NCBI GenBank assembly: GCA_902773675.1
Contig: CACYFN010000019.1
Location: forward strand, 1 to 47,682
Length of the DNA stretch: 47,682 nucleotides
Direction of reading: 5' to 3'
Origin: an uncultured Erysipelotrichaceae bacterium
Lineage (GTDB): Bacteria; Bacillota_I; Bacilli_A; RF39; UBA660
The notes under the pieces are model-generated. The model ran no database searches. It was not told the DNA's origin and worked only from the letters and a program-made list of their open reading frames with translations. Within the stretch, counting starts at the first letter, position 1; every line of letters begins with the position of its first letter. This document shows, piece after piece, positions 1 to 47,682 of this stretch. Both the position numbers and the translations under genes were made by a program.

Positions 1-36
1 CCGAAGATAGTGAGAGCGAAAATAGGAAGTTGCCAA
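1..36 (+). rRNA. rrf: 5S rRNA, 3' end only
   Basis: The first bases (CCGAAGATAG then TGAGAG, ATAGGAAGTTGCCAA) match the layout of the 3' third of Firmicutes 5S rRNA: the CCGA(T/A)G(A/G)TA arm, a GAGAGT-like segment, then the TAGGnnGTTGCCA strand of the terminal helix. A T-run follows at once, as expected after the last gene of an rRNA operon. The rest of the operon would lie upstream of the window. The match is by eye. Confidence 0.72.
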
Positions 37-72
37 TTTTTTTTTGCATAAAAATAAGTATATAAATAGATT

Positions 73-100
73 AAAAAGTATTGTATTAATACTTTTTTTT
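73..100 (+). terminator. Rho-independent terminator upstream of tsaE
   Basis: Perfect 10-bp stem (73-82 with 88-97, AAAAAGTATT/AATACTTTTT), 5-nt loop, then a T-tract. It probably ends transcription from the rRNA side. Confidence 0.75.
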
Positions 101-109
101 GTTTATAAT
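81..109 (+). promoter_or_regulatory. Putative promoter of the tsaEB operon
   Basis: TTGTAT (81-86), 17-bp spacer, TATAAT (104-109), 17 bp before the tsaE start. The -35 lies inside the terminator hairpin, so terminator and promoter overlap. Confidence 0.5.
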
Positions 110-126
110 AATTATTGGTGATATAA

Positions 127-576
127 ATGAATTATAAAATAACAACACATTCAGAAGAAGAAACAATTGAATTAGCTGAAAACTTTGAATCAGAAAAATT
201 TCCCAATATGATTATATGTCTAGATGGTGATTTAGGTAGTGGAAAAACACTATTTACTAAAGGAATAGCTGCATCATTAGGTATAGAAGAAAATATAACT
301 TCTCCAACATTTACTATAGTAAAAGAATATGAAGGAGAATTACCACTATATCATATGGATGTATATAGATTAGATGGAAATACTGATGGAGTAGGAATTG
401 AAGAATATTTTCATAAAGGTGGAGTAGTAGTAATTGAATGGGCAAATATGATTAAAGATATTCTACCAGAAGAAAGATTAGATATAAAAATCAAAACCAT
501 GGGAGAAAATAAAAGATTGCTAATAATTACTCCATATGGAAAAAAATATGAAGAATTATGTGAGGCAGTATTATGA
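127..576 (+). CDS. tsaE: tRNA threonylcarbamoyladenosine biosynthesis ATPase TsaE
   Basis: P-loop ATPase of the TsaBDE complex, which makes t6A at position 37 of ANN-decoding tRNAs in the cytoplasm. The Walker A motif GDLGSGKT sits at residues 34-41, and the conserved TSPTF segment and YHMDVYRL follow. The length of 149 aa is normal for the family. It is the first gene of a tight tsaE-tsaB-rimI-tsaD cluster and overlaps tsaB by 4 nt, which suggests translational coupling. The start ATG is preceded by GGTGAT. Confidence 0.95.
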   Translation: MNYKITTHSEEETIELAENFESEKFPNMIICLDGDLGSGKTLFTKGIAASLGIEENITSPTFTIVKEYEGELPLYHMDVYRLDGNTDGVGIEEYFHKGGVVVIEWANMIKDILPEERLDIKIKTMGENKRLLIITPYGKKYEELCEAVL

Positions 577-1193
577 AATTCTTATTTATAGACACGTCTT
601 CACTTTACTTAACTATAGCAATAATAGATGATAATAAAATTGTATTCAATCATAAAGAACAAGTAGAAAAAGATATGTCTAGTAAAATAATTCCTATTAT
701 TGATAATGGTTTTAAAGAATGCTCATTTAGTATTAAAGATATTAACAAAATATTTGTTGTTAATGGTCCTGGATCATTTACCGGTGTTAGAATTGGTGTA
801 ACAGTAGCTAAAACCATAGCTTGGGCACTTAAAATAGACTTAATTCCACTTTCAAGCTTAGAATTTATCGCATCAACTGCATCAGATAAGAAATATCTTG
901 TTCCAATGATTGATGCTAGACGTGGAAATGTATTTGCCGGAATCTATGACCAAGAACTTAATAACATTTTACCTGATGTGTTAATAAGTTATGAACAATT
1001 ATCTAAAAAAATAGATGAAAGTTATCAACAAATTAGTTATCACTTAGATAATTCTATCAATCCAGATGGTGATATTTTAAAAGTTATCAACAAACATCTA
1101 TCAGATAAAAGTGTTAATCCACATTCACTAAAACCAAATTATCTAAAATTAACAGAAGCAGAAGAGAAGTTAAATGATCAAAGAAATAACTAA
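573..1193 (+). CDS. tsaB: t6A biosynthesis protein TsaB
   Basis: Pseudo-kinase partner of TsaD in t6A synthesis, with the ASKHA fold. The N-terminus (FLFIDTSS) and the NGPGSFTGVRIG motif at residues 64-75 are diagnostic. At 206 aa it is slightly short for TsaB, the C-terminal half being compact. It starts inside the end of tsaE and overlaps the next acetyltransferase gene by 20 nt, so the four genes look like one transcript. Confidence 0.93.
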   Translation: MKFLFIDTSSLYLTIAIIDDNKIVFNHKEQVEKDMSSKIIPIIDNGFKECSFSIKDINKIFVVNGPGSFTGVRIGVTVAKTIAWALKIDLIPLSSLEFIASTASDKKYLVPMIDARRGNVFAGIYDQELNNILPDVLISYEQLSKKIDESYQQISYHLDNSINPDGDILKVINKHLSDKSVNPHSLKPNYLKLTEAEEKLNDQRNN

Positions 1194-1575
1194 TAACGAA
1201 ATAGAATTAATTAATAACTTAATAGATTATAAAATAACATCAAATTCCTTTGAAAAATGCTTCAAATATGAAATAAATAATGAGATAGTAGGAATAATCG
1301 ATTTTAGTAAAATATATGAAAGATTAGAACTAAATTATATATGGATATCCTCTAGTTACAGAGGAAAAAAATATTCAAAAGAATTAATGAATTATATGAT
1401 TAATTATGCCCAAAATAACAATATAAAAAATATTACATTAGAAGTATCTGTTGAAAATAAAATAGCTATTAATCTATATCAAAAATACGGATTTATAAAA
1501 GCATCAACAAGAAAAAATTATTACAATGGAATAGATGCTCTACTAATGATAAGGAAGTTTGATACATATGAATAA
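1174..1575 (+). CDS. rimI: RimI-like GNAT N-acetyltransferase
   Basis: Small GNAT-fold protein (133 aa) between tsaB and tsaD, the usual place of rimI, which acetylates the N-terminus of ribosomal protein S18. Visible GNAT features are the YRGKKYSKELM acetyl-CoA loop and the late NLYQKYGF motif near residue 105. The acetyl-CoA loop is not the standard R/QxxGxG/A, since the second glycine is replaced, so activity is less certain than the family call. It overlaps tsaB by 20 nt and tsaD by 8 nt. Confidence 0.82.
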   Translation: MIKEITNNEIELINNLIDYKITSNSFEKCFKYEINNEIVGIIDFSKIYERLELNYIWISSSYRGKKYSKELMNYMINYAQNNNIKNITLEVSVENKIAINLYQKYGFIKASTRKNYYNGIDALLMIRKFDTYE

Positions 1576-2572
1576 AACATACATTTTAGGAATAGAAACT
1601 AGTTGTGATGAAACAAGTGTATCCATTATAGAAAATGGTGATACAGAAATAGCAACCATTATATCAACGCAAATAACAACCCATGCCAATTATGGTGGAG
1701 TAGTACCAGAAATAGCGAGCCGTATGCATATAGAAAATATTACAATTGTAATAGAAGAATGCCTAAAACAAGCAAATATGACTATGGATGATATAGAAGC
1801 AATTGCAGTAACCCAAGGACCAGGTCTTATTGGAAGCCTACTTATTGGTGTAACAGCTGCAACAACCTTAGCTTATATCTACAATAAACCATTAGTACCA
1901 GTTCACCATATAGCTGGACATATATATGCAAATAACTTAGTAAGTAAAATGCAGTTTCCTCTAATAGCTTTAGTAGTATCAGGTGGTCATACCGAATTAA
2001 TCTATATGAAAGAAAATTATTCATTTAAAAAAATTGGTGGTACCCTTGATGATGCCGTAGGAGAATGCTATGACAAAGTAGCCCGTGTCATAAATGTTCC
2101 ATATCCAGGAGGACCTTTAGTAGATAAATTAGCTCATATAGGTAGTGATACATATAATTTACCATTACCACTTGATGATAATACATATAACTTTAGTTTT
2201 AGCGGTATTAAAAGTGCAGTTATTAATTTAGCTCATAATGAAGAACAAAGAGGAAATACCATTAGAAAAGAAGATTTATGTTGTTCATTTCAAAATAGAG
2301 TAGTAGAAATACTAACTAAAAAAACTATGAAAGCATTAAAAGAATATAATGTTAATAATTTGATAATTGCTGGTGGAGTATCAGCAAATAGTGGTATAAG
2401 AGATAAATTTACAACTATTTGTGCTCATGATGGAATAAATCTAACTATTCCGAATATAAAATATTGTACAGACAACGCTGCTATGATAGGAGCAGCCGGA
2501 TATTATGCATATAAACTAGGAATACGTAGTGGTTATGACCTAAAAGCCAAAGCAACAATGAATTTATATTAA
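1568..2572 (+). CDS. tsaD: tRNA N6-adenosine threonylcarbamoyltransferase TsaD
   Basis: Catalytic subunit that transfers threonylcarbamoyl to A37 of tRNA. It begins GIETSCDETS (residues 8-17), with the metal-binding HxxxH pair at H114 and H118 (HHIAGH) and the C-terminal NAAMIG motif. The ATG at 1568 is chosen over the in-frame TTG at 1559 because AAGGAAG at 1551-1557 is correctly spaced from it and because family members begin just before the ILGIETS segment. Length is 334 aa, normal. Confidence 0.96.
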   Translation: MNKTYILGIETSCDETSVSIIENGDTEIATIISTQITTHANYGGVVPEIASRMHIENITIVIEECLKQANMTMDDIEAIAVTQGPGLIGSLLIGVTAATTLAYIYNKPLVPVHHIAGHIYANNLVSKMQFPLIALVVSGGHTELIYMKENYSFKKIGGTLDDAVGECYDKVARVINVPYPGGPLVDKLAHIGSDTYNLPLPLDDNTYNFSFSGIKSAVINLAHNEEQRGNTIRKEDLCCSFQNRVVEILTKKTMKALKEYNVNNLIIAGGVSANSGIRDKFTTICAHDGINLTIPNIKYCTDNAAMIGAAGYYAYKLGIRSGYDLKAKATMNLY

Positions 2573-2598
2573 AAATCAAGAAAATATATTAAAAACTA

Positions 2599-2627
2599 TT
2601 GACAAATAAAGATTTTTTAAGTATAAT
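2599..2627 (+). promoter_or_regulatory. Consensus sigma-A promoter of the infC operon
   Basis: TTGACA (2599-2604), exactly 17 bp, TATAAT (2622-2627). Both hexamers match consensus. The start of transcription is expected near 2634, which gives a leader of about 140 nt before infC. Confidence 0.88.
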
Positions 2628-2633
2628 TAATCA

Positions 2634-2774
2634 AGTGTGAAAAAGGAAAGCGATGTATCCACATCCACCCGATTACCAAAGGTAATGGGTCAAAGCCAAA
2701 AATAAAATGGTTTTTTTAGTGGATACAATTGTATCCACTTTTTCATGGTATAAGATAAATTGGAGGTGTTTGTT
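2634..2774 (+). promoter_or_regulatory. Ribosomal protein L20 leader (attenuator) of infC-rpmI-rplT
   Basis: Position and structure fit the Firmicutes L20 leader, in which free L20 binds an rRNA-like fold and causes premature termination. A hairpin ACCC(g)ATTACC-AAA-GGTAATGGGT spans 2667-2690. The octamer GTATCCAC occurs at 2655-2662 and again as the 3' arm of the terminator at 2731-2738, so 2719-2726 can pair with either copy. That gives mutually exclusive antiterminator and terminator forms. Family assignment is from context and structure by eye. Confidence 0.75.
2718..2743 (+). terminator. Attenuator terminator hairpin in the L20 leader
   Basis: Perfect 9-bp stem (2718-2726 with 2731-2739), AATT loop, then TTTTT. 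It lies between the promoter and the infC ribosome binding site, so it can only work as an attenuator. Confidence 0.85.
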
Positions 2775-3305
2775 ATCGCAAACAAAGATAAAGATTTGTT
2801 TATTAATGAACAAATACGAGCAAAAGAAGTTATGGTTATTGGACCAAATGGAGAACAACTAGGTATTAAATCAATCAAAGATGCAAATACATTAGCGCAA
2901 TATGCTGGTTTTGATCTTGTTTTAATTAATCCAAATGGTAATCCACCAGTATGTAAAGTAATGGATTACAATAAGTTTAAATATGAAAACAAGAAAAGAG
3001 CAAAAGAAAACATCAAAAAACAAAGAGCATCTAATCTTGAATTAAAGGAGTACCGTTTATCAGTTACAATTGATATTCATGATTTTGATACAAGAGTTAA
3101 AAACTCACAAAAATATTTGGAAAAAGGACATAAAGTAAAAGCGTCAATTCGTTTTAAAGGACGTGAAATGGCTCACACAGAATTAGGTAAAGATGTATTA
3201 ATCAGATTTGCCGAAGCATTAAAAGATGTATCAGATATAGAACAAAAACCAACTTTAGATGGTCGTAATATGACAATGATACTTATGCCAAAGAAAGAAA
3301 AATAG
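2775..3305 (+). CDS. infC: Translation initiation factor IF-3, AUC start
   Basis: Binds the 30S subunit and enforces start-codon choice. The N-terminal domain carries INEQIRAKEV, and the C-terminal domain carries the VKASIRFKGREM segment. No ATG is available at the family's normal start. GGAGGTG (2762-2768) is 6 nt from ATC at 2775, which gives a protein beginning M-A-N-K-D-K, whereas the in-frame TTG at 2760 and GTG at 2766 are inside or before the Shine-Dalgarno. Non-canonical AUU/AUC starts are well known for infC and allow IF3 autoregulation. Length is 176 aa. Confidence 0.93.
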   Translation: MANKDKDLFINEQIRAKEVMVIGPNGEQLGIKSIKDANTLAQYAGFDLVLINPNGNPPVCKVMDYNKFKYENKKRAKENIKKQRASNLELKEYRLSVTIDIHDFDTRVKNSQKYLEKGHKVKASIRFKGREMAHTELGKDVLIRFAEALKDVSDIEQKPTLDGRNMTMILMPKKEK

Positions 3306-3315
3306 GAGGAAAAAT

Positions 3316-3495
3316 ATGCCAAAGTTAAAATCACATAAAGGAACACAAAAAGTAATTGGAAACAATAGTAAAATTGGACATCCTGGAACAAGACACAATA
3401 CAGGAAAGAAAAATGCCGCTTCAAACAGAAGTGGAAGAACAGCATCACGTATTAGTAAAGCAGATGCAAACAGATTAAAAAAAGTAACTTATTAG
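3316..3495 (+). CDS. rpmI: 50S ribosomal protein L35
   Basis: A 59-aa basic protein starting MPKLKSHKGTQK, the conserved L35 opening, and ending SKADANRLKKVTY. It lies between infC and rplT as in nearly all bacteria. AGGAGG ends 7 nt before the ATG. It is slightly shorter than the common 64-66 aa. It is a structural component of the large ribosomal subunit. Confidence 0.93.
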   Translation: MPKLKSHKGTQKVIGNNSKIGHPGTRHNTGKKNAASNRSGRTASRISKADANRLKKVTY

Positions 3496-3507
3496 GAGGA
3501 ATTAGAT

Positions 3508-4086
3508 ATGGCAAGAGTTAAAGGTGGAAATATCCACAAGAAAAGAAGAATAAAAGTATTAAAACTAGCCAAAGGATATTTTGGAAGTAAACACAAATTA
3601 TATAAGTCTGCAAAAGAACAAGTAATGCATTCATTAAAATATGCATACAGAGATAGAAGACAAAATAAAAGAGAAATGCGTAAATTATGGATTACAAGAA
3701 TTAATGCAGCTTGTAGAAATAATGACATTAGTTATTCAAAATTCATTAATGGATTAAATAAAGCAGGAATCACTATCAACAGAAAAATGTTAAGTGAAAT
3801 TGCAATTGATGACGCTAAATCATTTACAAATTTAGTTAAAATTGCAAAAGATGCTTTAAATGGAAAAGTAACTAAAAATGAAGTAAAAAAAGAAACAAAA
3901 AAAGTAGAAAAAGTTGAAGACAAGAAAACAGAAAAAAAAGAAACTAAAAAAGCAGACAAGAAAAAAGTTGATTATTCAGAAATGACAGTAGCAGAACTAA
4001 AAAAAGCTGCAGCTGACAAAAAAATTGAAGGTGCATCAACAATGAAAAAAGCTGAATTAGTTGAAGCACTTACTAAATCAAAATAA
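3508..4086 (+). CDS. rplT: 50S ribosomal protein L20 with C-terminal Lys/Glu linker and Rho-N-like domain
   Basis: Residues 1 to about 117 are a complete L20 ([24 protein letters not shown], split here as start MARVKGG and conserved [10 protein letters not shown]). L20 is normally 115-120 aa, but this protein runs to 192 aa. Residues about 118-155 are a lysine/glutamate-rich linker, and the last about 35 residues ([16 protein letters not shown], then KKAELVEAL) look like the Rho N-terminal/SAP-like helical fold. L20 assembles early on 23S rRNA and represses this operon. The extension is in frame and followed by a terminator, so it appears genuine. Confidence 0.93.
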
Positions 4087-4089
4087 AAT

Positions 4090-4116
4090 ATAAGTATCTC
4101 ACTTATGTTTTTTTTT
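4090..4116 (+). terminator. Terminator of the infC-rpmI-rplT operon
   Basis: ATAAGT (4090-4095), 5-nt loop, ACTTAT (4101-4106), then a G and a long T-run, 3 nt after the rplT stop. Confidence 0.75.
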
Positions 4117-4139
4117 ATTATTTTTTAAATTACCATATA

Positions 4140-4169
4140 TTGCGAATAATATCAAAATATGATATTATT
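4140..4169 (+). promoter_or_regulatory. Promoter with overlapping perfect dyad upstream of the DUF4176 gene
   Basis: TTGCGA (4140-4145), 17 bp, TATTAT (4163-4168), with an extended TG at 4160-4161. A perfect inverted repeat, AATAATATC (4145-4153) and GATATTATT (4161-4169), fills the spacer and the -10, as a repressor operator would. Confidence 0.6.
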
Positions 4170-4186
4170 ATTAAAGGTGAAGGTAA

Positions 4187-4507
4187 ATGATTTTTGATTT
4201 ATTCAAAAAGAAAAATAAAGACAATATGATAGTACCATCTAAAACAAAAATAGATGAATTACTACCAATAGGATCAGTTGTTAATGTACTTGATTATGAA
4301 CATAGAGTAATGATTATAGGAATTAAACAAATTAGCCTAGAAGATAATCATGAATATGATTATGCAGCAGTACCATATCCAGAAGGACAAATAGGAATAG
4401 AAAGTCAAGTATTATTTAATAACGAAGATATATCCAATGTATCATTTGTTGGATACCAGGATTCAGAAAGATTTGCCTTTATAGAGCAGATAAAAGAAAA
4501 TAATTAG
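4187..4507 (+). CDS. DUF4176 family protein
   Basis: A 106-aa soluble protein with the DUF4176 pattern: LLPIGSVV near residue 27, a MIIGIKQ strand, YDYAAVPYPEGQIG near residues 65-78, and LFNNEDISNVSFVGY. DUF4176 proteins are small and often found near ESX/type VII secretion genes in Firmicutes, but no such genes are visible here. Function is unknown. It is followed after 12 nt by a small membrane protein gene and probably cotranscribed with it. Confidence 0.8.
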   Translation: MIFDLFKKKNKDNMIVPSKTKIDELLPIGSVVNVLDYEHRVMIIGIKQISLEDNHEYDYAAVPYPEGQIGIESQVLFNNEDISNVSFVGYQDSERFAFIEQIKENN

Positions 4508-4519
4508 GAGTTGAAGTAT

Positions 4520-4831
4520 ATGGATGGAATAATTTTAATTATATTAATATTAATAGTATGTTTTTATTTTAGAGATTTTTATAAAATTGTCAATGCAGTA
4601 GCAATTATAGATATATTCTTAAGAATATTTTACTTTATAGTACATAACGTAGAAATCCGTGGAATATCAGAATACGTAGAAAAATACTTACCAGAATCAG
4701 TTCCGGCAATCATATTAAATTATAAAAAAGTATTAGGTTCCCTAATGTGTAATCTTCTTATTTGGGTATATGTAATAATAATGGGAATATTTCTATTTTA
4801 TACAGTTAAAAGATTTATTAAAAGTAAGTAA
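4520..4831 (+). CDS. Small membrane protein, unknown
   Basis: A protein of about 103 aa with two hydrophobic segments: residues about 2-17 running on into a second hydrophobic stretch near 22-40, and a C-terminal helix near 72-95 ending in a basic tail (KRFIKSK). The ATG at 4520 is preferred to the TTG at 4511 because AGGAG at 4506-4510 abuts the TTG but is 9 nt from the ATG. I do not recognise the family. Its stop codon lies within the terminator stem. Confidence 0.7.
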   Translation: MDGIILIILILIVCFYFRDFYKIVNAVAIIDIFLRIFYFIVHNVEIRGISEYVEKYLPESVPAIILNYKKVLGSLMCNLLIWVYVIIMGIFLFYTVKRFIKSK

Positions 4832-4853
4832 TACGAGTTATTACTTACTTTTT
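4822..4853 (+). terminator. Terminator after the DUF4176 operon
   Basis: Perfect 12-bp stem (4822-4833 with 4839-4850), CGAGT loop, T-run. The stem includes the last codons and stop of the upstream gene. Confidence 0.88.
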
Positions 4854-4854
4854 C

Positions 4855-4883
4855 TTGATATATACATTTGTTTGTGATACAAT
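4855..4883 (+). promoter_or_regulatory. Promoter of ruvA
   Basis: TTGATA (4855-4860), 17-bp spacer, TACAAT (4878-4883), with an extended TG at 4875-4876, 17 bp before the ruvA start. Confidence 0.7.
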
Positions 4884-4899
4884 GAATTAGGTGATAATA

Positions 4900-5448
4900 A
4901 TGTATGGATATATAAAAGGAAAAATAACAGAAATAGAAAATAACTATGTAATAATAGAAAATAATGGAATAGGTTACATTGTCTATGTAGCTAATCCATA
5001 TTCATATCAAGAAAGTGAATATACAATCTATTTATATCATTATATAAGAGAAGATGAAAATAGTTTATATGGTTTCAAAACAAAAGAAGAAAAAGAATTA
5101 TTCTTAAAACTAATAAATGTAAAAGGATTAGGATGTAAAATGGCTTTACCAATGTTTGCAACCGGTTCCATAGATGGTATAGTTGATGCCATAGAAAGAG
5201 AAAATGTATTATACCTAAAAAAATTTCCTAAAATTGGAGATAAATTAGCCCGCCAAATAATATTAGACTTAAAAGGTAAACTAGTAAGCAATAATGCACC
5301 AACTAATACCAAAGATTTTACAGAACTAATAGAAGTATTAAAAGGATTTGGCTATAAACCAGCAGATATTAATAAAATACTTCCAAGTATCAAATCAGAA
5401 AAAGTAGAAGACCAAGTAAAAGAAGCATTAAAATTGATGTTAAAATAA
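4900..5448 (+). CDS. ruvA: Holliday junction helicase subunit RuvA
   Basis: Binds four-way junctions and positions RuvB rings for branch migration in recombinational repair. The N-terminal OB domain begins MYGYIKGKI and contains YHYIREDENSLYGF. The middle helix-hairpin-helix region carries LINVKGLGCKMAL and the second HhH KFPKIGDKLARQII. A three-helix RuvB-contact domain ends the protein. The ATG at 4900 is chosen over the GTG at 4891, which forms part of the Shine-Dalgarno AGGTGA. Length is 182 aa. ruvB follows after 66 nt. Confidence 0.95.
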   Translation: MYGYIKGKITEIENNYVIIENNGIGYIVYVANPYSYQESEYTIYLYHYIREDENSLYGFKTKEEKELFLKLINVKGLGCKMALPMFATGSIDGIVDAIERENVLYLKKFPKIGDKLARQIILDLKGKLVSNNAPTNTKDFTELIEVLKGFGYKPADINKILPSIKSEKVEDQVKEALKLMLK

Positions 5449-5514
5449 AAAAGTTAAATATAAAAAAAGGAAATTGCAAACTTTTGTCGTATAATATATA
5501 TAGGAGGTAAAACT

Positions 5515-6513
5515 ATGGATAGAATAATAACCAGCGATGAATTAAAAGAAGATATATTTGAAAAAAATATAAGACCAGATAACTTAGAAGAATATGTAGG
5601 CCAAAGTGAAGTAAAAGAAAACTTATCAATATTTATAAAAGCCGCAATCATGCGTGAAGAACCACTTGACCATGTATTATTATATGGGCCTCCAGGACTT
5701 GGTAAAACGACATTATCTAATATTATAGCTAATGAACTTCATAGTAATATAAAAACAGCTAGTGGACCAGCAATTGAAAAAAGTGGTGATCTAGCAGCTA
5801 TTCTATCCAGTCTAGAACCTGGAGATGTATTATTTATTGATGAAATACATCGTATACCTAGATTTGTAGAAGAAATACTTTATTCAGCCATGGAAGACTT
5901 TACCTTAGATATAATAGTTGGTAGTGATTCATCAAGTAGAAATATAAGAATAGATCTTCCACCATTTACCTTAGTAGGAGCAACAACCAGAGCAGGAGAT
6001 TTAACAGGACCCCTACGTGATAGATTTGGTATTATATGTAAATTAAATTACTATACAGTAGAAGAATTACAACAAATTGCCATGCGTACAAGTCGAGTAC
6101 TAGATTGTCCAATTGATGAAGATGCTGCCCTAGAATTAGCTAGACGTAGTCGTGGAACTCCTCGTATTACAAATCGATTATTTAAAAGAGTAAGAGATTA
6201 TGCACTTGTAATGGGAAATGGTAATATTGATTTAAGTATTACAAAACTTGCCCTAGATAAATTAAAAGTAGATGAATTAGGACTAGATGAAACAGATTAT
6301 CATTTACTTAAATCTATTATAGAAAAATTTAATGGAGGACCAGTAGGTATCGAAGCCATCGCATCAAGTATTGGAGAAGAACAAACTACCATAGAAGATG
6401 TATATGAACCATACTTACTGCAAATAGGATTATTAAAACGTACCACAAGAGGTAGAATGGTAACAGAAAAGGCTTATGAACATTTAAATATTCCATATCC
6501 AATAAAGAAGTAG
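5515..6513 (+). CDS. ruvB: Holliday junction ATP-dependent DNA helicase RuvB
   Basis: AAA+ motor that drives branch migration with RuvA. Walker A GPPGLGKT is at residues 58-65, Walker B/DEIH at 108-111, sensor 1 GATTRAG follows, and the C-terminal winged helix has GPVGIEAIA and TTRGRM. Length is 332 aa, full size. AGGAGG precedes the ATG. There is no ruvC here, as expected for many Firmicutes. Confidence 0.97.
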
Positions 6514-6547
6514 TCTTATTTTAAATTAATTATGAAGGGGGAATTAA

Positions 6548-7402
6548 ATGAAACAAAATAAATTAGAAACTATTTCGAACTTATTTGAAGGAAGTGAAAT
6601 AAGAAGTATTTGGGATAGTGAAAAAGAAGATTATTACTTTAGTGTAGTAGATGTAATTAAAGTGTTAACAGAAAGCACTGATCCAGCACATTATTGGAGA
6701 ACATTGAAATCTAGAATGATTAAGGAAGGAAATGAAACTGTCACAAATTGTGACACTTTCAAATTCAAAGCACAAGATGGAAAAATGAGAAATTCTGATA
6801 TTTTAGATACCAAAGGAATCTTAAGACTTATAGAATCAGTACCATCTCCTAAAGCAGAGCCATTTAAAATGTGGCTAGCTTCTTTAGGAAGTGAAAGAAT
6901 TGATGAAGTATTTGATCCAGAAAAAGCTGTAAATAGAGCTGTAGAATATTACCGAAGAAAAGGTTATAATGATGAATGGATAAAAGCGAGATTAACTGGT
7001 ATTGTTGATAGATTTAAACTAACTGATATCTGGAAAAGTGGTGGAATAGAAAAACCAGTTGAATTCGCACTTTTAACCAATGAAATATATAAAAATTGGT
7101 CTGGAATGAAAGCAAGCGAATATAAACAATATAAAGGTATAAGAAAAGAAAGTCTAAGAGATAATATGACTGATATTGAAATAGCTTTAACTAATATTGG
7201 TGAAATAGCTGCTCGTGATATAGCTCGTGTTGAAAAACCACATGGTTTAAAAGAAAATATGACTATTGCAGCACGTGGCGGAAAAGTTGCTAAAGCTGCA
7301 AGAAATTCATACGAAAAAGAAACCAAAATATCTGCTGTATCTAAAGAGAATTCATTGAATTATAAATATATTGATGATAAAAATAAAATAGAAATGCAAT
7401 AG
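6548..7402 (+). CDS. Bro-N domain / DinD-like protein
   Basis: A 284-aa protein. Residues about 10-110 match the Bro-N (phage antirepressor) domain: SVVDVIKVLTES, HYWRTLK and the conserved SPKAEPFKMWLA. The C-terminal half contains the segment typical of the family (KGIRKESLRDNMTD, the EIAARDIARVEKPHGL region, ARGGKVAKAARN) that is also found in proteins annotated DNA-damage-inducible protein D. Bro-N proteins bind DNA and often regulate phage or accessory genes. It stands alone, 34 nt after ruvB with its own AAGGGGG-type ribosome site. A perfect 17-nt palindrome (6739-6755) lies inside the coding region. The exact role is not known. Confidence 0.8.
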   Translation: MKQNKLETISNLFEGSEIRSIWDSEKEDYYFSVVDVIKVLTESTDPAHYWRTLKSRMIKEGNETVTNCDTFKFKAQDGKMRNSDILDTKGILRLIESVPSPKAEPFKMWLASLGSERIDEVFDPEKAVNRAVEYYRRKGYNDEWIKARLTGIVDRFKLTDIWKSGGIEKPVEFALLTNEIYKNWSGMKASEYKQYKGIRKESLRDNMTDIEIALTNIGEIAARDIARVEKPHGLKENMTIAARGGKVAKAARNSYEKETKISAVSKENSLNYKYIDDKNKIEMQ

Positions 7403-7471
7403 AATTTTATAAATATATTAAGAATAGCATAATCATAATAAAAGTCAAACTTGATTAAATATATTTAATAA

Positions 7472-7522
7472 ATTAAAGTATTAACAGATAGTAATTTACA
7501 TTATTTAGAAAATAATGAATAA
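7472..7522 (+). pseudogene. Possible Bro-N fragment
   Basis: In the 137-bp gap after the Bro-N gene, an open stretch reads I-K-V-L-T-D-S-N-L-H-Y-L-E and then stops. It resembles residues IKVLTES..HYW of the gene just upstream, also at DNA level (ATTAAAGTRTTAACAGA). It is best read as a relic of a duplicated copy. The similarity is short and could be chance. Confidence 0.3.
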
Positions 7523-7539
7523 AAGGAAAGGATAGATAT

Positions 7540-9990
7540 ATGTTAGAATTAAAAAAAGTAACTAAGAAGTATAAAACTGGTAATTTAGTACAACTTGCCC
7601 TTAATGATGTAAGTATTAAATTTAGAAATAATGAATTTGTATCCATTTTAGGTCCTAGTGGTAGTGGAAAAACTACATTATTGAATATAATTGGAGGGTT
7701 AGACCAATATACTAGTGGTGATTTAATTATAAATGATAAATCAACAAAAAAATATAAAGATAGAGATTGGGATACTTATCGTAATCATAGAGTAGGTTTT
7801 GTCTTTCAAAGTTATAATTTAATACCCCATCAAACAGCACTATCAAATGTAGAACTAGCCCTAACTTTATCTGGAGTATCAAAAGAAGAAAGAAGAAAAA
7901 GAGCAAAAAAAGCCTTAATTGATGTAGGATTAAAAGATCATATTCATAAAAAACCAAATCAAATGTCAGGTGGACAAATGCAGAGAATTGCGATTGCCAG
8001 AGCTTTAGTAAATGATCCTGATATATTACTTGCTGATGAACCAACTGGAGCACTAGATAGTAAAACAAGTTTACAAATAATGGAGTTACTTTCAAATATT
8101 GCTAAAGATAGATTAGTTATAATGGTTACCCATAATCCCGAATTAGCAACTAAATATTCAAATCGTATTATTAAACTATCCGATGGTAAAGTAATAGATG
8201 ATTCAAATCCCGTAGTAGAAAAAGAAGAAAAAAGATTAGAAACACATAAAAAAAACAAAAAAACATCAATGTCATTTTTAACAGCTTTATCACTTAGTTT
8301 TAATAACTTATTAACAAAAAAAGGTAGAACTATTCTAACATCATTTGCAGGATCTATTGGTATAATTGGAATTGCACTAATACTTTCCATATCAACCGGT
8401 GTAAGAAATTATATAGATAAAGTAGAAAAAGAAACATTATCATCATATCCGATAATGATAGAAGAAAAATCAGTAGATACTACTAGTTTACTATCATCAT
8501 TAATGGGAACTAATAAAAAGAAAGAACATAATAAAGATAAAGTATATACTAATACTATTATGAAAGATATGATTAATACAATGACTAATGAAATTCAAAC
8601 TAATAACTTAGAAGAATTTAAAAAATATATTGAGTCAAGTAATATGAAAGAATATACAACAGATATACAATATACATACAACTTAGATTTACAAATATAT
8701 AAAAATGATCCTAATGAAATTATTCAAGTAAATCCTAATCAAATTTATGAATCAATGGGTGTAGATGGAATGATGGGTCTAAATACTGGATATAGTATGT
8801 TTAAAAGTTATAATAATGTCTTTAAAGAACTTATGAATAATAAAGAATTATTAAAAAATCAATATGATCTACTAGCTGGATCTTGGCCTAAAAATTATAA
8901 CGAAGTAGTATTAATAGTAGACGATAATAATGAAATAAGTGACTATACTTTATATGCTTTAGGACTAAAAGATCAAAATGAAATAAAAGATATCATGACT
9001 AAAGTAATGAATGGAGAAGAAGTAGTATCAGAAGCTAATGAATTTGATTATAAAGATTTATTAAACTTATCATTTAAACTAGTCTTAAATAATAAATATT
9101 ATATTAAAGAAAATGGTATCTGGAAAGATATGTCAAAAGATAATGAATATTTAAAAAAATTAATAGAAAATGGAATAGATATTAATGTAGTAGGAATAAT
9201 TAGACCAAATGAAGAATCAATTACCGAAGAAGAATATGGAAGCATTGGTTATACCTATGAATTAACAAATTATGTCATAAATGAAATAAATAATTCAGAT
9301 ATCGTTAAAGAACAAAAAGATAATCCTAATATAAATATCTTTACAGGTAAAGAATTTAATAATGATGTAGATATCAATTCTTTAATAGATCCAACTTTAT
9401 ATAGTACATTATCACAAGAAGAACTAGTTAACTATATAACAGAATTAAACGAAAGTACAAAAGCAACATATGAAGATAATCTTATTAAATTAGGTTCAGT
9501 TGATATAAATAAACCATTTGGTATAAATATCTATCCAAAAGACTTTGATTCCAAAGAAGAAATATCAGATATGATAGAAAAATACAATCAAGATAAATTA
9601 GACAATAAACAAGATGAATTAGTAATAAGCTATAATGATGTAGTAGGTATGATGTTATCAAGTGTAACTACTATAGTAGATGTAATTAGTTATGTACTTA
9701 TTGCTTTTGTATCAATATCACTAGTAGTATCATCAATCATGATAGGTATAATTACTTATATATCAGTACTAGAAAGAACCAAAGAAATAGGAATATTAAG
9801 AGCTATGGGAGCATCTAAAAAAGATGTATCAAGAGTATTTAAAGCCGAAACATTTATTATTGGATTAATATCAGGATTATTTGGAATAGGATTAACTATT
9901 ATTATAAATATTCCAATCAATATCCTTATAAAATCAATGGTAGGAATATCAGGTATTGCTAAATTACCATTCTGGTTTAATTCCATCTAA
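7540..9990 (+). CDS. ABC transporter ATPase-FtsX permease fusion, C-terminus lost
   Basis: MacB-like fusion of 816 aa. The ATPase is at residues 1 to about 235 (Walker A GPSGSGKTT at 38-46, signature MSGGQMQR from 142, Walker B ILLADEPTGALD). A transmembrane helix lies near 262-285, a large extracytoplasmic domain spans about 290-690, and FtsX helices fall near 705-735 and 755-785. Homologues end with a fourth helix followed by an IPSKMASKKDPVxALRTE-type tail. Here about 20 codons after AKLP are absent and the frame is lost. The tail (SGLIPSKMASKKDPV...) continues in another frame to a stop at 10034-10036. The product probably lacks its last helix and may be inactive. Such proteins export peptides or drugs, or act in envelope stress. 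Confidence 0.85.
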   Translation: MLELKKVTKKYKTGNLVQLALNDVSIKFRNNEFVSILGPSGSGKTTLLNIIGGLDQYTSGDLIINDKSTKKYKDRDWDTYRNHRVGFVFQSYNLIPHQTALSNVELALTLSGVSKEERRKRAKKALIDVGLKDHIHKKPNQMSGGQMQRIAIARALVNDPDILLADEPTGALDSKTSLQIMELLSNIAKDRLVIMVTHNPELATKYSNRIIKLSDGKVIDDSNPVVEKEEKRLETHKKNKKTSMSFLTALSLSFNNLLTKKGRTILTSFAGSIGIIGIALILSISTGVRNYIDKVEKETLSSYPIMIEEKSVDTTSLLSSLMGTNKKKEHNKDKVYTNTIMKDMINTMTNEIQTNNLEEFKKYIESSNMKEYTTDIQYTYNLDLQIYKNDPNEIIQVNPNQIYESMGVDGMMGLNTGYSMFKSYNNVFKELMNNKELLKNQYDLLAGSWPKNYNEVVLIVDDNNEISDYTLYALGLKDQNEIKDIMTKVMNGEEVVSEANEFDYKDLLNLSFKLVLNNKYYIKENGIWKDMSKDNEYLKKLIENGIDINVVGIIRPNEESITEEEYGSIGYTYELTNYVINEINNSDIVKEQKDNPNINIFTGKEFNNDVDINSLIDPTLYSTLSQEELVNYITELNESTKATYEDNLIKLGSVDINKPFGINIYPKDFDSKEEISDMIEKYNQDKLDNKQDELVISYNDVVGMMLSSVTTIVDVISYVLIAFVSISLVVSSIMIGIITYISVLERTKEIGILRAMGASKKDVSRVFKAETFIIGLISGLFGIGLTIIINIPINILIKSMVGISGIAKLPFWFNSI

Positions 9991-10045
9991 AATGGCATCT
10001 AAAAAAGATCCAGTTATAGCTCTTAGAACAGAATAGATATTATAT

Positions 10046-10069
10046 AAAAAGCATATTATTATGCTTTTT
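10046..10069 (+). terminator. Terminator after the ABC-FtsX gene
   Basis: AAAAAGCATA (10046-10055), TTAT loop, TATGCTTTTT (10060-10069), a perfect stem with its T-run. Confidence 0.85.
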
Positions 10070-10104
10070 ATTCATTTTATGTAGATAATATTTTTAAATT
10101 ATTG

Positions 10105-10110
10105 TATAAT
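10105..10110 (+). promoter_or_regulatory. Putative -10 element of the ABC exporter operon
   Basis: TATAAT preceded by TTG, with no good -35. If used, transcription would start near 10117, which excludes the upstream in-frame ATG at 10109 and supports translation from 10181. Confidence 0.5.
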
Positions 10111-10180
10111 GTTAAGTGCTTATAAAATTGTCATATTAAATAAAAATATGTATAAAATTATTTGTAGAAAGAAGGGTATT

Positions 10181-11944
10181 ATGTTTAAATTATTAAAAAA
10201 ATTAGAAGGAAGACATTATAAAATAATACTTATATGTGTAATATTTATTGTATTTCAAGTATGGTTAGATTTAAAACTTCCTGATTTTATGTCTAAAATA
10301 ACAGTATTAATAGAAACAGAAGGAAGTAAAATGTCAGATATATTACTCCAAGGAGTATTTATGTTACTATGTGCTTTAGGTAGTTTAATATCATCATTTA
10401 TAGTGGGATATTTTGCTGCTAAAGTAGCTGCTTCATTTTCTCAAAAAATAAGAAGTGAAGTATTTAATAAAGTTGAAGATTTTTCTATGACAGAAATAAA
10501 ACAATTTTCAACAAGTAGTTTAATAACACGTACAACCAATGATATAACTCAAGTTCAAATGTTACTAGCTATGGGACTTCAAGTATTCATAAAAGCACCT
10601 ATTATGGCGATATGGGCAATAATAAAAATATCTGGTAAAAGCTTTGAATGGAGCTTACTTACTGGTGGAGCAGTATTAGTACTATTAATAGTAGTTGTAA
10701 TAATAGTAGTATTTGCTGTACCTAAATTTAAAAAGATTCAAAACATGATAGATGATATAAATAATATAACTAGAGAAAATTTAACCGGTATTAGAGTAGT
10801 AAGAGCTTTTAATGCAGAAAACTATCAAGAAAATAAATTTGAGAGTGCTAATGAAAAACTAACTAAAACACAATTATTTGTTCAAAGAATAATGGCCGTA
10901 ATGGGACCAACTATGCAATTAATTATGTCAGGACTTAGTTTAGGTATATATTTTATTGGAGCATTTATAATAAATGAAGCAGCCATTCCAGATAGAATAG
11001 GTATATTTAGTGATATGGTAGTATTTTCAAGTTATGCAGTCCAAGTAATTATTTCATTTATGATGTTAATAGTAATATTTATAATCTATCCAAGAGCTAG
11101 TGTATCAGCTAAAAGAATACTAGAAGTATTAGAAACTGAGGAAGTTATTAAAGATGGTAAATTTAATAAAAAGACTACTAAGTTAGTAGGTAGTGTAGAA
11201 TTTAAAAATGTCTCATTTAAATATCCTGATGCCGAAGAATATATGTTAGAAAATATCTCATTCAAAGCAGAAAAAGGAGAAACTATAGCCTTTATAGGTT
11301 CAACAGGTAGTGGTAAATCAACACTAATTAATTTAATACCAAGATTTTATGATGCAACCGATGGAGAAGTATTAGTAGATGGAGTAAATGTTAAAGACTA
11401 TACCCAAGAATCACTTCACAACCTACTAGGCTATATACCACAAAAAGCCGTTATGTTTGATGGATCAGTTTCTTCTAATGTAAGTTATGGATATAATGGT
11501 AAAGCTAAAGCTAGTAAAAGTCAAATAAAAAAAGCTATCGAAGTAGCTCAAGCAACTGATTTTGTAGAAAAAATGGATAAAAAATATGAATCTCATATAG
11601 CCAGAGGTGGTACTAATGTTAGTGGTGGTCAAAAACAAAGATTAGCTATCGCAAGAGCCATAGCTCGTAATCCTGAAATATATATCTTTGATGATTCATT
11701 CTCAGCTCTTGATTATAAAACAGATTATATATTAAGAAAAGAATTAAAAAAATATACTAAAGATGCAACTACATTAATAGTAGCTCAAAGAATAGGAACT
11801 ATAAAAAATGCTGATAAAATAATAGTACTTGATAATGGAAAAATGGTTGGAATGGGAACACATAAAGAATTACTTGAAAATTGTGAAGTATATAAAGAAA
11901 TAGCATATTCACAACTTAGTAAGGAGGAATTAGCTAATGCATAA
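10181..11944 (+). CDS. Heterodimeric ABC exporter subunit with degenerate ATP site
   Basis: Type IV half-transporter of 587 aa: an N-terminal six-helix exporter domain (residues about 15-310) and an ATPase domain (about 345-587). Walker A is STGSGKST and the signature is NVSGGQKQR. The Walker B ends in D rather than the catalytic E (IFDDSFSALD) and the H-loop histidine is Q (IVAQRI). That pattern belongs to the degenerate-site subunit of LmrCD/TM287-288/BmrCD-type exporters. The ATG at 10181 with AAGAAGGG upstream is chosen over the ATG at 10109. Its end overlaps the partner gene by 8 nt. Likely substrates are drugs, lipids or peptides, not predictable here. Confidence 0.9.
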   Translation: MFKLLKKLEGRHYKIILICVIFIVFQVWLDLKLPDFMSKITVLIETEGSKMSDILLQGVFMLLCALGSLISSFIVGYFAAKVAASFSQKIRSEVFNKVEDFSMTEIKQFSTSSLITRTTNDITQVQMLLAMGLQVFIKAPIMAIWAIIKISGKSFEWSLLTGGAVLVLLIVVVIIVVFAVPKFKKIQNMIDDINNITRENLTGIRVVRAFNAENYQENKFESANEKLTKTQLFVQRIMAVMGPTMQLIMSGLSLGIYFIGAFIINEAAIPDRIGIFSDMVVFSSYAVQVIISFMMLIVIFIIYPRASVSAKRILEVLETEEVIKDGKFNKKTTKLVGSVEFKNVSFKYPDAEEYMLENISFKAEKGETIAFIGSTGSGKSTLINLIPRFYDATDGEVLVDGVNVKDYTQESLHNLLGYIPQKAVMFDGSVSSNVSYGYNGKAKASKSQIKKAIEVAQATDFVEKMDKKYESHIARGGTNVSGGQKQRLAIARAIARNPEIYIFDDSFSALDYKTDYILRKELKKYTKDATTLIVAQRIGTIKNADKIIVLDNGKMVGMGTHKELLENCEVYKEIAYSQLSKEELANA

Positions 11945-13718
11945 TAGACATAATAAAAATAATGAAAAAGCTAAAGACTTTAAAGGATCAATACAAAAAC
12001 TAGTTAAATATTGTAAACCATTAATGCCAATAATTATTATATCAATTATTCTAGCTTTTCTAAGTTCTATTCTATCCATAATAGGACCAGATAAACTAAA
12101 AGATATGACTAATGAAATAACTTTAGGACTAATGAGTAAAATTAATTTAGATAAAGTAAAAAATATTGGATTATTACTAATAATATTCTATTCATCAAGT
12201 TTTATCTTTAATTATTTTCAAGGTTTCCTAATGGCAACAGTAACTCAAAAATTCTCTAAAAAATTAAGAGGAGAAATAAGTATTAAAATAAATAAATTGC
12301 CTTTAAAATATTTTGATAAAAATAGTTATGGAGATATCCTATCAAGAGTAACCAACGATGTAGATACACTAGGTCAAACAATGAATCAAAGCATTGGAAC
12401 ACTTGTATCATCAGTAACAATGTTTATAGGATCACTTGTTATGATGTTTTATACAAATTGGTTAATGGCAATAACAGCTATAATTGCAACAATTATTGGA
12501 TTTGCCCTAATGGCAGTAATACTAGCTAAATCACAAAAATACTTTAATGCCCAACAAAAACAACTAGGAATACTTAATGGACACATTGAAGAAATGTATT
12601 CTGGACATAATGTTGTAAAAGCATATAATGGAACAAATGAATCCAAAAAGAAATTTAATGAATACAATAATGCCTTATATGAAAGTGCATGGAAAAGCCA
12701 ATTCTTATCAGGACTTATGCCAGTTATAATGGGATTTATTGGCAACTTTGGATATGTATGTGTATGTATAGTAGGAGCAATGCTTACAATGAACTCAAGT
12801 ATTTCTATAGGAGTAATAGTAGCATTCATGATTTATATTAGACTATTTACAAATCCACTATCTCAAATAGCTCAAGCCATGACTAGTTTACAATCAGCAG
12901 CTGCTGCATCAGAACGTGTATTTGAATTCTTAGATGAAGAAGAATTAATAGATGAATCAAATAAAACCAAAGTATTAAGTAAAGATGAAGTAAAAGGAAA
13001 TATCACTTTTGAACATGTTAAATTTGGTTATGATGAAGATAAATTAATCATAAAAGACTTTAGCGCTAAAGCTAAATCTGGTGAAAAAATAGCTATAGTA
13101 GGTCCTACCGGAGCAGGAAAAACAACTATGGTAAATCTCCTTATGCGATTCTATGAAATAAATAGTGGGGATATATTAATAGATGGAGTATCAACTAAAG
13201 ATTTAACAAGAGAAAATATTCACAAATTATTCTGTATGGTACTTCAAGATACTTGGTTATTTAATGGTACCATAAAAGATAATATTATTTATAATAATCC
13301 TAATGTAACATTAGATGAAGTAAAAGAAGCTTGTAAAACAGTAGGACTAGATCACTTTATAAAAACATTACCACATGGATATGATACTAAAATAGGGGAT
13401 ACAGATTCACTATCAAGTGGTCAAAAACAATTATTAACCATAGCTCGTGGTATGATAGAAAATGCACCATTCTTAATACTAGATGAAGCAACTAGTAGTG
13501 TAGATACAAGAACAGAAGAATTAGTCCAAAAAGCTATGGATAAACTAATGCATGGAAGAACCTCATTTATCATCGCTCATAGATTATCAACAATTAAAAA
13601 CGCAGATTTAATTCTTGTTATGAAAGATGGTAATATCATAGAACAAGGAAACCACAATGAACTAATTAAGAAAAATGGTTTCTATGCAGAACTATATAAT
13701 TCCCAATTTCAAAATTAA
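11937..13718 (+). CDS. Heterodimeric ABC exporter subunit with catalytic ATP site
   Basis: Partner half-transporter (593 aa) with an N-terminal exporter domain (residues about 30-330) and an ATPase with Walker A GPTGAGKTT, catalytic Walker B (LILDEATSSVD) and H-loop IIAHRL intact. Its signature is SLSSGQKQ instead of LSGGQ. That complements the first subunit, whose Walker B and H-loop are degenerate, so the heterodimer would have one canonical and one degenerate site. AAGGAGG in the end of the upstream gene serves as ribosome site. Confidence 0.92.
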   Translation: MHNRHNKNNEKAKDFKGSIQKLVKYCKPLMPIIIISIILAFLSSILSIIGPDKLKDMTNEITLGLMSKINLDKVKNIGLLLIIFYSSSFIFNYFQGFLMATVTQKFSKKLRGEISIKINKLPLKYFDKNSYGDILSRVTNDVDTLGQTMNQSIGTLVSSVTMFIGSLVMMFYTNWLMAITAIIATIIGFALMAVILAKSQKYFNAQQKQLGILNGHIEEMYSGHNVVKAYNGTNESKKKFNEYNNALYESAWKSQFLSGLMPVIMGFIGNFGYVCVCIVGAMLTMNSSISIGVIVAFMIYIRLFTNPLSQIAQAMTSLQSAAAASERVFEFLDEEELIDESNKTKVLSKDEVKGNITFEHVKFGYDEDKLIIKDFSAKAKSGEKIAIVGPTGAGKTTMVNLLMRFYEINSGDILIDGVSTKDLTRENIHKLFCMVLQDTWLFNGTIKDNIIYNNPNVTLDEVKEACKTVGLDHFIKTLPHGYDTKIGDTDSLSSGQKQLLTIARGMIENAPFLILDEATSSVDTRTEELVQKAMDKLMHGRTSFIIAHRLSTIKNADLILVMKDGNIIEQGNHNELIKKNGFYAELYNSQFQN

Positions 13719-13725
13719 TATAACT

Positions 13726-13760
13726 AAAAAGATACTTAGAATAATTCTAAATATCTTTTT
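13726..13760. terminator. Bidirectional terminator between the exporter and the toxin gene
   Basis: AAAAAGATA-C-TTAGAA / TTCTAA-A-TATCTTTTT with a TAA loop and one mismatch. A-rich and T-rich flanks let it serve both convergent genes. A near-identical hairpin occurs at 14484-14521. Confidence 0.8.
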
Positions 13761-13762
13761 TT

Positions 13763-14068
13763 CTAATTAAATAAGTCACTATGTGAACCAGTCGCAACTA
13801 AAACTAAAACTAATTTATTATCAACGTACTTGTAAACAAGTAACCAATCAGGCTTAACATGACATTCACAGCAATCTTTATAAGTTTTATCATTAATTAA
13901 ATTATGATTTTTATATTTTGGATCTAATACTTCTAAATTAGCTAATTTACCAATTATTTCTATTAACTCATCTAAATCTTTATTTTGTTTTACTAACTTT
14001 TTTAACTGTTTATTAAAAATAGAAGTTGTCTTTATTTCACAGATTGTATTTTCTAGACTAATCTTCAT
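13763..14068 (-). CDS. YafQ/RelE-type mRNA interferase toxin
   Basis: A 101-aa basic protein with the YafQ pattern: KQLKKLVKQNKDLDEL, the L..LD..Y.NH.L.. segment, then the CCECHVKPDWLLVYKY strand region and the C-terminal ATGSHSDLF with the histidine expected near the active site. Such toxins cleave mRNA at the ribosome and are neutralised by the upstream antitoxin. The start overlaps the antitoxin stop by 11 nt, so translation is probably coupled. Confidence 0.85.
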   Translation of the reverse strand: MKISLENTICEIKTTSIFNKQLKKLVKQNKDLDELIEIIGKLANLEVLDPKYKNHNLINDKTYKDCCECHVKPDWLLVYKYVDNKLVLVLVATGSHSDLFN

Positions 14069-14345
14069 TTATTATATCCTCAATCATTTGATTAACATTA
14101 TGATAACCTTTAACATCTATTTTACCAGTTGCTATTTTATCTCCTTCTTCCAATGCTTCCAATAATTCTTTCTTTGGTTTAGGATTAGTTACTTCAAAAG
14201 GAAGACCATCACGTTTTATTACTTGTTTAATAGCCATATTAATAAATGTACTCATATTAATTCCTAAATCTTTTAATATATTTGTAGCTTGTTCTTTATC
14301 TCTAGCATCAACTTGAACATTAATTGCACTCATTAAATTTTCCAT
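14058..14345 (-). CDS. RelB/DinJ-type antitoxin
   Basis: A 95-aa protein with an N-terminal ribbon-helix-helix (INVQVDARDKEQATNILKDLG, then INMSTFINMAIKQV) that binds operator DNA as a dimer. The acidic C-terminal part would wrap the toxin. The ATG at 14345 is chosen because GAGGTG is correctly spaced from it; the in-frame upstream start at 14378 lies inside the promoter. Cotranscribed with the yafQ-like gene. Confidence 0.85.
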   Translation of the reverse strand: MENLMSAINVQVDARDKEQATNILKDLGINMSTFINMAIKQVIKRDGLPFEVTNPKPKKELLEALEEGDKIATGKIDVKGYHNVNQMIEDIINED

Positions 14346-14367
14346 CAGTAACACCTCTTTCTTTACT

Positions 14368-14397
14368 AATATTATCACTTAATATTTAAAATGTCAA
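14368..14397 (-). promoter_or_regulatory. Toxin-antitoxin promoter with operator dyad
   Basis: On the minus strand: TTGACA (14397-14392), 17 bp, TAATAT (14374-14369). An inverted repeat AATATTA / TAATATT (14368-14374 and 14380-14386, 5-nt spacer) covers the -10, as expected for RelB autorepression. Confidence 0.82.
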
Positions 14398-14483
14398 CAT
14401 AATAACAACATAATTCTACAAAACAACTACATAACGTAATAATATCTTATTACATAATTTATAATTTATTCATTTTTGATGAT

Positions 14484-14521
14484 AAAAAAAGATACTTAGA
14501 ATAATCTAAATATCTTTTTTT
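14484..14521. terminator. Terminator after the small gene, copy of 13726-13760
   Basis: AAAAAAGATA-C-TTAGA, ATAA loop, TCTAA-A-TATCTTTTTT. It overlaps the stop codon of the minus-strand gene 14506-14697. The stem sequence is nearly the same as the terminator 760 bp away. Confidence 0.75.
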
Positions 14522-14697
14522 AATTTCTTTACTTTATTTCTCGATTTATCTAACCAACTTAAATCTAAATCATCTAAACTAATCTCTTGATAGCTTCTTC
14601 TATTATGATCTACAAATGTTGATTTTTCTTTTATTGTATCTTTTATCCTAACTTTTGGAAGCATAAATGGTTTTTCATTGTATGAATTATATTTCAT
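14506..14697 (-). CDS. Small basic protein, unknown
   Basis: A 63-aa protein with a good AGGTGA ribosome site, rich in lysine and arginine, with a central DDLDLSWLDKS motif. No membrane segment or signal peptide is visible. It follows the lysozyme gene by 46 nt on the same strand and ends in a terminator, so it is probably the last gene of that transcript. I do not recognise the family. Confidence 0.55.
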   Translation of the reverse strand: MKYNSYNEKPFMLPKVRIKDTIKEKSTFVDHNRRSYQEISLDDLDLSWLDKSRNKVKKLKKDI

Positions 14698-14743
14698 TAT
14701 GTCACCTCAAGAAAATTATATACTATTTATAATTAAATATCAA

Positions 14744-15679
14744 TTATAATTTAAGTATTTGCCCAACATATATTTTATTAGGGTTATCACCAATAATATC
14801 TTTATTTTTATTATATAAGTCAATCCATTTCATATTATATTTTTTAGCAATACTACTTAAAGTATCACCAGCTTTAACAGCATAAGTTTTATTACTCAAT
14901 ATTTCATTAACCTTATCTTGGACTTCTTTATAATTATATCCAGCCTCAGTTAATTTTTTATATCTAATATGACCATTACCCCATAAACCATCTATAACTT
15001 CTTTAGCAATTTCATCTATACTTTTTAAATTAAATCCATTTAATTTTTTATTTTTCATAATACTAGGATAATCATAATAAGCATAATCCTGATCAACTAC
15101 CATACCACATATTTTATTACTTCTAATTTTATTAGTCTCACCACCAAATTGCCATATACCACATACCGGACTTTCTGGTTTATTATATCCCCAATTAGCA
15201 ATCCATTTATCATATCTATTCAATTTATCAGTATCAATATAATTTTTAAACCAATTACTATTAGCATATATACATACATAATATTTCTTACTTTCTAAAT
15301 ATTCACAAAAACCCTTTATAGCTTCCGTTACCTTATCACGACCAGCTTTAGATTGATAATAACTATCTTCAACATCAATCGCAATAGGATATTCAAATAA
15401 CTTATCCTTTAGGCAATTATTATACATAAATTCAGCTTCATTTCTACCTTGTTCATAAGTAGTAGCACGAGAAAACCAATAAGCACCAACCATTAAATTA
15501 TTATCTTTACAATTCTTATAATGCTTAAAAAAACAATCATCAATCCTTTTACTAATACCATCACTATAACCTGTATATCCAGCTCTAATCATTACAAAAT
15601 TAACACCCTCATCTTTAACTTTCTTTAAATCAATATCACTTTGATATGAACTAATATCAATACCAAATACCTTATCCAT
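14744..15679 (-). CDS. GH25 lysozyme with Cpl-7 and LysM repeats (endolysin-like)
   Basis: A 311-aa muramidase. The GH25 barrel is at residues about 4-212 (FGIDISSYQ at 5-13, MIRAGYTG, catalytic-type IDVED with D102 and E104, and IWQFGG). A Cpl-7 cell-wall-binding repeat is at 219-262 (IDEIAKEVIDGLWGNG...AGY) and a LysM domain at 265-311 (YAVKAGDTLSSIAKKY). It has no signal peptide, as in phage endolysins that depend on a holin, and the gene overlaps a holin-like gene by 8 nt. The ATG at 15679 with GGAGGTGG is chosen over the TTG at 15694. Confidence 0.92.
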   Translation of the reverse strand: MDKVFGIDISSYQSDIDLKKVKDEGVNFVMIRAGYTGYSDGISKRIDDCFFKHYKNCKDNNLMVGAYWFSRATTYEQGRNEAEFMYNNCLKDKLFEYPIAIDVEDSYYQSKAGRDKVTEAIKGFCEYLESKKYYVCIYANSNWFKNYIDTDKLNRYDKWIANWGYNKPESPVCGIWQFGGETNKIRSNKICGMVVDQDYAYYDYPSIMKNKKLNGFNLKSIDEIAKEVIDGLWGNGHIRYKKLTEAGYNYKEVQDKVNEILSNKTYAVKAGDTLSSIAKKYNMKWIDLYNKNKDIIGDNPNKIYVGQILKL

Positions 15680-15884
15680 CAATACCACCTCCAATTCTTT
15701 TTTGAATTACATTTAATACAGCAGAAATACCCATAGCCAGTCCCCCTATAAGAGTAGTTTTAATAATATGAGTACCTTTAAAATTATTAATATCTTGTAA
15801 AACAACAATTAAAGATGCAATAAAACCTTCAATAAAAGATTTAATTAATTTACCAATAAATTTATCATTTAATACTTTCTTCAT
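15672..15884 (-). CDS. Holin-like small membrane protein
   Basis: A 70-aa protein with a basic start (MKKVLNDKFIGKLIK), hydrophobic helix about 16-32, a short polar turn (INNFKGTH) and second helix about 40-59, then a basic/glycine tail. Size, two-helix topology, and direct 8-nt overlap with an endolysin gene are the classic holin-lysin arrangement. GGAGGT precedes the ATG. Sequence alone does not prove pore formation. Confidence 0.7.
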   Translation of the reverse strand: MKKVLNDKFIGKLIKSFIEGFIASLIVVLQDINNFKGTHIIKTTLIGGLAMGISAVLNVIQKRIGGGIDG

Positions 15885-15948
15885 ATCATACCTCCTATAA
15901 TAATATATGAAATAAAATTATTTACAAATAAACCTATTATACTAATAA

Positions 15949-15968
15949 AAACTAGTTTTCACTAGTTT
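15949..15968 (-). terminator. Hairpin at the end of the glycosyltransferase gene
   Basis: On the minus strand AAACTAGT-GAAA-ACTAGTTT followed by TTATT. It overlaps the gtf stop. A TATAAT follows at 15941-15936, so the holin-lysozyme pair may be separately transcribed; no good -35 is seen. Confidence 0.5.
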
Positions 15969-17046
15969 CTTTTAATTTCTTTTCAATTAGATTTTTGTTA
16001 TTAATTAATCTCTCATTATCAGGACTTAAATTTATAGCTTTATTAATATATATTAAAGATAAATCAAATTCATTATTATTATAATAATATAAAGATAATA
16101 AATCATAAATAGTATGATCAAAACTAAATGGTTCATTAATATAAGTCTTTGGATGCTTCTTAATCTTCAAAGCCCCCATACAGCACTTAAATACTTCATC
16201 CCAGTTTTTTAATTGATATTCTAAAATTGCTTTTTCAACATATGCATCCCTTAAATAAGGAGCCTCTAATATAGCTTTATCAAGCCACATTCTAGCTTCA
16301 TAATATCTACCCAAATTAGTATAACTTCTAGCAATAAACCTCATTGATGCACATCTTTCATCCTTCCATGTCGCACTTTCTAAATTTAAATGCTTAATTA
16401 AAGTATCAATACATTCATTCCATTTATGATAAAACATATATTCCCTTCCTAAATAATGCATATTCCTATCATCATTAGGGTTCTCCCTAACAGATAACTC
16501 AAGTAGTGGTAGATAACTACTTCTTGATTTAGTACTATCTGGATAATGATTTAAAGTTATTAAATCCGTTACCTTTTTATTTTCAATATCATTTCCTGTA
16601 TAAGTTAATACCTCATGTACCGGATGAGTCCATTTATAATTTTTTCTTGTATGAATTTTTTCAATGTAAAAATTAACTATAGGCTTATCATCCTTATCTA
16701 ATGACCAATTATAATTATACATTAATCTATCAGTATCATTATCCCAAATACTTTCAAGTTTTTCTCTCCAACCACAAACAAACACTTCATCTAAATCAGT
16801 ACATACACATATATCATAATCATCTGGTACCATGTCTAATGACTCATTACGTGCAACATCAAATCTCCAAGGATCAATTATCTCTTGTTTAACATTAACA
16901 CCTAATTTTTTTAATTTATTTACAGTATTATCTGTACTTCCAGTATCAAGAACAAATATTTGATCAGCTTCCTTCATAGAATCATACCATCTATCAACAA
17001 ATTTTTCTTCATTTTTGCATATAGCATATACACATACTTTATACAT
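15952..17046 (-). CDS. GT2 glycosyltransferase with C-terminal TPR repeats
   Basis: A 364-aa protein. The GT-A domain is at residues about 1-200 (VYAICKNEEKF, LDTGSTDNT at 33-41, D-x-D metal motif in CTDLDEVF with D84 and D86, and a WTHPVHEVL acceptor-side motif). Residues about 205-360 are TPR-type helical repeats. The same architecture occurs in SunS-like and phage/gut-bacterial protein glycosyltransferases. It lies directly behind three collagen-like genes rich in Thr, a common O-glycosylation substrate, so modifying those proteins is the likely job (inference). Confidence 0.88.
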   Translation of the reverse strand: MYKVCVYAICKNEEKFVDRWYDSMKEADQIFVLDTGSTDNTVNKLKKLGVNVKQEIIDPWRFDVARNESLDMVPDDYDICVCTDLDEVFVCGWREKLESIWDNDTDRLMYNYNWSLDKDDKPIVNFYIEKIHTRKNYKWTHPVHEVLTYTGNDIENKKVTDLITLNHYPDSTKSRSSYLPLLELSVRENPNDDRNMHYLGREYMFYHKWNECIDTLIKHLNLESATWKDERCASMRFIARSYTNLGRYYEARMWLDKAILEAPYLRDAYVEKAILEYQLKNWDEVFKCCMGALKIKKHPKTYINEPFSFDHTIYDLLSLYYYNNNEFDLSLIYINKAINLSPDNERLINNKNLIEKKLKETSEN

Positions 17047-17056
17047 AAAGCCTCTA

Positions 17057-17602
17057 TTAATTTAATCTTTTAATAGTTAAAGATGCATTTACACCTGTAC
17101 CTAAAGTAATACCAACAGCAAGCAATGCCGACATAGCTAAATCAATATTAGCACCACTAGCTAAATTTACGATTGTACTACCACTATAAAGTGAATTAGT
17201 ACCAACTGATAAAGCACGAGATATAACTGTACTTGGAATATTAGTACCATTATTTCTAACAGCAACAGTAACAGTAGTTGCAACAGCAGCAGACATATTA
17301 ATAAAATAATTTATCTCATATATACCACTTTGTGACGTAGTAATAGTATTTGCAGTAGTATAAGTAGTATTAGAATTAGGCATAGTATTTGCAAGTGGTA
17401 CTTGTGATGGAGTTGCAATTGATAAACTTATAGTTTGTTCAGTATTATTATATTTACCTCCATAAGCTTTTAACCCATCAGATTCAGGCCCAGTAGGACC
17501 AGTAGCTCCGGTTGCCCCAGTAGGACCAGTAATACCCTGAATTCCGGTAGGCCCAGTAGGGCCTTGAGGAATAACAAAGTTTAATAAATAATTTGAATTC
17601 AC
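17057..17602 (-). CDS. Collagen-like protein with BclA-type C-terminal domain
   Basis: A 181-aa protein with start region NSNYLLNFVIPQG, a short collagen stretch of GPTGxTG triplets (residues about 14-39) and a C-terminal beta domain of about 140 residues (YGGKYNN.., SQSGIYEINYFINMSA, VNLASGANIDLAMSALL) that resembles the TNF-like trimerisation domain of BclA exosporium proteins. There is no signal peptide. The start codon is GTG: GAGGTG is 5 nt upstream, and the nearby ATG is out of frame and followed at once by TGA. Last of three collagen-like genes in a row. Confidence 0.82.
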   Translation of the reverse strand: MNSNYLLNFVIPQGPTGPTGIQGITGPTGATGATGPTGPESDGLKAYGGKYNNTEQTISLSIATPSQVPLANTMPNSNTTYTTANTITTSQSGIYEINYFINMSAAVATTVTVAVRNNGTNIPSTVISRALSVGTNSLYSGSTIVNLASGANIDLAMSALLAVGITLGTGVNASLTIKRLN

Positions 17603-17619
17603 ATTATCACCTCAATTTT

Positions 17620-17838
17620 TTAATTTTCAACAGGTGTAATTGTAACAGATGCTTGTGAACCAGGAGCACCTGTTGTGACAGTTCCAATTGTTAATGTAGG
17701 TGCAGGACCAGTAGCCCCAGTGGCCCCAGTGGCCCCAGTGGCCCCAGTGGCTCCAGTAGCTCCAATTTCTCCTTGTGGTCCTGTTGCACCAGCAGGAATA
17801 ACAAAATCTAATATATATCCAGTAGGATTTTCACTCAT
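17620..17838 (-). CDS. Short collagen-like protein (module 2)
   Basis: A 72-aa protein: opening PTGYILDFVIPAGATGPQG, GAT repeats, then PTLTIGTVTTGAPGSQASV and a stop. It lacks any globular C-terminal domain. Its opening matches that of the next gene and its end matches that of the previous gene, so it looks like one unit of a modular collagen-like protein now cut into separate genes. It has its own AAGG ribosome site. No signal peptide. Confidence 0.65.
   Translation of the reverse strand: MSENPTGYILDFVIPAGATGPQGEIGATGATGATGATGATGATGPAPTLTIGTVTTGAPGSQASVTITPVEN
17711..17762. repeat. 9-bp tandem repeat in collagen-like gene 2
   Basis: About six near-perfect copies of CCAGTGGCC/CCAGTGGCT encode the GAT triplets. 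The low codon diversity suggests recent expansion by slippage. Confidence 0.8.
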
Positions 17839-17866
17839 CTATAATCAACCTTTCTTTATTATTAAT

Positions 17867-18247
<381 letters not shown>

Positions 18248-18361
18248 TCATCTCCTTTCAATATTATTTTATGTACATAATAAAATTAAGAATAATTATT
18301 AATACCAAATATTTTTAATTAATAAATAATTTGAAATATTATCCAAAAGATTATTTTTACA

Positions 18362-18370
18362 TGATATAAT
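18362..18370 (+). promoter_or_regulatory. Extended -10 promoter of the aldo/keto reductase gene
   Basis: TGATATAAT (TG at 18362-18363, TATAAT at 18365-18370), 28 bp before the start, with no convincing -35. Confidence 0.6.
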
Positions 18371-18398
18371 ATAATTAATTATAAATAAGGAGGATATT

Positions 18399-19262
18399 AT
18401 GTTAGAAGAAAAATATACATTAAATAATGGTATAGAAATACCAAAATTAGGATTAGGAACTTGGCTAATTAATGGAGAAAAAGCCAAAGAAGTAGTTAAA
18501 AATGCATTAAAATTAGGATACAGGCATATAGATACAGCCGAAGCTTATGGAAATGAAGGAGAAGTAGGACTTGGTATTAAAGAATCAGGAATACCAAGAG
18601 AAGAAATATTTTTAACAACAAAATTAGTAGCTGAAGCTAAAGATTATGAAACAGCTAAAAAATATATTGAAGAATCATTAAATGAATTAGATTGTGATTA
18701 TATTGATTTAATGATAATTCATTCGCCACAGCCTTGGGCATATGTAAATCAATCAGATAATAGGTATGAATTAGGTAACTTAGAAGCTTGGAAAGCTTTA
18801 GAAGAATACTATAAACTAGGTAAAATAAAAGCAATAGGAGTTTCCAATTTTCAAATAAATGATTTAAAAAATATCATAGAAAATACAGAAATAAAACCAG
18901 CAGTAAATCAAATACTATGTCATATATCTAATACACCATTAGAATTAATAAATTATTGTAAAGATAATAATATTTTAGTTGAAAGTTATTCACCAATTGC
19001 TCATGGAGAAATACTTAATAATGAACAAATAAAATCATTAGCTAATAAATACAATGTTTCAGTAGCGCAACTATGTATAAAATATACCATTCAATTAGGT
19101 ACAGTATCACTTCCTAAAGCATCTACAAAAGAACATATAGAAGAAAATAGCAAACTAGATTTTACAATATCAGATGAAGATATGGAAGTACTTAAAAATA
19201 TTGAACATATTAAAGATTATGGTAAATCTAGCATCTTCCCAGTATATGGAGGAAAAATATAA
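18399..19262 (+). CDS. Aldo/keto reductase
   Basis: NADPH-dependent carbonyl reductase, 287 aa, single-domain TIM barrel. The catalytic tetrad is visible as D45 and Y50 (HIDTAEAY), K75 (LTTKL) and H108 (IIHSP). The cofactor segment GVSNFQ and the late LPKAST motif agree. Closest in style to 2,5-diketo-D-gluconate reductase/prostaglandin F synthase-like bacterial AKRs; the substrate cannot be assigned. AAGGAGG precedes the ATG. The Ca2+-ATPase gene follows after 23 nt and is probably cotranscribed. Confidence 0.93.
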   Translation: MLEEKYTLNNGIEIPKLGLGTWLINGEKAKEVVKNALKLGYRHIDTAEAYGNEGEVGLGIKESGIPREEIFLTTKLVAEAKDYETAKKYIEESLNELDCDYIDLMIIHSPQPWAYVNQSDNRYELGNLEAWKALEEYYKLGKIKAIGVSNFQINDLKNIIENTEIKPAVNQILCHISNTPLELINYCKDNNILVESYSPIAHGEILNNEQIKSLANKYNVSVAQLCIKYTIQLGTVSLPKASTKEHIEENSKLDFTISDEDMEVLKNIEHIKDYGKSSIFPVYGGKI

Positions 19263-19285
19263 AAAATTATCTAAAGGAGAATTTA

Positions 19286-21946
19286 ATGAATAAAGATTTT
19301 CAACAAATGAATGAACAAGAATTATTTGAAACACTAGAAACTAGTAAACAAGGATTAGATAAAAAAGAAATTGACAAAAGAATTCAAAAATTTGGATTAA
19401 ATGAACTACCAAAAAAAAGAAGAGATAGTATAGTAAAAATATTTTTTATGCAGTTTTACAATGCAATTACTATTATTATGATTATTGCAACAATTTTATC
19501 AGTATTTATAAAAGAGTATACTGATGCTATTGCAATTGTCTTTATTATATTAGTAGATGCTATTATGGGAACTATTCAAGAATGGAAAGCTAACAAGAGT
19601 GCCGAAGCATTAGCTAATATGATAAAAGTTAGAGTTGATGTTATTAGAGATGGACGTGAAAAACAAGTAGACTCTAGTAATCTTGTTCCTGGAGATATTG
19701 TTTTATTGAGTTCAGGATGTAAAGTAACAGCAGATGCTAGAATTATTTCATCAAGTAATTTATGTATTAATGAATCAATACTCACAGGTGAATCAATAGA
19801 AAGTATAAAAAATGATATAATAAGTAACGAAGTAAAAACAATAAGTGATAGCAAAAATATGGTATATGCTGGTACATCTGTAATAACAGGTAGAGGTATT
19901 TGTGTTGTAACCAAAACTGGAACTAATACAGAAATTGGTAGAATAGCAGAAAAAGTTAACGAGGCAAAGGATACCCAATCACCATTAACCATCAGAATGA
20001 AAAAATTTACTAAACAAATTAGTGCTTTAATTGTTATTGTATCCCTCTTATTAGTTATTTTATTATCAATAAAAGGATACAAAATTGATGAAGTATTTAT
20101 GTCTGTTGTATCTCTAGCAGTATCAGCAATGCCAGAAGGTTTACCATTAGCTCTTACTCTAGCATTAACTATTGGATCATCAAGAATGAGTAAAAAAAAT
20201 GTTGTGGTAAAAAAATTAAATTCCGTTGAATCTTTGGGAAGTTGTACAATTATTGCTAGTGATAAAACAGGCACATTAACTGTTAATGAACAAACAGCGT
20301 CACGAATAGTATTACCAAATGGAATTATATATAAAATAAGTGGTACTGGATATTATGATGACGGAAATATAATTGGTAACAAAGAATATACAGATAGAGT
20401 AAAAGAAATAGCATTAATGGGATTAATAAATAATGAAGCAGGTATTGAATGTGTTGATAATATTTGGACAAGCTATGGTGATAGTATTGATATAGCGTTT
20501 TTAACATTAGCGCGAAAAGCAAAAGTTAACAATAAAACAAATAGAATAATAGGTAAAATACCATATGAATCAGAAAATAAATTTTCAGCAGTATTTTATG
20601 AAGATATTGATACTACTATGGTTACAACTAAAGGAGCAGTAGATACTATTCTAGAGTTCTGTGACTATATGTATGATGGTAATAAAATAGTTAAAATTGA
20701 TTCAGATATTATTTTAAAACAAAATGAAGAATTAGCTAGTTCTGGTTATCGAATAATAGCTTTAGCTACAAATGAAGTAAAAAAATTTAAGAATAAGGAA
20801 TTTTATGACAAAAAAGATATTCCTAAATTAATCTTTTTAGGATTAGTAGCATTTATTGATCCAATTAGAGAAGAAGCAAAAGAAAGTATAAAAAAATGTA
20901 AAAGAGCAGGAATCAAAGTACTCATGATAACAGGAGATCATCCACTTACTGCTTATTCAATTGCTAAAGAATTAAAAATTGCAAATAATTATTCAGAAGT
21001 AGCAAATGGTGATTTAATTACCGAAGAATTACAAAAAGGACAAAAATCTTTCGATAAGTTTATTAAAACAAAAAGCATTTATACAAGAGTTACACCATTA
21101 CAAAAATTGGAAATAGTAGAATCATTAAAACGTAACGGAGAATTCGTAGCCGTAACTGGAGATGGAGTAAATGATTCACCGGCTATAAAAAGTGCCAATA
21201 TTGGGGTGGCCATGGGTGGTGGTTCTGATGTTGCTAAAGAAACAAGTAATATGATAATAATTGATAATAACTTTCAGAGTATTGTCTCTGGCATTGAAGA
21301 AGGTAGAAATGCCTACGCAAACATTAGAAAAGTTATTTATATGCTGCTATCATGTGGATTAGCTGAAGTTTTATTTTTCATATTATCAATATTTACCAAT
21401 ATGCCAATGCCTTTAATTGCCGTTCAATTATTATGGCTAAATTTAGTAACAGATGGTCTACAAGATTTAGCATTATCTTTTGAAAAAAAAGAAGATGACA
21501 TTATGGATGACAAACCCAGAAACCCTAAAGAATCAATATTTGATAAATTACTAACAAGTGAAATCTTAATATCAGGATTATTTATGGGAATAATTGTTTA
21601 TATAGTATGGTTTATATTAATAAGAAAATTAAATATGAATATAACAATTGCAAGAGGTTATATAATGGCACTTATGATCTTTATTCAAAATATCCATGTT
21701 TTTAATTGCCGTTCAGAAAAAAAATCAATATTTAAAATTAATCCATTTAATAATTTATTTATTTTAATAGCAGTATTTGGTTCAATAGGATTACAATTAT
21801 TAATAATGAATGTTCCATTTTTAAGCCATATCTTAAAAGTAGAACGAATAAGTATTTCTCATATGATATTATTATTTATTTTTTCATTACCAATATTATT
21901 ATTAATGGAAATCTATAAATATATAAAAAGTAAAAAACTGATATGA
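19286..21946 (+). CDS. Cation-translocating P-type ATPase, Ca2+ type (P2A)
   Basis: An 886-aa membrane pump. An N-terminal cation-ATPase domain precedes helices M1-M2, then the actuator (LTGES), M3-M4 with PEGLP (the P2A ion-site motif), phosphorylation D326 in DKTGTLT, the MITGDHPLTA and GDGVNDSPA hinge motifs, and a C-terminal bundle with WLNLVTDGLQDLAL. Motif set and length fit SERCA/PMR1-like bacterial Ca2+ exporters. It would remove Ca2+ (perhaps Mn2+) from the cytoplasm using ATP. Confidence 0.92.
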   Translation: MNKDFQQMNEQELFETLETSKQGLDKKEIDKRIQKFGLNELPKKRRDSIVKIFFMQFYNAITIIMIIATILSVFIKEYTDAIAIVFIILVDAIMGTIQEWKANKSAEALANMIKVRVDVIRDGREKQVDSSNLVPGDIVLLSSGCKVTADARIISSSNLCINESILTGESIESIKNDIISNEVKTISDSKNMVYAGTSVITGRGICVVTKTGTNTEIGRIAEKVNEAKDTQSPLTIRMKKFTKQISALIVIVSLLLVILLSIKGYKIDEVFMSVVSLAVSAMPEGLPLALTLALTIGSSRMSKKNVVVKKLNSVESLGSCTIIASDKTGTLTVNEQTASRIVLPNGIIYKISGTGYYDDGNIIGNKEYTDRVKEIALMGLINNEAGIECVDNIWTSYGDSIDIAFLTLARKAKVNNKTNRIIGKIPYESENKFSAVFYEDIDTTMVTTKGAVDTILEFCDYMYDGNKIVKIDSDIILKQNEELASSGYRIIALATNEVKKFKNKEFYDKKDIPKLIFLGLVAFIDPIREEAKESIKKCKRAGIKVLMITGDHPLTAYSIAKELKIANNYSEVANGDLITEELQKGQKSFDKFIKTKSIYTRVTPLQKLEIVESLKRNGEFVAVTGDGVNDSPAIKSANIGVAMGGGSDVAKETSNMIIIDNNFQSIVSGIEEGRNAYANIRKVIYMLLSCGLAEVLFFILSIFTNMPMPLIAVQLLWLNLVTDGLQDLALSFEKKEDDIMDDKPRNPKESIFDKLLTSEILISGLFMGIIVYIVWFILIRKLNMNITIARGYIMALMIFIQNIHVFNCRSEKKSIFKINPFNNLFILIAVFGSIGLQLLIMNVPFLSHILKVERISISHMILLFIFSLPILLLMEIYKYIKSKKLI

Positions 21947-21978
21947 ATCCAAAAAAAGAAACATTAAAAAAGAAAATT

Positions 21979-21987
21979 TGATATAAT
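21979..21987 (+). promoter_or_regulatory. Extended -10 promoter of the metallophosphoesterase gene
   Basis: TTTGATATAAT: TG at 21979-21980, TATAAT at 21982-21987, 35 bp before the start. Confidence 0.6.
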
Positions 21988-22021
21988 AGAATAAGTAAAA
22001 TAGTAGTATTGAGAGGTGCTT

Positions 22022-24112
22022 ATGAAAAAAAATAAAAAGATAGTAATTGATAAAAAAATAACAAATTATGTAGAATCATTTTTTGAAGAATTACATTATT
22101 CAAAAGAAATAGAAAGTGCTAAAGAAAACATAATTATAAAAATAAATGAAGAATATTTAAAAGAAAGCAAAAAAGATAAAAAAGAAGCTTTTAAAAACAT
22201 TGTAAACAAATATAATAGTTTAGAATCAATGTTAGAATTAGTTAAAATTGATACTAAAAAAATTGATAAATGGTATAACTTAGAAATAAGTAATACTTTT
22301 GAAGAATTCAAAAAAGAATTTAAAAAGGAAAGAAAACATATATATTTAACTACTATATTAGGAATAATATCTTTTGTATATTTATTAAAATCAATACTAT
22401 ATTATCATACTAATTTTGTAATTTTATTCAGTATATCTTTAGTACTATTATTAATAGATATAATTATTATAAGAAAACACAAAAAAGTAAAAAAAGATAT
22501 TTTCTCTGTAGATTGCTATAATTCATTAGAAAAAAGATTTGATAAATATTCAAAAAGAAGTATTAACTGGTTATTAATATTATTTCTAGAAGTATTTATG
22601 CTAATACTTAACTTTATATCATTAAAAGTAAACTCTAAACCAGATGAAATAATAGAATCATTCAATAGTTCATTATTCTTATTAGAAATCGCATCATTTT
22701 TCTTTATAAAAAACACCTTAATAATAAGATGGTTAAATAAAAAAATAGATTTTGAAAATGAAAAAAAATATCAGAAACTATTTAAATCAACAATAATTAT
22801 TTCATCAATTTATTGGATACTAAGCATTATCTTATTTTATGTCTTTGAAAAATACTTTGTACTTAATATAACTGCATTCATTGGTATATTATTTATGATA
22901 ATTATTATAATAAATAATTATACAAAAATAAAAAATATAACATACCATAAAAAGAAAATAAATAAATTAATAACTGCTGTAGTAGTATTAATATTATTAG
23001 TATATGGAGGATATAAATTTTTATCAAGAGATATATGGTTAACACAACCATATATAAATAGTATTCCATATATATATGAAGGTAATGATAATATAACATA
23101 TAATGATAAAAATGGAATATATACTATAGTATCTAATGAAGATGATTTTAAAATATTACAACTAACTGATATCCATCTAGGAGGAAGTGCACTTTCATAT
23201 AGTAAAGATTTAAAAGCATTAAAAGCAGTATATAAACTAATAGATTATACTAAACCTGATTTAGTAGTAGTAACAGGAGATATGTCATTTCCAATGAGAT
23301 TATTTTCATTCTCATTTAACAATACTGCTCCTGTAGAACAATTTGCAGCATTCATGCGAAATACAGGAGTACCTTGGGCATTTACCTATGGAAACCATGA
23401 TACTGAAAGTATGTCTATAGCAACTAACCAAGACTTAAATAAACTATATAAGAAATTATCATATAAAACAAGTAAAAATTTATTATACCCATATGTTCAA
23501 CCAAAAGTAGATGGAAAACAAATATGGGGGAGAAATAACCAATTAATAGAAATTAGAAATAGTGACGGTACATTAAATCAAGCAGTATTTTTAATAGATT
23601 CTAATGCTTATACAGGAGAAGGATTAAATAAATACGATTATATTCATGATGATCAAGTAGCATGGTATAAAAATGAAATAGAAAGATTAAACAAAGAAGA
23701 AGGAAAAACAATTTCATCATTAGGATTCTTTCATATCCCATTACAACAATATAAAATAGCTTATGAATTATATGAAGAAGGTAGTGATGAAGTTAAATAC
23801 TATTTTGGTTCAAATGATGAAAAAATGATTGATAAAATATGTGCAAGCGAATATCCTAGTAAATTATTTGATACTGCTGTAGAACTAAAAAGTACTAAAG
23901 GTTTCTTCTGTGGACATGATCACTATAATAATATGTCACTAGAATATCAAGGCATAAGACTTACATATGGTATGAGTATAGATTATTTAGTAATGCCAGG
24001 TATAGCAAGAGATACAAAACAAAGAGGAGCTACTCTAATAACTTCTCATAAAGATAGTAGTATAGATATAGAGCAAATACCACTTACATCAATAGAAAAA
24101 TATTATAAATAA
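22022..24112 (+). CDS. Membrane-anchored calcineurin-like metallophosphoesterase
   Basis: A 696-aa protein. Residues 1 to about 105 are charged and helical, predicted cytoplasmic. About seven hydrophobic helices follow in pairs (near 108-145, 182-240, 262-305 and 320-338). The C-terminal domain, about 375-690, carries all metallophosphoesterase motifs: D383-x-H385, D420 in VTGDMSFP, GNHD with H459, and GHDH at 631-634. The catalytic part is probably outside the cell. The substrate is unknown. The ATG at 22022 is used rather than the GTG in the ribosome site. No close partner gene; it is followed by a repeated terminator element. Confidence 0.85.
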   Translation: MKKNKKIVIDKKITNYVESFFEELHYSKEIESAKENIIIKINEEYLKESKKDKKEAFKNIVNKYNSLESMLELVKIDTKKIDKWYNLEISNTFEEFKKEFKKERKHIYLTTILGIISFVYLLKSILYYHTNFVILFSISLVLLLIDIIIIRKHKKVKKDIFSVDCYNSLEKRFDKYSKRSINWLLILFLEVFMLILNFISLKVNSKPDEIIESFNSSLFLLEIASFFFIKNTLIIRWLNKKIDFENEKKYQKLFKSTIIISSIYWILSIILFYVFEKYFVLNITAFIGILFMIIIIINNYTKIKNITYHKKKINKLITAVVVLILLVYGGYKFLSRDIWLTQPYINSIPYIYEGNDNITYNDKNGIYTIVSNEDDFKILQLTDIHLGGSALSYSKDLKALKAVYKLIDYTKPDLVVVTGDMSFPMRLFSFSFNNTAPVEQFAAFMRNTGVPWAFTYGNHDTESMSIATNQDLNKLYKKLSYKTSKNLLYPYVQPKVDGKQIWGRNNQLIEIRNSDGTLNQAVFLIDSNAYTGEGLNKYDYIHDDQVAWYKNEIERLNKEEGKTISSLGFFHIPLQQYKIAYELYEEGSDEVKYYFGSNDEKMIDKICASEYPSKLFDTAVELKSTKGFFCGHDHYNNMSLEYQGIRLTYGMSIDYLVMPGIARDTKQRGATLITSHKDSSIDIEQIPLTSIEKYYK

Positions 24113-24173
24113 ACAGTTCGCAATATAAATAAGATTGCGATGAGTGAAGTTAGAAAAATTTAACTTCTTTTTT
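24112..24173 (+). repeat. Repeat element copy 1, ending in a terminator
   Basis: AACAGTTCG, variable middle, AGATTGCGATGAGT, then stem GAAGTTAGA (24146-24154) / TTTAACTTC (24159-24167) and T-run. TCGCAAT (24118-24124) can also pair with ATTGCGA (24134-24140). A second copy lies at 28419-28480 in the same orientation. The hairpin serves as terminator for the metallophosphoesterase gene. Confidence 0.8.
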
Positions 24174-24209
24174 AAATAATATTACAAACAAAAAGATTTA
24201 GAAAATTTG

Positions 24210-24218
24210 TGGTATAAT
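24210..24218 (+). promoter_or_regulatory. Extended -10 promoter of the MgtA-like gene
   Basis: TGGTATAAT: TG at 24210-24211, TATAAT at 24213-24218, 20 bp before the start. There is no room for an Mg2+ riboswitch in the short leader. Confidence 0.6.
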
Positions 24219-24238
24219 TGATATAGGTTGGTGATACT

Positions 24239-26803
24239 ATGAAAAAAGACTTTAATTATTATGAATTATCAAATATGTCTAAAGAAGAAATTTTTTCAAC
24301 TTTTAAAACAAATGAAAATGGTTTAACTAGTGAAGAAGTTAAAAATAGATTAGATTTATATGGAGAAAATATCCCAACAGATAACAAGAAAAAAGGAGCT
24401 TTATATTTCATTATAGATAGTTTAAAAGATAAATTTATAATAATATTAATAATTCTTGCTATTATCAATTATTTTACTGGAGACAGGATAGGTTCATTAA
24501 TTATTTTAGTTATTGCAATAATCAGTGCTTTAATTAGTTTCTTTCAAAATTATTCTACGTATAGATTTAATTTAAAACTAAAAGAAAAGATTAGTATATT
24601 CACAGATGTTATTCGCAATAATAAACAAAAAGAAGTTAAACAAGAAAAAGTAGTACTAGGTGATATTATCACTTTAAGTGCTGGTTCAGTAGTCCCAGCG
24701 GATTTATATTTATTTCAAAGTAAAGACTTATTCATTAATCAAGCTTCCTTTACTGGTGAAAGTATAGCTGTTGAAAAGATAGCTAACAAGAAAGCTAAAA
24801 TAAATGATGAAGAAACAAGCATTAAGAATATTTGTTTAATGGGAACTAATGTTATTAGTGGAAATGGTCAAGGCATTGTTATGAAAACTGGGCTAGATAC
24901 ATTTATGGGAAGAGTTAATAAAAAATTATCTACTGTTAGAGAAGAAACAACATTTGAACAAGGAATAAATCATATCAGTTCAATGTTAATTAGATATATG
25001 GTTGTTATCTCAGTATTTGTGTTTATAATATATGGATTCATTAGAGGTAATTATCAAGAAGCTTTATTATTCTCTTTATCGGTCGCTGTCGGAATTACTC
25101 CGAGTATGTTACCAATGATAGTTAATGTTAATCTAACAAGAGGAAGCAAATTACTAGCTAAGAAAAAAACATTAGTTAAGAATATTAAGTCAATTCAAAA
25201 CTTAGGCTCTATGAATATACTATGTACGGATAAAACAGGAACATTAACAAAGAATAGTATTATTCTTCAAAAGTATATTAATTTAAAGGAAGAAGATGAT
25301 GACTATGTACTTAAATGTGCTTATGTTAATAGTAAGTTGAGTACTGGTTTTAAAAATATAGTTGATAAAGCAATAAACACTTATGGAAAAGAACATCATA
25401 TTGATATATCTAATTATAGTAAAGTAGATGAAATTCCCTTTGATTATACAAGAAAGAGATCTTCTATTGTTGTTCAAAATGAAAAAGAATATTCAGAAAT
25501 TGCTAAAGGTGCTTTAGAAGAAATATTAAAAGTCTGTGATATGGCTTTAATAGATAAAAAAGAAGTCCCTATTTCTGAAAAAATATCTAAGCAAACTGAA
25601 GAAAAAGCAATTGAATTAGCTAAAAAAGGAATGCAAGTAATTGCTTTAGCTGTAAAACATGAATATGAAGGTATAGAAAACTTTAATAAAGAAGATGAAA
25701 AAGATTTTACTTTAATTGGTCTAATAGCTTTCTTAGATCCTCCTAAATTAGATGCTGCTAAGACAATTAAAAAATTAAAAGACATAGGAGTTACTACTAA
25801 AATACTTACAGGTGATAATAAATATGCTACTGAAGCAATCTGCTCAGCAGTAGGAATTGATAGTAAAATAATGCTCGGTATTGAAATAGAAAAAATGGAT
25901 GATGATAAGTTATCAGAAACATTGGATACAGTAGATGTTTTTGCTAGAATGAATCCATTGCAAAAAGAGAGAATAGTTTCTCTACTTAGAAAAAAAGGCT
26001 ATTGTGTTGGATATATGGGAGATGGTGTTAATGATGCACCTGCTCTTCATTCTGCAGATGTTGCAATAAGTGTAGATGAAGCAACAGATATTGCTAAAGA
26101 ATCAAGTGATATTATTCTTTTAGAACAGAATCTAGAAGTTGTATATGATGGAGTTATTGAAGGTAGAAAAATCTATGGAAACATTATTAAGTATATGAAA
26201 TTAGCCCTAAGCCAAGACTTTGGAGATGTATTCAGTATTATGCTTTCTAGTATTTATCTTCCTTTTTTACCTCTTCTACCAATTCAAATGCTTATCCAAG
26301 ATTTTATTGTTGAAATATCCCAAATTGGAATTCCTTATGATAATGTTGATGAAGAATTCTTACAATCGCCAAAAAAATGGGATACTAAAGACTTAAGTAA
26401 ATTCATGAGAATATTTGGTATTATAAGTTCAATCACTGATATATGCGCATTCTTGATATTCTGGTATATATTTAAATATAATAACATAGAAAAACAAGCA
26501 TTCTTCCAAACAGCTTGGTTTGTTGAATGTATAATATCAGAAACATTAATTATATATTATTTAAGAACAAATAAATTAAATTACTTTAAAACTAATCCAA
26601 GTAAGATATTAGTAGTTCTTTCAATAATTACAATTATATGTACAATATCTATTCCAATTATACTAAGTGGTCTTGAAGGATTCCAATTTGTAATATTACC
26701 ACTTAATTATTACTTATATGTAATCTTACTGGTAATATTATATGCATTAATAGTCCAAATGGTAAAGCGAATCTATATCAAGAAAAACAATTCATGGTTA
26801 TAA
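24239..26803 (+). CDS. mgtA: Mg2+-transporting P-type ATPase (MgtA-like, P3B)
   Basis: An 854-aa pump with phosphorylation D331 in DKTGTLT, actuator motif FTGES, GITPSMLPMIV in M4 (the P3B counterpart of PEGLP), hinge GDGVNDAPA, and the C-terminal signature LIQDFIVEISQIGIPYDNVDEEF followed by PKKWD, which is characteristic of MgtA/MgtB. These import Mg2+ down its gradient under limitation. It has its own promoter and no PhoPQ-like or M-box leader is visible. Its stop lies 11 nt from the end of the IS element, so the natural terminator may have been displaced; the IS hairpin at 26870 could serve instead. Confidence 0.92.
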   Translation: MKKDFNYYELSNMSKEEIFSTFKTNENGLTSEEVKNRLDLYGENIPTDNKKKGALYFIIDSLKDKFIIILIILAIINYFTGDRIGSLIILVIAIISALISFFQNYSTYRFNLKLKEKISIFTDVIRNNKQKEVKQEKVVLGDIITLSAGSVVPADLYLFQSKDLFINQASFTGESIAVEKIANKKAKINDEETSIKNICLMGTNVISGNGQGIVMKTGLDTFMGRVNKKLSTVREETTFEQGINHISSMLIRYMVVISVFVFIIYGFIRGNYQEALLFSLSVAVGITPSMLPMIVNVNLTRGSKLLAKKKTLVKNIKSIQNLGSMNILCTDKTGTLTKNSIILQKYINLKEEDDDYVLKCAYVNSKLSTGFKNIVDKAINTYGKEHHIDISNYSKVDEIPFDYTRKRSSIVVQNEKEYSEIAKGALEEILKVCDMALIDKKEVPISEKISKQTEEKAIELAKKGMQVIALAVKHEYEGIENFNKEDEKDFTLIGLIAFLDPPKLDAAKTIKKLKDIGVTTKILTGDNKYATEAICSAVGIDSKIMLGIEIEKMDDDKLSETLDTVDVFARMNPLQKERIVSLLRKKGYCVGYMGDGVNDAPALHSADVAISVDEATDIAKESSDIILLEQNLEVVYDGVIEGRKIYGNIIKYMKLALSQDFGDVFSIMLSSIYLPFLPLLPIQMLIQDFIVEISQIGIPYDNVDEEFLQSPKKWDTKDLSKFMRIFGIISSITDICAFLIFWYIFKYNNIEKQAFFQTAWFVECIISETLIIYYLRTNKLNYFKTNPSKILVVLSIITIICTISIPIILSGLEGFQFVILPLNYYLYVILLVILYALIVQMVKRIYIKKNNSWL

Positions 26804-26869
26804 TAAGTAAAAAAAACACTAACAAAATCATGATGTGAACCCCATTTCGGAGACATCAAATAAAAAACG

Positions 26870-26916
26870 AAAAATCAAGGGCGAACGAAGTGAGTTCATC
26901 TAGACCCTTGATTTTT
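26870..26916. terminator. Bidirectional terminator inside the IS end
   Basis: Perfect 12-bp stem AAAAATCAAGGG (26870-26881) / CCCTTGATTTTT (26905-26916), with a small inner helix GAAC/GTTC in the loop. It can end both mgtA read-through and the minus-strand IS transcript. Confidence 0.85.
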
Positions 26917-26925
26917 ATTATGTAA

Positions 26926-27144
26926 TTATAATATTTCTTCAAACAAAGCTTGTCTTTGTTTGTTATCTTCTAATAAGATATTTATCATTTGAAGAACATC
27001 TTCTGCATATTCAACAATATTTGAATCAGGTTCTCCCATACCTGGACATAATCTATTGTATAATTCATAATCGTATCCACCATTATTTTTTAAATATTCA
27101 ATTACTGCTTCTAATTTATATATTAATTCATCATTATTTATCAT
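26926..27144 (-). CDS. Small acidic protein carried inside the IS, unknown
   Basis: A 72-aa soluble acidic protein (helical start INNDELIYKLEAVIEYLK, centre CPGMGEPDSN, helical end). Its start overlaps the end of the transposase reading frame and AAAGGAT lies 12 nt upstream. It lies between orfB and the left inverted repeat, where IS3 elements normally carry nothing. I do not recognise it. A C-terminal transposase remnant is unlikely, as it lacks the K/R-rich IS3 tail. Confidence 0.55.
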   Translation of the reverse strand: MINNDELIYKLEAVIEYLKNNGGYDYELYNRLCPGMGEPDSNIVEYAEDVLQMINILLEDNKQRQALFEEIL

Positions 27145-27987
27145 TTTTCTTATATCCTTTCTTTCTGTTAATTTTCTTTCCTTTAATTCTTGCTGTGTTA
27201 TAAAATTCTATCCATTCTTCAACTAATTCTATGTAATTTTCTAAAGATGTGATATTATTGTTATACAAAGTTTCCTTTTTAAGGAGAGAGTGCCAACTCT
27301 CAATTGGTGAGTCATCTATCGGAGTACCTTAGATTCACAAATTGCTTTGTATTCATAAGATGTATACTGGAATCCTTGATCACTGTGAATGATAAGTCCA
27401 GATACATCTTTTCTTTTGTTTATTGCTTCATTTAAAGTATCCATAACTAATTTGTTATCGTTATGCTTTGATATTTTATAAGCAACAACTTTTCTATCAT
27501 ATAAATCTATTATTGTTGATAAATAAGCTCTAGAACCTTTAAATATAAGATATGTTACATCAGTATCCCATACTTTATTTGGTGCATCAGTGTTAAAATT
27601 TCTTTTTAATAAATTAGGTTTAACATTATCTTCAATTCTTTCATTTTTATTTTTCTTTTTTGATTTCCTTATATATTCGGGAACTAAATTATATTTTTTC
27701 ATTATTCTTAAAACCTTCTTTCCATTCATTACAACCCCTTCATATTTGATTTTAATGCCTTCCACAATACGACGATAACCATATGTACCTTTAGAGTCAT
27801 CAAATACTTCTTTAATTATTAAATAATCATAATAATCAGGATCATCCTTATTTCGATACTTATAATAAGTTTTAGGACTTATCTCTAATACGGCACACAT
27901 ATTATATAACTTATAATTATCTCTATATAGATTAATAAAAGTTACTTTCTCTCTCGTTGTGCCTTGAGGAAGGCCTGGTATTTTTTT
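27134..27987 (-). pseudogene. IS3-family transposase OrfB, interrupted by a deletion
   Basis: The OrfB frame opens in the A7 slip site, reads KKIPGLPQGTT..., and passes the HTH_21-like GTYGYRRI and rve core residues D (VWDTDVTYL) and D (IHSDQGFQYTS). It stops at 27316. The remainder, GTPIDDSPIESWHSLLKKE with the catalytic E, is in another frame down to 27134. About nine codons between AICESK and GTPID, normally ending SMSRK, are absent along with one base. The element cannot make a full DDE transposase as sequenced. The extreme C-terminus (ARIKGKKIN...) also departs from the usual family tail. Confidence 0.85.
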
Positions 27988-28232
27988 AGTATCTCATATC
28001 TTTCTTTGTAATCTTCTTTTGTTAAATCTTTTTCTTTAGGTCTACCACGTTTACCTAATTTTAGATATTTTTCTGGATATTTAATTTTCTTACCCCAAGT
28101 TTGGATAGTATTTTGAGATATTCCAAATTCTTTACCTAAAGATACACTTGATTCACCATTTAAATATCTATCTAATATAATTTCTTTTATATCAGAATTA
28201 TGTTTTTTGAATTTTTGTCCTTTTGAAGCCAT
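27942..28232 (-). CDS. IS3-family OrfA (helix-turn-helix protein)
   Basis: A 96-aa DNA-binding subunit: ASKGQKFKKHNSD start, HTH SVSLGKEFGISQNTIQTWGKKI, then KRGRPKEKDLTKEDYKERYEIL and the leucine-rich LKKYQAFLKAQ end. The ATG at 28232 follows GGAGGTG by 7 nt, so the upstream in-frame start at 28268 is rejected. It normally continues into OrfB by -1 frameshifting. Confidence 0.88.
   Translation of the reverse strand: MASKGQKFKKHNSDIKEIILDRYLNGESSVSLGKEFGISQNTIQTWGKKIKYPEKYLKLGKRGRPKEKDLTKEDYKERYEILKKYQAFLKAQRERK
27961..27987 (-). promoter_or_regulatory. Programmed -1 frameshift signal of the IS
   Basis: On the minus strand a run of seven A (27987-27981) is followed after 6 nt by a hairpin GCCTT-CCTC-AAGGC (27974-27961 region). 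Slipping back one base joins orfA to IPGLPQGTT of orfB. Confidence 0.75.
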
Positions 28233-28325
28233 AGAAAAACACCTCCTTTCGGAAGTGTATTCTATCACAAAACTAGTTTTTTATTAATGTCTACCCAGAG
28301 GGGTGCATTTCATCAAGTTAGTGTT

Positions 28326-28418
28326 TTAAATCTCTAAATGGCACGTATATCATAAGGGTTTAAAACTATTTGTATTACTTTTCCAACAGTATTATATTAC
28401 CTATAATTAAGTTATTAG
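28326..28418. other. Non-coding stretch between the IS and repeat copy 2
   Basis: AT-rich, with no open frame of note, no RNA gene and no clear promoter seen. Confidence 0.5.
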
Positions 28419-28480
28419 AACAGTTCGAAAACTTTTGAGATTGCGATGAGTGAAGTTAGAAAAATCTAACTTCTTTTTTT
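28419..28480 (+). repeat. Repeat element copy 2, ending in a terminator
   Basis: AACAGTTCG, variable middle, AGATTGCGATGAGT, perfect stem GAAGTTAGA (28452-28460) / TCTAACTTC (28465-28473), seven T. It matches copy 1 at 24112 except in the middle segment. There is no gene directly upstream to terminate. Confidence 0.8.
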
Positions 28481-28526
28481 AATAAGATTGCGATAAATTT
28501 AATTCTTATTTGGGAGGGGATTTGTT

Positions 28527-29492
28527 ATGAATGAGAATACAATAAAAATTATTGAATCAGAAATGAGTAAATACTTAAATAACTACCAGATGATTAAACT
28601 TAATAATATACTTTATAAGCAAATTGATAATTCTGATTTAGATAGAATATCTAATGATGATTTATATAATAAGTTTATAAGTACAAAAAAATTAGAAGGT
28701 GTATCTGAATTAACTATAAAGAATTATAGAATACATTTAAATAAGTTCTTTAATTATGTTAATAAAGATTTAAGAACAATTAGTACTGATGATATAAGAG
28801 ATTATTTGTCATATTATCAAAGTAATACTAATTGTTGTAATTTAACTTTGGATGGAGTACGAAGATTCTTATCTAGTTTCTTTTCATTCTTAGAATTAGA
28901 AGATTATATAATTAAGAATCCCGTTAGAAGGATTCATAAAATTAGGATTGAAAATATAATAAAAGAAACATATTCAGATGAACTGTTGGAACAATTAAGA
29001 AACAATTGTAATAATATTAGAAATCTAGCAATTATAGATTTACTTGCTTCATCAGGTATGAGAATAGGAGAATTAGTTAAACTAAACATAGATGATATTA
29101 ATTTTGAAACTAATTCTTGCTTAGTATATGGTAAAGGAAGAAAAATGAGAGAAGTATATTTTGATGCAAAAGCTAAATTACATTTAAAAGAATATCTTAG
29201 TTCAAGAAAAGATAATAATGAAGCTTTATTTGTTACTAAAGATAGACCTTATAATAGATTAGGTATTAGAGGAATAGAATTAATGTTACAAAAATTAGGT
29301 GATTCTATTGGAGAAGTTAAAGTGCATCCACATAAATTTAGAAGAACATTAGCAACTAAAGCAATAGATAAAGGAATGCCAATAGAACAAGTTCAAAGAT
29401 TATTAGGTCATACTAAAATAGATACAACTCTTCATTATGAAATGGTTAATCAAAATAATGTTAGAATTTCTCATAGAAAATATATTTGTTAA
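28527..29492 (+). CDS. Tyrosine recombinase (integrase)
   Basis: A 321-aa protein. The N-terminal SAM-like core-binding domain is at residues about 45-125 and the catalytic domain about 145-318. Active-site residues visible are R179 (SGMRIGEL), H269-K-F-R272 (HxxR box), H295 (LLGHT) and nucleophile Y304 (TLHYEMV). It is not clearly XerC or XerD, since it has a long N-terminus and HKFRRT instead of HxLRHT. Good GGGAGGGG ribosome site. It precedes fic by 107 nt and lies next to repeat copy 2, so it may act on a local element. Confidence 0.88.
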   Translation: MNENTIKIIESEMSKYLNNYQMIKLNNILYKQIDNSDLDRISNDDLYNKFISTKKLEGVSELTIKNYRIHLNKFFNYVNKDLRTISTDDIRDYLSYYQSNTNCCNLTLDGVRRFLSSFFSFLELEDYIIKNPVRRIHKIRIENIIKETYSDELLEQLRNNCNNIRNLAIIDLLASSGMRIGELVKLNIDDINFETNSCLVYGKGRKMREVYFDAKAKLHLKEYLSSRKDNNEALFVTKDRPYNRLGIRGIELMLQKLGDSIGEVKVHPHKFRRTLATKAIDKGMPIEQVQRLLGHTKIDTTLHYEMVNQNNVRISHRKYIC

Positions 29493-29544
29493 GTGCAAAT
29501 TCAAAGTGCAAAAAGAGAATTTCAAAGTGCAAAATTTGCACTTT
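29491..29544 (+). promoter_or_regulatory. GTGCAAA repeat array, likely fic operator
   Basis: Three direct copies of AAGTGCAAA (29491-29499, 29503-29513, 29524-29534) and one inverted copy. The last forms a perfect palindrome AAAGTGCAAA-A-TTTGCACTTT (29524-29544). The array starts in the integrase stop codon and lies just upstream of the fic promoter. Confidence 0.7.
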
Positions 29545-29568
29545 ATCCTTTATTAATATAGTAAAATA

Positions 29569-29577
29569 TGCTATAAT
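29569..29577 (+). promoter_or_regulatory. Extended -10 promoter of fic
   Basis: TGCTATAAT: TG at 29569-29570, TATAAT at 29572-29577. Transcription would start before the ATG at 29600. Confidence 0.65.
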
Positions 29578-29599
29578 ATATATAGTTGGAGGAGATATC

Positions 29600-30655
29600 A
29601 TGAGTAATGAAAAATGGAATTTAGAATTATCGGAATACATTAAACAAGGAGAACCAGAAAAAAAAGAAAAAGCTAAAACTTGGGAAACTGCTATTGGTCT
29701 TCAGGATGTAGATGGTTTAAAGCCTTCGGAATATTTATTAGATACAGCTAAAGAACATATTGAAGGTAATATTAATATTGATGAAGCTAAGAAAAGAATT
29801 GATAATTATTATGAACAATCATCTGAAAGAAAAAGTGAAGAAAATACTGAAGAAGCGGATAAGGTTTCTGTACGTATTACAGAAATACTAAGTGAAAAAG
29901 CTTTTAATTTTTCACCAACAGAAATGTTAAATATTCATAAAAGACTATTTACAGGAATATATAAAGAAGCAGGTAAATACAGAGATTATAATTTTACTAA
30001 AAAAGAATGGATATTAAATGACGATACTGTTACATATTCATCATATGAAACTCTAAAAGAAACCATAGAATATGATTTTGATCAAGAAAGAAACTTTTCA
30101 TATAAAGATTTAAGTTTAGATGAATCAATTAGTCATTTAAGTAGATTTATATCAAATATATGGCAAGTACATCCTTTCTGTGAAGGTAATACAAGAACAA
30201 CTGCTGTTTTCTTAATTAAATATTTAAGAACATTTGGCTTTGATGTTAAGGATGAAGTGTTTGCAGATAATTCATGGTATTTCAGAAATGCATTAGTTAG
30301 AGCTAATTATAAAAATTATGAAAAAAATGTATTTGAAGATATCTCATTTCTTGAAAAGTTTTTCTATAATTTATTAACTAATACTAAATATGAATTAAAG
30401 AATAGATATATGCATGTTGATTATAAAGATAACATTGAAGCAATAAGTTCTAATATTAATAGTTTATCTTTAGAAGAGCAAGCAATATTGAATATTATTA
30501 AGAATAATCCATCAGTAAAGCAAGAAGAAATTGCTACTTTAATTAATAAGTCATTAAGAACAATAAAAAACTATATGGCTGAAATGCAAGAAAAAGGATT
30601 AATAGAACGAAAAAATGGCAAAAGAGATGGAGAATGGATTATTAAAAATAATTAA
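29600..30655 (+). CDS. Fic-domain AMPylase-like protein with VbhA-like N-terminus and C-terminal wHTH
   Basis: A 351-aa protein. Residues about 25-75 (TAIGLQDVDGLKPSEYL, HIEGNINIDEAKKRI) resemble the VbhA-type antitoxin/inhibitory region. The Fic domain is about 95-260, with active site HPFCEGNTRTT starting at H191, which keeps the consensus HPFxEGNxR. Residues about 285-350 form a winged helix (SVKQEEIATLINKSLRTIKNYMAEM). Fic enzymes transfer AMP to target proteins. The ATG at 29600 after GGAGGAG is preferred; the longer frame from 29486 would run through the operator repeats. The helix could bind the upstream GTGCAAA repeats. Confidence 0.88.
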   Translation: MSNEKWNLELSEYIKQGEPEKKEKAKTWETAIGLQDVDGLKPSEYLLDTAKEHIEGNINIDEAKKRIDNYYEQSSERKSEENTEEADKVSVRITEILSEKAFNFSPTEMLNIHKRLFTGIYKEAGKYRDYNFTKKEWILNDDTVTYSSYETLKETIEYDFDQERNFSYKDLSLDESISHLSRFISNIWQVHPFCEGNTRTTAVFLIKYLRTFGFDVKDEVFADNSWYFRNALVRANYKNYEKNVFEDISFLEKFFYNLLTNTKYELKNRYMHVDYKDNIEAISSNINSLSLEEQAILNIIKNNPSVKQEEIATLINKSLRTIKNYMAEMQEKGLIERKNGKRDGEWIIKNN

Positions 30656-30658
30656 TTT

Positions 30659-30688
30659 AGATTGAAATTTTTTTCAATCTTTTTTTTA
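30659..30688 (+). terminator. Terminator of fic
   Basis: AGATTGAAA (30659-30667), TTTT loop, TTTCAATCT (30672-30680), then T-run. Confidence 0.85.
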
Positions 30689-30735
30689 ATAAAATTGCAA
30701 TAAATATAAGAGAATGAAAAAATTATCTTTTTTTG

Positions 30736-30744
30736 TGATATAAT
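30736..30744 (+). promoter_or_regulatory. Extended -10 promoter of the CDF transporter gene
   Basis: TGATATAAT with TG at 30736-30737 and TATAAT at 30739-30744. It overlaps the in-frame ATG at 30743, which therefore cannot be the start. Confidence 0.6.
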
Positions 30745-30763
30745 GATAGATATGGTGAAGCAA

Positions 30764-31648
30764 ATGAAAGCAGAGAAAAATATATTAATTGCATTTATTT
30801 TAAATATATCATTTTCCATATTTGAATTTATAGGTGGATTATTTACTAATTCAATATCAATTTTATCTGATTCAGTTCATGATTTAGGTGATGCTATTTC
30901 AATCGGTATATCATACTTTATGGAAAAGAAAAGCAAAAAATATGCTGATAATAAATATACATATGGATATATTAGATATTCTGTATTAGGAGGAATAATT
31001 ACAACTACAATATTATTAGTAGGGTCTATTTTAGTAATAATAGGAGCTATAAAAAGAATTATAAATCCAGCCCCAGTTAATTATAGTGGTATGATAATAC
31101 TAGCTATAATAGGAGTTATATTAAACTTTATAGCAGCTTATGTTACAAGAGAAGGAAATTCAATTAATCAAAAAGCAGTTAACTTACATATGCTTGAAGA
31201 TGTATTAGGGTGGATAGTTGTATTAATTGGTGCTATTGTAATGAATTTCACTGATATTAGAATTATAGATCCTATTATGAGTATTGGAGTTGCAATATTT
31301 ATATTAATTAATTCTCTAAAAAATTTAAAAAAAGTATTAGACTTATTCTTAGAAAAAACTCCAGATGATATAGATATAGAAGAATTGAAAGAACATTTAT
31401 TAAAAATAAATGGAGTTGATGATATTCATCATATTCATGTATGGAGTATAGATGGATATAATAATTATGCTACTATGCATATAGTATCTAAATCTAAAGA
31501 TATAAATAAAATCAAAAAAGAAATTAGAGAAGAATTAGAAGAACATAATATATGTCATACAATATTAGAAACAGAAGATGAAGTATGTGATGATAAAGAA
31601 TGCAATGTCCATTTAAATAAAATAGAACAACATCACCATCATCATTAA
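30764..31648 (+). CDS. Cation diffusion facilitator family transporter (Zn2+/Co2+/Cd2+ type)
   Basis: A 294-aa proton/metal antiporter with six helices. It has FSIFEFIGGLFTNSISILSDSVHDLGD in TM1-TM2 (metal-site residues SDSVHDLGD), the TM5 pair HMLEDVLGW, and a C-terminal cytoplasmic ferredoxin-like domain (DDIHHIHVWSIDG). The tail contains CDDKECNVHLNK and ends in five histidines, a natural metal-binding tail. The ATG at 30764 is chosen because GGTG is 6 nt upstream and the promoter excludes earlier starts. Probably exports zinc or related ions. Confidence 0.9.
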   Translation: MKAEKNILIAFILNISFSIFEFIGGLFTNSISILSDSVHDLGDAISIGISYFMEKKSKKYADNKYTYGYIRYSVLGGIITTTILLVGSILVIIGAIKRIINPAPVNYSGMIILAIIGVILNFIAAYVTREGNSINQKAVNLHMLEDVLGWIVVLIGAIVMNFTDIRIIDPIMSIGVAIFILINSLKNLKKVLDLFLEKTPDDIDIEELKEHLLKINGVDDIHHIHVWSIDGYNNYATMHIVSKSKDINKIKKEIREELEEHNICHTILETEDEVCDDKECNVHLNKIEQHHHHH

Positions 31649-31700
31649 TTGATTGGAATATTTTGACATTCTGTTAGTAATCTGGCTAAAAGACAAAATG

Positions 31701-31725
31701 AATAGCAGTTAAATTCTGCTATTTT
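31701..31725 (+). terminator. Terminator after the CDF gene
   Basis: AATAGCAG (31701-31708), 7-nt loop, CTGCTATT (31716-31723), short T-run. Confidence 0.65.
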
Positions 31726-31792
31726 CTGTAGTATAATAAATATATATTGACTCTCCTCGAGATATTGTATAAATAATTTAGGAAGCGATATT

Positions 31793-31843
31793 ATGTTAAG
31801 AATAGGATATTTTTCTAAATTATCTAAAGTGACTATTAAATAG
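31793..31843 (+). pseudogene. MerR-family regulator N-terminal fragment
   Basis: A 16-codon frame reads M-L-R-I-G-Y-F-S-K-L-S-K-V-T-I-K and stops. That is the conserved first helix of MerR proteins (RIGxFSKLsxVTxK), normally continued by TLRYYDE. AGGAAG lies upstream and TTGACT at 31747-31752. The rest of the DNA-binding domain is missing, and a GyrI-like ligand domain follows, so a MerR-GyrI regulator seems to have collapsed. Confidence 0.6.
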
Positions 31844-31858
31844 AAAGAGAGTGAAATA

Positions 31859-32321
31859 ATGGCTTTTGATTACAAAAAAGAATATAAAGAATTTCATATG
31901 CCTAAGAATAAACCAAGTATAGTAGAGATACCTAAAATGAATTATATTGCAGTAAGAGGAAGTGGTAATCCAAATGATGAAAATGTAGATTATCAAAATA
32001 CCATCGGATTATTATATAGCATCGCTTATACAATTAAAATGAGTTATAAAGAAAACCATAAAATAGATAGATTTTTCTAGAGTTGAAATTTTTACCTATG
32101 ATGAGGGATTATGTGTCCAAGGCATGCATAATGGTTCTTATGATAATGAAACTGCAACAGTTGAACTAATGCATAAATATATGAATGAAAATCGATATCA
32201 GTTAGATATAACTGGTAAAAGATTTCACCATGAAATATATTTAAGTAATCCAAGAAAATGTGATGTTAGTAAATTCAAGACTATTATTAGACATTCAATA
32301 AAAAAAATTAAAAATAATTAA
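31859..32321 (+). pseudogene. GyrI-like small-molecule-binding protein, internal deletion
   Basis: The first part (31859-32080) reads FDYKKEYKEF, MPKNKPSIVEIPKMNYIAVRG and YSIAYTIKMSYK, the N-terminal half of a GyrI-like domain. It stops at KIDRFF. The second part reads in another frame from about 32070 to 32321: DFSRVEIFTYDEGLCVQ, MHNGSYDNE, RFHHEIYLSNPRKCD. The middle of the family, about 65-70 residues containing the aromatic E-x-x-W region, is absent. AGAGAGTG precedes the ATG. Family members bind drugs or small molecules and often regulate exporters. Confidence 0.82.
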
Positions 32322-32350
32322 ATAATTTTTACTAAAATTATAAAAAAACA

Positions 32351-32359
32351 TGTTATAAT
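32351..32359 (+). promoter_or_regulatory. Extended -10 promoter of lipoprotein gene 1
   Basis: TGTTATAAT: TG at 32351-32352, TATAAT at 32354-32359, 19 bp before the ATG. Confidence 0.6.
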
Positions 32360-32378
32360 TAAATTGGAGGATGATGCT

Positions 32379-32852
32379 ATGAAAAGAAAAATTTTATTTG
32401 TAATGCTATTTTTAATAAGTATATTTATTTTATCTGGGTGTGGAAAAGAAGAAAGAACAATTAACTATTTAATGGATGAATATGTAAAAGCATATACTAA
32501 GGCTGATTTAAAAGCTGAGAAAAATATTTTTCCAGAATTTTATCTAAAAGCAAACGAAAAATATGTTAATCAAGAAGCATTAACTAAAGAAACTGAAAAT
32601 GCCAAAGAAAAATATGGCGATGATTTTAATATTACTTATAAGGTAGATAAAGAAACAAAAATGTCAGATGAAGACTTAATAGCACTAAATGAAAAAATGA
32701 AAAAAAATATTGAAAGTGCTATTGATGCTACTGAATGTTATACTTATGAAGGAAGTATTGAATTTAAAGGATCTAAAAAATCAACTTCAGCTACCTTATA
32801 CAATATTGCTAGATGTAACTATGATGGCACTTGGTATTTAATTAGAAAATAG
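32379..32852 (+). CDS. Putative lipoprotein, unknown
   Basis: A 157-aa protein with a lipoprotein signal: KRK, hydrophobic core, lipobox LSGC at residues about 18-21. The mature part is charged (EYVKAYTKADLKAEKNIFPEFYLKANEKYV) and ends GTWYLIRK. The repeat-free alpha/beta pattern is reminiscent of small secreted NTF2-like or DUF4878-like lipoproteins, which I cannot confirm. The ATG at 32379 after GGAGG is used rather than the TTG at 32364. Own promoter and terminator. Confidence 0.75.
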   Translation: MKRKILFVMLFLISIFILSGCGKEERTINYLMDEYVKAYTKADLKAEKNIFPEFYLKANEKYVNQEALTKETENAKEKYGDDFNITYKVDKETKMSDEDLIALNEKMKKNIESAIDATECYTYEGSIEFKGSKKSTSATLYNIARCNYDGTWYLIRK

Positions 32853-32876
32853 ATATATATTGATTATAAATAAGAT

Positions 32877-32909
32877 ATTGAAAAATTAAAATGTTTTTCA
32901 ATCTTTTTT
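32877..32909 (+). terminator. Terminator of lipoprotein gene 1
   Basis: ATTGAAAAA (32877-32885), 8-nt loop, TTTTTCAAT (32894-32902), C and T-run. Confidence 0.82.
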
Positions 32910-33031
32910 AATAATGATATGAACCAAAATTATTTGTAATATATAAATAAGAAACAAAGATTAAATATTGAAATAATTTAGAAAGCATGTGGTGCAATAA
33001 ATTAAGAATATTATATTAGAGGAGTGTGTTT

Positions 33032-33493
33032 ATGAAAAAGAAAATATTATTAGGATTATTAGTTTTATTAGGATTATTTATTATTACTGGTTGTGCTGGT
33101 GATAATGGAGAATTATCAAATGATGGAAGAAAAAAAATTAGTTTTTATAATTTAAATTATTTAGAGCCAAAAGGATATTCTAGTGATTCAAAATTTGGAA
33201 GTGATGAGAATAAGACAAAAAATTATGTATATGGTGAATATGATGGAAGTATTAATTTAAATTATCAGAAAGGAAAAGATTATTCTGAAATGGAAAATTT
33301 ATACTACAATGAACATACTGAAAAAGAAATAAATGGAACAACTTGGAGAGTTATGGATAATAACGATGCAGGTATTCAATCAAAATTTTATTATACAGTA
33401 TATAATGGAGATCTTTATATAATTGAATTAAATGGAATTGATAAATATCAAACAGAAATGGATGACTTTATAAAAAATGTATCATTTAAATAG
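33032..33493 (+). CDS. Putative lipoprotein, unknown (paralogue of 35772-36299)
   Basis: A 153-aa protein with signal [20 protein letters not shown] (lipobox ITGC). The mature part, about 130 residues, ends YTVYNGDLYIIELNG...FIKNVSFK. The ending KEING..W..., YNG..Y.I and NVSF is shared with the lipoprotein at 35772, so the two carry the same domain. The ATG at 33032 after GAGGAG is chosen over the GTG at 33026. Function unknown. Confidence 0.75.
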   Translation: MKKKILLGLLVLLGLFIITGCAGDNGELSNDGRKKISFYNLNYLEPKGYSSDSKFGSDENKTKNYVYGEYDGSINLNYQKGKDYSEMENLYYNEHTEKEINGTTWRVMDNNDAGIQSKFYYTVYNGDLYIIELNGIDKYQTEMDDFIKNVSFK

Positions 33494-33540
33494 TTTTCAA
33501 AGTTTTTAACAAATTTCTAATTGGATATATTAAGATTTTC

Positions 33541-33566
33541 AAGCAGATATAATAATCTGCTTTTTA
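33541..33566 (+). terminator. Terminator of lipoprotein gene 2
   Basis: AAGCAGAT (33541-33548), ATAATA loop, ATCTGCTT (33555-33562), T-run. Confidence 0.85.
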
Positions 33567-33661
33567 TGTGGTAAAATATAATATAAATTAAAATTCAAGC
33601 AATACTTCGTGTTAAAACATATAAAAAAATATTATGATTAGTATGCGAAAGGAGAAAAAAT

Positions 33662-34405
33662 ATGAATCAAGAAAAAATTGGAAATTATATTTCTAAAAAG
33701 AGGAAAGAAAAAAAATTAACACAAGAACAATTAGCAGAAAAGTTAGGTGTCACCAATCGAGCTATTTCAAATTGGGAAAATGGTAAAAATATGCCAGATT
33801 TATCATTATTTAAACCTTTATGTGATGAATTAGATATTTCCATTAATGAATTAATGAGCGGTGAAGAAATTGATGATAAACAATATATAAATACTTTAGA
33901 AGAAAATATTGTAAATATGGTATCTAATTTAGAAAAAACTAAAAAGAAAAAATGGAAAATAATTATAGGGATAATTGTATTATTATTTCTAATCATTATT
34001 GTTGGAAGAATATTTTATATGAATTATGAAATTAATATGAAATATGATTCAAGAGTTATGACATGTGAATTTATTGATGGCAATATACAGTATTCTATAA
34101 AAGGTCAAAGTGTAATTAATTCATATCATACTTGCAGAAAGTTAAATGGTAAAAATGTTTGTTTCTTCAATAGTAAAGTATGGCTACAAAATAAAAGAAG
34201 AAGTAACTGGGAATATTCACAATCAATGGCACGATTATTAGAAGGTAAAGAAGTTCAGTTTGGTTCTTATGATATGATAGAAAATATAGACTCAAATGTT
34301 GAAGTATATTATACAGATAAATCCATAAAAGAAATAAAAAAAGCATCTAATAAAGAATTAAAAGAAATAATTAATAATTCATATTTAATGTGTAAATCAG
34401 ACTAA
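33662..34405 (+). CDS. Membrane-anchored XRE-family regulator
   Basis: A 247-aa protein. Residues 5-60 are an HTH_3 domain (IGNYISKKRKEKKLTQEQLAEKLG, split as KLTQEQLAEKLG and TNRAISNWENGKNMPDL). A cytoplasmic linker follows, then one hydrophobic helix about 99-116 preceded by KKKKWK, and an extracytoplasmic domain of about 130 aa with paired cysteines (VMTCEF, HTCRKLNG, NVCFFN). The layout suggests a sensor regulator that reads an envelope signal. It lies in the middle of the lipoprotein cluster and may control it (inference). AAAGGAGA precedes the ATG. Confidence 0.82.
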   Translation: MNQEKIGNYISKKRKEKKLTQEQLAEKLGVTNRAISNWENGKNMPDLSLFKPLCDELDISINELMSGEEIDDKQYINTLEENIVNMVSNLEKTKKKKWKIIIGIIVLLFLIIIVGRIFYMNYEINMKYDSRVMTCEFIDGNIQYSIKGQSVINSYHTCRKLNGKNVCFFNSKVWLQNKRRSNWEYSQSMARLLEGKEVQFGSYDMIENIDSNVEVYYTDKSIKEIKKASNKELKEIINNSYLMCKSD

Positions 34406-34426
34406 TCAAAGTATTATTAGTATAAG

Positions 34427-34446
34427 ACGGATAGAAATCCGTTTTT
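34427..34446 (+). terminator. Terminator of the XRE regulator gene
   Basis: ACGGAT (34427-34432), AGAA loop, ATCCGT (34437-34442), T-run. Confidence 0.8.
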
Positions 34447-34528
34447 ATTTGTGTATATCAAAATAGAGTGTCAATGTTAAATGAAAATTTTAGCGATTTT
34501 GTTCTATTGATGTTAAAAAGTAATTAAT

Positions 34529-34549
34529 CTATGATATAATTAATCATAG
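34529..34549 (+). promoter_or_regulatory. Promoter with palindromic operator upstream of lipoprotein gene 3
   Basis: Extended -10 TGATATAAT (TG at 34532-34533, TATAAT at 34535-34540). A perfect inverted repeat CTATGAT (34529-34535) / ATCATAG (34543-34549) with a 7-bp spacer brackets it. Confidence 0.65.
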
Positions 34550-34563
34550 AAGGAGGAATGCTT

Positions 34564-35037
34564 ATGAAAAAATATTTAGGAGGAATATTTGCTATTATTA
34601 TATGCCTATTAGTTGTAACAGGATGTGGAAAAAGTAAAGTTGAGAAAAACTTTACAGAAATATATAATAATCTAGAAAGAGAATCAGAAGAATCATTTAA
34701 TGAAACAGAGAATGACTCAACAGGAACAACTGAAACTGATGATATTAAATTATATTCAGATAATTCAAAAATAGTTTTTAAAACAGGACAAGGTATGATG
34801 GTATATTACTATTCAGGTGAAAAAATAACTAAATATGAAGTATATTTAGATTATAATGATGCAGCTACTGCTAAATTTGCTTTATCAGTACTTGATGATG
34901 AAGAAGGAATAAAAAAGAAATATACTAAAGGAAAATATTTAGTTATTGAATACGATGAAAGCGAATATGATACTTTAACACTAACTGAAGTTAAAACTAT
35001 GTATTCATACTTAGAAGAAATTAAAAAAAATAATTAA
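34564..35037 (+). CDS. Putative lipoprotein, unknown
   Basis: A 157-aa protein with signal KKYLGGIFAIIICLLVVTGC (lipobox VTGC near residue 20). A Ser/Thr/Glu-rich linker (SEESFNETENDSTGTTET) precedes a compact C-terminal domain of about 100 residues (GQGMMVYYYSGEKITKYEVYLDY). The ATG at 34564 is chosen because AGGAGG is 7 nt away; the ATG at 34558 abuts the ribosome site. It heads a three-gene operon with 35049 and 35772, spaced 11 and 15 nt. Confidence 0.75.
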   Translation: MKKYLGGIFAIIICLLVVTGCGKSKVEKNFTEIYNNLERESEESFNETENDSTGTTETDDIKLYSDNSKIVFKTGQGMMVYYYSGEKITKYEVYLDYNDAATAKFALSVLDDEEGIKKKYTKGKYLVIEYDESEYDTLTLTEVKTMYSYLEEIKKNN

Positions 35038-35048
35038 AAAGGAGAAAT

Positions 35049-35756
35049 ATGAAAAAAAATATTAAGGGATTATATATATTAGTATTTGCTATAATGATGC
35101 TTATTCCTATATCAGTTTTTGCTGAAGAAAAAGCATATGAATACTTTGATTTTAAATTAAATATGGTTAATGGAGAAAAAATCAAAGATACCAATATAAA
35201 AATATATGCATCCATTGAAGATGATGAAGAAAATTTAATTGATAGAACTGATGAATTTAATATCGATGAAATAATGTGGAGTGTGTGTGATACAACAAAT
35301 TGTACATCTTCAAGAGAAGTAGAAGATGATGCTGTTTTCGAAGAAGACAAAGACTATGTATTTATGATTAGAATCACTGCTAAGAATGGAGCAGATATAG
35401 ATGTTTGGGGAACTGACAAAGCAATGTTTAATGGAACTCCAATTGAAAAGTTAGAAGGGGAATTTGGAAATACGGGTAGTGAATTAATGATTAAATCTAA
35501 AATAGTAGATGAAAAAGTCATTGAACAAGAAGATGATTTAATAGAAGAAAGCGAAGAACCAACTACTCTAAACACAACCGATACCAAAGAAGAAATAAAA
35601 ACAACTGGTGAAGAAAAAACTTGTGCATTAGGATTATCCCTTTGTTGTACTACTTTCCTAGGTATATCACTATGCATTTGGATCTTAATCGCAATCTTAA
35701 TAATTCTATTAATAATTATTATATGTATATTAAAAAATAAAAAAAATAATAATTAA
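35049..35756 (+). CDS. Secreted protein with C-terminal membrane anchor, unknown
   Basis: A 235-aa protein with signal peptide (residues 1-25, ...PISVFA), an extracellular domain about 26-155 (DFKLNMVNGEKIKDTNIKIYA, an acidic cysteine pair CDTTNC), a Glu/Thr-rich stalk, and a C-terminal helix (about 192-226) with cysteine-rich SLCCTTFLGISLC before a KNKK tail. That is a type I topology. No sortase motif is visible. Second gene of the lipoprotein operon. Function unknown. Confidence 0.75.
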   Translation: MKKNIKGLYILVFAIMMLIPISVFAEEKAYEYFDFKLNMVNGEKIKDTNIKIYASIEDDEENLIDRTDEFNIDEIMWSVCDTTNCTSSREVEDDAVFEEDKDYVFMIRITAKNGADIDVWGTDKAMFNGTPIEKLEGEFGNTGSELMIKSKIVDEKVIEQEDDLIEESEEPTTLNTTDTKEEIKTTGEEKTCALGLSLCCTTFLGISLCIWILIAILIILLIIIICILKNKKNNN

Positions 35757-35771
35757 AAAAGGAGAAACAAT

Positions 35772-36299
35772 ATGCTAAAAAAAATATCATTAAGTTTATT
35801 AATAATAACATTATTCACACTATCAGGATGTGGTAAATCTCAAAATATTGAGTCTAATACTATTCCAAGTAAAACATCTTTAAAAGATGTAGTAACAATT
35901 GGAAATGAACAATTTGAATTAAATAGTTCTGATAATCTATATGATATGCACTATAAAGAAAACTATGTAGATTTTCATACTGATAGAATAGGAAACACTA
36001 AAATAATGAACTATAATTCAAATGATGAATTTGTTTTTGAAGTTAGAATGATGTATGATGATAGTAGATCTGATTCAGAATTAAGAGCAATCATTGAAAC
36101 ACAAACAGGAGCTAAAGAACAATCAAAAGAAATAAATGGTATTAAATATATTTATTATGAATACACTTCTGATGACGGAGATCAAGTACACCATTATATG
36201 TATGTTCATAATGGAAAAGCTTACTCAATTGGATTCTTTTTAGGAGAAAACCCTGGAAATATAGAATCAGTTTTTATGAATAATGTTTCATTTGAATAA
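35772..36299 (+). CDS. Putative lipoprotein, unknown (paralogue of 33032-33493)
   Basis: A 175-aa protein with signal KKISLSLLIITLFTLSGC (lipobox LSGC). The mature domain includes FVFEVRMMYDDSRSDSE, KEINGIKYIYYEY, HHYMYVHNGKAYSIGFFLG and the ending NNVSFE. The end resembles the lipoprotein at 33032. Last gene of the operon, closed by a terminator. Confidence 0.75.
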   Translation: MLKKISLSLLIITLFTLSGCGKSQNIESNTIPSKTSLKDVVTIGNEQFELNSSDNLYDMHYKENYVDFHTDRIGNTKIMNYNSNDEFVFEVRMMYDDSRSDSELRAIIETQTGAKEQSKEINGIKYIYYEYTSDDGDQVHHYMYVHNGKAYSIGFFLGENPGNIESVFMNNVSFE

Positions 36300-36305
36300 T
36301 TATAT

Positions 36306-36331
36306 GACTAGATAAAATTCTAGTCGTTTTT
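36306..36331 (+). terminator. Terminator of the lipoprotein operon
   Basis: GACTAGA (36306-36312), TAAAAT loop, TCTAGTC (36319-36325), G and T-run. Confidence 0.82.
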
Positions 36332-36380
36332 CATTGAATTATAACTAAATAAAATATATAATAAAACAAGAGGTGAAATA

Positions 36381-36926
36381 ATGAAAAATATAGGATTAAA
36401 ACGTGGCTATTTAGAAATAATGGATTATCGAGAAGACTACAAAGAAATATATGAAGAAGAAAAAGAAAACCTGTTAAAAATATATAATAATCTAATAAAG
36501 ATAATAGATCATGTTGGAAGTACAAGTATAAAAAGTATTAAATCTAAACCAATTATAGACATATTAATACAAACAGACAATTTAGAAGAATTTATAAAAT
36601 ATACAGAATCTAATGTAGAAGGAGAAACTTATACAGTAAAAAAAGAACCAACCATAGGAGGAGATTATCTAATTCGTAAAGAAGAAGATGGAAAAGTAAA
36701 AGCATTTATTCACGTATATAAAACAGGTGATATGAATGGTATAACATCAATTATGTTTCGCGATTATATTAATAGTCATGAAGATGAAAAACAAAGATAT
36801 GAACAACTAAAAATAGAATTATACAATAAATATAAAGATAACAGAAAAGAATATACATATGGAAAAGATAAATATATAAAAGATGTAATAAAAAAAGCCA
36901 TACAAGAAAATAATACTAAAAAATAA
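36381..36926 (+). CDS. GrpB family nucleotidyltransferase-like protein (UPF0157)
   Basis: A 181-aa protein with the GrpB signature: IIDHVGSTSIKSIKSKPIIDIL near residues 40-60 (written in family form HVGSTS...KPIIDI), a following HVY strand, and the FRDYINSHEDEKQRYEQLK helix near the end. The N-terminal extension (LKRGYLEIMDYREDYKEIYEEE) is typical. Related proteins resemble nucleotidyltransferases; the reaction is not established. Good AGAGGTGA ribosome site. Confidence 0.88.
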   Translation: MKNIGLKRGYLEIMDYREDYKEIYEEEKENLLKIYNNLIKIIDHVGSTSIKSIKSKPIIDILIQTDNLEEFIKYTESNVEGETYTVKKEPTIGGDYLIRKEEDGKVKAFIHVYKTGDMNGITSIMFRDYINSHEDEKQRYEQLKIELYNKYKDNRKEYTYGKDKYIKDVIKKAIQENNTKK

Positions 36927-36981
36927 AATCATAAATATTTAAATAAATTTATAATAATTAAAGCGAAATTTCCTTTTTACA

Positions 36982-36990
36982 TGGTATAAT
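36982..36990 (+). promoter_or_regulatory. Extended -10 promoter of the YoaP-SDR operon
   Basis: TGGTATAAT: TG at 36982-36983, TATAAT at 36985-36990, 42 bp before the next start. Confidence 0.6.
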
Positions 36991-37031
36991 ATTATTGAAT
37001 GATTAATAAAAGTTGAAAGTGAGTAAAAAAT

Positions 37032-37775
37032 ATGAATGAATATATAAATTTAGATAAAGATAATATTGATAAAGAACACATTTGTTGTGCGATTGGAGAT
37101 CCTAAACATCAATTAGGAGTAGATAAAAAGAAAGAATGGATTAAAAATAAATTAAAAGATGGACATGTATTTAGAAAATTAAATGCAAGAGGCAAAATAT
37201 TTATTGAATATGAACCAATTGAAACAGCCTGGGTTTCAATAAATGGAAAAAATTATATGTATATTTATTGCCTATGGGTAGCCGGTAGTTTTAAAGGAAA
37301 AGGAATTGGAAAAGAATTACTAGAATATGCCATTAATGATGCTAAAACCAAAAAAATGAGTGGAATATGTACCATTGTATCTAAAAAGAAAAAACCATTT
37401 ATTGGTGATAAAAAATTTTTTGAACACTTTAATTTTGAAGTAGTAGATACAATCAATGATTATGAATTAATGGTATTAAAATTTGAAACATCCGAAATAC
37501 CTAAATTCACTGATAGCGCAAAAAAAATGACAATAGATAGTAATGACTTTACAATATATTATTCTAATGAATGTCCATATGTAGAATATGAAGTAAAAGA
37601 ATTATCTGAATATGCCAAAGAAAAAAATATAAAATTAAACTTTATTAAAATAGATTCATTAGATAAAGCTAAAAATGCCCCATGTATATTTAATAATTGG
37701 GCTAACTTTTATCAAGGAAAATTTATATCAAATACAATATTAAATGCTAATGCATTAGAAAAATTAATAAAATAG
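37032..37775 (+). CDS. GNAT acetyltransferase with YoaP-like C-terminal domain
   Basis: A 247-aa protein. Residues about 1-150 are a GNAT domain with acetyl-CoA loop GSFKGKGIGKELLEYAI near 82-96 and the late KKFFEHFNFE motif. The C-terminal ~75 residues (FTIYYSNECPYVEYEVKELSEYAKE...) form the YoaP-like thioredoxin-type domain with an NECPYV start. This matches the YoaP family of Firmicutes. The acceptor is unknown. An SDR gene follows after 12 nt. Confidence 0.85.
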   Translation: MNEYINLDKDNIDKEHICCAIGDPKHQLGVDKKKEWIKNKLKDGHVFRKLNARGKIFIEYEPIETAWVSINGKNYMYIYCLWVAGSFKGKGIGKELLEYAINDAKTKKMSGICTIVSKKKKPFIGDKKFFEHFNFEVVDTINDYELMVLKFETSEIPKFTDSAKKMTIDSNDFTIYYSNECPYVEYEVKELSEYAKEKNIKLNFIKIDSLDKAKNAPCIFNNWANFYQGKFISNTILNANALEKLIK

Positions 37776-37787
37776 AAGGAGAAGAAT

Positions 37788-38546
37788 ATGTTTAATTTAA
37801 AAGGAAGAGTAGCAGTAATAAGTGGGTCTAGTAGTGGTTTAGGTAAACAAATGTCTTATGCTTTTGCTAAACAAGGAGCTAGTTTAGTATTACTAGCTAG
37901 AAGAATAGAAAAACTAGAAGAATTAAAAATAGAATTAGAAAAATTAGATGTAAAAGTTTTACCAATTAAATGCGATGTAACAAGTACAGAAGATATTAAT
38001 AATGCAGCCTCATTAACAGAAAAAGAGTTTGGTAAAGTAGATATCTTAATTAATTGTGCTGGTGCTAGTAAAGATAAAGGAGTACTTGATATGTCAGACG
38101 AAGAATGGAATTTTACCATTGATACCGACTTAACGAGTGTCTTTAAAATGACAAGAGCATTTGCTAGTATTATGAAAAAAAATAACTATGGAAGAATTAT
38201 TAATATCGCATCCATTTATGGTATGGTAGGTAACACTGAAATACCAACTATAGCATATCATTCATCCAAAGGCGGTGTTATTAATTATACAAGAGCAGCC
38301 GCTGCTGAACTTGCTAAATATAATATTACAGTTAACTGTATTTGTCCTGGATATTTCTATACAGAATTAACAACCGATGTATTAAATACAGAAAAATTTA
38401 GGGAATTTGCTAAAACCCATGTACCAATGCAAAGATATGGTAGTGAAGGAGAATTAAATGCAGGAGCACTCTTTCTAGCAAGTGACGAAGCAAGTTATGT
38501 AACCGGAGTAATACTTCCAATTGATGGCGGATATACATGCGTTTAA
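37788..38546 (+). CDS. Short-chain dehydrogenase/reductase
   Basis: A 252-aa Rossmann oxidoreductase with cofactor loop GSSSGLG at 13-19, NCAGASK, catalytic S in NIASIYG, and Y157-x-x-x-K161 (YHSSK); it ends ASYVTGVILPIDGGYTCV. The pattern fits gluconate 5-dehydrogenase/3-oxoacyl-ACP reductase-like SDRs; the substrate cannot be assigned. The arginine pattern after the first beta strand (ARRIEKLEEL) suggests NADP(H). Confidence 0.92.
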   Translation: MFNLKGRVAVISGSSSGLGKQMSYAFAKQGASLVLLARRIEKLEELKIELEKLDVKVLPIKCDVTSTEDINNAASLTEKEFGKVDILINCAGASKDKGVLDMSDEEWNFTIDTDLTSVFKMTRAFASIMKKNNYGRIINIASIYGMVGNTEIPTIAYHSSKGGVINYTRAAAAELAKYNITVNCICPGYFYTELTTDVLNTEKFREFAKTHVPMQRYGSEGELNAGALFLASDEASYVTGVILPIDGGYTCV

Positions 38547-38567
38547 ACAAATAGAAAAGGGGATAAA

Positions 38568-39008
38568 ATGATATTTAATCAAGAATTAATATGCAGTCAA
38601 GATCACTATGCTTATCATATTACCGAAAAAGATAATATAGAAAGTATTATAAAATATGGATTACTTCCATCATTTGGAGATAGAAGTAAAATAGCAGGAG
38701 ATAGATTTAAAGCAGTATTTTTCTTTGATAACATATACAATATAGAAAATTGGATGGAATTTCTATATAAAAATAAAGATAAAGATTCACTAGAAGTATT
38801 AAGATTTAATATCAAAAAATTAAAATATTTTATTCACAATAATGGAGAAGAATTTTATTTAAAAAATATAATACCAATTGAAAAAATAGATTACTTAAAT
38901 CTATATAATGATAATTCAGATATAATATCATTTAGTAGCTTATATAAAGAAGATATTTATACACTAAAATATAAGTGGAATAAATTAAAAGAATATCACA
39001 AAAACTAA
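38568..39008 (+). CDS. Hypothetical protein, possible ADP-ribosyltransferase-like fold
   Basis: A 146-aa soluble protein. The N-terminal part (YAYHITEKDNIESIIKYGLLPSFGDRS) follows the H-x-T, NIxxIxxxGL(L/x)P pattern seen in several ART-fold families such as DarT and KptA-like enzymes, and a hydrophobic AVFFFD strand follows. The rest is not recognised. The fold idea rests on a short motif only. AAGGGG precedes the ATG. It follows the SDR gene by 21 nt. Confidence 0.6.
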   Translation: MIFNQELICSQDHYAYHITEKDNIESIIKYGLLPSFGDRSKIAGDRFKAVFFFDNIYNIENWMEFLYKNKDKDSLEVLRFNIKKLKYFIHNNGEEFYLKNIIPIEKIDYLNLYNDNSDIISFSSLYKEDIYTLKYKWNKLKEYHKN

Positions 39009-39016
39009 ATAGATAA

Positions 39017-39045
39017 TTGACTTTAATTAAAAAAATATATATAAT
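39017..39045 (+). promoter_or_regulatory. Sigma-A promoter of the phospholipid operon
   Basis: TTGACT (39017-39022), exactly 17 bp, TATAAT (39040-39045); one mismatch from consensus. Transcription would start near 39052. Confidence 0.85.
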
Positions 39046-39095
39046 CAAATATACAACGTACATAAAAAATGAAGTAGAAATGAGGAGATAGATGT

Positions 39096-39725
39096 ATGTT
39101 TATAATAAAATTACATAAATCAGTTCTAATAACATATTTAGGAGCAATATTTGGAGTAATATCAATGTATTTTGCTTTCAGTAAAATGGCATTTGCCGAA
39201 GTATCATATTTAAGATATTCACTTATATTTTTGATATTAGCCGGTGTCTGTGACATGTTTGATGGAAAAGTAGCTCGTATGTGTAAAAGAACAAAAGAAG
39301 AAAAAGAATTTGGTATCCAAATAGATTCACTAGCTGACACAGTAAACTTTGTAGTATTACCAGTAGTTATCATGTTATCCCTTGGTATGTATTCCATAAT
39401 AGATATAATAATTTACTGCATATTTATTCTATGTGGTATATCAAGATTAGGATTCTTTAATATCAATGCAACAAGTGATACACCAGTAAAATACTATAGT
39501 GGTCTACCTGTAACAACAACAGCAATAATCTATCCAGTATTAGGCTTTTTACACGGAACTATAGATGAAGGATTATTTCAAATAATATACATATCCGCAA
39601 CACTTATAACAGCTTTTCTATTTGTATTTAAATTTAAAGTGCCAAAATTTAAAAGTTCTTGGTTCTATATAGTAGTACCAATACTTGCTTTAATATCTAT
39701 TATATTATTATTGGTGATTAGATAA
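39096..39725 (+). CDS. pssA: CDP-diacylglycerol--serine O-phosphatidyltransferase
   Basis: A 209-aa integral membrane enzyme that makes phosphatidylserine. CDP-alcohol phosphatidyltransferase residues are seen as D53 and D56-G57...A60-R61 (CDMFDGKVAR), G73, D77 and D81 (FGIQIDSLAD). Five to six further helices follow. First gene of pssA-psd-flippase-like-Pr6Pr; the stop and the psd start share one base. GAGGAGA precedes the ATG. Confidence 0.92.
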   Translation: MFIIKLHKSVLITYLGAIFGVISMYFAFSKMAFAEVSYLRYSLIFLILAGVCDMFDGKVARMCKRTKEEKEFGIQIDSLADTVNFVVLPVVIMLSLGMYSIIDIIIYCIFILCGISRLGFFNINATSDTPVKYYSGLPVTTTAIIYPVLGFLHGTIDEGLFQIIYISATLITAFLFVFKFKVPKFKSSWFYIVVPILALISIILLLVIR

Positions 39726-40549
39726 TGTATTATGATCTAAATACAAAAAAATTAATTCAAGAAAAAGAATCTAAATCACTTAAATTTTTTTATAGCACAA
39801 TACTAGGTAGAATAATATTAAAAATAGCTACTACTCATTTAATAGCCAATATATATGCAATTTATATGAATTCTAAATTATCTAAGCATAAAATAAAAAA
39901 ATTTATTAAAAAAAATAATATTAATATGGATGATTATGAATTAGTAGAATATAAATCATTTAATGATTTCTTTATGAGAAATATTAAAGATAATAAAAGA
40001 ACTATTGAAACTGGTTTAATTGCTGTATGTGATTCCAAATTAAGTGTCTATAAAATAAATAAAGATTCAAATTTTAAAATAAAAAACTCTATTTATACCA
40101 TAGAAGAATTAATAGGAGAAAAAAATAACAAATATAAATATGCCCTAATTTTTAGATTATGTGTAGATGACTATCATCACTATGTATATCCTGATGATGG
40201 AAAAGTTTTATCTCAAAAATATATAAAAGGAAAACTTCATACAGTTCAACCAATAGCCCTAAAAAAATATAAAGTATTTACAGAAAATAGTCGATGTGTA
40301 ACATTCTTAAATTGTAAAAATTTAGGTAATATTTGTTATATTGAAGTAGGAGCCATGATTATAGGCAAGATAGTTAATGAAAATAAAAAAACATTTAAAA
40401 AAGGAGAAGAAAAAGGCCATTTTGAATTTGGGGGTTCAACAGTTGTTCTATTATTAGAAAAAGAAATAGATATAAATAATATTATTTTGGATAATACTAA
40501 TAATGATATAGAAACAATAGTAAAATTAGGTAACAATATAGGTAGGTGA
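39725..40549 (+). CDS. psd: Phosphatidylserine decarboxylase proenzyme
   Basis: A 274-aa protein that converts phosphatidylserine to phosphatidylethanolamine. The autocleavage site is GGST at residues 236-239 with S238 becoming the pyruvoyl group (family LGST). The conserved Y-HHYVYPDDG and HTVQPIALK regions and the GAMIIGKIV strand are present. Its start overlaps pssA by one base (TAATG), as expected for consecutive enzymes of one pathway. No N-terminal membrane helix is obvious beyond the hydrophobic TTHLIANIYAIY segment. Confidence 0.92.
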   Translation: MYYDLNTKKLIQEKESKSLKFFYSTILGRIILKIATTHLIANIYAIYMNSKLSKHKIKKFIKKNNINMDDYELVEYKSFNDFFMRNIKDNKRTIETGLIAVCDSKLSVYKINKDSNFKIKNSIYTIEELIGEKNNKYKYALIFRLCVDDYHHYVYPDDGKVLSQKYIKGKLHTVQPIALKKYKVFTENSRCVTFLNCKNLGNICYIEVGAMIIGKIVNENKKTFKKGEEKGHFEFGGSTVVLLLEKEIDINNIILDNTNNDIETIVKLGNNIGR

Positions 40550-40554
40550 TAATT

Positions 40555-41580
40555 ATGAAAAATAAAAAGAAATATGCATTAATGTTTTTATTTTTTATAC
40601 TTATCATCTTTTTTACTTTTATAACTATTTTTGATAAAAATTCCTTATCAACAATTATTGATAATATTAAAAAAATAAATATAATATATATACTAATATG
40701 CTTATTAATTATCTTTTTATATTTTTTAATACAATCAATATATACAAAATCTATTTTAAAAGCCTTAAAAAAGAATATTACCATAAAAAAAGGATTATTT
40801 TATTCTTTAGTAGAATTCTATTTTAGTGGAATAACCCCATCTTCAACAGGAGGACAACCAGTACAATTATACTATATGACTAAAGATAAAATTCCAATGA
40901 GAAAAAGTTATATTACATTAATGTTAAGTACCATTTATTTTAAACTAATTATTTTAATATTAGGAATAATCACTTTAATATTTAAAAATGAATATATATT
41001 TAATCATTCAGTAGTTTATATAATCTTTTTTATTCTTGGTTTAATTGTAGATTCATTAGTAGTAGTAGGATGTCTATTATTATTATATAAGCAAAACTTT
41101 ATCAAAGAAATATTAAATTTTATATTAAAAATATGTAATAAAACTAAATTTTTATCTAAAAAAACTAAAAATTTTGATGTAGCAGATACCTTAAAAAAAT
41201 ATAAAGACGAATTAAAATTTATAAATAGCAATAAAAAAATTGTAATAATTAATTTTATACTTACAATAATTCAAAGATTACTCCTATTTTCCATAGCATT
41301 CATAATATATAAATCACTAGGATTTAATAAATATAGTTACTTTGATTTATTAGCTATTCAAATAAGTGTTCAAGTAGCAATCGAAGCACTACCACTTCCT
41401 GGAGGAGCAGGATTATCCGAAAAAATGTTCCATGACATATTTATAACCGTATTTGGTATAACATTTGCCGACATTGGAATGCTACTTACCCGTACATTCT
41501 CATTCTATATACCATTACTTGTAAGCGGTATAATAATTGTAATTAATATGTTTATTAATAAAAATAAGGAAGAAGTATGA
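40555..41580 (+). CDS. LPG-synthase-type transmembrane protein (YbhN/UPF0104 family)
   Basis: A 341-aa protein with about eight hydrophobic helices. It has the family motif SGITPSSTGGQPVQLYYM near residues 88-105 and EALPLPGGAGLSE in the second half, as in the membrane part of lysylphosphatidylglycerol synthase/flippase (MprF). No aminoacyltransferase domain is attached, so it may be a lipid flippase or act with another enzyme. The ATG at 40555 is used rather than the GTG at 40546, which lies in the ribosome site AGGTGA. Context is the phospholipid operon. Confidence 0.85.
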   Translation: MKNKKKYALMFLFFILIIFFTFITIFDKNSLSTIIDNIKKINIIYILICLLIIFLYFLIQSIYTKSILKALKKNITIKKGLFYSLVEFYFSGITPSSTGGQPVQLYYMTKDKIPMRKSYITLMLSTIYFKLIILILGIITLIFKNEYIFNHSVVYIIFFILGLIVDSLVVVGCLLLLYKQNFIKEILNFILKICNKTKFLSKKTKNFDVADTLKKYKDELKFINSNKKIVIINFILTIIQRLLLFSIAFIIYKSLGFNKYSYFDLLAIQISVQVAIEALPLPGGAGLSEKMFHDIFITVFGITFADIGMLLTRTFSFYIPLLVSGIIIVINMFINKNKEEV

Positions 41581-42239
41581 AAAAAAGAAAAATATCTTTA
41601 TTTTTAAATATTTTAATAATAATATTTGAAATAATTGGATTAATTATAACTTATAAAAAAAATGGTAGAGTAGGAATAGAATATTATACAGAAGATAGTA
41701 ATATTATAGCCCTATTAACATCATCAATATTTGTACTATTTTTATTAACTAATAAAAAAATACCCAAATTTCTAAAACAATTAAAATATATATCTACTAT
41801 TTGTTTGTCAGTAACACTACTAGTTGTAATATTCATTCTTGCCCCAATGTATAATTTTAATTATAATTTCTTACTATTTAAAAATGAACTATTATATCAT
41901 CATCTTCTATGTCCAATTCTAAGTATAATAACATTTATTTTCTTTGATGAAATAGAAACATATAATTTAAAAGAAAACATCTTTTCATTATCATTTACAA
42001 TCATATATGCAATAGTATTAATAATATTAAATATAGTAAAAATAGTAGATGGACCATATCCATTTTTACAAATTTATAATCAATCAATTATTATGTCAAT
42101 AGTATGGGCTATAACAATATTAGTAATAACATATATAATTGCCTTAATCCTTAGAAAATTACAATACAGAAATAATAAAAGAAGAAATAAGATAGAAAGA
42201 AGAACTTATGAACAAAAATATGAAGATGCAAAGATTTAA
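41577..42239 (+). CDS. Pr6Pr-like (FAR-17a/AIG1-type) membrane protein
   Basis: A 220-aa protein with six predicted helices. Conserved features are YYTEDSNIIAL near 38-48, YHHLLCPILS near 106-116 and a PYPFLQIYNQS loop, the pattern of the Pr6Pr family related to FAR-17a/AIG1. Biochemical role uncertain. It overlaps the upstream gene by 4 nt and is the last gene of the operon. Confidence 0.72.
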   Translation: MKKRKISLFLNILIIIFEIIGLIITYKKNGRVGIEYYTEDSNIIALLTSSIFVLFLLTNKKIPKFLKQLKYISTICLSVTLLVVIFILAPMYNFNYNFLLFKNELLYHHLLCPILSIITFIFFDEIETYNLKENIFSLSFTIIYAIVLIILNIVKIVDGPYPFLQIYNQSIIMSIVWAITILVITYIIALILRKLQYRNNKRRNKIERRTYEQKYEDAKI

Positions 42240-42308
42240 TTAAATATGAAAGAATATGTAGTGATTATATAGGTTTGTCAGTAAAATATATAATTACACA
42301 TATAAATT

Positions 42309-42340
42309 AAAACTATTATAGATTTTTCTATAATAGTTTT
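42309..42340. terminator. Bidirectional terminator between the phospholipid and importer operons
   Basis: Perfect 14-bp stem AAAACTATTATAGA / TCTATAATAGTTTT with TTTT loop, between convergent operons. Confidence 0.88.
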
Positions 42341-42341
42341 A

Positions 42342-43127
42342 TTAATTTTTATATTTTTTTTCTAATAAACTTATTAAATAATACATAACAGCAGATACAA
42401 TACATAATAATAGTATTCCTGTAATAACTAAATTAAGATTAAATATTTGTGAACCATACACAATTAAGTATCCAATTCCTGATTTAGAAACTAAAAACTC
42501 TCCCATAATTACCCCTATCAAAGACATACTAATATTAATTTTTAAAGTATTTAAAATAATATTAAAACTACCAGGTATAATTAATTTTTTATATATTTGA
42601 ATTTTACTAGCTTTAAATGAATTCATTAATTTTATTTTATTATAATCAATACTTATAAAACCTTGATAAATATTTATAATAGTTATAATTAAAGAGATCA
42701 ATAAAGACATAACAATAATAGATTTTATTCCTGAACCAAACCATATAATTATAATTGGGCCTAGTGCTACTTTCGGTAAACTATTTAAAATAGTTAAATA
42801 TGGATCCATTATTTTAGCTAATGTATTATTCCACCAAAGTATACTAGCAATTATTATTCCCAAAATAGTAGCTAATGAAAAACTGATAATTACTTCATAT
42901 ATAGTTATCCACACATGCATAAGTAAATTATTACTTTTCCACAAATTAATAAAAGTATTTATTACTAATTTAGGAGAAGAAAAAATAAAAGTATCAATTA
43001 ATTTTAAATCAGCAAGTAATTGCCATATAATAATAAATAGAATAATAATTAGTAATTGAAATAATTTTATAACTAATTTATTTTTTTTAATTCTTTTTAA
43101 ATAATTAATATGTTCATAACTATACAT
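42342..43127 (-). CDS. ABC transporter permease (SsuC/TauC type)
   Basis: A 261-aa inner-membrane permease with about six helices and the BPD_transp_1 pattern: TILGIIIASILWW, LNSLPKVALGPIIIIWFGSG, the ISLIITIINIYQGF strand/helix region and ending SLLEKKYKN. It belongs to the nitrate/sulfonate/taurine importer family. The ATG at 43127 (AAGGATAT upstream) is used over the TTG at 43136. It overlaps the remnant end of the ATPase gene by 8 nt. Confidence 0.88.
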   Translation of the reverse strand: MYSYEHINYLKRIKKNKLVIKLFQLLIIILFIIIWQLLADLKLIDTFIFSSPKLVINTFINLWKSNNLLMHVWITIYEVIISFSLATILGIIIASILWWNNTLAKIMDPYLTILNSLPKVALGPIIIIWFGSGIKSIIVMSLLISLIITIINIYQGFISIDYNKIKLMNSFKASKIQIYKKLIIPGSFNIILNTLKINISMSLIGVIMGEFLVSKSGIGYLIVYGSQIFNLNLVITGILLLCIVSAVMYYLISLLEKKYKN

Positions 43128-43820
43128 AAGAATCAATATCCTTCCATATTAACTCATAATATTTAGAAAAATTCTTATCAGATCTATTATTAATAGGTGT
43201 TGATTTATTAACTAAATTAATATCATAAATATTCTTAATAGTAGCAGGTCTATTAGAAAGTACTATAACCCTATCACACATAGATATAGCCTCAGCTATA
43301 TCATGTAAATATCATCGGATATCTTTAATCTTGACTGATAATCTAAAGCACTAAAAGGCTCATCCAAAAGCATTATATCAGGTTTAGTAGCTAGTGTTCT
43401 AATTAAAGCAACTCTTTGCCTCATACCACCAGATAAACTATCTGGATATTTATATATAAAATCAGAAAGACCATAAGTATCAATTAAATCCATAACATAA
43501 TCCTTACTTTTATTATTAAGCTCATTTCTTATTTCTAATCCAAGTAAACAATTATCTAAAACATTTCTCCATTCAAACAAACAATCATTTTGTAGCATAT
43601 AACCAATATTACTTTTTAAATAATTAATATTACCACTAGACTTATCCTCAAGACCACACAAAATAGATAGTATTGTAGATTTACCACATCCACTAGGACC
43701 AACAATACCTACAAATTCACCATCCTTAAGATTAAAAGAAAAGTTATCAATAGCTTCTATTTCCCCATCCAAACTATGATATATTTTTCTTAAATCTTTA
43801 ATTTCTAAAACATTATTCAT
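43120..43820 (-). pseudogene. ABC importer ATPase (SsuB/TauB type), internal deletion
   Basis: The first part (43820-43296) has Walker A GPSGCGKST, signature SLSGGMRQRV, Walker B MLLDEPFSALD, and stops after ISDDIYMI. The remainder continues in another frame from 43305 to 43120: HDIAEAISMCDRVIVLSNRPA... including the H-loop histidine and the family end. About 14-16 codons between SDDIY and THD are missing. As sequenced, the ATPase lacks its switch region and the importer would be dead. The ATG at 43820 overlaps the binding-protein stop by 8 nt. Confidence 0.87.
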
Positions 43821-44799
43821 GATTATAAGTATTATCAACTAATAGTTTATATGGTGCATTTTTATCTAAAACCTTATTATATTTCATTATCTCTTGAATA
43901 TGATTAAAACCTTCCTTAGAAATATAAGTAGTTTTAAACCAAGAATCAATTTTACGATAATTTTTAATAGTATTAACTAAATCATTATAAGAAGTATCAG
44001 GAAAATAATCTCCTATTAATTTAGCTAACTCTTCATCACTATGACTAAAAGTATAATCAAGCCCCTTTTGAATAGATTTACTAAATCCTTCAATAACATC
44101 CCCATTTTTTTCAATATAACTCTTTTTTGCATTAAAAGCAGTATAAGGAACAACCCCACCAATTTCTCCAATAGAAGCAACAATATATCCATAACCTTGT
44201 TTAACTAATTGTGAAGCAGTAGGTTCAAATAAAGCAACATAATCACCAGTACCACCAATAAAAGCACCTGACATTGAAGCAAAAGCAATAGATGTATCAA
44301 TATTAACATCATTATCAGTAATACCAAATTCACCTAGAGTATAAGCAAGTGTCATAGCAGGCATACCACCTTTTCTACCACCAATAATATCCTTACCAAT
44401 TAGATGAGATAAATCAAAATTTTCTTCCTTTTCCCTAGATACAAGAAAGCTACCATCTCTTTTAGTTAAACCAGCAAAATTTACTAAATAGTCCTTAGCT
44501 CCTTCATTATAGATATATATAGATTGTTCACTACCACAAAAACCAATTTGAACATCACCAGATAATACAGCAGCCGCAACATTATCTGCTCCAGATGTAA
44601 GAATAATTTCAACATCCAAACCTTCTTCTTCAAAATATCCTAAAGCGTCACTAACATACATTGGTGTATAAAAAATACTATGTGTAACTTCCGCAACCTT
44701 AACTTTCTTTAAAGATTTCTCCTCATTTTTACCATTAAATATTAAAGCAATACAAATTAAAACCAAAACCGCACAACCTAAAATAATAATTTTTTTCAT
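43813..44799 (-). CDS. ABC transporter substrate-binding protein (NMT1/SsuA-like)
   Basis: A 328-aa extracytoplasmic protein with signal-anchor helix (residues 3-20, IIILGCAVLVLICIALI). Then come KVAEVTHSIFYTPMYVSDALGYFEEEGLDVEI (family core; key part FYTPMYVSDALGYF), SGADNVAAAVLSGDVQIGF and IGGRKGGMPAMTL. It resembles NMT1/THI5-like and SsuA binding proteins for sulfonates, nitrate or thiamine precursors. The cysteine in the signal is followed by Ala, with no clear lipobox. First gene of the importer operon; AAGGAGG precedes the ATG. Confidence 0.88.
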   Translation of the reverse strand: MKKIIILGCAVLVLICIALIFNGKNEEKSLKKVKVAEVTHSIFYTPMYVSDALGYFEEEGLDVEIILTSGADNVAAAVLSGDVQIGFCGSEQSIYIYNEGAKDYLVNFAGLTKRDGSFLVSREKEENFDLSHLIGKDIIGGRKGGMPAMTLAYTLGEFGITDNDVNIDTSIAFASMSGAFIGGTGDYVALFEPTASQLVKQGYGYIVASIGEIGGVVPYTAFNAKKSYIEKNGDVIEGFSKSIQKGLDYTFSHSDEELAKLIGDYFPDTSYNDLVNTIKNYRKIDSWFKTTYISKEGFNHIQEIMKYNKVLDKNAPYKLLVDNTYNHE

Positions 44800-45101
44800 A
44801 TAATCCTCCTTATCACTTTATTATATTCATAAAAAAATTAATTGCTCCTAATTTTTGTCGAATAGATTTTGACGTAATAAAAAAAATATATAATAAAATT
44901 ATAATGGGGATAAAAAGAGACTTAGTAAAACAATAATTGGCTTGGAGTTACAAAATTTAAAAACAAATATTAAGATTTAATGGGTAATACTAAGTCTCTA
45001 TAGTTATAAAGTTAAAAAAAGTAAAAAGGATAAAAAAATATTTTATTATAAGAATAAATTTGTTATAATATTATTATCATAGTAAGAAGGAGAATTGAGA
45101 T
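44800..45101. other. Non-coding region with a long inverted repeat
   Basis: No gene. A perfect 12-bp inverted repeat AGAGACTTAGTA (44916-44927) / TACTAAGTCTCT (44988-44999) encloses 60 nt. On the minus strand the last arm is followed by TTTTTAT, as in a terminator with a large loop. A TTGACG lies at 44869-44874 on the plus strand with weak TAATAA 16 bp on. No known riboswitch class was recognised. Confidence 0.6.
45061..45069 (+). promoter_or_regulatory. Extended -10 promoter of the zinc-ribbon gene
   Basis: TGTTATAAT: TG at 45061-45062, TATAAT at 45064-45069, 33 bp before the ATG. Confidence 0.6.
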
Positions 45102-45605
45102 ATGAATTGTAGTAAATGTGGATCTAACAATGATAATAATTTCAAATTTTGTGGAAATTGTGGTAATAAATTAGAAAATACCAATAAAATAGTTAATAAT
45201 GTAATAATTAATGATAATAGTAATTTAAATGTAAATAAAAAAAAGAAAATACCAATTTTATCTTGGATTGCGTTTTATTTACTAATGGGAAAAATATTAG
45301 TAACTATCATATCTAGTATTATTACTTATAATATGTATAGTAATTATGAAAATATGTTGGATTATAATAGTCTATCTTACAGCAGTTTAAGTGGTTTAGC
45401 ATTTTTAAGATTATTACCTCTTTTAACTGCATCTTTAATATTATCTATAGTAAGTAGAGTTAAAAATAAAGATACCATGTCACTAGTAATTATGATTATT
45501 GATATTATTTTAATGGCATTAATAATTGTTGCTGCAATTATAGTAATAATCATAGTTGGAAGCGCAATAATAGCTTGCGGAGATATGGTCGGACAAATGC
45601 ATTAA
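45102..45605 (+). CDS. Zinc-ribbon membrane protein, unknown
   Basis: A 167-aa protein. Residues 2-22 are a zinc ribbon (CSKCGSNNDNNFKFCGNCGNKL, cysteines 3, 6, 17 and 20), followed by a polar Asn-rich linker and three hydrophobic helices about 50-70, 95-115 and 125-155. The architecture zinc_ribbon_2 plus membrane domain is common in Firmicutes envelope proteins of unknown role. AAGGAGA precedes the ATG. The next gene begins one base after its stop. Confidence 0.8.
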   Translation: MNCSKCGSNNDNNFKFCGNCGNKLENTNKIVNNVIINDNSNLNVNKKKKIPILSWIAFYLLMGKILVTIISSIITYNMYSNYENMLDYNSLSYSSLSGLAFLRLLPLLTASLILSIVSRVKNKDTMSLVIMIIDIILMALIIVAAIIVIIIVGSAIIACGDMVGQMH

Positions 45606-45606
45606 A

Positions 45607-46278
45607 ATGATACTTTTTATAATTATTAATTTTTTAGGAATCTTATTAACTTTTTTTAGTATATTTTTATTAAATAAAAAACATAAAATTTTATCATCAG
45701 AAAATATTATACTAAGTTTTATCTTATTTTTAATATTTTTCTTTGCATTTTCAAAAATAGGTTTTATATTAATAAATCTAAAAATTGATATGAAAGTTAC
45801 AATATATTTTATAACATCTAACCATGCGTTTATAGGAGGATATATAGGTACATTAATATTTTTATCATTAGTATGTAAATTATTTAATTGCAAAAAAAAT
45901 GATCTAATGATTTTATATTTACCTAATATGTTGCTATTATACTCTATATTAAAAATAGGTTGTTACATAAATGGATGTTGTAATGGTAAAATATTTATTC
46001 CAATACAAATAGTTGAAAGCATCTTAAATTTCATTGCATATATTTATACAATATATTTAATATTAAATAATAAAAATAAAATATACATTGTATCAAATAG
46101 TATATTATTATTTGGATTATTGCGGTTAATCTTATCAATTTTCAGAATATATTATTCATCATATACATTTATAATAGTTGAAATAATATGCTTATTTATT
46201 ATAACATATAGTTTCATATATAAAAAAAAGAATAAAGTACATATTAATTATTTTCTTATTAGTAGTCGGAATCTATAG
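45607..46278 (+). CDS. Lgt-like (prolipoprotein diacylglyceryl transferase family) membrane protein
   Basis: A 223-aa protein with about seven helices. The family region KIGCYINGCCNGK, then IPIQIVESI (compare RIGCF.nGCCyG...PvQ.yEs of Lgt relatives) is near 118-142, preceded by NHAFIGGYIG in place of the HGGL motif and followed by GLLRLILSIFR. K replaces the usual arginine in the first motif, so true Lgt activity is doubtful. Its last codons after an A8 run (46222-46229) read into the next gene in another frame; the natural end may be shorter. Probably translated with the zinc-ribbon gene. Confidence 0.62.
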   Translation: MILFIIINFLGILLTFFSIFLLNKKHKILSSENIILSFILFLIFFFAFSKIGFILINLKIDMKVTIYFITSNHAFIGGYIGTLIFLSLVCKLFNCKKNDLMILYLPNMLLLYSILKIGCYINGCCNGKIFIPIQIVESILNFIAYIYTIYLILNNKNKIYIVSNSILLFGLLRLILSIFRIYYSSYTFIIVEIICLFIITYSFIYKKKNKVHINYFLISSRNL

Positions 46279-47530
46279 TGTCAAAGCAACTGATTATAAT
46301 TCTGGAGATAAAGCTCAGGTACACGTAAATGATAATACTACGCGTGAATTCTATGTAGTAAAAGATAATGGAGATACAATAAATGTAATTTCTAATGGAT
46401 ATGTTCAATCTATAAATTGGAATTATGATGGGAATTGTCTTTTAAATAATTCCCTAATAAGTATTCCAGAAGAAAATGATTGGAATAATAGAATAGGAAT
46501 AGTTAACTTTCCAGACATCAGCGATATTATTATTGATCAAGATATTCTGAATTCTATTGATAGCGAAAATCAAACATTATTTAATAATAGTAATCAAATT
46601 CTTTTACAAAATAATCAAGTAGATGATATTTATTCACAAGATGATAATGATAATGTAATGATGTATGTTTATCCACCAAGTAAGATTGATAATAATACGT
46701 GTTATGTATTTGTATACATTAAAAACTCAGATGGAACAAAATATCTAAAAAGAGTTGATCAAAATGACAATACTCAATATGGAACGAAACTATTAGCTGA
46801 GTTTAATAAACAATTTGTAGAACCAATACAAAGTAACGAACCACCATCACAAGAAAATTTAGAATATTTAAATAATTTTGTAGACCAACTTAAAAATTCA
46901 AAACTAATTAAAGCCTTAGAGACAAGTGGTACTGAAGTTAATTTTTTCACTGATGAAGTATCTTTAACAATAAATTATATAAAAGATAATCATACATATA
47001 TTTATACATTATACTATGATAGTACAAATTATATATTGTCTGATGAAATAGGTAATAGTGAAAGTAATGATGATAATATTTTAAAAATTAAGTCCAACCA
47101 TAATAGATAGTATTATCACCACATATTGTGAAATAAACGGCTATGATGAAGAATATTTCTATAAATGGTTATTTGAACAAAATGACTTAATCGTTACAAA
47201 AGATGGTATTAGCATTAACCTCAATGAAATAACAACTGATAATGGTCAAAAACAATATATTTATAATAATTTTGCTATCAATATAAAAGATGGAATTAAA
47301 ACATATACACCTATGCCAAAGACGACAGAAGCCAATAATGAAAGCAATCCATCTAAAAACGATGAAAATGAATCTGCAAGTAACGAGAAAACTACCATGG
47401 AAGAAACTATAAATGTAGACAATACTTTAGTAAAATGTCAGTTGTATGTTTAATTATTAGTGGAATATTAATCTCTATTGGGTTAGATATGTATCTATAT
47501 AATTTAAAAAAAATAAAAAATAATAATTAA
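46220..47530 (+). pseudogene. Secreted surface protein with C-terminal anchor, frame-disrupted
   Basis: Three frames join into one protein. Frame 1 (open from 46205 to 47110) begins KKRIKYILIIFLLVVGIYSVKA, a signal peptide, without ATG, GTG or TTG at the expected start (an ATA lies at 46220). Frame 2 runs LSPTIIDSIITTYCEINGYDEEY... to 47453 with a Ser/Asn/Glu-rich stalk. Frame 3 gives SVVCLIISGILISIGLDMYLYN plus a KKIKNNN tail, a membrane anchor. Removing one A at 47083-47087 and adding one A at 47432-47435 restores a single frame. At the start, removing one A from 46222-46229 would fuse it to the Lgt-like protein. Family unknown. Confidence 0.75.
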
Positions 47531-47547
47531 ATATTTTATACAAAAAG

Positions 47548-47568
47548 AAGCAAAAAATTGCTTTTTTT
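47548..47568 (+). terminator. Terminator before ackA
   Basis: AAGCAA (47548-47553), AAAA loop, TTGCTT (47558-47563), T-run. Confidence 0.78.
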
Positions 47569-47592
47569 CTAGGTATTTTTAATTTTTTATTG

Positions 47593-47598
47593 TATAAT
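47593..47598 (+). promoter_or_regulatory. Putative -10 of ackA
   Basis: TATAAT preceded by TG, 20 bp before the start; no clear -35. Confidence 0.5.
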
Positions 47599-47617
47599 AT
47601 TATCTGGAAGGTGAGTT

Positions 47618-47682
47618 ATGAAAATATTATCAGTAAATTGTGGTAGTTCATCATTAAAATTTCAAATGTATGAAATGCCTAA
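47618..47682 (+). CDS. ackA: Acetate kinase, N-terminal fragment (runs off the window)
   Basis: The first 21 codons read MKILSVNCGSSSLKFQMYEM, the invariant start of acetate kinase (family MKxLxxNxGSSSxK), including the phosphate-1 loop NCGSSSLK. The enzyme interconverts acetyl phosphate + ADP and acetate + ATP, giving ATP in fermentation. GAAGGTGA precedes the ATG. The gene is cut by the window edge. Confidence 0.9.
   Translation, partial: MKILSVNCGSSSLKFQMYEMP

What the first reader, a model, noticed from the sequence alone, without database searches (positions are those of the whole stretch)
28419..30655. Tyrosine recombinase plus autoregulated Fic protein with GTGCAAA operator array
The integrase stop codon merges into three direct AAGTGCAAA copies and a perfect 21-bp palindrome just before the fic promoter. 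Fic has a VbhA-like N-terminal region, an intact HPFxEGNxR site and a C-terminal winged helix. Inference: Fic controls its own transcription through the array and forms, with the recombinase, a small mobile or phase-variable defence/toxin unit.
Basis: partly seen in the sequence, partly recalled or inferred. Interest (0 to 1): 0.6.

Follow-up and report, generated by a model that had tools for sequence, protein, structure and literature searches.

The report
Self-regulating Fic gene beside a recombinase
The repeated GTGCAAA motif in front of this probable toxin-enzyme gene is almost certainly the gene's own control switch, because it is found next to the same gene type in over a hundred bacterial species and changes its letters when the gene's DNA-reading helix changes; the recombinase next door is usually absent and seems only to share a ride.

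Summary
In detail: three AAGTGCAAA half-sites (29490-29544), the third being the left arm of a perfect 21-bp palindrome, lie between the recombinase stop and a weak fic promoter. Of 110 Fic homologues with this type of C-terminal winged helix (wHTH), 107 carry the array upstream, against 0 of 24 Fics with other C-termini. In five genera the perfect palindrome occurs once per genome, at fic. Where the recognition helix changes RTxK to RTxD, the half-site changes TTGCACTTT to TTGCGTTTT (5 of 5, one clade); one RTAE protein has TTGCACATT. Best explanation: Fic autoregulates through the array, most likely as a repressor, as shown for CccR. About half of the homologues carry a second array inside fic, at the Fic-wHTH junction. 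The recombinase is not part of the conserved unit: it was beside array-fic in 1 of 80 loci, though it travels with it in a few relatives. There the pair lies among co-oriented 20-bp sites that follow genes like cassette sites. Phase variation found no support. DNA binding, toxicity and defence are untested.

The parts
28527..29492 (+). XerA-like tyrosine recombinase, 321 aa, intact reading frame; not part of the conserved fic unit
   Evidence: NF040815 230.6 bits (cut-off 220), Phage_integrase PF00589 E 1e-33; beside array-fic in only 1 of 80 loci
29490..29499 (+). operator half-site 1 (TAAGTGCAAA), overlapping the recombinase stop codon
29503..29512 (+). operator half-site 2 (AAAGTGCAAA)
29524..29544 (.). 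main operator, perfect 21-bp palindrome AAAGTGCAA-AAT-TTGCACTTT
   Evidence: same design in 74 of 78 loci; only perfect copy in this genome
29549..29577 (+). fic promoter, TTTATT-17-TATAAT, starting 4 bp after the palindrome
   Evidence: sequence; -10 box 27-30 nt after the palindrome core in most relatives
29600..30655 (+). fic gene, 351 aa, PADLOC family PDC-S72
   Evidence: PDC-S72 E 6e-132; Fic E 2e-11
29684..29803 (+). VbhA-like N-terminal segment (residues 29-68); inhibitory motif degenerate (L34-QDV-D38-G39)
   Evidence: D38 invariant in 50 homologues
30170..30196 (+). Fic active-site motif HPFCEGNTR (191-199); second Arg replaced by Ala202
30464..30634 (+). winged helix (residues about 289-345); recognition helix 319-331, K323 being the covarying residue
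   Evidence: HTH_24; model helix 319-331; covariation
28425..28446 (+). candidate recombination core site upstream of the recombinase (TCGAAAACTTTTGAGATTGCGA)
   Evidence: 2 arm mismatches, not significant alone (expected 3.4 by chance); next to a 48-bp repeat shared with 24132-24179
24118..24140 (+). candidate recombination core site TCGCAATATAAATAAGATTGCGA right after the stop of the gene 22016-24112
   Evidence: 1 mismatch, expected 0.1
30681..30709 (+). imperfect direct repeat of 28474-28502 bounding the recombinase-fic pair
   Evidence: 90% over 29 bp; ARATTGCRATAAA occurs only at these two places in the genome

Best explanation
The array is the operator of the fic gene. The C-terminal winged helix of the Fic protein binds AAAGTGCAA half-sites, probably as a dimer on the palindrome with further subunits on the direct half-sites one or two helical turns upstream. 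It controls its own promoter, most likely by repression, keeping a potentially toxic nucleotidyl-transferring enzyme low. Shown by comparison: array and wHTH type go together and change together. Inferred: physical binding, direction of control, toxicity and catalysis. The N-terminus is VbhA-like, but the usual inhibitory Glu-Arg pair is replaced (Asp38 and Ala202, positions inferred from alignment), so control by expression level may matter more than in classical class II Fics. The recombinase is a separate gene that in some relatives travels with array-fic, apparently as one cassette of a gene-cassette array.
For: (1) 107 of 110 homologues with this wHTH carry at least two half-sites upstream, 0 of 24 with other C-termini. 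Of the exceptions, L067 has the array about 550 bp upstream, ahead of a preceding gene, L070 has a changed right arm, and L105 has only 217 bp upstream. (2) Perfect palindrome unique per genome in five genera; in 243 family genomes, 15 of 16 with this fic have it, and the 16th has one mismatch. (3) The conserved block is array plus fic; neighbours differ. (4) RTxK with TTGCACTTT 101, RTxR 1, RTxD with TTGCGTTTT 5 of 5 (one clade nested among K members, SH-aLRT 97), RTAE with TTGCACATT 1. In L221/L225 a different C-terminus goes with no array. (5) Repressor geometry: in family f7 the last half-site is itself the likely -35; in L097, L103, L123 and L128 sites lie within the promoter. (6) Precedent: CccR represses its own promoter through its C-terminal HTH (PMC9755527).
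Against: No binding or expression data. In the window and its nearest kin the sites lie just upstream of -35, a place that also suits activators. Species are related, so the Fisher P (1e-23) overstates independence; operator change occurred in about two events plus C-terminus replacements. Half-site and wHTH patterns were set after seeing the data. About ten genomes carry arrays without intact fic, which could be relics or other targets.
Confidence: 0.86

Rival explanations
1. Fic binds the array but activates its own promoter (positive feedback) instead of repressing it.
For: In most f1 members the palindrome ends 4-6 bp upstream of -35, with half-sites to about -95, as for class I/II activators; the window -35 is weak.
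Against: In f7 the last half-site overlaps -35, and in L097/L103/L123/L128 sites lie inside the promoter; CccR, the one tested protein of this kind, represses.
Confidence: 0.15
2. The array is a recombination site or arm-site array of the neighbouring tyrosine recombinase.
For: Arms of 7-11 bp around a 7-bp centre resemble a tyrosine-recombinase core; the recombinases closest to this one lie beside an array in several genomes.
Against: The array stays with fic in nearly all of 80 loci without the recombinase; it follows the wHTH sequence, not the recombinase; different candidate core sites flank the pair.
Confidence: 0.05
3. A host regulator other than Fic binds the array.
For: Some arrays stand without intact fic (L163, L167, L169, L171, L173, L174, L176).
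Against: One perfect operator per genome, at fic; helix-operator covariation within Fic itself; absent from Fics without this wHTH. L160 and L169 look like relics with a fic 5' remnant.
Confidence: 0.05
4. The repeats act as RNA: a terminator of the upstream gene or a type III-like RNA antitoxin.
For: The palindrome scores as a terminator-like stem.
Against: It lies upstream of the conserved fic promoter, so fic mRNA lacks it; no long T-run follows; most relatives add direct half-sites at 13 or 20-22 bp; no Rfam match.
Confidence: 0.03
5. Recombinase and fic form a dedicated phase-variable defence unit.
For: Intact recombinase immediately upstream; a paralogue in the same genome lies between two hsdS genes, as phase-variable type I R-M recombinases do; PDC-S72 is a defence candidate.
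Against: No strong inverted repeats around the pair; recombinase absent from nearly all fic loci and decayed in G534 and G506 while fic persists in G534.
Confidence: 0.06

Closest known systems
CccR (YPK_0951) of Yersinia pseudotuberculosis, class II Fic with C-terminal HTH (PMC9755527)
   Same: N-terminal inhibitory region, Fic core, C-terminal HTH; repeat operator in its own promoter; CccR demonstrably represses itself
   Different: Operator is AGATAATCAT-N26-ATGATAATCT, not a 21-bp palindrome with direct half-sites; CccR has an intact S59ARIEG inhibitory motif and is a secreted effector; no secretion link seen here
PADLOC PDC-S72 (phage defence candidate family)
   Same: All 50 aligned homologues match (window E 6e-132)
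   Different: The model says nothing about operator or mechanism; defence function not tested here
VbhT/VbhA of Bartonella (class I Fic toxin-antitoxin; 3shg, 3zc7)
   Same: Nearest solved relatives by sequence (E 2e-9 to 3e-9); VbhA-like segment at the N-terminus
   Different: Antitoxin-like segment fused to the Fic; inhibitory Glu and its Arg partner replaced (D38, A202); C-terminal wHTH instead of a secretion domain
SoFic SO_4266 (3eqx) and CbFic2 (8cil), class II Fics with HTH
   Same: Overall architecture among the best structure matches
   Different: CbFic2 binds random DNA tightly, with no specific operator known, and SoFic DNA binding is undemonstrated (both PMC10628234); canonical inhibitory motif (TSAIEG in CbFic2)
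Acinetobacter pdif modules and integron cassette arrays (for the recombinase neighbourhood)
   Same: Genes bounded by short recombinase-type sites, and shared between genomes in different order
   Different: Here sites are co-oriented and follow the stop codon; pdif modules are mostly flanked by inverted sites (PMC7399989); no IntI-type integrase identified; integrons are extremely rare in Firmicutes and were not found in Tenericutes (PMC9024848)

Membership tests
Autoregulating Fic-HTH proteins (CccR-like) | Fic core plus C-terminal HTH | tested here: met
   PF02661 and PF13412 in 50 of 50 homologues
Autoregulating Fic-HTH proteins (CccR-like) | Conserved operator in its own promoter that follows the HTH | tested here: met
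   107/110 against 0/24; covariation
Autoregulating Fic-HTH proteins (CccR-like) | Direct binding and repression | not testable with these tools
   needs EMSA and reporter assays
Class I/II Fic with inhibitory helix (VbhA-type) | (S/T)xxxE(G/N) motif and its Arg partner in HxFx(D/E)GNxxR | tested here: not met
   L34-QDV-D38-G39 and A202 instead; D38 and A202 invariant in 50 sequences; register to VbhA rests on a weak Pfam alignment
Active Fic enzymes | HxFx(D/E)GN and first Arg | tested here: met
   HPFCEGNTR; H191, P192, F193, E195, G196, N197, R199 invariant
PDC-S72 | Match to PDLC05078 over most of its length | tested here: met
   6e-132, profile 6-333 of 377
Anti-phage defence system | Protection against phage | not testable with these tools
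   only the candidate label; named window neighbours are mostly transport and housekeeping genes
Mobile or phase-variable recombinase unit | Recombinase conserved with fic | tested here: not met
   1 of 80 loci
Integron or cassette array (neighbourhood in relatives) | Co-oriented recombination sites each following a gene | tested here: met
   133 sites against 5 in the reversed control; 35 of 44 just after a co-oriented stop codon, 7% at random
Integron | IntI-type integrase next to attI | tested here: inconclusive
   the window recombinase is XerA-like (TIGR02249 75.6 against cut-off 265); no integrase was noticed beside the array starts in the stretches read, but it was not searched for

The most novel reading that the evidence does not exclude
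The recombinase-fic pair is one cassette of an undescribed integron-like gene-cassette system in uncultured gut Bacilli. It uses 20-bp inverted-arm sites (CGNAAKATTAAGATATTNCG), each directly after a gene, and cassettes are exchanged between genera; the window carries a diverged remnant of such an array.
Probability: 0.5. Interest if true: 0.78.

Novelty: new variant of a known kind. Interest (0 to 1): 0.56.

Why it matters
One tested Fic (CccR) is known to repress itself through its HTH; for two other structurally known Fic-HTH proteins no specific operator is known. Here a whole family shows its operator in sequence, with natural helix-operator swaps that give ready-made tests of specificity, and with loss of the usual inhibitory pair. 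That makes it testable whether some Fic toxins are held in check by expression rather than by the inhibitory helix. The second operator array inside the gene, at the domain junction, is a further unexplained regulatory feature. The cassette-like sites around the pair point to a gene-exchange system in a group where integrons are reported as extremely rare.

Tried and rejected
Viral-contig search with the Fic protein: no relatives. Array as recombinase site: rejected because it follows fic, not the recombinase. RNA family or antitoxin: no Rfam match. Inverted repeats for phase variation: none strong. ARATTGCRATAAA direct repeat: about 1.5 copies expected by chance from base composition, so only its position is notable. 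First wHTH classification pattern was too narrow and was replaced (one search was an empty script). Codon test for the intragenic array is partly circular, since loci were picked by resemblance to the site; the half-site exactly 22 bp upstream in 24 of 39 is the independent evidence. Some palindromes without fic are chance or terminators (L156 and L177 inside genes, L178 terminator-like).

Full report
1. Observation. The region was read directly. The recombinase frame 28527-29492 and the fic frame 29600-30655 are intact. The stop codon of the recombinase is the first part of TAAGTGCAAA. Further copies start at 29503 and 29524, and the last forms the left arm of AAAGTGCAAAATTTGCACTTT. No other exact AAAGTGCAAA lies in the window. 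A weak -35 (TTTATT) and a good -10 (TATAAT) follow, 4 bp beyond the palindrome.

2. Proteins. The Fic protein has a Fic core (E 2e-11) and a winged helix (E 2.4e-8), and is PADLOC candidate PDC-S72 (E 6e-132); all 50 aligned homologues match that model. The VbhA domain is weak in this copy (E 0.0099) but is hit in 32 of 50 homologues. By sequence the nearest solved proteins are VbhT and Bartonella effector Fic domains. The AlphaFold model is of moderate quality (mean pLDDT 70, pTM 0.62); its best matches are full-length Fic-HTH proteins (7cb8, CbFic2, SoFic) and VbhT. In the alignment to VbhT the second Arg of the Fic motif is Ala202. If the VbhA-like segment is aligned by its Gly-Leu, the inhibitory Glu is Asp38 and the Ser/Thr is Leu34. 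Asp38 and Ala202 are invariant in 50 homologues. The usual inhibitory salt bridge is therefore probably not formed; the register is an inference. The recombinase is XerA-like (NF040815, 230.6 bits).

3. Does the array follow fic? Among 97 related genomes the four nearest orthologues (70-73% identity, each in another genus) all carry half-sites plus a 21-bp palindrome at the same place, with different upstream genes. Shorter Fics without a wHTH have none (loci on the minus strand had to be reverse-complemented). The perfect palindrome occurs once per genome in all five genera. In a wider scan, 74 of 78 loci with enough upstream sequence have AAGTGC-N7-GCACTT. The homologous block is array plus fic and stops at about the fic stop codon in nearly all loci. 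In 243 genomes of the family, 29 have the exact palindrome and 16 have this fic, with an overlap of 15; the sixteenth has one mismatch (G505). Of the fourteen others, most are arrays with half-sites near lost, truncated or contig-cut fic genes, and three are chance or terminators.

4. Does the array follow the wHTH? Distant relatives in other families (far lower match scores) use the same half-site in other arrangements. With the wHTH classed by its recognition-helix motif, 107 of 110 have an array, against 0 of 24 Fics with other or no C-terminal domain. The classes were defined after inspection and species are related, so the Fisher P of 1e-23 overstates the strength. The specificity change is more telling: five proteins with RTID have TTGCGTTTT/AAAGCGCAA half-sites, nested (SH-aLRT 97) inside a clade with RTIK and TTGCACTTT; one RTAE protein has TTGCACATT. 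These are two separate changes. A tree built without the wHTH also places L221/L225, with another C-terminus and no array, beside L141, which has the array.

5. Direction of control. In f1 the palindrome ends 4-6 bp before -35 and the -10 starts 27-30 nt after the palindrome core in most, which fits either sign. In f7 the last half-site is itself the likely -35 (TTGCAC-N16/17-TATAAT), and in L097, L103, L123 and L128 sites fall within the promoter. This favours repression. CccR, the published Fic-HTH autoregulator, binds inverted repeats near -35/-10; deleting it raises its promoter activity 3.3-fold (PMC9755527). For CbFic2 only binding to random DNA is reported, and SoFic DNA binding is undemonstrated (PMC10628234).

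6. Intragenic array. In 39 of 81 fic genes a site with at most 4 of 16 mismatches lies at nucleotides about 834-877, in the variable linker between Fic core and wHTH; no site of that quality appears elsewhere in these genes apart from a few weaker overlapping neighbours. In 24 of 39 an exact AAGTGCA sits exactly 22 bp upstream of it, as in the promoter array; the same 7-mer occurs twice in 63 kb of the remaining coding sequence. On the tree the feature changes 12 times. The window copy lacks it. Looping, road-block or a relic of domain fusion are possible; none was tested.

7. The recombinase. It lies beside array-fic in one of 80 loci (L056). In the family survey its nearest kin are in G038, G534 and G506, each beside an array; those of G534 (frameshifts and stops) and G506 (internal deletion) are damaged. 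A paralogue in this genome lies between two hsdS genes, as do the recombinases of phase-variable type I R-M systems (background knowledge). Flanks of the pair differ among window, L056, G534 and G506. In these relatives a repeated element precedes the recombinase, follows fic and follows neighbouring genes. Its 20-bp core CGNAAKATTAAGATATTNCG has inverted arms; searched as CGNAAKATTAAGATATTNC with one mismatch allowed it occurs about 130 times in 52 of 243 genomes, against 5 or so for the reversed pattern. Of 44 sites in 15 fetched stretches, 35 lie just after a co-oriented stop codon (7% at random). Three site-borne genes are 93-99.6% identical between genera in different array positions. These look like gene cassettes. 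Integrons are reported as extremely rare in Firmicutes and absent from Tenericutes (PMC9024848); pdif modules are the other comparison (PMC7399989). Literature searches found no description of such arrays in this group, but most subscription papers are not held. In the window the best arm matches are at 24118 and 28425, of which only the first is beyond chance alone. So the window pair may be a cassette in a diverged array; which recombinase serves the sites is unknown.

8. Verdict. The array is very probably the operator through which this Fic family regulates itself. The step from comparison to binding and repression remains to be done at the bench. The recombinase is a fellow traveller, not a partner. 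Defence and phase variation are unsupported beyond a candidate label.

Noticed in passing
L239 (G523), L240 (G497), L241 (G450), L242 (G578), L228 (G534), L229 (G506), L056: Series of genes each followed by a co-oriented 20-bp core site CGNAAKATTAAGATATTNCG, an integron-like cassette arrangement in uncultured Bacilli; some genes 93-99.6% identical between genera.
   Followed up: partly
L240:3977, L241:2137, L242:3112, L239:4264: At the start of several of these arrays a related site in the opposite orientation (ATCGTAATATTACTATTTTCCGATT) occurs, possibly a primary attachment site.
   Followed up: no
nt about 818-877 of the fic gene in about 39 of 81 homologues (e.g. L075, L090, L102, L104): A second copy of the operator array inside the coding sequence at the junction of Fic core and winged helix, with the half-site in another reading frame than the palindrome.
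   Followed up: partly
L173, L174, L176, L163, L167, L171: Complete arrays without an intact fic nearby; relics of lost fic genes or operators of other genes.
   Followed up: no
window 27316-28268: IS3-family transposase frames on the minus strand (orfB frame truncated) between the MgtA-type ATPase gene and the recombinase.
   Followed up: no
G000:C20:1596-11620 (L048): Type I restriction-modification locus with a 59%-identical recombinase between two hsdS genes, a likely phase-variable specificity switch in the same genome.
   Followed up: no
L005/L053 (G040 fic): The reading frame is shifted in a run of A near the 3' end, removing the wing of the wHTH; assembly error or real slippage.
   Followed up: no
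G040 (L053) and window 30743-31648: The same CDF cation-efflux gene lies downstream of fic in both genomes, in G040 with a small gene between; found in only this one of the 80 loci compared.
   Followed up: no
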